Shown: piece by piece, positions 1-43,123 of the stretch
How the letters are laid out: each line of letters starts with the position of its first letter
Numbering within the stretch: the stretch's first letter is position 1
Assembly: GCA_903862655.1 (NCBI GenBank)
Contig: CAIOZA010000031.1
Location: forward strand, 1-43,123
Length of the DNA stretch: 43,123 nucleotides
Reading direction: 5' to 3'
Source of the DNA: an uncultured Ignavibacteria bacterium
GTDB lineage: Bacteria; Bacteroidota; Ignavibacteria; Kapaibacteriales; UBA2268
Position numbers and translations under genes: made by a program
The notes under the pieces: model-generated
What the model was told of the DNA's origin: nothing
What the model saw: the letters and a program-made list of their open reading frames with translations, nothing else
Databases searched by the model: none

Positions 1-384
1 ATTAGTTATATTTATGGGTTTGCAGCATTAACTGGACTATCCATTTCACCAGATAATACGATGATATGTGCTGGTAGAGATGATGACATAACAATGCTTC
101 ATGCCCGCTGGGAAACAACAGGTGTTAAATCGGACGAAGATCCCACCCCAACTTTTATGTATCCTAATCCCACCTCTGATTTCATTGAAATATCGGTAGG
201 GGCAAACGGCCGTCCGCCTTTACAAAGGGATGTGAGGATATATAATGTCTATGGGCAGAATGTGTCATCAACTTGGGCGGGTTTAGAACCCGCCCCTACA
301 ATACGAATCGATGTCTCCGGTTTAGCTCCAGGTATGTATTTTGTGCGGATTGGGGATAGAGTTGGGAAGTTTGTGAAGTTGTAA
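1..384 (+). CDS. C-terminal end of a T9SS-secreted protein (5' partial)
   Basis: The reading frame is open from base 1, so the 5' end lies outside the window and the ATG at 61 is internal. The visible 127 residues start with a propeller-like strand pattern (ISPDNTMICAGRDD) and end in a type IX secretion type A sorting domain: YPNPTSDFIEIS, then RIYNVYGQ, then the hallmark GMYFVRIGDRVGKFVKL at the very end. Such domains direct export across the outer membrane and are cleaved there. Two palindromic DNA elements sit in frame in this domain, at 196-223 and 271-299. The protein's function cannot be read from this fragment. The sorting-domain call is firm. The propeller call rests on one repeat only. 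Confidence 0.85.
   Translation: MSYIYGFAALTGLSISPDNTMICAGRDDDITMLHARWETTGVKSDEDPTPTFMYPNPTSDFIEISVGANGRPPLQRDVRIYNVYGQNVSSTWAGLEPAPTIRIDVSGLAPGMYFVRIGDRVGKFVKL
196..223 (+). repeat. In-frame 28-bp palindromic element, slot 1, diverged copy
   Basis: Imperfect palindrome with arms GTAGGGGCAAACGG and CCGTCCGCCTTTAC. It is read as VGANGRPPL in the sorting domain. It is a mutated version of the element at 5360-5387, 7282-7309 and 33238-33265, and lies at the same place in the protein, between FIEIS and the DVRIYN strand. Confidence 0.85.
271..299 (-). repeat. In-frame palindromic element (GGGCGGGTT type), slot 2, inverted polarity
   Basis: Inner arms GGGCGGGTT and AACCCGCCC surround TAG. The right end is intact (CCCCTAC), the left end is worn (ACTT for GTAA). 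It is read as WAGLEPAPT. The element at 34714-34742 is the same type. Relative to the coding direction this copy is inverted: its core reads GGGTTTAGAACCC, while the other reads GGGTTCTAAACCC in the coding sense. Confidence 0.8.
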
Positions 385-406
385 AGTAGAAATGACAATC
401 TGAATT

Positions 407-433
407 GAGATTTCTCACCACGTTCTAAATGAC
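407..433 (-). repeat. Short dispersed repeat, decayed copy
   Basis: On the minus strand this reads as an AGAACGTGGTGA core followed by GAAATCTC. It shares the order ATT, AGAACGT, GTGA, GAA, ATCT with 40044-40078, which lies in the opposite orientation. Both copies are intergenic. The match is short and worn, so the family assignment is tentative. Confidence 0.35.
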
Positions 434-491
434 AATACAATTGATTCGCTTCGGTAGCCACCTTCGGCAACTGTATGCACAGGATTGATAC

Positions 492-525
492 AAAGAAAGG
501 CTGTCCCATCAATATGGAACAGCCT
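492..525. terminator. Bidirectional rho-independent terminator
   Basis: A 12-bp stem (498-509 AGGCTGTCCCAT with 514-525 ATGGAACAGCCT, one G-U or mismatch position) closes a CAAT loop. On the minus strand it is followed by TTTCTTTG, and on the plus strand by TTTGTTGCTT. It lies between the convergent ends of the T9SS gene and sppA, so it probably stops both. Confidence 0.75.
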
Positions 526-551
526 TTGTTGCTTATTGCTTTTATCTTCTC

Positions 552-2471
552 TTATCTTATATCTATATAATTCGGCATTGCGATCATAACCGGATCTTTG
601 TAAGACATGTAAAGCAATGTGCGCATATAGTCCATCTGACGTTTCATCGGTTCGGGCATATTGTTGTAAATCTCTGCATAAGTAGAGTTACCTCTGCTGA
701 AGTATCCGTCAATCACTTTGTTGATAGAGACTTCATCTTCACTATTCTTCTTGCCGAACAGTTTGAATATCATATCGAACGGATCTTCCTTGGCAGGATA
801 TTCTTTTATAAGTACCTTTTTGCCTGCCGGTACGCCAATTCTGGCTTTTGCTAAATTGATTGCATCCTGTAGACCGCCGAGAACATCTACAAGCCCTTTC
901 TCTTTAGCATCCTCGCCTGTCCAGACGCGACCTTTAGCCAGAGCACGTGTTTCGTCAAATGTTTTCTTGCGGCTTTCGGCTACTTTGTTCACAAAGCGGA
1001 AGTAAACTCCCTGAATCATTTCATGAAGTTTGTTCTTCTGAGCCGGATTGAACGGATAGTTGAAACTCAGCTCCTGTGCGGCTTTTGTTGACGAAATCGT
1101 ATCCGATGTTATGTCAAGTTTACCGAGCAATCCGCTGAAGTTCGGGATCGCTGCAATGACGCCGATTGAGCCTGTGATAGTAGCAGGGTGTGCTATGATT
1201 GTGTCGCAGGCCATTGCTATATAATATCCACCTGATGCCGCTACATCGCTCATAGAAGCATAAATCGGCTTAACACCGCGTGTTTTCATCACTTCCTGCC
1301 AGATTATGTCGGAAGTCATAACTGATCCGCCGGGACTGTCCACACGCAGGATGATAGCCTTGATCTTTTTGTCTTCTCTTGCTTTACGGATGTATTCAGC
1401 TAATTTTTTTGTGATTTGCTTTTCGGAATTCATTCCACCGGAAGACTGATCGACAATTGTTCCTGATGCGAAAATGATTGCAATATCTTTGTCAGGAACT
1501 GGCTTTTCATCATTGAAGTCAGCGTTCATATAGTCCGAAACATCTACCAGTCTTAGTTTGTGCTTTTTAGAATCCTTTTCATTCTTATTTGTCATATTTT
1601 TTAGCATTTCCTTCAAATCTGTTTCTGTCATAAGACTATCCACAAATCCAAGTGCTTTAAGGCTGTCAGCAGTATAGACACCACGGTTGAGAACTGCATT
1701 GATCATTTCTTTGTCAAGCTTGCGGTACTGAGCGACAGCATCGACGAAGTTTCTGTGTCTCTGCTGGACAATAATTCTCAACTGCTTGCGTGCCGAATCG
1801 CTAAATCCCTTGCGGTTGAATGACTCAGCGGCAGATTTAAAATCTTCGAAATGCTCTACATGGAATTCAATTCCAACTTTATCGAGCATACCTTTGAAGA
1901 ACATTGAATTAACTCCGAAACCGTTAAGCTCTACCATTCCCTCACTCGGCATGAAAATTTTGTCAGCCGGCAAAGCTCGCATGTAGTCAGCTTCTGTTCC
2001 CATATCGATGTAAGCATAAACGAATTTACCGGATTTACGGAAATCGTTGATTGCTTCGATAAGTTCAATATTCTTGGCGAAGCCCATTGCTGTTCCGCGT
2101 GCTTTGTAGTAAATTCCCTTAATTCTGTCGTCATCTTTGGCTCGCTTGATAGACTGTAGCACTTCGAAGAAATTTGGCTGTGACTTTTCGCCAAAAGCCT
2201 CGAATATGCTTCCACCGCCTGTGTGCTCTTCTAGCTTCTCGCCAAGATTGAGATATAGAACTGAGTTGTTCCTGACCTCGACGGGTTCGTTAGTGAAGGC
2301 TGAGCCTGCTAATCCTAGAAGAACGAACACAGGAATAGTAAAAATTCCAAGTATAACTACAATTATCAACACAGGTATCCACCAACGGGTGCGTCTTGGC
2401 TGTGGCGGCGGATAGTATGGCGGGTATGGCGGCATTCCCGATTGCTGATTTAACTGACTTTGATCCGGCAT
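552..2471 (-). CDS. sppA: Signal peptide peptidase SppA, 67K type (protease IV)
   Basis: A membrane-bound serine protease that degrades leftover signal peptides. Its 639 residues fit the long, tandem-domain form of the family. The N-terminus is a proline/tyrosine-rich cytoplasmic stretch (about residues 12-26), followed by one membrane helix (about 31-58). The first SppA domain carries the catalytic lysine in DFKSAAESF (K212, as in KSAAEPF of E. coli SppA). The second carries the nucleophile in DVAASGGYY (S413), preceded by LRVDSPGGS. Both halves of the Ser/Lys dyad are present, so it should be active. The start is supported by GGAGTG eight bases upstream of the ATG. It is convergent with the gene at 1-384 and shares a terminator with it. 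No operon partner is seen. Confidence 0.95.
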   Translation of the reverse strand: MPDQSQLNQQSGMPPYPPYYPPPQPRRTRWWIPVLIIVVILGIFTIPVFVLLGLAGSAFTNEPVEVRNNSVLYLNLGEKLEEHTGGGSIFEAFGEKSQPNFFEVLQSIKRAKDDDRIKGIYYKARGTAMGFAKNIELIEAINDFRKSGKFVYAYIDMGTEADYMRALPADKIFMPSEGMVELNGFGVNSMFFKGMLDKVGIEFHVEHFEDFKSAAESFNRKGFSDSARKQLRIIVQQRHRNFVDAVAQYRKLDKEMINAVLNRGVYTADSLKALGFVDSLMTETDLKEMLKNMTNKNEKDSKKHKLRLVDVSDYMNADFNDEKPVPDKDIAIIFASGTIVDQSSGGMNSEKQITKKLAEYIRKAREDKKIKAIILRVDSPGGSVMTSDIIWQEVMKTRGVKPIYASMSDVAASGGYYIAMACDTIIAHPATITGSIGVIAAIPNFSGLLGKLDITSDTISSTKAAQELSFNYPFNPAQKNKLHEMIQGVYFRFVNKVAESRKKTFDETRALAKGRVWTGEDAKEKGLVDVLGGLQDAINLAKARIGVPAGKKVLIKEYPAKEDPFDMIFKLFGKKNSEDEVSINKVIDGYFSRGNSTYAEIYNNMPEPMKRQMDYMRTLLYMSYKDPVMIAMPNYIDIR

Positions 2472-2701
2472 ATTTCACTCCATAAAAATTTTGTCTTATT
2501 GCAATATTCAACTTCACTAATTACGAATGTTTATTATTATTGTTTCAATTTAACGTAAATAATAGTGTACAAATATATTTACTATTACACACTTTTTTGT
2601 ACACAAATTTACACAGTTTTTGGGATATTGAGTAATACACCCGACTGGTATTAATCGTTAATTCATTGTAAAATAAATAGTTAGCAAATTATATTATTTT
2701 C

Positions 2702-2717
2702 TGGCACTATCCTTGTA
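2702..2717 (+). promoter_or_regulatory. Possible sigma-54-like promoter
   Basis: TGGCAC, five bases, then TTGTA: the -24 half is perfect and the spacing correct, but the -12 half has GT where GC is nearly invariant. It lies about 40 bases before the lipoprotein gene at 2756, and a TATAAT at 2718-2723 overlaps its 3' side. Either could be the real promoter. The rest of 2472-2701 is AT-rich divergent-promoter DNA with no gene. Confidence 0.25.
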
Positions 2718-2755
2718 TATAATGTTATATGTTCAATTGACGAAAGGTTTATTAT

Positions 2756-3118
2756 ATGAAGTTTTTACTCTTTCTTCTAATTCCGCTGATATTCTCTCTA
2801 ACGGGTTGCGACAACAACCTGGATCCATTCAAGGTGAGGATATATTCAGTTTCTTCGGTTAATGTCAAAGCCGGTGATACTTTAACGATAAAGGGCACCA
2901 ACTTTGGTCTTAATTCCGATCCCTACAGAAAATATGTTGTGTTCAACAGCGATAAACAAAAAGGCTACAAACCGGGCAATTACGAAGTTGTCAGATGGTG
3001 GTTTGACGAAATCGTGCTGATAATCAACAAGAACGCTGAATCCGGTAAAATGGGTGTCTATTGTCTGGGTGAATTCAGCAACTGCATCGAAATTACAGTC
3101 CAAAGCAACATTCCCTGA
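2756..3118 (+). CDS. Small lipoprotein with an IPT/TIG-like fold
   Basis: A 120-residue protein with a lipoprotein signal: a charged start (MK), a hydrophobic run and the lipobox LTGC, so the mature protein begins at C18 and should be lipid-anchored. The remainder is one domain, VNVKAGDTLTIKGTNFG followed by a V-rich strand pattern, typical of immunoglobulin-like IPT/TIG domains, which mostly mediate binding. The start is preceded by GAAAGG. It is a single-gene unit, ending in a strong terminator 15 bases downstream. The ligand and partner cannot be inferred. The domain call rests on the GDTLTIKGTNFG motif alone. Confidence 0.75.
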   Translation: MKFLLFLLIPLIFSLTGCDNNLDPFKVRIYSVSSVNVKAGDTLTIKGTNFGLNSDPYRKYVVFNSDKQKGYKPGNYEVVRWWFDEIVLIINKNAESGKMGVYCLGEFSNCIEITVQSNIP

Positions 3119-3132
3119 TTATTTTAAAAAAG

Positions 3133-3193
3133 ACCACTGATACCTGGGTGTGCCTCTGCAGAGCACACCATAGAGGGCGTCAGTGGTTTTTTA
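3133..3193 (+). terminator. Two-tier rho-independent terminator
   Basis: The outer stem pairs ACCACTGA (3133-3140) with TCAGTGGT (3180-3187) and runs into a T-tract (3186-3193). Inside it is a second hairpin, GGTGTGC with GCACACC (about 3148-3170). It closes the lipoprotein gene that ends at 3118. The extra inner hairpin is unusual for a plain terminator. Confidence 0.85.
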
Positions 3194-3242
3194 ATATTAA
3201 GTGACTAGTGAGGGAGTGATTAGTTTAAAAGGTGAAATTGTT

Positions 3243-3283
3243 TGTATTTTCTCCCTTCCTTGAGGAAGGGTCGGGGTAGGTGT
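3243..3283 (+). repeat. Intergenic palindromic element (CCCTTCCT type)
   Basis: The core palindrome CCCTTCCT-TG-AGGAAGGG (3253-3270) is flanked by GTATTTTCT on the left and TCGGGGTAGGTGT on the right. The same element is at 32896-32935 in the opposite orientation. The rest of 3194-3472 has no gene that I can support. Confidence 0.75.
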
Positions 3284-3472
3284 AAAATAGTGGTGAGTGC
3301 AGCATGGATAAGTGATTAGTAAAAAAAATGAAATGTCAGAACTTTGATTTCTATGATTAAAATGATTAAATACATGAAAACTTTATTAATCATGTCTTTA
3401 ATCACATAAATCCCTGAAATCACAGTTCAGACAATCTCAAAAGAATTTTTCTAAAATTATAGGATAAATACA

Positions 3473-5557
3473 ATGAAAGCACGTTTAATCTTTTTGTTTG
3501 TGATTCTGTTTTCTCTCTCGGCTAAAGCACAGAATTTCTGGGAACCACTTAACGGACCTTTTGGGGGATATTTCCAGGGTTTTATCAGTACAGGTAATTA
3601 TATTATTACCTACACAGAAAATTCTATAATCAGATCGTCAGATAATGCAGTTACTTGGGAAACTATAACACCCAATGTTTCAAGTAAAGGATTTTATAAA
3701 ATTACTAAAACTGTTTCCGGAAAGCTATTCCTTTTTAGTGTTGACAGCAATTATACTGCACAGATTTTCTTATCTATTGATGAAGGAAAAACATGGGAAT
3801 ATTTTATGGATAACATTGATCGAGGTAACAATTATATTACAGATAATTATCTTTATGGAACAGTTGGAACATCAAATGATTCATGGTTAGCGATTCAAAG
3901 GAGAAATTTTACAGATACAAACTCAATTTTTATCGAACTATCACATCCCTTGGGTAGGGGATTTTATGTAGATAAAAATGATAATATATATGATTTTGGT
4001 CGTAATTCAATTAGATTATCATCAAATGGCGGTATATCATTTGATACCATTAGAAAAGATATTAATAATAATTATGAATACAGTTTTGATATAAATGAGA
4101 ATCTATGTTTTTATTCATCAAATAATTCAAAGTCTACTATAACCTTCACAGAAAATCACGGGATATCCTGGGATTCTGTAAATATTGATTATAACATCTC
4201 AAGAATTTATCCTAAAAATAAAAATGAAATATATTTTGTTGTGTATGACACTGTGTATGCTGGCATTTTTTTATTGGAGAATTTTGATACAAAAAAAATA
4301 ACAAAAGTATCTGCACCTGAAGAAAATAATTTTAAAATTTCAGGAATCCTTTTTACAAATGAACTTACGTTCGCCTATAAATCTAGTGGAATTGTATATT
4401 ACACAAATGATAAATATTTGAAAAAATTAGATATTCTAAAAAATTCTGCTGCATTGGAGAATCAAGTAGTCTGTGGCGATAAACTAGCTCTATGTGGAAG
4501 TGAGACCTTTGTCTTCCATAATTTATATAAAATTACAAGTAATGAGGTCGATCTGGTTGACGACGAAGGAATTAATCAATTTCAAGAGGTTTTCATATCT
4601 TTAAAGGATAATGTTTGGATTACAAAAATAGGAATGGCAGGTCTTTCAACCAGGTTTTCGACAGATAGATGTAACGGATTCAAATATTTTGACTTTTATG
4701 ATTCTCCGACATCTATGGCTGAAAACAGCAAAAATGAAATGTACTTTCTCAATTGGTACGGGAGCAGATTAGCAAAATCAACCGATCAACTAGAGTGGAC
4801 AACCGTAAAGGATAAGTTCTTCGCTGATTGGGTTTTTGTAAATAATCAGGATGAAATTGTTCTTTTAAAAAGATATTCCGATACTGTTAATATTACAAAG
4901 CTTGACCCGGCCACATATAATACACTATTCGAAAAAAGTCTATTATTAAAGAATAGGCTTGTTGATTTCCTTATAAGTAAAGATGATTCCTACTATTTTT
5001 TGACCGACAGTCTCCTCTACCGCAGTGCGGACGAAGGTACAAGCTTCACAGTAGTCTTAGATGCGGGTCCGGTCAGAAAACTCCGCGATATACTCGAAAT
5101 GAATAATATGCTGTTCATCGCTACGAATAATGGAGTGATAACATCTGATGACAAGGGCGCAACCTGGACAGATGTGAACTCTGGTCTAAACTCGTTCGAC
5201 TGCAGGAGCATCGGCAAAACCGGAGATAATACTCTCTATCTGGGTTTAGCAGGGGACGTTGTCTATCGCAGTGTTAAATACACAAGCGTTGAGGAAAATA
5301 TCGTGCAAGATCAGATAGTGTGCACTCCAAATCCTGTCACCGATTTCATAGAAATATCCGTAGGGGCGAACGGCCGTTCGCCCTTACAAAGCGATGTGAG
5401 GATATACAATCTATTCGGACAGATACAGTCCGCCGTTAACACCACCCCAGCCCTCCCCGCTAGCGGTGAGGGAGTAAGAATCGATGTGTCCGGTTTAGCA
5501 CCGGGGATGTACTTTGTGAGGGTTGGGGATAAGGTTGGGAAGTTTATAAAATTATAG
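3473..5557 (+). CDS. Secreted T9SS protein with Asp-box (BNR) propeller repeats
   Basis: The 694 residues open with a signal peptide (MKARLIFLFVILFSLSAKAQ, cleavage near residue 20). The body contains repeated Asp-box motifs of the S-x-D-x-G-x-T-W kind: SSDNAVTWET, SIDEGKTWEY, SSNGGISFDT, TENHGISWDS, SADEGTSFTV and SDDKGATWTD. This suggests one or two sialidase/sortilin-type beta-propellers, used for glycan or protein binding. It ends in a T9SS type A sorting domain (about residue 620 onward; FIEIS, RIYNLFGQ, GMYFVRVGDKVGKFIKL). It is the first gene of a likely operon, with the next start 12 bases after its stop. The C-terminal domain is nearly identical in DNA to that of the next gene although the bodies are unrelated. 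No catalytic residues are recognisable. Confidence 0.88.
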   Translation: MKARLIFLFVILFSLSAKAQNFWEPLNGPFGGYFQGFISTGNYIITYTENSIIRSSDNAVTWETITPNVSSKGFYKITKTVSGKLFLFSVDSNYTAQIFLSIDEGKTWEYFMDNIDRGNNYITDNYLYGTVGTSNDSWLAIQRRNFTDTNSIFIELSHPLGRGFYVDKNDNIYDFGRNSIRLSSNGGISFDTIRKDINNNYEYSFDINENLCFYSSNNSKSTITFTENHGISWDSVNIDYNISRIYPKNKNEIYFVVYDTVYAGIFLLENFDTKKITKVSAPEENNFKISGILFTNELTFAYKSSGIVYYTNDKYLKKLDILKNSAALENQVVCGDKLALCGSETFVFHNLYKITSNEVDLVDDEGINQFQEVFISLKDNVWITKIGMAGLSTRFSTDRCNGFKYFDFYDSPTSMAENSKNEMYFLNWYGSRLAKSTDQLEWTTVKDKFFADWVFVNNQDEIVLLKRYSDTVNITKLDPATYNTLFEKSLLLKNRLVDFLISKDDSYYFLTDSLLYRSADEGTSFTVVLDAGPVRKLRDILEMNNMLFIATNNGVITSDDKGATWTDVNSGLNSFDCRSIGKTGDNTLYLGLAGDVVYRSVKYTSVEENIVQDQIVCTPNPVTDFIEISVGANGRSPLQSDVRIYNLFGQIQSAVNTTPALPASGEGVRIDVSGLAPGMYFVRVGDKVGKFIKL
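5360..5387 (+). repeat. In-frame 28-bp palindromic element, slot 1
   Basis: The arms GTAGGGGCGAACGG and CCGTTCGCCCTTAC form a 28-bp palindrome with one mismatch near the right end (CTTAC for CCTAC). It is read as VGANGRSPL. The same 28 bases recur at 7282-7309 and, in coding orientation, at 33238-33265. Confidence 0.92.
5451..5472 (+). repeat. In-frame palindromic element (CCCTCCCCGCT type), slot 2
   Basis: CCCTCCCCGCT pairs with AGCGGTGAGGG (one mismatch). It is preceded by ACACCACCCCAG and followed by AGTAAG, and is read as PALPASGEG. The layout (ACACC, ACCCC, palindrome, GGGAG) resembles the intergenic elements at 3243-3283 and 32896-32935. Confidence 0.75.
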
Positions 5558-5568
5558 AAGGGGATAAA

Positions 5569-7479
5569 ATGAAAATGAAATACTTAATAGTTATCGTCAC
5601 CCTACTGGGATATGCTTTCACAACAGCTCAATCCATTACTGCAATGGATAACAATTCGGCTAAAATCTCATCAAATGCAGAATTAATGTTTAACATTGAC
5701 AGAAAAACTGGTTTGTTGCCAACGACAATGAAGAACTCTCCTTATTCTTATTCAATCAGGAATCCATTTTCATCCGATTCAGGAACGGGGAATACACATT
5801 CCGGCATAATGAATATCAGCTTGAAAACTGATACATCAAAGATCGAAACAATGCTGATTAGCTCCGATCAGCCATTCTTGGTATTCAAATCACTTGCTGG
5901 AGCCGGAAAGCAGAATCCTTTTCCAAATTATGTAACTAGTGGTAATGTTTTCAACCTTACAAAAGGTAATTATTTAGATCTGGATTTGAAATTTATTCCT
6001 CCAAAAACAATGAAACCCGGCTATTATACAGCAAATTTACTATTTACTGCAAAAGAATTAAATGACAGCGGTTATGTTAATGTTGATGTACCGATTTGGA
6101 TTTTCTATAATCCTTATGAATGGTTCGATTCTACATCAAAACCGGGAATAGAGTTATTTTTAATTTCAAATGATAAGGATACTGCAAATCTGATATTTGG
6201 ATCGGGATACAAAGCGAGTTTAAAACCTGATACAAGTTATGGCGAAGCGTATTATGATTTTGGGATGCATGTTTATTTCCAGGCAAGATTTTTTATTGAT
6301 AGTTTATATGAGAGTATTCCATTTGGAATATATGATTTTTCCCCAAATGATGAGAAACCATATTCAAAATCTAGAGATATCAGAACAATTGAATACGAAT
6401 CAGCACCTCTTATTTATCATGTAAAGTTCTTTTCTAAGGCAACAGTTTATCCACTGAAATTAGAATATGAAGATATCAATTTTCCACAAAATTCAACATT
6501 TTTATTATATGAAAGTCTTGATTCAAATTCTAAATTCAAACTGGACATGAGGGAAATAGCACAAATCCAGCCTTCAAGACATCAATTTATAATTAGTGAT
6601 ACATCAATAAAAGAATTTTATATTATTTATTACAGAAACAAAAAGCTAACAATAAGTACAGATGACCCCAAGCCAATGAAACTTCAATTTTGCCCTGGAG
6701 ATAGTTTCGATTTGGCTTTCAAAACTTATATACTATATAACACAGGAAATGAATTTATAGCAGAATTGTCAGACACAAACGGCTCATGGTCATCGAATGT
6801 CAAAATTATAGGTAAAAGTAAAAGTATTTATCAAGGTAAAATTAAGGTAGGAATACCAACTGATGTTACTGAAGGTGAGAGTTACAAAATAAGAGTTAGA
6901 AGTACTGATCCTGCGTCAATCGGGGAAGAAAATCAAACAACAATTAATTTCTATCCTGGAGTACCTTTATTAGTCAATGATACAGTTCTGAAAAAAAGTG
7001 AGGTCATTTCAATTAGGCCTGTGTCTCCCAAAAATTCAACATTTTATCTTTATGATTCACCTGTTGGTGGCAATCTGCTTCAGTCAGCAAGAAATTATTT
7101 CTCATTATATGTTTATAAAGATACAGTTGTTTATATAGAAGCACAAAGTTTAACAACTGAATGTAAGACACATAAAAGAGCCAGATTATCTATTCATTTA
7201 ATCACAGATGTACCGGAAATCATAAGTGCTGAGTCTTTTCTTCTGTCTCCCAGCCCAGCCACAGATTTCATCGAAATATCCGTAGGGGCGAACGGCCGTT
7301 CGCCCTTACAAAGCGATGTGAGGATATACAATCTATTCGGACAGATACAGTCCGCCGTTAACCCCACCCCAGCCCTCCCCGCAAGCGGTGAGGGAGTAAG
7401 AATCGATGTGTCCGGTTTGGCTCCCGGGATGTATTTTATGAGGGTTGGGGATAAAGTATGCAAATTTGTGAAAATATAG
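5569..7479 (+). CDS. Secreted T9SS protein of unknown function
   Basis: A 636-residue protein with a signal peptide (MKMKYLIVIVTLLGYAFTTAQ, cleavage near residue 21), about 530 residues of beta-strand-like sequence without a motif I recognise, and a C-terminal type A sorting domain (FIEIS, RIYNLFGQ, GMYFMRVGDKVCKFVKI). Stretches such as VDVPIWIFYNPYEWFD and the strand-turn patterns suggest stacked immunoglobulin-like domains, but this is only an impression. The start is supported by AAGGGG seven bases upstream. It lies 12 bases after the Asp-box gene, so the two are probably cotranscribed and exported together. In its sorting domain a cysteine (DKVCKF) replaces the usual glycine or serine. 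Confidence 0.82.
   Translation: MKMKYLIVIVTLLGYAFTTAQSITAMDNNSAKISSNAELMFNIDRKTGLLPTTMKNSPYSYSIRNPFSSDSGTGNTHSGIMNISLKTDTSKIETMLISSDQPFLVFKSLAGAGKQNPFPNYVTSGNVFNLTKGNYLDLDLKFIPPKTMKPGYYTANLLFTAKELNDSGYVNVDVPIWIFYNPYEWFDSTSKPGIELFLISNDKDTANLIFGSGYKASLKPDTSYGEAYYDFGMHVYFQARFFIDSLYESIPFGIYDFSPNDEKPYSKSRDIRTIEYESAPLIYHVKFFSKATVYPLKLEYEDINFPQNSTFLLYESLDSNSKFKLDMREIAQIQPSRHQFIISDTSIKEFYIIYYRNKKLTISTDDPKPMKLQFCPGDSFDLAFKTYILYNTGNEFIAELSDTNGSWSSNVKIIGKSKSIYQGKIKVGIPTDVTEGESYKIRVRSTDPASIGEENQTTINFYPGVPLLVNDTVLKKSEVISIRPVSPKNSTFYLYDSPVGGNLLQSARNYFSLYVYKDTVVYIEAQSLTTECKTHKRARLSIHLITDVPEIISAESFLLSPSPATDFIEISVGANGRSPLQSDVRIYNLFGQIQSAVNPTPALPASGEGVRIDVSGLAPGMYFMRVGDKVCKFVKI
7282..7309 (+). repeat. In-frame 28-bp palindromic element, slot 1
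   Basis: Identical to 5360-5387, including the asymmetric CTTAC right end. It is read as VGANGRSPL. Confidence 0.92.
7373..7394 (+). repeat. In-frame palindromic element (CCCTCCCCGC type), slot 2
   Basis: CCCTCCCCGC and AGCGGTGAGGG around a central A; one base differs from 5451-5472. It is read as PALPASGEG. Confidence 0.75.
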
Positions 7480-7481
7480 GT

Positions 7482-7522
7482 ATAATAAAAGAAGGACTCA
7501 ACCTAATTTGGCTGAGTCCTTC
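7482..7522 (-). terminator. Rho-independent terminator, mainly for the minus-strand lipoprotein gene
   Basis: GAAGGACTCA (7491-7500) pairs with TGAGTCCTTC (7513-7522). On the minus strand the hairpin is followed by TTTTATTAT, a good T-tract. On the plus strand no T-run follows, so it would act only weakly on the T9SS gene that ends at 7479. Confidence 0.75.
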
Positions 7523-7554
7523 CCAGATATAGAATTTAACAATTCTTAATTTAT

Positions 7555-8829
7555 TTAAGGGCAATCGCCTGCTTTCAGGAATACTTTTTCGTAATCCCAA
7601 AGGTTGCCTGTACCGCTTGCTACACTCAATCCGAATGCACCTAATGACCATCCGTATGCACCGATGAATCTGGCTTTGGATTGCTGACATGGGGGTGTGA
7701 AAGTGTAATCTCCTCCGATTAAATATGCTGACTGTACCCAGCCGATTGTAGTGTTGTAAACAGATGGGAGACCAAGTCTTATCTCGAATCGGGGTACTGC
7801 CAGTCCCCATGACATTGCCATTGCTCCAGCGGCTCCGGACTGAGGTTTGGAGTTTTCCTTCATTTCATAAGTTCTTACATTGGCACTGGGTGAGCATTTC
7901 TTGCTTTGAACATCGTATTGAAAGCCTTCATCGACAACAAATTTGAATTTATAATCCAGCAGAGTGGATGCTCCTGACGGAAGTAATGCATTCATAACCA
8001 CTAAGCATCTTACATCGAAGAACAAGATTGGAATTCCTGCTATTGGGAATCTGAATAAGCGCAGCGGTACTTCTATCTTCAGATCACTTCCCGATCCTGC
8101 CGCTACTGCCTTCAAGTCGAATTCACCTTCCATGTATTCATTCCTGGAATCATACATCATCAGTTGATGGTTGACAACTTCAATATTGCCTCTGGTTCTG
8201 AAGTTTCTTACCTCACCGATTAGAGTGAGCTTAGCGACCTTGGTGTCTAAAATAATTTTCTCGCAGGTAATACTTATCCTTACTTTTCCGCTGAGCAGCT
8301 TGAGGCCGATACTGTAAAGATATGACCCCACTCGGGCTGAATAGCCGACGCTGTCTGTGGTAACTATCTGAATCTGGCTTCCAGGTATTGATTTGATTCC
8401 GTTCAGAATGTCCTGTTTGTCGAAATTAACATATTGATTCCAAGTGAGCTTAGCGTCCTTAGCCACATCAGTTAGATTAGCGGGCCCAACAGTAACAAGG
8501 ACTTCACTACCTTGATTTACAGTCTTTACAACTTTATAATATTCCCATTTGTTAATAACAAAGTTGTCGTCAGCTTTCAGGGATTTTGCTTTTGTGCTGG
8601 TTCCTTTGAAGTGGATAATGCTTGCTGTTGTATCGAATAGGACTATGTCGGAGTTCTCATTCTCGGTGAACACAACCGTAGAATTATCCCAAGTGATATT
8701 TATCGAATTTGTTGTAGTCGTGTCCGTATTTCCGGGATTGACTGCGGTGTCCTTGGAACAGCCGGTAATCAGCCTTACAGAAATTGAAAGTAAAATAAGC
8801 AGAAAGAAGGTAGAAATGTATTTTTTCAT
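7555..8829 (-). CDS. Lipoprotein of unknown function
   Basis: A 424-residue protein beginning with a lipoprotein signal: MKK, a hydrophobic stretch and the lipobox LITGC (C24), followed by a threonine/asparagine-rich linker (NPGNTDTTTTNS). The body is about 370 residues of soluble, beta-rich sequence with no motif that I recognise. It is a single-gene unit ending 33 bases before a terminator. An outer-membrane or periplasmic location is inferred from the lipobox and the aspartate-free +2 position (CSKD). GGGG lies 7 bases upstream of the start codon on the minus strand. Confidence 0.8.
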   Translation of the reverse strand: MKKYISTFFLLILLSISVRLITGCSKDTAVNPGNTDTTTTNSINITWDNSTVVFTENENSDIVLFDTTASIIHFKGTSTKAKSLKADDNFVINKWEYYKVVKTVNQGSEVLVTVGPANLTDVAKDAKLTWNQYVNFDKQDILNGIKSIPGSQIQIVTTDSVGYSARVGSYLYSIGLKLLSGKVRISITCEKIILDTKVAKLTLIGEVRNFRTRGNIEVVNHQLMMYDSRNEYMEGEFDLKAVAAGSGSDLKIEVPLRLFRFPIAGIPILFFDVRCLVVMNALLPSGASTLLDYKFKFVVDEGFQYDVQSKKCSPSANVRTYEMKENSKPQSGAAGAMAMSWGLAVPRFEIRLGLPSVYNTTIGWVQSAYLIGGDYTFTPPCQQSKARFIGAYGWSLGAFGLSVASGTGNLWDYEKVFLKAGDCP

Positions 8830-9269
8830 ATAACCCCCGATAAAAGGTGATTAATAATATGATGCAGTGAATTGGTTAGCAATATAAACATAGTTATCAA
8901 TTTAAACAAGAAATATTATAAAGAGAACAATTGAAACTTAAGACTTGAATAGATGGTATTGCACGGAAACCAGCCTGAGTGAATAATCAGAAAAACTAAT
9001 GACAAATTGTTGATAAAAATGGATAATAGCTGTCAGCCGGATTCATAAATTTATCTGCATATTTATACTATTATTAATAATGAATATTCTAAGTTTTTGT
9101 GTATTTTTACCGATAACCATTAATTGGATTTAAAATTGGAAAATTACCCAATGAACAAAATAAATCGGGAGTCTGGCATTATAAGCCTATCCTTATTGCT
9201 AAATTAATTTACCTGCGCATTCGTAGGAAAGAAATGTAACTATGAAACCTATTTCTTAGAGGTTGAACT
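8830..9269. other. AT-rich intergenic region between divergent genes
   Basis: 440 bases with no supported gene. It must hold the promoters of the lipoprotein (minus) and of the histidine kinase (plus). AGAGG (9258-9262) is the ribosome site for the kinase. A five-codon reading frame (9242-9259, MKPIS) ends on that site and could be a leader, but its support is weak. Confidence 0.5.
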
Positions 9270-12200
9270 ATGTCACCGACATTTACTATAGAAGAGTTAA
9301 TCGATATAAAGCTTTTACAATCATTGCTGGCAAGATTGGGCGAGGTTTACCCTTTCCCTATGGCATTGCTTGATCTAGAAGGGAATGTCCTTGCCAAATC
9401 GTGCTGGCAGGATATATGCACCAAGTTCCATAGATTGAACAAGGAATGTGAGCTGGAATGCAGAAAGAGCGACCTATATGTTCTGGATCATTTGAATGAA
9501 GCTAACCCATCTGTTTGTTATAAATGCCCTCATGGGATGATGGATAATGCCATGCCTGTTACGTTTGAAGGCAAGAATCTGGCAATTTTCTTTGTAGGGC
9601 AATTTTTTACAGAAGAACCTGACATAGAATTTTTCAAAACTCAGGCACTTAAATTCGGATTTGAGGAGTCAGCATATCTGGATGCCGTCAGGAAAGTTCC
9701 AGTATGGTCTATGGCTAATTTAGATAATTTCATGCTCTATATGAAAGGAATTCTTGACGTTTTGATAGAAAATGGGATGAATAATTATAACGACAAGATA
9801 GCCAGAAAAACCGCTTTTCAAAGTGATTTGCGATATCGTGAATTTTTCGAGAATCTTCCTGAGTATGCCTATACCATCTCACCCGAAGGAATGATACTTG
9901 ATTTAAATAAAGCTGCCTTGAAGGTATTAGGTTATGAGAAAAATGAAATTATCGGCAAGCCTCTGCAATTTATATATGATCCCGAATCTTATGAACAAGT
10001 CCTCATTAATCTGGAACGATGGAAAAAAAATGGTTTTGTTAGTAATGCTGAAATGATACTCTTAACCAAAAATGGAGATAGAAGAAATGTTCTTCTAAAT
10101 GTCAGTTCTGTTTTTGATGAAGATGGAAATATTATCTACTCAAATTCAGTTCAAACCGATATAACTAACGAAAAAATATCTGAAGTTGCTCTAAATGCAA
10201 GTGAGGTTCAGCAAAGAACAGTATTCGAGAATTCAGTCGATGCGATTGGAGTATCAATCACAGGTATTCACGTTATTGTTAATAAAGCATATTCGGATAT
10301 GTTTGGTTATGATTCCCCCGATGACTTGATAAATGAACCAGTTCTAAGCCTTATAGCTCCATCGGAGCGTCCAATAATAAGTGAAAATATCAGGAAAAGA
10401 GCCACTGGCGAAAATACACCAAAAGAATTTCTATCACGAGGATTAAAAAAAGATGGAAATGAATTTGATCTGCATGTGAGAGTTTCCACATATTCTATCA
10501 ATGACGTGCTGCATACAGTTGTAATAATGCGTGATACAACTAATGAAATCAGAATTCAAAAAGAACTGATTGAAAGTAAATCTTATCTCGAATGTATATT
10601 TAATGCTACAGAAGATTCTGTATTTCTTGTAGATGTGCATCATAAGATATTATCCGTAAATAACTCCGGAGCATACAGACTCAATATTTCTCCCGAAAAG
10701 CTAATCGGTGCTAATATTTTCGATTTATTTCCTAAGGAATTATCAGATAACAGAAAATTAATGTTCAATAGTGTTGTCAGCTCAGGTGAATCTGCTATTT
10801 TTGAAGACAAAAGATTCGATTTGTATTTCGAGAACCGGTTCTTTCCTATCAAGGATGGTACGGGTGCAGTCGTGAATGTTGTTATTTATGCTAAAGACAT
10901 ATCGGAAAACAAACATAACGAGCAATTCATTAGGGATAATGAAGAGCGATACCGTAACTTATATAACAATACTCCCATAATGATGCATTCTATTGATAAG
11001 AATGGTTATCTGCTCAGCGTGAGTCAATATTGGCTCGATAAACTAGGATATTCTGAGTCTGAAGTTATTGGAACAAAGTCATCAAACTATTTAACAGAAG
11101 AATCAAAAATCTATGCAAATGAAGTAGTACTTCCGGAATTCTACAAAACCGGAACATGTAGAGATATTGCATATCAATATAATAAGAAAACTGGAGAAAT
11201 AATCGATGTCCTATTATCTGCAATATCAGAAAGGGATTCGGAAGGGAAAGTAATACGTTCATTGGCAGTTTTGATTGACATCACCGAGAGAAAGAAAACT
11301 GAAAACGCACTCCAGGAAAGTGAAAAGAATTATCGCGGTTTATTTAACACCGTTCAGCAAGCTATATATATACAAAATCCTGATGCGACGTTTATCGATG
11401 TCAACCAGGGTGCAATAGATATGTATGGCTTAGAACGCGAAGAGTTCATAGGCAAAACGCCTGAATTCTTGGCTGCCCCTGGGATGAATGATTTCCAACA
11501 GATTGTTAGTAATGTAAATCAAGCTTTTGCCGGTATTCCCCAAAAGTATGAATTCTGGGGCAAAAGAAAAGACGGAACAATTTTCCCGAAGGATGTATGG
11601 ACGGTAAAGGGAGTTTATGACGGAAAAGATGTGTTGTTCACTCTTGCTAATGACATTACCAAACGCAAAAAGGCAGAAGAAGCCCTTAAAACATCTGAAC
11701 ATTTGCTCAATGAATCGCAAAAAATAGCTGAAATTGGTCACTATGATTTTAACATTCTCGGTGGCAGATGGAGCAGTTCTGAAACACTTAATACAGTGTT
11801 TGGGATTGGCGATGACTATGATTCATCCTTTGAAGGCTGGATGAGTTTGATACATCCTGATGACCAAGAGATGATGATTAATTATTTCCAGGGTGAAGTA
11901 ATTGGCAAGCATCAGTTCTTCGAAAAAGAGTATAGAATTGTCCGTCAATACGATCAACAAGTCAGATGGGTTCTGGGACTTGGGAAGCTTGAGTTCGATG
12001 AAAACGGCAACCCTATTCGTATGTTCGGCAATATCCAGGATATTACAGATAGAAAACACTTTGAACAGGACCTGATAGAAGCGAAAAATAAAGCTGAGGA
12101 AGGTGACAAACTCAAGAGCTCATTCCTGCAAAATATGTCGCATGAAATTCGAACTCCCCTAAACGGCATAATGGGATTTTCTGCATTGCTAAGAGATTTC

Positions 12201-13220
12201 GATTCTCTGGATTCTGAAGAGATCAATGAATATATTGACCTTATTAATAGTTCTTCAAACAGATTGCTGGGTATTGTCGATGATGTCTTGCAGGTGTCCC
12301 GTCTTGATACCGGAATGTTGGTATCAAATAAGACTATATTCCCAATCACAGAAATATTCCAGTATTTTAGTTCTCTATACTCAAATAAAATGAGTTCTAA
12401 AACTCTGCAATTCAGATTAAATATCCCTGAAGAATGTATTAATTTGTCTGTCAACACAGATAAGGATAAATTATTTCAGATTGTTTCGAACCTGTTAAAT
12501 AATGCATTGAAATTTACTGATAAAGGGTTCATAGAATTGGGATGCAGAATAAGCAGCAATTTATTTCAGATTTTCGTCAAAGATAGCGGAATTGGAATAG
12601 CTGAGGAATTCATACCTAAAATATTTGAAAGATTCTGGCAGTTTGAAGCATTTTCGTCCAGGAAATTTGGCGGAACCGGTTTGGGATTATCGATTATCAA
12701 AGGACTTGCTGATCTTATTGAAGCAAAAATTGAAGTAGATTCAGAATTGGATAATGGGTCTATTTTTATCATTTCGCTGCCACTTAGTGCTGATACTAAT
12801 GCAATGGACAAGAAGCAAAAGCCTGATGCGAAGTCAAATACCGATAAAAATCTTTCGGGTCTCAAGATTTTAATTGTTGAAGATGAAGAGACAAATTACT
12901 ACTACATCAGTAAGTTATTGAAAAATGATGATGTTATTCTTACGTGGGCACAAAATGGTTCTGAGGCAGTCGAGGCATCAGAAAATCAGTATTTCAATTT
13001 GATATTAATGGATTTGAAAATGCCTGTAATGGATGGATTTGAGGCAACAAGAATTATCAGGGAAAAGAACCCGAAAATCCCAATTATTGCCCAGACTGCT
13101 TATTCTCATCAGGATGAGAGAGCAAGAGCTATGGAATCAGGATGTAACGAATTCATTTCAAAACCAATAAATAAAGCAGCTTTTTACAACATTATACAGA
13201 ATGTTTTAAAACTGAATTAA
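9270..13220 (+). CDS. Soluble hybrid sensor histidine kinase (PocR, six PAS, HisKA, HATPase, receiver)
   Basis: A 1316-residue cytoplasmic phosphorelay protein with no membrane helix. Residues 10-165 form a PocR sensory domain with its cysteine set (C45, C50, C60, C64, C83, C86; VCYKCPHGM), a family thought to bind small hydrocarbon-like ligands or, by its cysteines, metal. Six PAS domains follow, starting near 187, 310, 440, 558, 685 and 810 (the last of PAS_3 type, LIHPDD). The kinase core has the phospho-accepting H958 in MSHEIRTPLNG, the N box NLLNNALKFTD, G1 DSGIGI and G2 GGTGLGLSI. The receiver has the acidic patch VEDEE and phospho-acceptor D1248 in LMDLKMPVMDG, then K in SKPI. All catalytic residues are present. 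No separate response regulator or HPt gene adjoins it, so its output partner is elsewhere. Confidence 0.93.
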   Translation: MSPTFTIEELIDIKLLQSLLARLGEVYPFPMALLDLEGNVLAKSCWQDICTKFHRLNKECELECRKSDLYVLDHLNEANPSVCYKCPHGMMDNAMPVTFEGKNLAIFFVGQFFTEEPDIEFFKTQALKFGFEESAYLDAVRKVPVWSMANLDNFMLYMKGILDVLIENGMNNYNDKIARKTAFQSDLRYREFFENLPEYAYTISPEGMILDLNKAALKVLGYEKNEIIGKPLQFIYDPESYEQVLINLERWKKNGFVSNAEMILLTKNGDRRNVLLNVSSVFDEDGNIIYSNSVQTDITNEKISEVALNASEVQQRTVFENSVDAIGVSITGIHVIVNKAYSDMFGYDSPDDLINEPVLSLIAPSERPIISENIRKRATGENTPKEFLSRGLKKDGNEFDLHVRVSTYSINDVLHTVVIMRDTTNEIRIQKELIESKSYLECIFNATEDSVFLVDVHHKILSVNNSGAYRLNISPEKLIGANIFDLFPKELSDNRKLMFNSVVSSGESAIFEDKRFDLYFENRFFPIKDGTGAVVNVVIYAKDISENKHNEQFIRDNEERYRNLYNNTPIMMHSIDKNGYLLSVSQYWLDKLGYSESEVIGTKSSNYLTEESKIYANEVVLPEFYKTGTCRDIAYQYNKKTGEIIDVLLSAISERDSEGKVIRSLAVLIDITERKKTENALQESEKNYRGLFNTVQQAIYIQNPDATFIDVNQGAIDMYGLEREEFIGKTPEFLAAPGMNDFQQIVSNVNQAFAGIPQKYEFWGKRKDGTIFPKDVWTVKGVYDGKDVLFTLANDITKRKKAEEALKTSEHLLNESQKIAEIGHYDFNILGGRWSSSETLNTVFGIGDDYDSSFEGWMSLIHPDDQEMMINYFQGEVIGKHQFFEKEYRIVRQYDQQVRWVLGLGKLEFDENGNPIRMFGNIQDITDRKHFEQDLIEAKNKAEEGDKLKSSFLQNMSHEIRTPLNGIMGFSALLRDFDSLDSEEINEYIDLINSSSNRLLGIVDDVLQVSRLDTGMLVSNKTIFPITEIFQYFSSLYSNKMSSKTLQFRLNIPEECINLSVNTDKDKLFQIVSNLLNNALKFTDKGFIELGCRISSNLFQIFVKDSGIGIAEEFIPKIFERFWQFEAFSSRKFGGTGLGLSIIKGLADLIEAKIEVDSELDNGSIFIISLPLSADTNAMDKKQKPDAKSNTDKNLSGLKILIVEDEETNYYYISKLLKNDDVILTWAQNGSEAVEASENQYFNLILMDLKMPVMDGFEATRIIREKNPKIPIIAQTAYSHQDERARAMESGCNEFISKPINKAAFYNIIQNVLKLN

Positions 13221-13392
13221 TTTAATTAATTAAAAAATTATTTTTTCAAAAACATTATCAACTCCCAAGATTGTTGTGATTCTGTTTTTCTTTTGCAGAC
13301 AAATTATTTTCTCATAATATTTTGCCTTTGGTATGAAGTATTTTTCTTAGTATATTGATAAAATTCAGAACATAAAAATTAAGAATTATATC

Positions 13393-13764
13393 ATGATTAT
13401 TTTTTCATCAATCCTCATCACATTAGCTCTAATCTTTTATTCAAGTGGAATTTGGTCCGAACGATTTGCACGCAATCTTAAGCCTTGGCATGTTGCAACA
13501 TTCTGGTGCGGCTTCTGCTTCGATGTTGCAGGGACTTTTATTATGCACCTTATGGCAAATGGAGCTTTCGATTTATCCAAATCACATACTCTTACAGGGC
13601 AAATTGCTCTCTGGGTGATGCTCGTGCATGCAATATGGGCAACCCTGGTTATTCGAAAAGGATCACTCAAATCAAAAAAAGAATTTCATAAATACAGTAT
13701 CATAGTTTGGCTTATCTGGCTTATACCATATTTCGGCGGTATGTATTTGGGAATGACCCACTAA
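13393..13764 (+). CDS. Small four-helix membrane protein (HsmA/TIGR03987-like)
   Basis: 123 residues with about four membrane helices (residues 2-18, 34-55, 68-86 and 102-120). The conserved-looking residues are WHVATFWCGFCFDVAGT, MH in IMHLMANGA, GQIALWVMLVHAIWA and HKYSIIVWLIWLIPYF. The histidines within or near helices recall small haem-binding membrane proteins. From memory it resembles the HsmA/TIGR03987 family, whose function is unclear to me. It stands alone, 172 bases after the histidine kinase and 83 before the FISUMP gene. No strong ribosome site is visible. Confidence 0.7.
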   Translation: MIIFSSILITLALIFYSSGIWSERFARNLKPWHVATFWCGFCFDVAGTFIMHLMANGAFDLSKSHTLTGQIALWVMLVHAIWATLVIRKGSLKSKKEFHKYSIIVWLIWLIPYFGGMYLGMTH

Positions 13765-13847
13765 GTATCTAAGTATGATTTGACATATTTTAAGTAACTA
13801 GTTCAATTTGTAAAAGAAATTACCGATTAAAACTAATGGAGGAAATT

Positions 13848-14540
13848 ATGTCATATAAGTTTATAGGTTTAATCGTTTTAATTGTTAACCTCTTGCTTAG
13901 CTGTAAAGAGGATAACATTACAAATCCCACAGAAAATGATTCTGCCTCAGTGAAACTATGTGATCTAATCTGGACAACACAAAACGTTAATACCGATCAT
14001 TACCTCAATGGTGACTCGATTCCTGAAGTGAAAGACCCAAAGGAATGGGTAAAGCTAACCACAGGTGCCTGGTGCTATTATAATAATGACCCAGCAATGG
14101 GTGCTATTTATGGAAAACTCTATAACTGGTATGCAGTTAGTGATTCACGAGGATTAGCCCCAAAAGGTTGGCATGTTATTAATGAATCAGAGTGGAAAAT
14201 TTTGGAAATGTGTATGGGCATGGAACAAAGCGATATTGATGAATGGGGTCCCAGAGGCTTTGTAGAAGGCGGCAAACTGAAAGATACTGGAACAAAACTT
14301 TGGCAAAGTCCTAATACTGGTGCATCGAACGAAAGCGGTTTTTCTGCAATTCCCGGTGGAAGACGTGACGAGAATGGAAATTTTGCGGACATAAGGAATA
14401 GTTGTTATTTATGGTCTTTTCCTGATGGTAACTCGGCTGGCGAATTGGGCAGATATCTATATTATAATAATGCAAAGATAAGTAGAAGTCACTATAACAA
14501 GTTAAATGGCTTCTCAGTAAGGTGCATGAAAAACTATTGA
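13848..14540 (+). CDS. FISUMP-domain lipoprotein
   Basis: The domain is the Fibrobacter succinogenes major paralogous (FISUMP) type: LIWTTQNVNTDHYLNGD, then YNNDPAMGAIYGKLYNWYAV, the near-universal LAPKGWHVINESEW, then ESGFSAIPGGRR and the C-terminal NGFSVRCMK. These are surface or secreted domains related to C-type-lectin-like folds. I place the start at 13848, not at the in-frame ATG 13836, because the bases of that upstream ATG belong to the ribosome site GGAGG (13838-13842), five bases before 13848. The resulting 230-residue protein starts with a signal (MSYKFIGLIVLIVNLLLSC) whose cysteine fits a lipobox. The domain is complete. Confidence 0.9.
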   Translation: MSYKFIGLIVLIVNLLLSCKEDNITNPTENDSASVKLCDLIWTTQNVNTDHYLNGDSIPEVKDPKEWVKLTTGAWCYYNNDPAMGAIYGKLYNWYAVSDSRGLAPKGWHVINESEWKILEMCMGMEQSDIDEWGPRGFVEGGKLKDTGTKLWQSPNTGASNESGFSAIPGGRRDENGNFADIRNSCYLWSFPDGNSAGELGRYLYYNNAKISRSHYNKLNGFSVRCMKNY

Positions 14541-14615
14541 AAAATCAAAATATATTGTGAGGTGAATAATAATCAATTTGACTTTCCTCACTTCATTCCT
14601 CATTTGATTTTTTCC
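14541..14615 (+). terminator. Possible terminator of the FISUMP gene
   Basis: AAAATCAAA (14541-14549) can pair with TTTGATTTT (14603-14611), with TGAGG (14558-14562) and CCTCA (14598-14602) inside, ending in a short T-run. The stem is imperfect and AT-rich. Confidence 0.4.
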
Positions 14616-14635
14616 ATATGGATAAAGTGCTAGGA

Positions 14636-14716
14636 TTAGATCTTCACAACCTTCCTCCACAAATCCACAGCTTCCTTGATGAAATCATCTGCTTTCTGAT
14701 ATGTTCGCTGAGGGTT
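14636..14716 (-). pseudogene. Possible remnant of a gene 3' end
   Basis: On the minus strand 26 codons and a TAA read as a plausible amphipathic C-terminal helix (NPQRTYQKADD, then AVDLWRKVVKI). A stop codon lies immediately upstream (14717-14719) and there is no start codon, so it cannot be an intact gene. It may be the tail of a gene lost by deletion. The length is too short to identify, and it could be chance. Confidence 0.3.
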
Positions 14717-14777
14717 CTAAGTCTGCACTGAAAATATCATTGGAGATACCGTCTGATCCTTGTTATGCAACATTTAG

Positions 14778-15482
14778 TTATTTATTCGTTGTGAATGTTA
14801 CATTCCCTTTGTCGTCAAATAATATCAGTGTTGACTCCGGATGCTTTACTATTTGCCCGCCTTTGGTCTTTATGATAGATGAGCCCAACACAGCACGCAT
14901 ATTGCCGTTTTCATCGTAAAGTGTTACCGATGGCTTGAAGTCCAGCTCCTTCGAAATTGTAATATATGGCATAGTCTTCTGATTCTTCGAGTTTGGTGTA
15001 AGCTTCTGCTGCATTCCAAGCATGAATTTATTCGCCTGAAACGACAGGACTTCAGACGTTAGCGAATCTTTTTTGCTCTCTATTATCAATCCCGGATTTG
15101 GATTGTTGAACAAAGTGATAAATTTATCGGATTTTTCTGTTTTGTTACCCAAAGTAACGGCATAAGGACTCATGTCGAGAGATTTGCCATTATCAGTTAT
15201 TAATATTTTCCCGAGGTTCATCTTCAATACCATATCGGTTACTTCCCGTTCAGCACGAGGATCGTCATACCTATCGAAGCCAAAGTAGCCCAGAACGCCT
15301 GACTCCGGGTCGCGGACAACAAATTTCTCGGCTTCGATAACTTTAGGAATCGCTGTTTTCAACTGAAAACCAATGAAGCCCAAAGAGACCATGACTGTTA
15401 TCATCAGATAGAATGTAATTTTAAAGCGTCTGTTCTTCGATTCGAGAAGTTCGAGTCTTCTGTTAATGTCGGTAGTATCCAT
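14778..15482 (-). CDS. Membrane-anchored protein of unknown function
   Basis: I take the start at 15482 (MDTTDINRRLELLES), not the in-frame ATG 48 bases upstream, because AGAGG lies eight bases before it. The 234-residue product has a short cytoplasmic coiled-coil-like N-terminus, one membrane helix (about residues 20-39) and a beta-rich outer part. Short motifs of the kind D-x-x-G-x-x are repeated: VRDPESGVLGYFGFD, LYDENGNMRAVLGSS and LFDDKGNVTF. Such turns suggest a repeating beta structure. I do not recognise the family. It is transcribed away from the half-ClpB gene, with 226 bases between them. Confidence 0.75.
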   Translation of the reverse strand: MDTTDINRRLELLESKNRRFKITFYLMITVMVSLGFIGFQLKTAIPKVIEAEKFVVRDPESGVLGYFGFDRYDDPRAEREVTDMVLKMNLGKILITDNGKSLDMSPYAVTLGNKTEKSDKFITLFNNPNPGLIIESKKDSLTSEVLSFQANKFMLGMQQKLTPNSKNQKTMPYITISKELDFKPSVTLYDENGNMRAVLGSSIIKTKGGQIVKHPESTLILFDDKGNVTFTTNK

Positions 15483-15708
15483 GATTTTTCCTCTAAGAAT
15501 ATTTATTAACAATTTTTTTATTGCGGACAAACAAGTATGTTTCTCTTACTATTCGTAGGTCTAGCATCTTGCTCAACCAAATTGCAATATATGTAATTTC
15601 ATATCTATATTAAAAAGGATTATCAGCTTTCTTATTGTGTTGTGGCAATTTTTGAATTTTCTATTCGTTGATGTATAATTATAATATTTAGAAAAACTCA
15701 GGTTAATT

Positions 15709-17037
15709 ATGATTGACGAAAATGCAATTAGCAATACTAAATCAAGGCTGGAAGAGATAGAAAAGGAACTTTCAGATTTACGTGAGGTTCAATACTCTCT
15801 CAAAAGCCGCTGGGAAGTTGAAAAGAAAATTATACATGAGATTCAGAGTTATAAAGCAGAAATTGAGAATAAGAAAGTTCAGGCTGATGAATTTGAGCGT
15901 CATGGCAATCTGGGGAAAGTAGCCGAGCTACGATATGGTACAATACTTGAGCTGAATAAAAAATTAAAATCAGCAAACGAAAAACTTGTTGAAATTCAGG
16001 CAAATGGCAAACTACTGAAGGAGGAAGTTGATTCCGAAGATATAGCCGAAGTAGTCTCGAAATGGACAGGCATTCCAGTCAACAGGATGTTGGAGACTGA
16101 ACGTACAAAACTGATATCGATGGAGGATAGACTCCATCATAGAGTTATCGGACAGGAAGAAGCCGTTATGGCAATATCTAATGCGATCCGCAGAACCCGT
16201 GCCGGACTTCAGGATGCAAACAGGCCAATCGGATCATTTATCTTTCTCGGAACTACTGGTATAGGCAAAACTGAAATGGCACGAGCACTTGCTGAGTTCC
16301 TCTTTGATGACGAAAATTCTCTCGTTCGCATTGATATGAGCGAATATATGGAAAAATTCTCAGTTTCACGATTGATTGGGGCACCTCCGGGATATATCGG
16401 CTACGAAGAAGGCGGGCAGCTCACAGAAGCCATACGCAGAAAACCATATTCGGTGATACTGCTGGATGAGATCGAAAAAGCAAATCCCGAAGTTTTCAAT
16501 GTACTGCTACAGGTGCTTGACGAAGGGCATCTGACAGACAGTAAGGGCAGGAAAGTCAATTTCAAGAACACAATTATCATAATGACTTCCAATCTGGGCA
16601 CAGATATAATCCAGGAAAAAATATCTGAAATCGACGATGAGAACCGAGACGAGATGATCTCTAAGATGAGATACAGCATTCTCAATCTGCTGAAACAGAA
16701 GATGCGTCCAGAATTTCTCAATAGAATTGATGAAATTATACTATTCAAGCCACTCACAAGGGCAGATATACTCAGCATAGCTCACTTGCAGCTTGAAATT
16801 CTAAAATCTAAAATTAACCACTTGGGGATCGCTCTCGAATTTACAGAAGATGCACTGGATTGGCTGGCTTCATTAGGTTATGACATACATTATGGTGCGA
16901 GACCTTTGAAACGAACCATTCAGAAAAACATTGCCGATCCACTGGCTTTGCTTCTGCTCGAATCGAAATATATATCAGGCGATAAGATTCTAATTGATGC
17001 AGGTCCCGACGGTGGATTCAAATTCAACAAAGAATAA
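15709..17037 (+). CDS. Half-length ClpB: middle-domain coiled coil plus second AAA+ ring only
   Basis: Full ClpB disaggregases have about 860 residues: N-domain, AAA-1, coiled-coil M-domain, AAA-2. This protein has 442 and begins within the M-domain (SRLEEIEKELSDL, then GNLGKVAELRYG), followed by EDIAEVVSKWTGIPV and a complete AAA-2: Walker A GTTGIGKT (G181-T188; most ClpB have GPTGVGKT), Walker B ILLDE (D253, E254), the substrate pore loop GYIGYEEGG, sensor 1 MTSNLG, and the C-terminal small domain with GARPLKR. The gene has its own upstream region (15531-15708) with no trace of AAA-1 coding sequence, so it is a clean half and not a fresh frameshift. A full-length clpB probably exists elsewhere. 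The start is preceded only by a weak site (CAGG). Confidence 0.88.
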   Translation: MIDENAISNTKSRLEEIEKELSDLREVQYSLKSRWEVEKKIIHEIQSYKAEIENKKVQADEFERHGNLGKVAELRYGTILELNKKLKSANEKLVEIQANGKLLKEEVDSEDIAEVVSKWTGIPVNRMLETERTKLISMEDRLHHRVIGQEEAVMAISNAIRRTRAGLQDANRPIGSFIFLGTTGIGKTEMARALAEFLFDDENSLVRIDMSEYMEKFSVSRLIGAPPGYIGYEEGGQLTEAIRRKPYSVILLDEIEKANPEVFNVLLQVLDEGHLTDSKGRKVNFKNTIIIMTSNLGTDIIQEKISEIDDENRDEMISKMRYSILNLLKQKMRPEFLNRIDEIILFKPLTRADILSIAHLQLEILKSKINHLGIALEFTEDALDWLASLGYDIHYGARPLKRTIQKNIADPLALLLLESKYISGDKILIDAGPDGGFKFNKE

Positions 17038-17042
17038 AAATA

Positions 17043-17096
17043 ATGGAGATTATCAACCTGACCGAAGGCGAAATCAAGATTATGGAGGGAGAATAG
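17043..17096 (+). CDS. Possible 17-codon leader or small ORF
   Basis: ATG at 17043 opens a short frame (MEIINLTEGEIKIMEGE) ending in TAG, five bases after the half-ClpB stop and seven before the next start. Its last codons overlap the GGAGGGAG site that would serve the gene at 17104, so it could couple translation. The codon pattern looks coding, but so short a frame is weak evidence. Confidence 0.2.
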   Translation: MEIINLTEGEIKIMEGE

Positions 17097-17103
17097 TATA
17101 TTT

Positions 17104-19020
17104 ATGTTTTCAAATCTTTGCTCATTCATCAAAAATAATAAACTCTATGCATTAATCAGCGTATCGGTTATCGTTGCGATCACTTCTTTCCTGATAAATG
17201 AGATATATGATCTCGATATCTGGTGGCATCTGGCGATCGGCAGAGACATTTTGAGAAATTGGACAATACCTTTTTTCGATAAATATACTGCAGTTGGGTG
17301 GGGTCAACCTTACCATGATTCTCACTGGTTATTTCAGGTTTTGGTTGCAGTATCGGACAAATGCTGCGGAATTATCGGCGTTCAGCTTTTTATGATTGCT
17401 ATCTGGTATTGTACTCTATTCTTTGTCTGGAAATCAGTAAATAAATGGACAAAAGCTTATTGGGCACCGATACTTATATTTCTTGCTGCTATCACCTCGA
17501 TAGAAAGATTTCTTCCCCGACCTGAAATCATTACATTTCTGATGATAGCTATTTTCTACTATTTGCTTCAGAACAAGAAATATTTAAAAATTTCACATTA
17601 CATCCTCTTTGGACTGCTTCAGATAATCTGGGCTAACAGCCATGGACTTTTCATTATCGGTCCATTCATGGCTGGATGCTATCTGCTGGTTGATTTAATA
17701 GAGAAATTTAGAGGAAACGATAACTCTCTGAAGAAAACCGGTATTCTGTTGGCGGTCGTGCTGGCTTCTACTCTTGTTGTGCCATGGGGAATAAGCGGAT
17801 GGAGCTATTCACTCGTGATATTCTCTGAAGCTGCGGCTAAGTCCTCTGTTGTAATCCAGTCAGTAGGTGAGATGAGCTCAACATTTGGGGATGCCTCACG
17901 TTCTGGTTATGCTTTCTGGTTCTACTTTACACTATTAATAACATCAGTCATTGCTGTATTTTCTATGTTCAGATACAAGAAATTCGTATCTGCACGGTTC
18001 TTAATTTTATTGGGGCTATTCTTAGCCTCACTGACGGGAAGACGCAATATAGTTTTGTTTGGGTTAATAGCCGCTCCATTTATTGCAGAATTTATATCTT
18101 CATCAGAGTCCATTGATTCCAGGAGGTTCGACATAATAAAGTATTTGCTACCAATACCAATTCTTCTTTGGGCTTGGTTCGCTTTGTCCGGTAACTATTA
18201 TCTGAAATCAGAAATTTCATCAAGATTTGGCTTTGGAGCAACTCCATCGTTCTTCCCTCATCAACTTGAAGGATTTCTCAAAAGAATCAAATTCAATGAT
18301 CAGGTTTTTAATTCTAACACTATTGGGGGATTTTATCTCTACCAGAACTATCCCGGCTTAATCCCTCTTACTGATGGACGCTGGGAGATATACGAACCGA
18401 ATATAATTAACATCGTTCAGCAGGCAAGTGTTAGTCCTGGTTTGATGAAATCAATAATTAAAAAATATAATATCAAAGCCTATTTGCTCTCACATTCATC
18501 TGTTGAAGCTCAGAATTTACTCCCCATTCTCTATGATGACCTTTCGTGGAAATTGGTATACTGGGATTATGCAGTTTCCTTCTGGTTGCAGAGAGATGAT
18601 CCAAAGTATATCGCTGCAAATGAGATTCCTGTAGAAAGGCTTCATTTACAACCAGCAGCAAGAGTTGATGACTACATTATGCTCGAACTTTTCCTGCGTG
18701 GAGTAAAGTCAAAAAGTTACAGACTGAGCAATCTTGATAAAATTCTGGCATATAATTGGAAGCCGGAATATGTGCTCGAACAGAAAGCCTTGATTCAAGC
18801 CGAATCTGGCAACCTGAAGGGAGCAGAATCAAGCTACAGGGCAATATTGTCGTATAATCCCAATAACGAAATGGCACTCAATGAGCTGGCATTTCTGGCT
18901 TATAACAAAGGAAAAATCAAGGAAGCAGAGTCGCTACTTGAGCAGATTCAAAGAATTAACCCAAGAAATATTAAGGCAGCACAGAATTTGAAATTTATAC
19001 AGGATAAATCAAATAGGTAA
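17104..19020 (+). CDS. Polytopic membrane protein with C-terminal TPR repeats
   Basis: A 638-residue protein with about eleven membrane helices between residues 14 and 365, followed by a roughly 270-residue soluble part. After the first helix it carries DLDIWWHLAIGRDIL, DKYTAVGWGQPYHDSHWL, a signature of an uncharacterised family that resembles GT-C glycosyltransferases and O-antigen polymerase/ligase-like proteins, in which acidic residues after the first helix bind lipid-linked sugar. The last 80 residues contain two TPR-like helix pairs (QAESGNLKGAESSYRAI, YNKGKIKEAESLLEQI). A role in glycan or lipid-carrier chemistry is therefore a guess from topology and motif. The start is supported by GGAGGGAG about 12 bases upstream. 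It follows the half-ClpB gene in the same direction with 66 bases between. Confidence 0.78.
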   Translation: MFSNLCSFIKNNKLYALISVSVIVAITSFLINEIYDLDIWWHLAIGRDILRNWTIPFFDKYTAVGWGQPYHDSHWLFQVLVAVSDKCCGIIGVQLFMIAIWYCTLFFVWKSVNKWTKAYWAPILIFLAAITSIERFLPRPEIITFLMIAIFYYLLQNKKYLKISHYILFGLLQIIWANSHGLFIIGPFMAGCYLLVDLIEKFRGNDNSLKKTGILLAVVLASTLVVPWGISGWSYSLVIFSEAAAKSSVVIQSVGEMSSTFGDASRSGYAFWFYFTLLITSVIAVFSMFRYKKFVSARFLILLGLFLASLTGRRNIVLFGLIAAPFIAEFISSSESIDSRRFDIIKYLLPIPILLWAWFALSGNYYLKSEISSRFGFGATPSFFPHQLEGFLKRIKFNDQVFNSNTIGGFYLYQNYPGLIPLTDGRWEIYEPNIINIVQQASVSPGLMKSIIKKYNIKAYLLSHSSVEAQNLLPILYDDLSWKLVYWDYAVSFWLQRDDPKYIAANEIPVERLHLQPAARVDDYIMLELFLRGVKSKSYRLSNLDKILAYNWKPEYVLEQKALIQAESGNLKGAESSYRAILSYNPNNEMALNELAFLAYNKGKIKEAESLLEQIQRINPRNIKAAQNLKFIQDKSNR

Positions 19021-19102
19021 CTTCAGTTTCTTATCCAATTAATAAATTCCTGTTTCGTGAATGAATTGAAACTAAGTATAAAATTACAATTTATTTTAAA
19101 AA

Positions 19103-19831
19103 ATGAAATTATCAAATAATAAAATATTGATTACAGGTGGTGCTTCAGGCATTGGACTAGGACTGACGATACGTTTTATTCAAGAGAATAATAATGTTAT
19201 TATTTGTGGAAGGCGTGAATCAGTCTTAAACGAAGCAAAGAATAAATTTCCGTCTGTTATAACGAGGAAATGCGATTTATCCAATGCAGGAGAACGAGAA
19301 GCTCTTTTCACTTGGATTTCTGAAGAACACAGCGATTTGAATGTATTGATAAACAATGCCGGAATGCAGCAATGGATGTCCATTTCCGATGGTGACTTCT
19401 ATCATAGAGCTGAAGCAGAAATTGAGACGAACATAGAAGCTCCAATTCATCTAACCTCGCTTTTTCTGAATTTAAAGTCATTAAATACAATCATCAATGT
19501 AACATCTGGTCTGGCATTTGTTCCTCTTATCAAAGTTCCTGTATATTCAGCGACTAAAGCCTTCTTGCGCTCTTTTACAATATCTTTGCGGGAATTAGTC
19601 AAATTCAGGAATATTGAAGTTATTGAAATACTTCCTCCTGCACTAAATACAGATTTGGGTGGAGTTGGCCTGCACGATTATGCTCCACCTGTATCAGATT
19701 TTATTGATGCCGTTTTCGAGCAATTGAAGCATGGAAAATCTGAAGTTACTTATGGATTGAGTGAGATGATGATTAAATCAGGATATGAGGATCAGCAGAA
19801 AGCTTTTGCAAGCATGAACGGGATATTTTGA
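19103..19831 (+). CDS. Short-chain dehydrogenase/reductase (DltE-like)
   Basis: A 242-residue NAD(P)-dependent oxidoreductase of the classical SDR type. It has the nucleotide-binding TGGASGIG (11-18), the structural NNAG (84-87), and the catalytic S135, Y148 and K152 (NVTSG and YSATK). GRR (36-38) after strand 2 suggests preference for NADP. The pattern around PVYSATKAFLRSFTISLRE and the short C-terminus match the DltE-like group. The substrate is unknown. It is followed after 37 bases by the DUF1648 protein and then by the cysteine-rich mini-protein, probably one operon. No clear ribosome site lies before the ATG (AAAATG in an A-rich stretch). Confidence 0.88.
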   Translation: MKLSNNKILITGGASGIGLGLTIRFIQENNNVIICGRRESVLNEAKNKFPSVITRKCDLSNAGEREALFTWISEEHSDLNVLINNAGMQQWMSISDGDFYHRAEAEIETNIEAPIHLTSLFLNLKSLNTIINVTSGLAFVPLIKVPVYSATKAFLRSFTISLRELVKFRNIEVIEILPPALNTDLGGVGLHDYAPPVSDFIDAVFEQLKHGKSEVTYGLSEMMIKSGYEDQQKAFASMNGIF

Positions 19832-19868
19832 AATCTATTAACGCGACTCAGGATAGTAGAGGCTAACC

Positions 19869-20372
19869 ATGGCTATAGAACAAAGACCAAAAATAAAGAT
19901 AAAGCTTACTCAGCCTGATGCATTTCTTGAAATGCTTGGGTGGGCAACTCTAGGTGTCCTTTGGTTCCTAACTTTATATAATTATTCAAGTTTGCCGTCA
20001 ACTATTCCCACTCATTTCAATGCATCAGGTCAGATAGATAATTACGGATCAAAATCCACTATACTAATTCTCCCTATAATCGGCACTGTGATATTTGTTG
20101 GAATGACTTTGATCAACAAAATTCCTCATTCTTTCAATTATCCACGAAAGATAACACCTGAGAATGCAGAGATACAGTACACCTATGCTACAAAAATGAT
20201 ACGTTATCTTAAATTGATGATTCTAATTGTTTTTTCTTCCATTGTTTATATCACCAATCTCGCTGTAGCAAGTAAAAGCGATGGTGCAGGTATATGGTTT
20301 GTTCCGGTTATTGTTGGCTCAATCTTTATGCCAGTTATTTACTTTATAATCAAGATGATTAAGGCGAAATAA
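19869..20372 (+). CDS. DUF1648-domain membrane protein
   Basis: 167 residues with four membrane helices (about 22-38, 59-78, 108-128 and 135-162). Between helices 1 and 2 lies the DUF1648 signature, LPSTIPTHFNASGQIDNYGSK, as in SdpI-type immunity proteins and many unnamed membrane proteins. It lacks the SdpI C-terminal domain. AGAGG sits seven bases upstream of the start. Its stop overlaps the start of the cysteine-rich gene (TAATG), so the two are translationally coupled and probably act together. Function unknown. Confidence 0.85.
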   Translation: MAIEQRPKIKIKLTQPDAFLEMLGWATLGVLWFLTLYNYSSLPSTIPTHFNASGQIDNYGSKSTILILPIIGTVIFVGMTLINKIPHSFNYPRKITPENAEIQYTYATKMIRYLKLMILIVFSSIVYITNLAVASKSDGAGIWFVPVIVGSIFMPVIYFIIKMIKAK

Positions 20373-20590
20373 TGGCTGCTTCAATTGAAGAATATTCAAT
20401 AATAACATGCCCCCATTGCGGACATAGCAAAAGTGAACTCATGCCAACAGATGCCTGCCAATTCTTCTATGAATGCTCAAAATGCGCTAAAACTATTACG
20501 CCAACGGCTGGGGACTGCTGTGTGTTCTGCTCGTATGGAACTGTGAAATGTCCACCAATGCAAGAAGGTGAATGTGAGTGTTGCTCATAA
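20372..20590 (+). CDS. Cysteine-rich mini-protein with a GDCCVFCSYG motif
   Basis: A 72-residue protein with 12 cysteines (C13, C16, C29, C35, C38, C49, C50, C53, C60, C68, C70, C71). The first half is a zinc-ribbon pattern (CPHC, then CSKC). The second holds GDCCVFCSYG and CPP, a signature I have seen in many small unnamed bacterial proteins, some near metal-resistance genes. The C-terminal CECCS could be a further metal site. Binding of Zn, Cu or an Fe-S cluster is likely from the cysteines but not shown. Start and preceding stop overlap (TAATG). The gap of 99 bases to prfA contains nothing I can name. Confidence 0.82.
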   Translation: MAASIEEYSIITCPHCGHSKSELMPTDACQFFYECSKCAKTITPTAGDCCVFCSYGTVKCPPMQEGECECCS

Positions 20591-20689
20591 AGTAATTTAA
20601 TTACGAAACGAAAGATAGAATTCTAAATACGAAGCTACGAGCTCGTCTCCAGTACTAACAACAAATGGTTAGGAGCTGATAAACTCAGA

Positions 20690-21772
20690 TTATAAACTCA
20701 GCCCCTGATTTAATAATTCGGCTCTTTCTGCAATCTGAAGGTTTTCGATAAGTATGTTCAGATCGCCATCGATGATTTCTCTTAAAGTGTAATTTTTTGC
20801 ATCACCTTCTAATCGATGGTCTGTTACTCTGTTCTGAGGGAAGTTATATGTACGGATTTTCTCAGATCTGTCGCCAGTTTTTACCATTGAGCGTCTTTTG
20901 GATGACATTTCGTCCTGCTGACGTTTCAATTCTTGTTCGTAGATTCTGGAACGTAGTACCTTCATAGCTCTTTCGCGATTCTTCAGCTGTGAACGTTCCT
21001 CCTGACAGGAAACAACAATGCCTGTTGGCAAGTGAACCAGTCTGACGGCAGTTTCAACCTTATTAACATTTTGTCCGCCCTTACCACCCGAACGGAAAAT
21101 ATCAATTCTCAGATCTTCATCTCTGATCTCTACATCAACGTCTTCGGCTTCAGGCAATATAGCTACTGTAGCAGCAGAAGTATGCAGACGTCCGCTTGAC
21201 TCTGTGTCGGGAACTCTTTGGACTCGATGAACACCACTCTCGAACTTCAACTTACCGAATACATCCTCGCCAGAGATAGCAAAAACCATTTCCTTGAATC
21301 CACCGCGTTCACTCTCGTTGAAGTCAATAATTTCGATGTCGAAGTTATTTCTCTCTGCATATTTCTGGTACATTCTGTAAAGATCGCCGGCAAAGAGTCC
21401 TGCTTCATCTCCGCCAGTACCGGCTCTAAGTTCGACGATGCAGTTTTTCAAATCGTTAGGATCTTTGGGTATAAGAAGTATTCTCAATTCATCATCAAGC
21501 TTTTCTTTTTCGGCAACTAGAGTGCTATTGTCCTCATAAGCCATATCGCGGAGTTCCGGTTCGGTTGCCGGATCATTAATCATGCCAAGGTTTGAATCTA
21601 TATCTTCGCAAATTCTGATATATTTTTTTGAAGTGACGGCAAGAGGAGTCAATTGCTTATACTCCCTTGAAATTTCTTTATATTGCTTAATATCACTCGA
21701 AATTTCAGGATCTTTCATCTTTGCAAACAATGAATCATACCTCTCCATTATAGATTCTAACTTTTCTCTCAT
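20690..21772 (-). CDS. prfA: Peptide chain release factor 1
   Basis: Recognises UAA and UAG at the ribosomal A site and triggers peptide release. The 360 residues match the family length. The catalytic GGQ is at 232-234 within [13 protein letters not shown]. The tripeptide that reads the stop codon is P-D-T (188-190, [15 protein letters not shown]), of the RF1 P-x-T form and not the RF2 SPF form. The [11 protein letters not shown] segment before it is typical as well. It stands alone: the prmC methyltransferase gene, often next to prfA, is not here. A start at 21772 gives the usual N-terminus. Confidence 0.97.
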
Positions 21773-21917
21773 TGCGTTTTAATCGGATTTTTCTTATTAT
21801 TTTTAAATTAGGAATATATAAGACGGATTGATGACAAAAATAATAATATTAATTAAAAAAAAATTCTTAACTTAATCTTTTTATACTTTTTAATTCTGTA
21901 TTTTCAAAAGAAGTACC

Positions 21918-24662
21918 ATGACAAAAAAACAATTTAGATCGGCTATCGTAGCATTATTGCTATTAGTAACTGCAATTATTCCTCAATATGTATTGGCGGA
22001 AAAAAAGCCTTTTACATTCGAAGATGCCATGAAATTCGAGGGACTGCGTAAACCCGTATTTTCTGATGATGGTAACTGGATTGCTTATTCTGCTGTTCCT
22101 GACAGAGGGGATGCAACAGGATACATTCAATCCACAATCAATGATTCAACTTATAAAATCAAATGTGCTGTCGATCCAAAATTTGCAAAAAATTCATTGT
22201 GGGCTGGCTTTACCACCAAACCAACATCTTTAGAGTTTGATAATGCTGAAAAGAAAAAGCCCAAAAATAGTGTAACACTAGTAAAACTCGAAAACGGTAA
22301 AACCTTAAAGTATGAGAATATTTCAGGATATGAGTTTTCGAATGATTCACGCTGGGTTGCTTTGCACGTTAATAATAAAGACGGCAAAAAGGATGATGAT
22401 GATGAACTTGGAACAAATCTGATCCTGCATGATTTGCAGAGTGAATCAGACCTGATCATAGTTGATGTGACAGAGTTTTCTTTCGATTCATTAAGCAATA
22501 ATCTGGCTTATATAGTCAAGAGTGAAAATAAGAAGAGCAATGGTGTTTATAATCTTTCACTTAAAGGAAATTTTCAGCTGCCAAAATTAGTTGCCGGGAA
22601 AGAGAAGCATTCTTATTCTTCTATTTCATTCAGCAATATGACAAGTAAACTAGCCTTTGTTGAGTGTCGAGTTGTCAAAGATGAGAAGGATGATAGTTGT
22701 GAAGTCCATTATTGGGATACACAGAAAAATGCACTGACTAATGCTGTTCCGAATGTTGGTTTGCCAGAAGGATGGTTCATACCTTCGAAGAATAATCTGG
22801 AATGGACTGATGACGAAGCCAGACTTTTTTTTGGTTTGAAGCCACACTCTGACTCTATTCCCGGGGCTGATAAAATTACGTATACCGATACTAATTACTA
22901 TGATTCTAAAACAATTCGCAAAAAGATAGACCTCGATCTATGGCACTGGAACGATCCAAGAATCAAAACAAATGAAAGAAATTGGTGGGACAAGAACAAA
23001 GATCGCACTTTTGCTTCAGTTTATTTTTTAGATACAAAGAAATATACTCAATTTGCAGACTTCAGCTGCCCTGAAGTTGATTTTGTTGATAATCCTGATT
23101 TTGCAATGGGTACTGACGATACGCCATATCTGAAGGAAACGACATGGAACGATTCTTACTATGATTTATATGTTATTAATTTAAAGCTTGGCACAAAAAA
23201 GAAAATAGAGGAGAAACTTAATGAACCTGCCAGTATTTCACCTCTAGGAAAATTAATTGTGTATTTTAAAAATAAGGATTGGTACTTATACAATTGTTCT
23301 ACAGATTCAACATTAAAGCTAAACGAAGGAATAAAAACACCATTCTATGACGAAGATCATGACCAACCGTCACCTCCGGGCAATTATGGAGTTGCAGGAT
23401 GGTTGGAAAATGATTTGGCTGTTTTCATAAATGATAAATATGATATCTGGAAGTTTTATTCAGAGGGTAGCTACATTTCCCAAACTGCAGTAGAAGGACG
23501 CGATAACTTCATTCAATTTCGCATGCTAAAGCTTGATCCTGAGAAGAAATTCTTCACAAGAAAAGATGCTATTTGGGTGAGTGGCTACAGTGAAAAGTAT
23601 AAGACAACGGGTGTTTATAAAATAAGTATGGATGTTCTCGGGCTTGAGGAGATGAAACTGGAAAATAAAAAAATAAGATTGATTGATCAAAATAAAATCG
23701 GAAACAAGATTATATATAGTCGAGAAAGCTATGATGAGTTTCCTGATATTTGGACAGCCGATTCTTCATTCCACCAGGAGAAAAAGATATCCAAGCTCGG
23801 AAATCAGCTCAAAGATTATCTCTGGGGTAATACGGAACAGGTTCGTTGGGTTAATTACGAAGGAGATTCCCTCGATGGTTTTATAATCAAACCAGAAGGT
23901 TTTGACACTAAGAAGCGATATCCAGTACTGGTTTGGTACTATGAAAAGTTCTCCAACCTGATGTATAATTTTTCAGTACCTCAGGTCAATCACCGTCCAT
24001 GCTATCAGATATATAATAGTGACGGATATGTCATGTTTCTTCCGGATATAAAATTTAAAATTGGCAATCCCGGCTATTCCTCAGTCAGCTGTATTACTTC
24101 AGGTATCAGGAATTTGGTGAAAATGGGAATCGCTGATTCTACTGCCCTTGGGATAACAGGGCACAGCTGGAGTGGCTATCAGACGGCATATATGGTAACT
24201 CAGACCAATATGTTCGCTGCTGCTGTAGCCGGTGCTCCTGTTGGGAACATGACAAGTGCATACAGTGGAATACGCCTGGAAAGCGGTATGGCAAGACAGT
24301 TCCAGTATGAGATGCAGCAAAGCAGAATTGGCGGTAATCTTTGGGATTCGCTCGATTCATACATAAGAAATTCCCCCGTATTTCAGGCTAAAGGCACAAA
24401 AACACCTCTTATGATCATGTTTGGTGACAAAGATTGGGCCGTTCCATGGAATCAAGGGCAGGAAATCTATATGGCAATGAGAAGGCTCGATAAAAATTGC
24501 ATTTTCCTGCAATATCACAATGAGCCTCATTGGCCCGAAAAATATCCGAATAAGCTCGATTATGCTATCAGAATTAAAGAATATTTTGATCATTATGTAC
24601 TTGGGAAGCCTGCTCCAGACTGGATCATCCATGGAGAAAGATATACGGGAAAAGAAGACTGA
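21918..24662 (+). CDS. Secreted S9 family serine peptidase
   Basis: A prolyl-oligopeptidase-type peptidase of 914 residues, secreted through a signal peptide (cleavage near residue 28, YVLAEKK). The first about 640 residues form the propeller that gates the active site (SDDGNWIAYS, then SNDSRWVALHV). The alpha/beta-hydrolase domain follows, with nucleophile S750 in GITGHSWSGYQ, the acid in GDKDWAVP (D839) and H871 in NEPHWPE. The whole triad is present, so the enzyme should cut short peptides, probably in the periplasm or outside the cell. The nucleophile motif is GHSWSG instead of the usual GxSYGG, so substrate preference may differ. It has no T9SS domain. A terminator lies 40 bases downstream. 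Confidence 0.92.
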   Translation: MTKKQFRSAIVALLLLVTAIIPQYVLAEKKPFTFEDAMKFEGLRKPVFSDDGNWIAYSAVPDRGDATGYIQSTINDSTYKIKCAVDPKFAKNSLWAGFTTKPTSLEFDNAEKKKPKNSVTLVKLENGKTLKYENISGYEFSNDSRWVALHVNNKDGKKDDDDELGTNLILHDLQSESDLIIVDVTEFSFDSLSNNLAYIVKSENKKSNGVYNLSLKGNFQLPKLVAGKEKHSYSSISFSNMTSKLAFVECRVVKDEKDDSCEVHYWDTQKNALTNAVPNVGLPEGWFIPSKNNLEWTDDEARLFFGLKPHSDSIPGADKITYTDTNYYDSKTIRKKIDLDLWHWNDPRIKTNERNWWDKNKDRTFASVYFLDTKKYTQFADFSCPEVDFVDNPDFAMGTDDTPYLKETTWNDSYYDLYVINLKLGTKKKIEEKLNEPASISPLGKLIVYFKNKDWYLYNCSTDSTLKLNEGIKTPFYDEDHDQPSPPGNYGVAGWLENDLAVFINDKYDIWKFYSEGSYISQTAVEGRDNFIQFRMLKLDPEKKFFTRKDAIWVSGYSEKYKTTGVYKISMDVLGLEEMKLENKKIRLIDQNKIGNKIIYSRESYDEFPDIWTADSSFHQEKKISKLGNQLKDYLWGNTEQVRWVNYEGDSLDGFIIKPEGFDTKKRYPVLVWYYEKFSNLMYNFSVPQVNHRPCYQIYNSDGYVMFLPDIKFKIGNPGYSSVSCITSGIRNLVKMGIADSTALGITGHSWSGYQTAYMVTQTNMFAAAVAGAPVGNMTSAYSGIRLESGMARQFQYEMQQSRIGGNLWDSLDSYIRNSPVFQAKGTKTPLMIMFGDKDWAVPWNQGQEIYMAMRRLDKNCIFLQYHNEPHWPEKYPNKLDYAIRIKEYFDHYVLGKPAPDWIIHGERYTGKED

Positions 24663-24700
24663 TATTTTTTTTGAAATCAGAATTTAATGTATATTTGTCA

Positions 24701-24746
24701 TAAGGGGTTCAGCAAGCATGCTGAACCCCTTATTCGGTTTTTTAGG
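24701..24746 (+). terminator. Rho-independent terminator
   Basis: A perfect 14-bp stem (24701-24714 TAAGGGGTTCAGCA with 24719-24732) closes an AGCA loop and is followed by TTCGGTTTTTTAG. It ends the S9 peptidase gene. The remaining bases to 24867 hold no supported feature. Confidence 0.92.
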
Positions 24747-24867
24747 GATTGGCTATTGTAGTGATGGTTTTCCAAGGGATTTATGCCGATGTATTACACT
24801 TTCCAAGAGTATACCACGTGCCATTTTTCAAAAAATTTAGCGTAATCATCCAAATTTAACCGCAATT

Positions 24868-25671
24868 TTATGCTTGAAGTATATATGAAGCTTCGAGGCT
24901 AAAGAAGCCTTTGATTAATGGAAGTGATTGCAGAGCCGTTATTTTAACGGTCGGCAATCCAAATTTCATACGGAATACCGGTCTAAGGAAGTAATAATCT
25001 GAATTGAATATACTATATCCTGCTCCGGCTGCTGCCTTCATGAATTTAGCAGGAGTGAGGCGAATATTCTTCAATCTCATAACCTCGCCTACATCTCCGG
25101 GTCTGCCGGATGCCACCAACTTATGGAAAATCTTAGATGGAAGAAAATGAATGTATGGCAACTTGCCCCAATTGTTCATAACAATGTGCTGGTGCCCGCC
25201 GTAAGGAGAATAATATGGAGGAAATGTAACATAAAGTAATCCGCCCGGCTTAAGAAACTTCTTAATATTAGCCAAAGCCAGACCAGCATCGTCCAGATGT
25301 TCTATCACGTCTCGGAGAATCACCAGATCTGCAGAATTCCGCCATGCCTCGGGTATTTCGTCTTCCATTATGTTGTGATATTTGAATTCGATTGGCAGAT
25401 CTAGTATTCCGGAAATTTTAGCTCCGAGTTCGAGTCTGTTCTTTGCTATATCGGTAGCAAGTGCATCTTTTGCACCGGCTTGAACCAGAGCTGCTAGAAC
25501 GCCACCCTCAGCACTACCGATTTCCATTACGCGGAACCCTTCTCTGAATGCATTCAATCCTGCAAGATATGGTACTACGACTTCTTCGCCAAGCCTGAAC
25601 TGGTAACCCCAATAGTACTTATAATTATCGGGAATATCGGGATGATTCTGTATAGTTTCGTATTTAGTCAT
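24868..25671 (-). CDS. Class I SAM-dependent methyltransferase
   Basis: 267 residues with the SAM-binding motif I in VMEIGSAEGG (48-57), an acidic end of strand 2 (ATDIAKN), motif IV DVIEHL (121-126) and post-motif KPGG (141-144), as in UbiE/Methyltransf_11 enzymes. The C-terminal 110 residues (PYYSPYGGHQHIVMN onward) form a cap typical of enzymes acting on sugars or lipids. The substrate is unknown. It is a single gene facing the S9 peptidase tail-to-tail. The start codon lies in an ACTGAAAAATG context without a strong ribosome site. Confidence 0.87.
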   Translation of the reverse strand: MTKYETIQNHPDIPDNYKYYWGYQFRLGEEVVVPYLAGLNAFREGFRVMEIGSAEGGVLAALVQAGAKDALATDIAKNRLELGAKISGILDLPIEFKYHNIMEDEIPEAWRNSADLVILRDVIEHLDDAGLALANIKKFLKPGGLLYVTFPPYYSPYGGHQHIVMNNWGKLPYIHFLPSKIFHKLVASGRPGDVGEVMRLKNIRLTPAKFMKAAAGAGYSIFNSDYYFLRPVFRMKFGLPTVKITALQSLPLIKGFFSLEASYILQA

Positions 25672-25988
25672 TTTTCAGTCTGAATTCTACAAAATAAATC
25701 AATATCAAATTCTATTTAAGAACTATTATCGTTTTAAATTAATAATTATTTGAATGTATTGATTAATATTAACCAGAGCATTGTGTAAAAATTGAATAAT
25801 TATTGCCAATTTGATTATAATATATTTTTAAAATTGACGGGAATATTGTTAAGTACCTTATATTGTAAGTGTTAGTATATTGGCACGATTATTAATATAA
25901 TGTAATTTGTTAAATATATTTTTCAAAATGACGATTATCTAAAAGCGTCAATAACGAAAATTATGTTTTATTAATATTTATAGAAATC
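25672..25988. other. AT-rich divergent intergenic region before the flagellar genes
   Basis: 317 bases with no supported gene. Any promoter of fliL-fliM-fliN-fliO must lie here. TTGGCACG (25880-25887) followed by ATTATTAAT fits the -24 half of a sigma-54 promoter but not the -12 half. TATAAT at 25896-25901 is the alternative. Confidence 0.4.
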
Positions 25989-26633
25989 ATGGCAAAAAAA
26001 GAAACAGAAGCACCAGCTGATGACAAACCAGTTGAAGGAGAAGCAAAGGAAAAACCTGCTAAGAAAGAGAGAGGCCCTGTAGGTCTTCCGGTTATTCTTG
26101 GTATAATATTCGGCACATTATTAATACTTGTACTATCTGTCAGATTCCTAATTCTGCCTTATATTGTCGATGGACTTAATCCTGAAGCTCACAAGGAAAA
26201 AGAGAAAGCTGAAAAGGCTGAGAAAGCAAAAGCAGCAGCTGATCCTCTTTCTGTTATGACACCCGAATTCAAAGAGAAAGAGACCAAGACTCTTGAAACC
26301 GGTAGGATTACTACTAATCCAAAGGGATCAACACAATTTGTTGTTCTAAATCTTGCAACAATATATATTCCAAAGGATGAGGATGCCCTTGCCGCAATTA
26401 CCAAAGAAAACGGCAAAACAAAGGAGGGCGAAGGAATTCCTCCAGCTTTCTTGCAGACAATGATCAGAGTTAAGGGTGTTGTCAATTCGGTTCTTGGTTC
26501 AATGACTGTGGAAGAGCTTCAGGGTAATCGCGATTCTCTGAGAAAAGTATTCGCCAAAGAATTCAAAGAACTATTTGCGGAAAAGAAATGTATTGTTAGG
26601 GAAGTCATTATTCAAGAGTTTATGATTCAGTAG
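25989..26633 (+). CDS. fliL: Flagellar basal-body protein FliL
   Basis: FliL sits next to the stator and raises motor torque. The 214 residues have the family layout: a charged cytoplasmic start (unusually long here, KETEAPADDKPVEGEAKEKPAKKE), one membrane helix (about 32-59), a Lys/Glu/Ala-rich linker (EKEKAEKAEKAKAAA) and a periplasmic domain starting near residue 103 with FVVLNLATIYIP. The final strand EVIIQEFMIQ matches FliL ends. Identification rests on this architecture together with its position 56 bases before fliM. Confidence 0.85.
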   Translation: MAKKETEAPADDKPVEGEAKEKPAKKERGPVGLPVILGIIFGTLLILVLSVRFLILPYIVDGLNPEAHKEKEKAEKAEKAKAAADPLSVMTPEFKEKETKTLETGRITTNPKGSTQFVVLNLATIYIPKDEDALAAITKENGKTKEGEGIPPAFLQTMIRVKGVVNSVLGSMTVEELQGNRDSLRKVFAKEFKELFAEKKCIVREVIIQEFMIQ

Positions 26634-26689
26634 GATGCTCTTTTGTTTTTATAAATAAAAATTTATAAACTGTCCAGAAACAAGGATGT

Positions 26690-27694
26690 ATGTCGGACGT
26701 ATTATCACAAAATGAGATAGACAATCTGCTCGGTGAGATGCACTCAGGTGCACTTGACGTAGAAGATCTGATTGGCGGTAAAATCGCAAGAGGCGATGTC
26801 TCTAACTATGATTTTCGCCGCCCCAACAGAATATCGAAGAATCAGGTCAGAATTCTGCAGAATGTCCACGAAAGCTTTGCTGAAATCTTTGGATACTATC
26901 TCGTGTCAAAGCTTCAGACGATTGTTTCTATTACCGTAACCTCTGTAGATCAGCTGTTCTACTCGGAATTTATTCTTTCTGTATCCAATCCGTCTTGCTT
27001 ATATATATTCGATCTGTTCGGCACGGAAGGCAGCGGAATATTGGAAGTAACTCCGCAGCTTGCGCTCTCGCTTGTTGAGCGTCTTCTGGGAGGTAATGCA
27101 GAAGTAGAGCCAGAATCTCGATCAATCACACCGATTGAGCAGGCAGTCGTTCGTGGTATTGTCGAGCATACATTGTCCGATCTGAGTAATGCATGGAAAT
27201 CAATAGCAGATATTAATTTCAAATACCAACGACTCGAAATGGAAGCAGACTTTGTTCAGATTGCTCCGGCATCGGAAATTGTTCTTGTTATCTCATTCGA
27301 CATTAACATAGCTCAGCAAACTTTCATGATGAACCTGTGTTTCCCGACATTTGCTCTGGAAGACACACTAGCAAGACTTAACCGTCAGCAGATAAACACA
27401 TCCGCAATGAATAAATCATCGGCGAGAATAAGAGAAAACGTCAGCATAATCAGACAGCATATGTCAAATACCTCATTGCCAATAGTTGCAGAACTAGGTA
27501 ATTCGACGATTTCGCTGTATGATCTCCTGAATCTTAAAGTTGGCGATGCTATTCGATTGAATAATAGAATTAATGAAGAAATTGAAGTAAGAATTGCAGG
27601 ACGCAAAAAATTTGCCGCTCGCCCGGGTAGTGTTGAAGGAAAGAAATCCGTCAAGATTATACGTCTGCTGGACGATGACGAAGTAATAGAATAA
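26690..27694 (+). CDS. fliM: Flagellar motor switch protein FliM
   Basis: A C-ring protein of 334 residues that receives the chemotaxis signal. The N-terminus has the CheY-P binding peptide LSQNEIDNLLGEM (5-17), followed by YDFRRPNRISKNQVRILQNVHE, the conserved opening of the FliM middle domain. The GGNAEVEPESRSITPIEQAV stretch is also diagnostic. The last 80 residues form a SpoA domain (LSLYDLLNLKVGDAIRLNN with the variant SLYDLL) that pairs with FliN. The ribosome site is AAGGA. FliN starts 32 bases downstream. Confidence 0.96.
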   Translation: MSDVLSQNEIDNLLGEMHSGALDVEDLIGGKIARGDVSNYDFRRPNRISKNQVRILQNVHESFAEIFGYYLVSKLQTIVSITVTSVDQLFYSEFILSVSNPSCLYIFDLFGTEGSGILEVTPQLALSLVERLLGGNAEVEPESRSITPIEQAVVRGIVEHTLSDLSNAWKSIADINFKYQRLEMEADFVQIAPASEIVLVISFDINIAQQTFMMNLCFPTFALEDTLARLNRQQINTSAMNKSSARIRENVSIIRQHMSNTSLPIVAELGNSTISLYDLLNLKVGDAIRLNNRINEEIEVRIAGRKKFAARPGSVEGKKSVKIIRLLDDDEVIE

Positions 27695-27726
27695 TTTTCT
27701 AAATCAACAGGAGGTTAATAAAAGAA

Positions 27727-28125
27727 ATGACACAAGACGAAATTGATGCTCTCATTAATAGTGGTGCTCTCGAAGAAGACGAAAGTGCCAGCCAGGAGAA
27801 ATTTGAATCTGATTTAGGTTCTCAGGCTGAATCTCAAAGCGGACTCTCTCTTGCCGGCGGTGATCCAAAGCTTGAATTGCTTTTTGATCTTCAATTGCCT
27901 GTTTCAATTGAATTAGGTAGAACAAATATGCTTATTAAGGATATTCTTAGATTAGGTCGTGGCTCGGTCATCGAATTTGACAAATTAGTAAGTGAACCTG
28001 TGGATGTTATCATAAACGGCAAGAAGGTTGCCGAGGGTGAAGTCGTAGTAATCGACAAGCATTTTGGTATCCGAGTAACAACTCTTGTTGACCCTGCAGA
28101 AAGAATGAGAGCTGGTAGAAAGTAA
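27727..28125 (+). CDS. fliN: Flagellar motor switch protein FliN
   Basis: 132 residues. The C-terminal SpoA domain (about 52-130: LLFDLQLPVSIELGRT, IKDILRLGRGSVIEFDKL, GEVVVIDKHFGIRV) is a full FliN domain that forms the C-ring base and docks export substrates. The first 12 residues (MTQDEIDALINS) look like the CheY-binding peptide of FliM and FliY, with a short acidic linker after it. There is no CheC-like phosphatase domain, so this is FliN-sized and not FliY. The ribosome site is AGGAGG (27709-27714), 12 bases before the start. Confidence 0.95.
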   Translation: MTQDEIDALINSGALEEDESASQEKFESDLGSQAESQSGLSLAGGDPKLELLFDLQLPVSIELGRTNMLIKDILRLGRGSVIEFDKLVSEPVDVIINGKKVAEGEVVVIDKHFGIRVTTLVDPAERMRAGRK

Positions 28126-28203
28126 TCTTTAATGTGAATTGCTCAATGCAGAAATATCTCAAAATTTAAAAAGTAGAATATTTACAAATCATGGATTGTT
28201 ACT

Positions 28204-28626
28204 ATGCCTGAAGCTTCACTCATTAATTCCAGTCTGATTATGTTCGTGGTAGTAGCATTCCTCGGATTAGTACTTTATTTAGTCAAAAGGCTATCGTCGG
28301 GCAAGGGCAGAAACAATAATGCGATACAAATGCAGGTTGTTTCAAAGTTATCACTTCAACCAAAGGTGAATCTTTATGTTGTCAAAACCGGTGGGAGAAT
28401 GATAATGCTGGGCGTATCAGACAAAAATGTTTCCCTGCTCGGTGATCTTACTCCCAACAGGGAGAAAACCCTTGAGCAAGCAGGTACGCTTGCTCAGGAA
28501 TCATTAGGAGTAGATAAAGCTGGCAAGATAGTTAAAACAAAACCTGCAGAATCTAAGTCACAGCAGGATTCACTGTCCTTCTCTAGCTTCTTAATGTCGC
28601 TATTCAAAAAAAGTGCTAACAACTAA
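28204..28626 (+). CDS. fliO: Flagellar biosynthesis protein FliO
   Basis: 140 residues: a short periplasmic start, one membrane helix (about 9-29, IMFVVVAFLGLVLYLVKRL), then a basic FliO domain with QMQVVSKLSLQPKVNLYVVKTGGRMIMLGVSDKNVSLLGDL, as in the FliO/FliZ family. FliO assists assembly of the FliP ring of the export gate. Its place directly after fliN is the usual gene order. In most genomes fliP, fliQ and fliR follow. Here they do not: after about 230 bases without a gene, an unrelated minus-strand gene begins. Confidence 0.88.
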   Translation: MPEASLINSSLIMFVVVAFLGLVLYLVKRLSSGKGRNNNAIQMQVVSKLSLQPKVNLYVVKTGGRMIMLGVSDKNVSLLGDLTPNREKTLEQAGTLAQESLGVDKAGKIVKTKPAESKSQQDSLSFSSFLMSLFKKSANN

Positions 28627-28857
28627 ATCATTTTCTTATTTCAAATTTAAATTAGCTTGTCGTATTCAACTTTAGATAGTGATGCAGAATAGTAAAACAA
28701 ACCCAATATATTGTAAATTTGCAACTTTAACTCTTCCTCCTGCTACTACCGAAAATAAAATTGTCATTATCCAAGCATAGATTCTTATCTTCACGAGAAT
28801 GTCAGAGTCGTAGCGCATAGCACAAAAATTAAAAAGGTTCTATAACTCAATTCTGTA

Positions 28858-30168
28858 CTATCGAATGATCGCTAATTTCTTCGTCTCGGTATAATTTCCA
28901 GATTTTAGTATAAGAAAATAGACTCCTGGAGTAAGATTTCCCACATCATAGTTAATGCTGTATGTACCAAGCGCATGAAATTGATTACTGATAATCTTTG
29001 AACATTCAATTCCTAAAGAATTGGTTATTGATATTGATACAAATCCGGGCTCAGAAACTGAATAATGGATATTCGATAAATCGGTTGCAGGGTTAGGAGA
29101 ACAATTGATTGTTAATCCATTTATTCTTAAATCCTCATTCACCGGCGATGTTCCCTGATATGTAACTTCCATTTTATTACCTGTATATCCAAAAGAACGC
29201 CCCATTGCATCTTGAAACTTCATATAACCTATAGAATTTGTCCATTGATTATTCGTCCATCCTTCCCGTAAAAGAGTTACTGCAAATCCTTCAGAATTAT
29301 ATGAAGTGGTACTTCTGTAATAATTAACCCATTGATCATTTTGCCATAATTCAAAAATATTGGTTAACTGTTTTCCTATATTGTTATAAGTTATAGATGT
29401 TCTTGATGAATTAACCCATTGGTCAGTCTTCCATATTTCAGATAAATCTGAAATCAGGTTATTGTCTAAAGCATAAGAGTATGAAATACGATTTGAATTA
29501 ACCCATTGACCACTTTGCCATAATTCAGATAAATAAGTAATCGTATTTCCTTTCTCGTTAATTGTATAAGTTATTCTGCTATTCACCATCCATTGATTGC
29601 TTTGCCATAATTCAGTTATAGTGCTAATCATTTTATTTTGATTATTATAACCATAGGTGTACCTGGAATTTGAGACCCATTGATCATTTTGCCATTTTTC
29701 GGCATGGTTGGTGAGTTGATTTCCATTTGAATCATAAGTGTATGTATACCTATAATTATTTACCTTATCACCACTTACCCATTTTTCAACAAATAAAGAA
29801 AGCATATTTCCATGATCGTCATTCGTATAGGTAAATTTCGAATTACTAACCCATTGATCATTTTGCCAAAGATCATATATTCGAGAGGTCATCTTCCGAT
29901 TTGCATCGAAAGCGTCAGTGAATCTTTCATTATTAATCCATTGCCCATCCAGCCATTTCTCATTTAAAGTGCCTAAAATATTGCCATCTGAGTCATAAGT
30001 ATAAGAATACCTTGAATTTAATCCGGTAGTTGAATACAATAAAATGCTTTCAACTATGCCTGAACTTGCGAGTAATTTTAAAATATTGCCTGTCGTTGAT
30101 TTTAGATCGTGTGATGTGGACGTCATTATGGACAAGGATAGTACAATAACTAGGAAAAGAGTTCTCAT
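28858..30168 (-). CDS. T9SS-secreted protein of nine 29-residue repeats
   Basis: 436 residues with a signal peptide (MRTLFLVIVLSLSIMTSTS). Residues about 54-314 are nine repeats of exactly 29 residues: the tryptophan of the ExWQNDQW core falls at 72, 101, 130, 159, 188, 217, 246, 275 and 304. A consensus unit reads about TYTYDxxGNxLT, three residues, then ExWQNDQWVxNSR. The YDxxGN turn recalls RHS/YD repeats, but the W-rich half does not. The C-terminal 80 residues (NPATDLSNIHYS, then LTPGVYFLILKSGNYTETKKLAIIR) form a T9SS type A sorting domain without palindromic inserts. The role is unknown; a binding or adhesive repeat surface is likely. No terminator is evident. Confidence 0.88.
   Translation of the reverse strand: MRTLFLVIVLSLSIMTSTSHDLKSTTGNILKLLASSGIVESILLYSTTGLNSRYSYTYDSDGNILGTLNEKWLDGQWINNERFTDAFDANRKMTSRIYDLWQNDQWVSNSKFTYTNDDHGNMLSLFVEKWVSGDKVNNYRYTYTYDSNGNQLTNHAEKWQNDQWVSNSRYTYGYNNQNKMISTITELWQSNQWMVNSRITYTINEKGNTITYLSELWQSGQWVNSNRISYSYALDNNLISDLSEIWKTDQWVNSSRTSITYNNIGKQLTNIFELWQNDQWVNYYRSTTSYNSEGFAVTLLREGWTNNQWTNSIGYMKFQDAMGRSFGYTGNKMEVTYQGTSPVNEDLRINGLTINCSPNPATDLSNIHYSVSEPGFVSISITNSLGIECSKIISNQFHALGTYSINYDVGNLTPGVYFLILKSGNYTETKKLAIIR
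29227..30009 (-). repeat. Nine tandem 87-bp coding repeats
   Basis: The DNA behind the nine 29-residue units. On the plus strand near-identical words such as CCCATTGATCATTTTGCCA recur at about 29332, 29674 and 29854, with close variants in the other units. Unit length is constant, and no unit is lost or shifted. Confidence 0.92.
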
Positions 30169-30640
30169 TTCTACTCCAAATAAATGAATAAAGATATACT
30201 GTTATAGGACAAAAATCACCTGATCAAGAGTTTTGATTTTTAATTAACATATTTTGTACGAAAACTCAAAATATGTTGTTCGCTTGAAAGTAGTCAGATC
30301 TATTGAACAAGTGTATCTTATTCTGAAGAGGATTAGTAAAGAACATTAGTACTATATTATATTATAAAAATGCTAATTCTAAATTATACAATATTCTAGA
30401 CACATCAAAGTAAAATAGTATCAAATTTTCGATGTATTTTTGAGTTAATTAACGGATTATTTAATCCTATTTAAGTAGATGAGATATTACATATTTAGCG
30501 GCATTACCTTGATATTAACAGAAATCAGCAGTTAATCAAATTCTTGCTGACAATTAGGTAACGATTTGACAAAATGTATTGTAGTATTACTAAATAACCT
30601 GAAAGGACATTAGAGATGTTGGAAAAATTGAAATTAATTA
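30169..30640. other. Gene-free AT-rich region with one inverted repeat
   Basis: 472 bases without a gene I can support. An 11-bp perfect inverted repeat (30246-30256 AACATATTTTG with 30267-30277 CAAAATATGTT, 10-base spacer) lies in it, about 80 bases before the repeat-protein gene. It could be an operator or a weak terminator of the ABC transporter gene. Confidence 0.45.
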
Positions 30641-32488
30641 TTAATCTCTTGTGGAGAATTGGATGTCGTATAATTTGCGGTAGATTCCGTTCATCTCGCA
30701 TAGTTCTCTGTGGCTGCCTCTCTCTATTATTCTCCCGGCATCGAATACTATAATTTCATCGCAATCGATGATTGTGGCTAATCTATGGGCAACAATAACG
30801 GCTGTTCTGTCCCTGAGTGAATGAGTTATCGCTTCCTGGACAATTTTCTCGGATTCGGCGTCGAGTGCTGAGGTTGCTTCGTCGAAAATTATGATATATG
30901 GATTACGAATCAGTGCACGTGCAATGGCTATTCTCTGGCGTTCACCACCCGAGAGCATCACTCCGCGGTCTCCCACAAACGTGTTGAATCCCTCAGGAAG
31001 CTTTGAGATAAAACCATAGGCATTTGCAACTTTAGAAGCTTCGATTATTTCTTGATCCGTAGCTAATGAGTATCCATAACGAATATTATTGGCGATTGTG
31101 TCGTTGAAGAGCATCGTTTCCTGCGATACGATTCCGAACATTGAGCGGTAAGACTCTGTCTGAAGTTCGCGTGTGTCAATATTGTCGATTGTGATTTTAC
31201 CTGAATTAGGATCGTAGAATCTTACGATCAAATCTAGTGCGGTTGATTTACCGCTTCCCGAAGATCCTACCAAAGCTATTTTTTTGCCTTTTGTTATTGT
31301 AAAACTTGCATTTCTGACAACGTATTCTTCATTGTAAGCGAAGCTGACATCATGCAGTTCAATTTTATCGGTGAATTCGGTGATTATTTTCGATCCGGTT
31401 TCTACTGTTGGCTGTTGATCCATAATTGAAAAAAGGCGTTCAGCAGCAACAATTCCGCGCTGAAATTGAGTTATGTTATTGATTATTGTAGCTATTGGAC
31501 TCATAATTGCGAATAGTGAGAAGAGAAAGAGCATCAGGTCGTCACCACGCATAGTTTTACTCAGCACCTGCGAACCCCCGGCGTAAAAAACAAAGCATAG
31601 AGCGATAATTGCAAACATTTCATTGATCGAAGGAACCAATGCTATTATGCGCTGATATTTAACTGCCGATCTAACATAATGAGAAGTTTGGAATGAGAAA
31701 GCCTTATTGGTCTGATCTTCCGCATTGTAGGCTTTAACGACACGAATCCCTGATATAGTCTCTTGCAGGACAGTAGTGAAGTCAGCCATAGCAGTCTGCA
31801 TTCGTCCGGCATATTTCCTTAAATACTTGACTCCGTATCTCAGGATCAGGAAGCTGATGAAACTGGTGCTGAAAGCAATGAATGTAAGATAGGGTGAAAT
31901 TGCCAGTAGAAGTATAAGGTAAATGAATACTTGAGTGACGTCCCTGATAATATGTGAAATTACGGTTATTGTTGAGTTATTAACAACGTTAACATCATTC
32001 GTTAGAATCGAAATAATAGATCCGGTGCGGGCTTTAGAAAAATATGCTATAGATAGTGAAGTCAGCTTGTTGAAAAGCTGATCGCGGATTGACTTTATAA
32101 TATTCTCCTCAAGATAGACAGCAGCAATTGATGAGAAGTATTTAAATACATTTTTGAGAGCAAAGATTAATATTATTAATACGCTGAGATTAATAAGTGT
32201 TGAAACTAAATCATTTGGATTATGAACCATCTGCTGAATCCAAAGGAAGAACCAGTTCTTTAATGATTCGAGTGGAGCAGCATTTGGTGATATTGTAGTA
32301 GTAATCTTACCTGTTGTAATTACTTCAATTATCGGTTTGATCACAGCAATGGATATACCTCCAAGAAAGGAGAAAACCATATTGAGAACAATCACAAGAA
32401 CAAAAAATCTCGTAAATGGTTTGGCATAAGCCCAACTGCGAAGAAGAATCTTTATAGAACCCGTAGCAGGTTTAACGGTTTTTGACAT
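30641..32488 (-). CDS. ABC exporter, MsbA-like half-transporter
   Basis: A fused membrane and ATPase protein of 615 residues that works as a homodimer, exporting lipids, drugs or peptides. Six membrane helices lie between about 28 and 330, including the RVVKAYNAE coupling segment typical of MsbA/LmrA. In the ATPase: Walker A GSSGSGKST (408-416), Q-loop VSQE, signature LSGGERQR (512-519), Walker B with D536 and the catalytic E537, and H-loop AHR. All catalytic residues are intact. It is a single gene. MsbA (lipid A flippase) is the nearest named relative, but the substrate cannot be assigned from sequence, so I leave the symbol empty. Confidence 0.92.
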   Translation of the reverse strand: MSKTVKPATGSIKILLRSWAYAKPFTRFFVLVIVLNMVFSFLGGISIAVIKPIIEVITTGKITTTISPNAAPLESLKNWFFLWIQQMVHNPNDLVSTLINLSVLIILIFALKNVFKYFSSIAAVYLEENIIKSIRDQLFNKLTSLSIAYFSKARTGSIISILTNDVNVVNNSTITVISHIIRDVTQVFIYLILLLAISPYLTFIAFSTSFISFLILRYGVKYLRKYAGRMQTAMADFTTVLQETISGIRVVKAYNAEDQTNKAFSFQTSHYVRSAVKYQRIIALVPSINEMFAIIALCFVFYAGGSQVLSKTMRGDDLMLFLFSLFAIMSPIATIINNITQFQRGIVAAERLFSIMDQQPTVETGSKIITEFTDKIELHDVSFAYNEEYVVRNASFTITKGKKIALVGSSGSGKSTALDLIVRFYDPNSGKITIDNIDTRELQTESYRSMFGIVSQETMLFNDTIANNIRYGYSLATDQEIIEASKVANAYGFISKLPEGFNTFVGDRGVMLSGGERQRIAIARALIRNPYIIIFDEATSALDAESEKIVQEAITHSLRDRTAVIVAHRLATIIDCDEIIVFDAGRIIERGSHRELCEMNGIYRKLYDIQFSTRD

Positions 32489-32706
32489 TTAATAAATATT
32501 AATTATTAAAAAAACAAAATTAAGAAATATTATGAGAATTGAGGTGTATATTTTTTGCGAACTGATTTAGATGTATACTAAATATAGCTCTTTTAGTATT
32601 TTAGACTATTTTCTATACACAGGTTGCTACTTCTCGTATCTGAATACAAATTGCATCATTTGCATCGAGTTTTTTTTATTTTTCTAATTTTCTTCAAAAA
32701 CAATGC

Positions 32707-32783
32707 AATTACACGGAGAGCCACGGAGAATTTTGCATTTCTCTGTGCAACTCTTGTATTCCTCTATGCCACTCTGTGTAATT
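32707..32783. repeat. Imperfect inverted repeat (ACACGGAGAG type)
   Basis: Outer arms AATTACACGGAG (32707-32718) and CTCTGTGTAATT (32772-32783) differ at one base. Inside, CCACGGAGAA and TTCTCTGTGC form a second arm pair. The element has no ORF worth calling. It resembles short hairpin repeats that I have seen scattered in related genomes. It lies in the 32489-33082 intergenic region, otherwise empty except for 32896-32935. Confidence 0.6.
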
Positions 32784-32895
32784 TTTATATATCAGTAGAG
32801 AGAACCGCAGAGAAAAGCAAGAAATAAGGTTTTCAGAAATTCAAAATTGTACTCATTACTTAATCTCTCCGACAATCAGGGAGGGAATAAATACA

Positions 32896-32935
32896 ACACC
32901 TACCCTAACCATTCCTCGAGGAAGGGAGAAATACA
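32896..32935 (-). repeat. Intergenic palindromic element (CCCTTCCT type), inverted copy
   Basis: Read on the minus strand it gives GTATTTCTCCCTTCCTC, GAGGAATGGTTAGGGTAGGTGT, which matches 3243-3283 with few changes. The core CTTCCTCGAGGAA is palindromic. Confidence 0.75.
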
Positions 32936-33082
32936 AATGCAATTTGCGAAATAGGGGTTGATATATCAAAGAAACGGTTTTTATTTTATATATATTATAA
33001 ATCATATATTAATGCTGAGAAACCCCCAAACCATCTATGAAAAATGGGGCTTGTTCCAATGGGGATTAATGGGTTTTCCGTA

Positions 33083-34534
33083 TTATATTTTCACAAATTT
33101 ACTCACTCTATCTCCAATCCTTACAAAATACATGCCCGGAGCTAGACTGGATACATCTACCCGTAGTGGCAATTCATGAATTGCCACTACAGACAATACG
33201 GCTTGCCCATAAACATTGAAGATTTTGAATTCGCTTTGTAAGGGCGAACGGCCGTTCGCCCCTACAGATATTTCTATGAAATCAGAGACGGGATTGGGAG
33301 AAATCTTGATCGCTGCCTGATCTCCTTGATTATCCTCTGTCTCAACCCCGGTGGCTAAATATAGTGTCTTATACGATATTCTATATAAACCTCTCTTATC
33401 ATCTGTTAAGAAAATATAGTCGCTATCAAGCGAATTTTTATACAGAACAATACTCCCAATACTGTCCACAGTATAGGTATTAAGATATCGATAATCTAGA
33501 ATTTCGTGTACATTCAGTCTGTTAGCTATGATTACAAAGAAATGTTTATCTGATGTGGTGTTATAAAGTTGAATTTCATGATTAGTAATGTATCTGCTTT
33601 GAGCTTTGTAAACTATTGGATCTTTTGTTCCAACATTATACTTATAAATGTTGTTGAGCCACGAAAAGTAAATATGTGAATTATCATTTTCAAAAAAAGC
33701 TGAGAAAACAGGCAAGGAGAATCCTTTCTCAGTAGAGGTACCCTCATATTTACTTCCGGAAGACCTTCTTTCATGATATGTAATATTATTTAAAGTATCA
33801 TTTGGAAATTTATAAAAGTAATTGCCATCCATTTCAAAATTGCTGTAAGATCCGGGATAACCGCCCTGAGAGTTCCAAATTCTACTTGATATATTAAAAT
33901 ACAAAATATTCCCCGTAGAATTTTCTATCAAAATATTAGATGTTCCATCAAATAACTTTTTGGTGATCCAAATTGAATCTTGTTTAGTACTAATATTAGT
34001 CATACCAGAAGTTGCACCTCCATCGAAAGGACCATTACTATGAGAATATTGGAAATTGAAAATACTGAACAGCTCTTTAGTATTTGTCCTGTAATTCAAA
34101 TAAATTGAATAGATGTCACTAAAGTCTGAGATATAAAAATCATCAGGCAATCCGGTTTTTAAAATTAGTGAATCAATCAAATTGCCGGATTCTAAATCGT
34201 AAATGTAAAAATCCCAATATGTTATGTTGGGTACTGAATACAAACCCGTACAATATGTCTTTCCATCAGTTGATAGAAAAATCCAATTTGAAAAATGACT
34301 TTTTGTAGAATCCGGAATTATCTTTCTGCTCCAGATGCTGTCCCCTGTTGCATAGTCCCACTTACTGATCGTAGAATTGAAGTCAAGAGTGTATATAGAT
34401 TTATTATCTTCCGATATTACAAAATTAACAATTCTCGTTGTTTCGGAAGATAATTTCTCGGCGTTGCCGGCCTGTTTCCACTGGCTATTCAACGAAATGA
34501 ATGAAAGAAACATAAGAAAGATAACTTTTTTCAT
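33083..34534 (-). CDS. T9SS-secreted protein with propeller-like body
   Basis: 483 residues: a signal peptide (MKKVIFLMFLSFISLNS), then strands of WD40-like type (VISEDNKSIYTLDFNSTISKWD, then SIWSRKII), then a long stretch with no clear domain, then a type A sorting domain (NPVSDFIEIS, KIFNVYGQ, GMYFVRIGDRVSKFVKI). The two palindromic elements in this domain are of different type (33238-33265 and 33163-33190). It lies 10 bases downstream of another T9SS gene, so the two form an operon. Function unknown. The propeller assignment is weak because only the first repeat is clear. Confidence 0.83.
   Translation of the reverse strand: MKKVIFLMFLSFISLNSQWKQAGNAEKLSSETTRIVNFVISEDNKSIYTLDFNSTISKWDYATGDSIWSRKIIPDSTKSHFSNWIFLSTDGKTYCTGLYSVPNITYWDFYIYDLESGNLIDSLILKTGLPDDFYISDFSDIYSIYLNYRTNTKELFSIFNFQYSHSNGPFDGGATSGMTNISTKQDSIWITKKLFDGTSNILIENSTGNILYFNISSRIWNSQGGYPGSYSNFEMDGNYFYKFPNDTLNNITYHERRSSGSKYEGTSTEKGFSLPVFSAFFENDNSHIYFSWLNNIYKYNVGTKDPIVYKAQSRYITNHEIQLYNTTSDKHFFVIIANRLNVHEILDYRYLNTYTVDSIGSIVLYKNSLDSDYIFLTDDKRGLYRISYKTLYLATGVETEDNQGDQAAIKISPNPVSDFIEISVGANGRSPLQSEFKIFNVYGQAVLSVVAIHELPLRVDVSSLAPGMYFVRIGDRVSKFVKI
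33163..33190 (-). repeat. In-frame 28-bp perfect palindrome, slot 2
   Basis: Arms GTAGTGGCAATTCA and TGAATTGCCACTAC are exactly complementary. It has the same length and the same outer bases (GTAG, CTAC) as the slot-1 element, but an unrelated core. It is read as VVAIHELPL. Confidence 0.9.
33238..33265 (-). repeat. In-frame 28-bp palindromic element, slot 1
   Basis: In coding orientation it is base for base the same as 5360-5387 and 7282-7309, with the CTTAC asymmetry on the same side. It is read as VGANGRSPL. Confidence 0.92.
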
Positions 34535-34544
34535 GATTTCATCT

Positions 34545-36158
34545 TTAAATTTTCACAAATTTGCTTACATTATCGCCGATGCGGACGAAATACATACCCG
34601 GCGCCAAGCCGGAGACATTGATTCTAACTTCCCCTTCAAACTGAAGGGGTGGCAACGAAGTTGACGGGGTAGTCTGTATTCGTCCAAACACATCATATAT
34701 CCTCACTTCGCCTGTAAGGGCGGGTTTAGAACCCGCCCCTACGGATATTTCTATGAAATCTGTTGCTGGGCTGGGAGAAATACTCAATCCGCTTTCATCA
34801 CCTGTTTCTTTTACATCACTAGTTGTCGGATCATAGTAGTATTTTCTTGCAAATTTTACTTTATTTATCAGTTCTGACAGATCAGCTGTTGAGCCATCTG
34901 CTTCAGCTCCCTTTGAGGGCATTGCAAATACTATAAGGACTGCTATTCTTGTTGATTCACCCGGCAGAAAAGTGAAAGGTCCTGTGAACATAGAACCGCG
35001 ATAGTCTTTAGATCCGGCATCACCATCAAAGTTCTTTCCTGCCATAAAATTATACCTGTCAATATCTGTATTTTGATCTTCAGCTACACTTGCACTCCTG
35101 AATCCTGACATACCAATCTGATTTTCGGGTGGGATGAGTGTATTCTGATGTTTAATGTTTTTATTAGCATCAACTGTAGGAGTTTCTATAAATGAAACAC
35201 CGATATATCCGAATCCTTTGCCTAGTTCCCCCATATCAGTTCCAGTCCAGCCGATAAACAAATTCAATGATGGATCTTCCTTATAATATCTCAACCTGTC
35301 ATTTCCGGCTCCCTTAATGTTTGAACCACCAAAAAGGTCAATATCATAAATTCCGCCAAAGTAACAGTCCGAGAGAGTGTCTTTTGATGTATTTGTAATA
35401 GCATAACTCAGGATTATAGCATCAGACAATGGCTTGTTTTTTGTCCACGAGAAGATTCTTTGGTCAAACTGCAGTCTTAGAGGATAACCCATATTCCTTC
35501 TATTCTGGGACCCGCCATCATAAACAGACAGGTCAGTATCCTTGAATGTAGATATTACATCTTCATCGGAAAAGATATTTGGTCCGAGAGGATATTCAGC
35601 GCGGTTTCTTCTTGTAGTATCTTTTACATAATCTGCCGAATAGGTCAAATATGGATAGATTGTATTGTCTCTTCGCCATAGTGGCCAGGCAGGTCCATCT
35701 GTAGGATCATTTGGATTACCATTCAAATGATCAAAATCAGTGGAAAAATATATTCTGTATTTATTGAAGCTATCAGTACTAATCGTGTCGCAGTCTTCAA
35801 TTCTTCCCGGTACAAACCAAGACCAACCGTTGTTGGGATTATACGTAATCGTAACCATTTTTTTGTATTTGGAAGAATCAGGCAGATACTTCACTGCAGC
35901 AAACCACACACCTGAAGCAAACATATAGTAGTTATCAGTTCCTCTGGGCCATATCAAACCACCCTTATTATGTAGCATATCTATTCCGAATATGCCGCAA
36001 TTCATATTAAAGAAATCGACATTACTAACAGTGTTTTTCTGCAGATCGAATTGACCAGAAGTTTTCCGCTGGATATAATCAGGTTTATCGGATGCAATGA
36101 GTGCGTTAGAAAGAATCAAGAAAGAGCCAAATGCAAAAAGTAAGCATAACATTTTCAT
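34545..36158 (-). CDS. Large T9SS-secreted protein of unknown function
   Basis: 537 residues with a signal peptide (cleavage near residue 22, NALIASD). The body contains GGLIWPRGTDNYYMFASGVWF, WSWFVPGR, PAWPLWRRDN and GGIYDIDLFGG, a pattern I have met in secreted proteins of this lineage but cannot name. The end is a type A sorting domain (SPATDFIEIS, VRIYDVFGR, GMYFVRIGDNVSKFVKI), interrupted by two palindromic elements. It is the first gene of a two-gene operon with 33083-34534. An alanine-rich, aromatic-rich N-terminal half suggests a structural or binding role, but this is a guess. Confidence 0.83.
   Translation of the reverse strand: MKMLCLLFAFGSFLILSNALIASDKPDYIQRKTSGQFDLQKNTVSNVDFFNMNCGIFGIDMLHNKGGLIWPRGTDNYYMFASGVWFAAVKYLPDSSKYKKMVTITYNPNNGWSWFVPGRIEDCDTISTDSFNKYRIYFSTDFDHLNGNPNDPTDGPAWPLWRRDNTIYPYLTYSADYVKDTTRRNRAEYPLGPNIFSDEDVISTFKDTDLSVYDGGSQNRRNMGYPLRLQFDQRIFSWTKNKPLSDAIILSYAITNTSKDTLSDCYFGGIYDIDLFGGSNIKGAGNDRLRYYKEDPSLNLFIGWTGTDMGELGKGFGYIGVSFIETPTVDANKNIKHQNTLIPPENQIGMSGFRSASVAEDQNTDIDRYNFMAGKNFDGDAGSKDYRGSMFTGPFTFLPGESTRIAVLIVFAMPSKGAEADGSTADLSELINKVKFARKYYYDPTTSDVKETGDESGLSISPSPATDFIEISVGAGSKPALTGEVRIYDVFGRIQTTPSTSLPPLQFEGEVRINVSGLAPGMYFVRIGDNVSKFVKI
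34631..34649 (-). repeat. In-frame palindromic element (CCCCTTCA type), slot 2
   Basis: CCCCTTCA and TGAAGGGG around AAC. It is read as PPLQFEGE in the protein. It is a further sequence type at the same slot, with a GTCAACTTCG-bearing flank. Confidence 0.75.
34714..34742 (-). repeat. In-frame palindromic element (GGGCGGGTT type), slot 1
   Basis: Arms GTAAGGGCGGGTT and AACCCGCCCCTAC (one mismatch) around TAG. It is read as VGAGSKPALT. The outer bases match the GTAGGGGC element and the core matches 271-299. Confidence 0.9.
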
Positions 36159-36261
36159 AGAAGCTCCATAAAATTATATAAACGATTAGTACATCATTTA
36201 TTACTAAGACACATCGAATCAAGGAAAAGTTACAGAGGGAGTGAAAAAAATTGCATATAGA

Positions 36262-36600
36262 TTATAATCCTAGCAAAAGCTTAATTTTACTTTCAACTTC
36301 TTTCATTTTCTCTGACGAAACTTCACCCCATTTTTCGATTAATCTGTCGTTAGAAAGTGATCGCAGGTCTTCGCATTTGACGTAACTGTTCTTCGTAACT
36401 CCGCCATCAGGAGGAATCAGTTCCACATCCAGTAGAATTCCTTTGTGTTTACTTGTTAGTGGTATCCCAACCACCTTGTCAGCGCGGCTGCTGTTGAACT
36501 GCTCTACTGATAGGACGAGTGCGGGACGGATACCGGCTTGTTCTCTGCCCTTTGTAGGATTAAAGTCAATCAGCCAGATTTCTCCTCGTTTAATATTCAT
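36262..36600 (-). CDS. MazF/PemK-type endoribonuclease toxin
   Basis: An mRNA interferase of 112 residues. The family signature is clear: RGEIWLIDFNPTKGREQAGIRPALVLS (residues 5-31), with R25-P26 and the glycine of the first loop, then VVGIPLTSK (43-51), in which the threonine/serine and lysine contribute to the active site, then the DLRSLSNDRL segment. The start overlaps the antitoxin gene by 11 bases, the usual antitoxin-first order, giving coupled translation. The length is normal and no catalytic residue is missing, so it should be functional. Which RNA sequence it cuts cannot be read from the sequence. Confidence 0.92.
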   Translation of the reverse strand: MNIKRGEIWLIDFNPTKGREQAGIRPALVLSVEQFNSSRADKVVGIPLTSKHKGILLDVELIPPDGGVTKNSYVKCEDLRSLSNDRLIEKWGEVSSEKMKEVESKIKLLLGL

Positions 36601-36829
36601 CGTCTAATCCATCCGATAGAGTATTCTCGTACAACGTCACATCTTCGTTAGGATCCTTATCTTTTGAGACTTCCTCATATCTGGCTCTGCAATTTTCCCA
36701 GAAGATTTTTGATTCATACTCTTTCAGAGATTGCATCAGCACATCCTGCTTGGTCTGATTGCTCTGAAGAGCCAGTGAGGCGATCAGTTTATGAGCATCG
36801 ACTGGAATTTTAATGGTTGTGTAAGTCAT
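36590..36829 (-). CDS. Antitoxin of the MazF pair
   Basis: 79 residues, with an N-terminal part like a ribbon-helix-helix DNA-binding fold (YTTIKIPVDAHKLIASLALQSNQTKQDVLMQSLKEYE) and an acidic C-terminal tail (DKDPNEDVTLYEN) that would wrap around and block MazF. Its end overlaps the toxin start. It is probably autoregulated together with the toxin. Its family is not certain from the sequence; the RHH reading rests on the T-x-I-x-I-P strand and the two helices. Confidence 0.85.
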   Translation of the reverse strand: MTYTTIKIPVDAHKLIASLALQSNQTKQDVLMQSLKEYESKIFWENCRARYEEVSKDKDPNEDVTLYENTLSDGLDDEY

Positions 36830-37002
36830 ATTGAATATACTAAATATTATACCTATTTATGGATAATCACGTAAACCAATATATAATATTGTCAAAAATA
36901 TTAATTGTTTTCATAAGGTTATATCAAACTTTTTTTCTTCTTTTTATTCATCTTTTCACAATGTTTGTTAACTTTGTAAGATTGATAAACAGAAAGGTCG
37001 AG

Positions 37003-39984
37003 ATGTTCTATATTTTATTTTTATTGTCAGCTATTATGGCTTTTGCTCCTGCACAGAGTGCTGAACGCAAATTTCAAATTTATAATTCCAAAACAGGCGA
37101 GAAAATCGATGTTAAGAAAATGGCGGAATTATCGCAGAATTATGATGTAATTTTCTTCGGTGAATTCCACGACGACAGTATCATACACTCGCTACAGAAG
37201 GATTATCTTGAAGCAATGCTCAAGATCAATCCAAGGACTGCAGTCTCCATGGAAATGTTCGAACGCGATGTACAGAATATAATCGACGATTTCCTGATGG
37301 ATAAAATCAACGAGGAAGAATTTCTCAAAAAGAGTCATCCCTGGCCCGAATACAAAGAATTCTACAAACCTCTTGTCGATATTGCTAAAGCTGCAAAAGT
37401 ACCTGTTATTGGTGCAAATATTCCCAGGAAATATGCATCAATTTATTCCGTTGGCGGAATGAGCGGAATTAACAAACTTCCCGCTGATGAACGCAAGCTG
37501 GTGGCACGTGAGATGACAATTAAGGTTGACGAGTACCTTTATAATTTTTATAAAGTAATGAAAAAAAATATGGGACTCGATACTAATGCCGAAGTTACTC
37601 CCAATCAGGAGAATACTCTTTATCTCTATTATGGAGCTCAGGTAATTAAAGATGAGACAATGGGCGAAAGCATTTACGATTTTATAAAATCAAACAAGGA
37701 TATGAAAGTTATCCACTACAATGGTGATTTCCACTCAAATGATTATCTGGGTACTGTCCAGAAACTTACAGACAGAAGCAAAAACACCCGCGTTGCGGTA
37801 ATCACGCCAATCTATGTGGACAAAGGGAAAGAGCCGAATTATGAACCAAACGAGATGGCTCACAGCGATTTCCAGATAGTAATGGAAGAAAAACCACATC
37901 CACCTGACTTCCCATTCATGATGGGCGGACATTTGGGTGAAAATTATGCTATATCCCACAAAATTAAGGTTCAACTAGACCCCGAAAAGAATTATCTTGA
38001 AGGATCGGACGAAATAAAACTTAAGAATCCAATGCTTGTAATCGGCAGTCTTCAGATGCTTAATTCAATAAAAGTCGAATCTGTAAGCTCCCCACAGGCA
38101 AAAATTACTTATACGATTGAGCCGAACAAGAAGGATAGCCTCTACCAGGAGATCATAATTAAGCCCGTAACAAACGACATCGAAATAACTGAGCTGTATG
38201 TTACCTATAAGGGAAAAGTTTACAATTCACCAAATGAACTTCAGCTTAATCAGAGACATTCGAATTCAGCAGGAATCATTTCTTCAGCAAAAGGCGAAGG
38301 TATCTATCTTCCAGGTGGCAGTTACTATCCTCAGACCGAGAAGGACATTGCAGACTTTGATATACAGGTGAAACTTCCAAAAGGTCAGACAATAATCACA
38401 AGCGGTAAGTTGGAATCTGTAGTTGACGAAGGTAAAACTCAGACATTTGTTTATAAATCAGAGTTAGCTGCCGATGATTTTATCCTTGTTGGCGGTAAAT
38501 ATATTGAAAAAACGGAGATGTTCGACGGCAAGAAGTTCAGCGTTTATACTTTCTCTGACACTGTGAATGCTGCTAAGTACCTTAGTGCTTCGATTGAATA
38601 CTATCAGCTTTATACCAAGCTCTTAGGCGCATATCCATACAGCAGTTTCTCAATTGTTGAGAATTTTTTCGCCACAGGATTTGGAATGCCTGGATATACT
38701 CTTCTATCAAGCAAGCTAATGGCTCTGCCTTGGGTAACCTTAACGCCGGGATCACTTGCTCACGAATTTGTCCACAACTGGTGGGGCAATAGTGTATTTA
38801 CAGATTACAACATTGGCAACTGGTGCGAAGCTTTAACGACATATTGTTCTAATTATTACTACAATGTTCTCAAGAACAATCAAGCCGGAGCTTTGGACTG
38901 GCGCAAGAAATCACTTGTTTCAATTGCGAATCTTCCAGAAGCTAAGAACTATCCTGTGATTAAGTTCAAATATCAGTCAAACAATGACGATGCGACCATC
39001 GGATACCAAAAGGGCGGATTTATATTCTATGAGATTATGAAATTGATCGGACAAGATAGATTCTTCAGAGGATTGCAAACTTTTGCTACAAAGTTCAAGG
39101 GCAAAAAAGCACTATGGAAAGATCTTGGAGCTGCTTTCGATGAACAGGTAAAGAAGGATAGTCTTAAGATTCCTGTTAAAAAGGCTTTGAACCAGTGGTT
39201 GAACGATCAGAAAATTCCTCTGATGAAACTGACTTCAGCAAAGATGGAAGGAGATTCCCTGAGAATAGAAATCACTGAGGATCCCGACTTCCTGCTCTCA
39301 GCACCGATTGAAATTACAACAGATCTGGGTAAGGCAATTCAATATGTAACACTTGGTAAATTCACAAATAATGTTGCATTGAAGGTAAATGGAAAGGTTA
39401 AATCAGTTCAGCTCGATCCAAATTATGAAATACTCAGACATCTGAATAAATGGGAAATTCCATACAGTTTCAATCAGACTCTTGGCGATAAACCATTGAT
39501 GATTCTTCCATCGAAGAGTTCTGCTGATTATTCTAATTCAGAAGCATTAGCAAAAATGATGATTGAAGGCGAATATAATATTGAATATAAATCGGTCGAT
39601 GACTTAAAGGATGCTGACTGGAAAGAGCGTTCACTTATCGTTCTTGGTAATAATAGTTCTAATAAATTCTTTGCTAATCTGGCAGGTAAATATCCCAAGG
39701 ATGTAGATATCCAGAATACAGATCTGATTATTCAGGGTAAGAAAACACCGGTTGAAGGCAATATTCTGCTGATGAGCATGGGACATCCAACAAATATTGA
39801 CAAGTTCACAACAGTGATTCATGCGGACAACCTCAGCTCTCTTGACCCATTCAAGCGTCTGTTCAGATACCTGAGTTATTCTCTGGCATTGCTCAATAAA
39901 TCGAAGTCAGGCATGCCACAGGCACAAATGGAGATATTTCCCGCTAACGCAGATAAGCAGGATCTGCTGAGGATAGTTGAATAG
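37003..39984 (+). CDS. Secreted fusion of a ChaN-like domain with an M1 metallopeptidase
   Basis: I start at 37003 (signal peptide MFYILFLLSAIMAFAPAQSA; AAAGG five bases upstream), not at the in-frame ATG at 36859, whose 48 extra residues would put a second hydrophobic stretch before the signal. The product has 993 residues. The first about 310 match the ChaN/Tiki/EreA superfamily (FFGEFHDDSIIH and HYNGDFHSNDYLG), haem-uptake-type proteins in which the glutamate and histidines are conserved. After it comes an M1-type peptidase: FGMPGY in place of the GAMEN exopeptidase loop, then HEFVHNWWGNS (H587, E588, H591) and E609 in NWCEAL, 17 residues after the second histidine (18 in classic M1). The zinc ligands and catalytic glutamate are present. 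The last 240 residues are unassigned. Confidence 0.9.
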   Translation: MFYILFLLSAIMAFAPAQSAERKFQIYNSKTGEKIDVKKMAELSQNYDVIFFGEFHDDSIIHSLQKDYLEAMLKINPRTAVSMEMFERDVQNIIDDFLMDKINEEEFLKKSHPWPEYKEFYKPLVDIAKAAKVPVIGANIPRKYASIYSVGGMSGINKLPADERKLVAREMTIKVDEYLYNFYKVMKKNMGLDTNAEVTPNQENTLYLYYGAQVIKDETMGESIYDFIKSNKDMKVIHYNGDFHSNDYLGTVQKLTDRSKNTRVAVITPIYVDKGKEPNYEPNEMAHSDFQIVMEEKPHPPDFPFMMGGHLGENYAISHKIKVQLDPEKNYLEGSDEIKLKNPMLVIGSLQMLNSIKVESVSSPQAKITYTIEPNKKDSLYQEIIIKPVTNDIEITELYVTYKGKVYNSPNELQLNQRHSNSAGIISSAKGEGIYLPGGSYYPQTEKDIADFDIQVKLPKGQTIITSGKLESVVDEGKTQTFVYKSELAADDFILVGGKYIEKTEMFDGKKFSVYTFSDTVNAAKYLSASIEYYQLYTKLLGAYPYSSFSIVENFFATGFGMPGYTLLSSKLMALPWVTLTPGSLAHEFVHNWWGNSVFTDYNIGNWCEALTTYCSNYYYNVLKNNQAGALDWRKKSLVSIANLPEAKNYPVIKFKYQSNNDDATIGYQKGGFIFYEIMKLIGQDRFFRGLQTFATKFKGKKALWKDLGAAFDEQVKKDSLKIPVKKALNQWLNDQKIPLMKLTSAKMEGDSLRIEITEDPDFLLSAPIEITTDLGKAIQYVTLGKFTNNVALKVNGKVKSVQLDPNYEILRHLNKWEIPYSFNQTLGDKPLMILPSKSSADYSNSEALAKMMIEGEYNIEYKSVDDLKDADWKERSLIVLGNNSSNKFFANLAGKYPKDVDIQNTDLIIQGKKTPVEGNILLMSMGHPTNIDKFTTVIHADNLSSLDPFKRLFRYLSYSLALLNKSKSGMPQAQMEIFPANADKQDLLRIVE

Positions 39985-40020
39985 GGGAAACTCACATTGG
40001 AATATTGAGATACTAAATAT

Positions 40021-40093
40021 ATGGATTGGGCTGTCTCAAATCACCATTCTGAAAAGAACGTAGTGAAGCGAAGAATCTGGCTAAACAATCCAT
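40021..40093. repeat. Inverted repeat enclosing a decayed dispersed repeat
   Basis: ATGGATTG (40021-40028) and CAATCCAT (40086-40093) are perfect partners. Between them, 40044-40078 (ATTCTGAAAAGAACGTAGTGA, interrupted by AGCGAAGAATCT) matches the decayed copy at 407-433 on the other strand. The 413-base gap 39985-40397 otherwise holds a terminator and AT-rich DNA. Confidence 0.45.
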
Positions 40094-40134
40094 TTTTATA
40101 AATATTTAAGAAAATAAAAAAATATATATACTAT

Positions 40135-40167
40135 AAGCTGTCTCTATTCGGGGCAGCTTTTTTTTTT
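40135..40167 (+). terminator. Rho-independent terminator
   Basis: AAGCTGTC (40135-40142) pairs with GGCAGCTT (40152-40159; one mismatch), followed by ten T. It closes the M1-fusion gene from 150 bases away. Confidence 0.85.
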
Positions 40168-40397
40168 AAAATTATCTTCAACCTAAATATATATTTAGTT
40201 TATATTAATGTAGGTATTTAAGGGCATTAAAACACAACTAAAAGATTATATTTTAATGCTATATTTGTTTTATGAAGTAGATTATTGTAGGTTTGTTAGT
40301 TAGAAAAAATTACTAAAAGCATTGGTTAATGGTATATCTCTGATTTTGAATTTATTGTTTTTAATATAGATTTCATCACATTTCAAACAAGAATATT

Positions 40398-41771
40398 ATG
40401 CTACAATCAACAATCAAGAGCGGATTGAGTCGGCTTCAATTCAATTCAATTCAATTATTTCTTTTCGTAATTATTTTGACTACTTTTAATTTCAATTTAT
40501 GGGCTCAATCTCCTTGGATTCCTGATCCTTCCTCTTTGCTCCCAATTCACAATACAAATAATAATGGCAATGGGTATGTAGGAATAGGTACCGGAACGAC
40601 TAGAACACCAATCACTAAGCTTCAGCTATACCTGCCTTGGACTACTCTTTCTTACGAAAGTTATAACAGATTATCGATCTTACTTGAAGCAGGTATTAGC
40701 CAGAGCTTTCATGCAGTCGGAGAATTAGCAATCGCAAAAGATCCTTATATAATAAATTATTCTTCTATTGCAACAGAAGGCGACGTCGTATTAAGAGCTG
40801 GTGGCATTACCGGGCTTGAAAATCAAACCGAGCAACTTGATTGCTCAGAAGATTTAGTTTTGACAACCAGAAATGCAAATGGAAGTCTAAGATTCGCAAC
40901 TACTCCGACATTAGGTGTAGACGATAAAGAGCGAATGACAATTGTTCCAAATGGACATGTAGGTTTAGGGAATAATGAACCTAAAAATTTATTTTCAGTT
41001 CAAAATACTACAGGTATGGATTTTTGGAATGACAATATTCATTTCCAGGATATTAGATTTAATTGCTATGCAAGCGATGAGTCAGTCGTAGATAGTCCTT
41101 CAGACACTAGCCTTGGTGATAACTTTGGTCAAATGTACCATCATAATATATTGGGCGGACATTCAGCAATTATACAAAGTAAATCTGCAGCCGGTCAAGG
41201 GGGATTAATAATTGCAGTCAGCCAAAACAATCTAACAGCTGATTCCCGTGTTGAATTTTTTGAAACAATAGGCGGACCCCCAAAGGGAATTCTTTTGCAA
41301 AACTATCTGACATCAACAAATATTGGACTTGGCAGCTTAACTGAGCCGAATACAAGGGTAAAAATTCAGGGCAGGACATCCGATAATACTATGAATGCTC
41401 TAAAAGTTGTAAATTGGAATAATACTTCTTTATTTACAGTGAGAAATGATGGCTTGGTTTGCGCAAAAGAAATTATGGTCCAGTTATCAGGCTCGCCCTG
41501 CTGGCCTGATTATGTATTTAATGACGATCACAACTTAATGCCCTTAAAGGAACTTGAACAGTATGTTAAGACTCAAAAGCATCTGCCCGATATACCTTCT
41601 TCAACCCAGGTAGCCGAAAATGGAATAAATATTGGAGAAATGCAATATACTTTAGTAAAAAAGATAGAGGAACTGACTCTGTACGTCATTCAATTAAAAA
41701 AAGAGAACGACGAGATGAAAAATAGAATTATTCAGATTGATAGTAAAATTAATCAAGCAGGAATTAAATGA
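40398..41771 (+). CDS. Secreted fibre-like protein with C-terminal coiled coil
   Basis: 457 residues with a signal region (about 17-36, ending NFNLWAQS). The body has repeated short beta units with GYVGIGTG, GNNEPKNLFSVQNTTG and VGLGN, as in phage-tail-fibre-like trimeric surface proteins. Near the end, VFNDDHNLMPLKELEQYVK, HLPDIPSS and GINIGEMQYTLVKKIEELTLY form a typical C-terminal module followed by a coiled coil (about 422-455), probably trimerising. It is missing the autocatalytic S74 peptidase end. The signal-region DNA contains a pentanucleotide repeat (40435-40456). The stop overlaps the next start (ATGA), so the two genes are coupled. It has no visible T9SS sorting domain. The ATG has no good ribosome site. 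Confidence 0.8.
   Translation: MLQSTIKSGLSRLQFNSIQLFLFVIILTTFNFNLWAQSPWIPDPSSLLPIHNTNNNGNGYVGIGTGTTRTPITKLQLYLPWTTLSYESYNRLSILLEAGISQSFHAVGELAIAKDPYIINYSSIATEGDVVLRAGGITGLENQTEQLDCSEDLVLTTRNANGSLRFATTPTLGVDDKERMTIVPNGHVGLGNNEPKNLFSVQNTTGMDFWNDNIHFQDIRFNCYASDESVVDSPSDTSLGDNFGQMYHHNILGGHSAIIQSKSAAGQGGLIIAVSQNNLTADSRVEFFETIGGPPKGILLQNYLTSTNIGLGSLTEPNTRVKIQGRTSDNTMNALKVVNWNNTSLFTVRNDGLVCAKEIMVQLSGSPCWPDYVFNDDHNLMPLKELEQYVKTQKHLPDIPSSTQVAENGINIGEMQYTLVKKIEELTLYVIQLKKENDEMKNRIIQIDSKINQAGIK
40435..40456 (+). repeat. Pentanucleotide tandem repeat in a coding region
   Basis: Four and a half copies of TTCAA (TTCAA x4 then TT), in the signal-peptide part of the fibre gene. The unit length is not a multiple of three, so loss or gain of one unit would shift the frame. 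Confidence 0.85.
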
Positions 41772-43123
41772 AAACGACAATTAAAACCTTGATTTTTATT
41801 GTTGCTTTATCCCTTTGGATAAATTCAGTATATTCTCAAGATGAACCGGAATTTGTTAAAATCCATACACCTCTTGGACACGAGCCAGTAAATAATAAGC
41901 TGGTTTTAACATCAACTTCGAACGAAGTTCAAGTTGAACAAAGCAAACAGGCTTGGCTCTATAGCGGAGGGTTGTTTAAAAAAGATTCAGGAGCAAGTAC
42001 GTTCACCGAAATGAATAATTATTTATCCGAACAAAGAGTTCTGTGTATGGATATTGTTGGTGAAAATATTTATATCGGTACCGAAAATGGCATTTATCTC
42101 TCAACAACCTATGGTGATACATGGCTTGAACAAGCCAATGATGGAATTGACAATTTACCTGGAAAAAAGATTAATGCAATTTCAGTAGGAACCAATAAAA
42201 TTTTTGCGTGTACCGATAGTGGGCTTTATAGTTCCACAGACAGCTGTGTTTCCTGGGTACAATTTTTAAATGATAGAGTTATAACATGTATCGAATATGG
42301 AATAGGGGACACAATTTATGCAGGTGTTAAAATTAGTTATCCAGGTGTCTATAAATCTACAGATTACGGCTTGACATGGAACAGAACAAGCCTTGATCTT
42401 CAAACACTTTGCTTAAAATATTATGCCACTCATTTATACGCAGGTACAGAAAGTGATTTAAATAAATCTACAAATGGCGGTGTTAGTTGGGATGCACTTT
42501 ACTCAGAAGACAAGGTATCATCAATTTATATTGACAGCTCTAATATTTATATTGGAACTGATATCAAAGGCAGTTTTCGGTCAACGAATGGTGGTGTCTC
42601 GTTTAACACAATAAATACTGGTTTGCCAAATAAGCCTTCTCCTAATCAACAAGATTATTATACCTTAAATTCACTTCAAAGATTTAACGATGAACTTTTT
42701 GCTGCAACTGATACTGGATTATATAAGACTGTGCTTTCAAGTATATCATGGTCGGATTGTAATGTTGAAGATGATTATTTTAGAAGTGGTACGGAAACAG
42801 AAAAATTGACAAATATGGTTTTCATTGACAATACACCCAATACCGCTCAACTTTGGGTAGCTTGCTGGGGGGGGCCAAAGTGGGAATCTGCGTCTATGAT
42901 CAGGGATAGGGCTTACCCCTTGAATCCCCCAAATTTTCCGAATTATTTATGTCATACTTTTGCCTGGCATTTTAGTGAAGGCGGTGAAAGTGGAGTTGAC
43001 TTGCTAGGACCTAATACAATGAGATATATTCCATGGGGTGCTGATTCAATAGGTTGGGGTAAGGAAAATTGGGATTACATACAAACTGTTTGGAACGACA
43101 CGCTCTGGGATAAAGTAACTTAC
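41768..43123 (+). CDS. Secreted Asp-box propeller protein (3' partial)
   Basis: The frame is open from the ATG at 41768 to the window edge: 452 codons without a stop. The start overlaps the previous stop (ATGA), so translation is coupled. A signal peptide (MKTTIKTLIFIVALSLWI, then YSQDEP; cleavage near residue 23-24) precedes a propeller with Asp-box motifs: STTYGDTWLEQ, SSTDSCVSWVQF, KSTDYGLTWNRT, KSTNGGVSWDAL and RSTNGGVSFNTI. From about residue 350 the sequence changes to a tryptophan-rich region (FIDNTPNTAQLW, WACWGGPKWESAS, HTFAWHF, GENWDYIQTVW-like) that may be another domain. A sorting domain, if any, lies beyond the window. Confidence 0.85.
   Translation, partial: MKTTIKTLIFIVALSLWINSVYSQDEPEFVKIHTPLGHEPVNNKLVLTSTSNEVQVEQSKQAWLYSGGLFKKDSGASTFTEMNNYLSEQRVLCMDIVGENIYIGTENGIYLSTTYGDTWLEQANDGIDNLPGKKINAISVGTNKIFACTDSGLYSSTDSCVSWVQFLNDRVITCIEYGIGDTIYAGVKISYPGVYKSTDYGLTWNRTSLDLQTLCLKYYATHLYAGTESDLNKSTNGGVSWDALYSEDKVSSIYIDSSNIYIGTDIKGSFRSTNGGVSFNTINTGLPNKPSPNQQDYYTLNSLQRFNDELFAATDTGLYKTVLSSISWSDCNVEDDYFRSGTETEKLTNMVFIDNTPNTAQLWVACWGGPKWESASMIRDRAYPLNPPNFPNYLCHTFAWHFSEGGESGVDLLGPNTMRYIPWGADSIGWGKENWDYIQTVWNDTLWDKVTY

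Follow-up and report, generated by a model that had tools for sequence, protein, structure and literature searches.

The window analysed here, a stretch of 43,123 nucleotides, corresponds to contig C31 in the 4.07-Mb assembly of an uncultured Ignavibacteria bacterium (own genome, G000). Five of its genes encode proteins with a C-terminal domain that matches Por_Secre_tail/TIGR04183 (TIGR04183/PF18962) above the curated cut-off and was hence assigned to the T9SS type A sorting domains (CTDs). Each of these domains carries an in-frame palindrome between DFIEIS and (V/F)(R/K)I(Y/F), which is translated into VGANGRSPL, VGANGRPPL or VGAGSKPAL. A first-pass annotation had reported a 28-bp palindrome, GTAGGGGCGAACGGCCGTTCGCCCTTAC, inserted in frame as VGANGRSPL or VGANGRPPL at the same point of four sorting domains, and inspection of the sequence bore out its positions and reading frame: the 28-mer is identical at 5360-5387 (+), 7282-7309 (+) and 33238-33265 (−), a worn copy at 196-223 (+) has three mismatches, and a fifth palindrome at 34714-34742 (−), GTAGGGGCGGGTTCTAAACCCGCCCTTAC, shares the ends of the 28-mer and differs in its core. 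The accompanying view of one palindrome at one site had to be abandoned, as the same five domains contain a second palindromic site that had been overlooked, and many unrelated palindromes occupy the two. With the sites termed S1 and S2, the window contains the following features:

157-381, + strand: sorting domain (T9SS type A, inserted subfamily) of a gene truncated by the window start
196-223, + strand: S1, worn type A palindrome, VGANGRPPL
275-299, + strand: S2, type e palindrome GGGCGGGTTTAGAACCCGCCCCTAC
5321-5554, + strand: sorting domain of gene 3473-5557 (profile match)
5360-5387, + strand: S1, type A palindrome, VGANGRSPL
5451-5472, + strand: S2, type c palindrome CCCTCCCCGCTAGCGGTGAGGG
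7243-7476, + strand: sorting domain of gene 5569-7479 (profile match)
7282-7309, + strand: S1, type A palindrome, VGANGRSPL
7373-7394, + strand: S2, type c palindrome
33086-33304, − strand: sorting domain of gene 33083-34534 (profile match)
33238-33265, − strand: S1, type A palindrome, VGANGRSPL
33163-33190, − strand: S2, type a palindrome GTAGTGGCAATTCATGAATTGCCACTAC, perfect
34548-34781, − strand: sorting domain of gene 34545-36158 (profile match)
34714-34742, − strand: S1, type B palindrome, VGAGSKPAL
34631-34649, − strand: S2, type g palindrome CCCCTTCAGTTTGAAGGGG, LPPLQFEGE

The 25 bp of the type e element at 275-299 recur on the + strand of the S1 element at 34718-34742, so that the two stand in opposite coding orientation. 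GTAGGGGC alone occurs six times in the window, compared with 0.28 expected occurrences, and relative to the common GTAGGGGC...GCCCCTAC both arms of the palindrome at 33163-33190 are altered; a type a palindrome elsewhere in the genome (G000:C86:9121-9148) likewise has both arms changed together and is still perfect. Rfam gave no match in the window, and a known RNA family was therefore rejected.

Two loop sites and their palindromes

Each CTD was split into a prefix (PNPxxDFIEI), S1, a middle strand (VRIYNVFGQ), S2 and a tail (IDVSGLAPGMYFVRIGDRVSKFVKL), with S1 corresponding to the loop between strands 2 and 3 and S2 to that between strands 4 and 5. About eight different palindromes were found at each site. 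S1 holds type A (VGANGRSPL), B (VGAGSEPAL), D (VGTRRAVSE), E (YPPLERGSGG) or F (INPMLKYG), an AT-rich palindrome, or the 27-bp type C, which is translated in another frame as CRGEVTSPL, while the peptides at S2 are VGAIHELPL, VGVQNLEPL, TPTLPASREG, DTPPWKGG, GLEPAP, TLSTSGEG, CSADTPASGG or LPPLQFEG. Every one of these types is palindromic at the DNA level, with individual copies sometimes worn. Eight CTDs of the own genome lack inserts and have short loops at both sites, so that simple insertion of 28 bp does not describe the change. Type B was encountered at S1 in forward and inverted orientation as well as at S2, and the type a palindrome GTAGGGGCAATTCATGAATTGCCCCTAC, an S2 element in the own genome, is located at S1 in two relatives (G009 and G041). 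The flanks named for the type B and type A REPs are GAAATATCC and TGTCT. One further CTD (L108, ending at base 916) has a 13-residue S1 and the same CAAAGCGAT flank without a palindrome (YISVDSKEALQSD), and may either predate the arrival of a palindrome or have lost one by decay.

Distribution within the genome and among relatives

Allowing up to three mismatches, the 28-mer was found at 27 places in the own genome, compared with none for the reversed control. Comparison with the CTD coordinates placed 26 of these within sorting domains, all in coding orientation, in frame and some 60-66 residues before the C-terminus; the sole exception (C84:27548) directly precedes a thioredoxin-domain-like gene. 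The search of the full genome proposed in the first-pass annotation thus returned one frame, one orientation and one point of the CTD for nearly all copies. Its further suggestion of a restriction to the secretion signal found near-complete agreement in the own genome and no support as a general rule: in relatives, 48 of 63 sites of these and similar palindromes (REPs) appeared intergenic in a simple ORF test, and several lie in RAYT genes. The type a palindrome GTAGGGGCAATTCATGAATTGCCCCTAC occurs at eight places in the own genome, all in CTDs, and the type c palindrome CCCTCCCCGCNAGCRGGGAGGG at 15, including 12 in CTDs.

The sorting-domain family numbers about 78 such domains, and the T9SS machinery of the own genome is represented by SprA, the component searched for (881 bits, C114). 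The best named matches to these CTDs in the public collection were Ignavibacteria/Bacteroidota metagenome assemblies. Other palindromes in about 0.6 Mb of stretches (overlaps included) were mostly terminator-like, and the notion of palindromes spread throughout the genome was rejected on this basis. Palindromes were also noted at the following loci: a GTAG-type palindrome outside all CTDs, AGCCCCGTAGGGGCGACATCTCTTTCGCCCCTACGGGGCT, at G000:C122:32551-32578 (L031); a type F palindrome, TCAACCCCATACTTAAGTATGGGGTTGA, just past a CTD gene near 7366 (L125, G000:C36); and, in a relative, type A palindromes repeated every 235 bp, apparently outside long ORFs (L276/L083, G005:C267:5369, 5604 and 5839).

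Palindromes, called at a hairpin score of at least 8 and centred in the site, were then counted in 143 CTDs from the own genome and its relatives. S1 contained a strong palindrome in 82 and S2 in 46 of these domains, whereas the middle strand contained none. Hairpins were present in 12 of 547 upstream 45-nt windows, and the resulting Fisher values of 3e-53 (S1) and 6e-24 (S2) overstate certainty, as the relatives had been picked by CTD profile match and copies within a genome are non-independent; the middle-strand contrast, drawn within the same domains, is independent of both the choice of relatives and copy kinship. Synonymous recoding of the same proteins yields expected numbers of 3.3 (S1) and 2.6 (S2), and chance palindromes dictated by the protein sequence were rejected on comparing 3.3 with the 82 observed. 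The S1/S2 pattern recurs with other palindromes, e.g. ATCAACCATAGGGTTAACCCTATGGTTGAT and GTAGAGACACAGCATGCTGTGTCTCTAC, in at least five other genera (G009, G032, G024, G018 and G017). A phylum-wide scan with an inserted CTD retrieved only its own family and two weak outsiders. Separately, the CTD of a rumen Bacteroidales carries TGCAGGGGCGAATAATGATTCGCCCCTGCA at S2 (L282, S2 region near 2345-2734), and the habit of placing palindromes at S1 and S2 may reach beyond the own CTD family.

Tolerance of the encoded peptides

The AlphaFold model of the CTD of gene 3473-5557, which is of moderate quality (mean pLDDT 77.6, 13 sequences), comprises seven strands (residues 8-11, 18-23, 35-38, 44-48, 61-64, 71-77 and 80-86). 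Its nearest solved folds are the T9SS CTDs 8qb1 and 8glk (Foldseek E-values 0.004-0.012), and the seven-strand sandwich is shared with the RgpB CTD (PMC4804311), an example of the T9SS type A domain (TIGR04183/PF18962); what sets the present domains apart is that repeats supply the coding sequence of loops 2-3 and 4-5. In the model, the S1 peptide (residues 23-31) and the S2 peptide (52-59) form the connections between strands 2 and 3 and strands 4 and 5 at a pLDDT of about 60, so that both inserts are placed in loops with every strand intact. The insertion-tolerant loop postulated earlier on is thereby supported.

Consistent with such tolerance, the ratio of nonsynonymous to synonymous changes is 0.84 in the nine insert codons versus 0.11-0.27 elsewhere in the domain, suggesting that the S1 peptide is almost unconstrained and that the protein tolerates the palindrome. 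If the peptide were instead under selection because the export signal is recognised through this loop, the loop length, constant at 13 residues in most S1 types, would be accounted for. However, the ratio in the insert far exceeds that in its flanks, unrelated peptides and even another reading frame are used at the same site, and neither insert touches the last pair of strands, which is regarded as the chief determinant of export (PMC4804311). We therefore regard selection on the peptide as very improbable, and a conserved motif at the peptide level was rejected on the ratio together with the frame change.

Proposed spread of the palindromes among domains

The similarity of the domains surrounding the palindromes bears on whether a single ancient insertion was duplicated along with the sorting domains and merely inherited. 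Such a history would agree with the identical position and orientation of all type A copies and with the neighbouring AAAGCGA that most of them adjoin. It is difficult to reconcile with the degree of divergence: the 25 type A copies compared are about 92% identical inside the palindrome, and outside it identity drops at once to the level found in comparisons with other types, save for a few 3' bases. Counted by hand, the type A insert shows 29 changes in 25 x 27 sites, or about 0.04 per site, and silent sites of the flanks 0.36-0.49 changes per site, which makes the palindrome roughly tenfold less diverged than the silent sites of the surrounding domain. Backbone identity is also unlinked to the S1 type, with values of.83/.70/.76 for pairs sharing it and.81/.69/.77 for pairs with different types, and related upstream proteins were found in only 5 of 342 same-S1 pairs. 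Furthermore, S1 types are paired with six or more S2 types, different palindromes have the same flanks, and type B occurs in inverted form and at either site. On the divergence contrast we rejected mere carriage along with duplicating CTDs, and inheritance from one insertion is considered improbable overall. The low divergence and the missing backbone linkage imply that the palindromes entered the domains after these had diverged; together with the near-neutral peptide, they indicate that the palindrome itself moved between existing CTDs. No pair of empty and filled alleles of one locus was found. Gene conversion with long tracts was rejected, since sharing a type does not make the flanks of a pair more similar than they are in different-type pairs.

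The palindromes might alternatively act as recombination sites at which sorting signals are attached to, or swapped between, cargo genes. While similar CTDs on unrelated proteins and the reassortment of S1 and S2 types (permutation p 0.16 with type E left out) could be read in this way, no switch of identity as expected at a cassette border was observed at the palindromes, both flanks being at background level, and no recombinase tied to S1/S2 was found. We thus give this proposal hardly any credence. A related scenario, in which the palindromes are working exchange points and REPs promote targeted replacement between dozens of CTDs, thereby spreading or diversifying export signals among unrelated proteins, is scarcely more credible.

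Another explanation invokes selection on the hairpin in DNA or mRNA, for example for translation pausing or for stabilising the mRNA 3' end of secreted proteins. The very dissimilar S1/S2 sequences, which are all strong palindromes, many of them perfect and in several genera, would fit such a role, as would the two type a copies with joint changes in both arms, although the latter fit hairpin-templated repair as well as selection. In contrast, the type A copies contain 17 broken pairs and no compensatory change, many CTDs in the same genomes lack an S1 palindrome, and eight domains have neither. A role of the hairpin therefore appears unlikely. The first-pass annotation had offered as an alternative that the DNA palindrome itself is maintained and the protein only tolerates it; an element acting as a unit within a tolerant protein is indeed the better reading, and the broken pairs and missing compensatory changes of type A lend no support to active maintenance.

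Relation to REP elements and RAYT transposases

Types A, B, C, a and b, and mostly also type D, have GTAG at their 5' foot, and in this respect look like REP elements, GTAG-footed palindromes whose mobility is attributed to RAYT transposases (PMC3733652). GTAG is preceded by CC or CT at 30 of 39 own CTD sites, which would be compatible with the cleavage by TnpA-REP at CT beside the REP (PMC8266576). Types E, F, c, d, f, g and h and the types of G032 and G024 do not have GTAG, so that a RAYT cannot be assumed for them, and they may have other origins.

The own genome contains two RAYT-like genes, L363 (G000:C6:82391-82798) and L364 (G000:C22:44324-44740), in both of which a type B palindrome follows the PNHxH motif within the coding sequence. 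L363 has a further REP copy just upstream of its start, and L364 has an in-frame stop within the match. Their best NCBIfam match is REP_Tyr_transpos at 63 bits, below the cut-off of 80. A cognate RAYT could be assigned to type B only, and none containing the type A palindrome was found in the own genome. RAYT-like genes of relatives also hold a REP after the PNHxH motif; in L171, L172, L073, L075, L367, L430, L433 and L434 this shared loop contains differing palindromes, of which one is read in another frame.

RAYT subclass 2.4 of Bacteroidetes and Cyanobacteria (PMC6006769) is characterised by an NH[IFV]H motif, a YIxNNP motif and a REP inserted in the gene. The RAYT-like genes seen here, with PNHLH/PNHIH, YIEFNP/YIENNP and a REP inside, resemble it, in the own genome as in relatives, in carrying the REP in frame after PNHxH; no mention of residence in sorting domains was found there. 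The present palindromes resemble the GTAG REPs (PMC3733652) in their length of 20-40 bp, in the GTAG foot, in the coexistence of several families in one genome and in the presence of in-frame copies within genes. The intragenic REPs of that survey are, however, scattered over unrelated genes, many of them for DNA repair, whereas here nearly all copies of a family lie at one loop of one domain family. The copies are dispersed, as in REPs, but the mainly intergenic location typical of REPs is seen only in relatives. The survey reports GTAG repeats from Proteobacteria, Cyanobacteria, Chloroflexi and PVC, not from Bacteroidetes. The Rickettsia RPEs (PMC10969869, PMC3733652) are likewise palindromic elements in frame in protein genes, but they are scattered over genes without relation to one another and many of them measure about 150 bp, compared with the 19-33 bp, many families and two loops of one domain seen here. 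As length, sequence and host all differ, RPEs serve as an analogy only.

Conclusion

Taken together, we consider it probable that REP-like mobile palindromes reside in frame at S1 and S2 of a multi-copy T9SS CTD family, and that the GTAG-ended types belong with the RAYT/TnpA-REP systems of the own genome and its relatives. The palindrome would arrive as a unit, through RAYT-type single-strand transfer at the junction of CT/CC and GTAG or, alternatively, through recombination, over a very short tract, with a palindrome that already occupies the spot. Events that keep the frame would survive because the loops tolerate change, and the approximately 78 domains would then serve as the main reservoir, with copies passing from domain to domain. 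A freely mobile element would hardly be expected to be as rare between genes as type A (1 of 27), and the exact reuse of position and orientation calls for either a target site or an exchange against the palindrome already in place.

REPs in frame, RPEs and REPs within RAYT genes have been described before. No account linking T9SS with REPs or in-frame palindromes was found in the open-access literature, and open-access papers yielded no description of a single export-signal domain in which, in several genera, many palindrome families are concentrated in two loops. These findings mean that dozens of unrelated secreted proteins bear small repeat-encoded peptides in their sorting signals, and that a class of mobile palindromes lives almost wholly in coding sequence, within one protein domain, in several genera. 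Repeat-encoded peptides of this kind (VGANGRSPL, VGAGSEPAL, IHELPL and others) should not be mistaken for conserved motifs. How REPs choose and reuse a site, and how far T9SS signals tolerate change outside the last strands, can now be tested.
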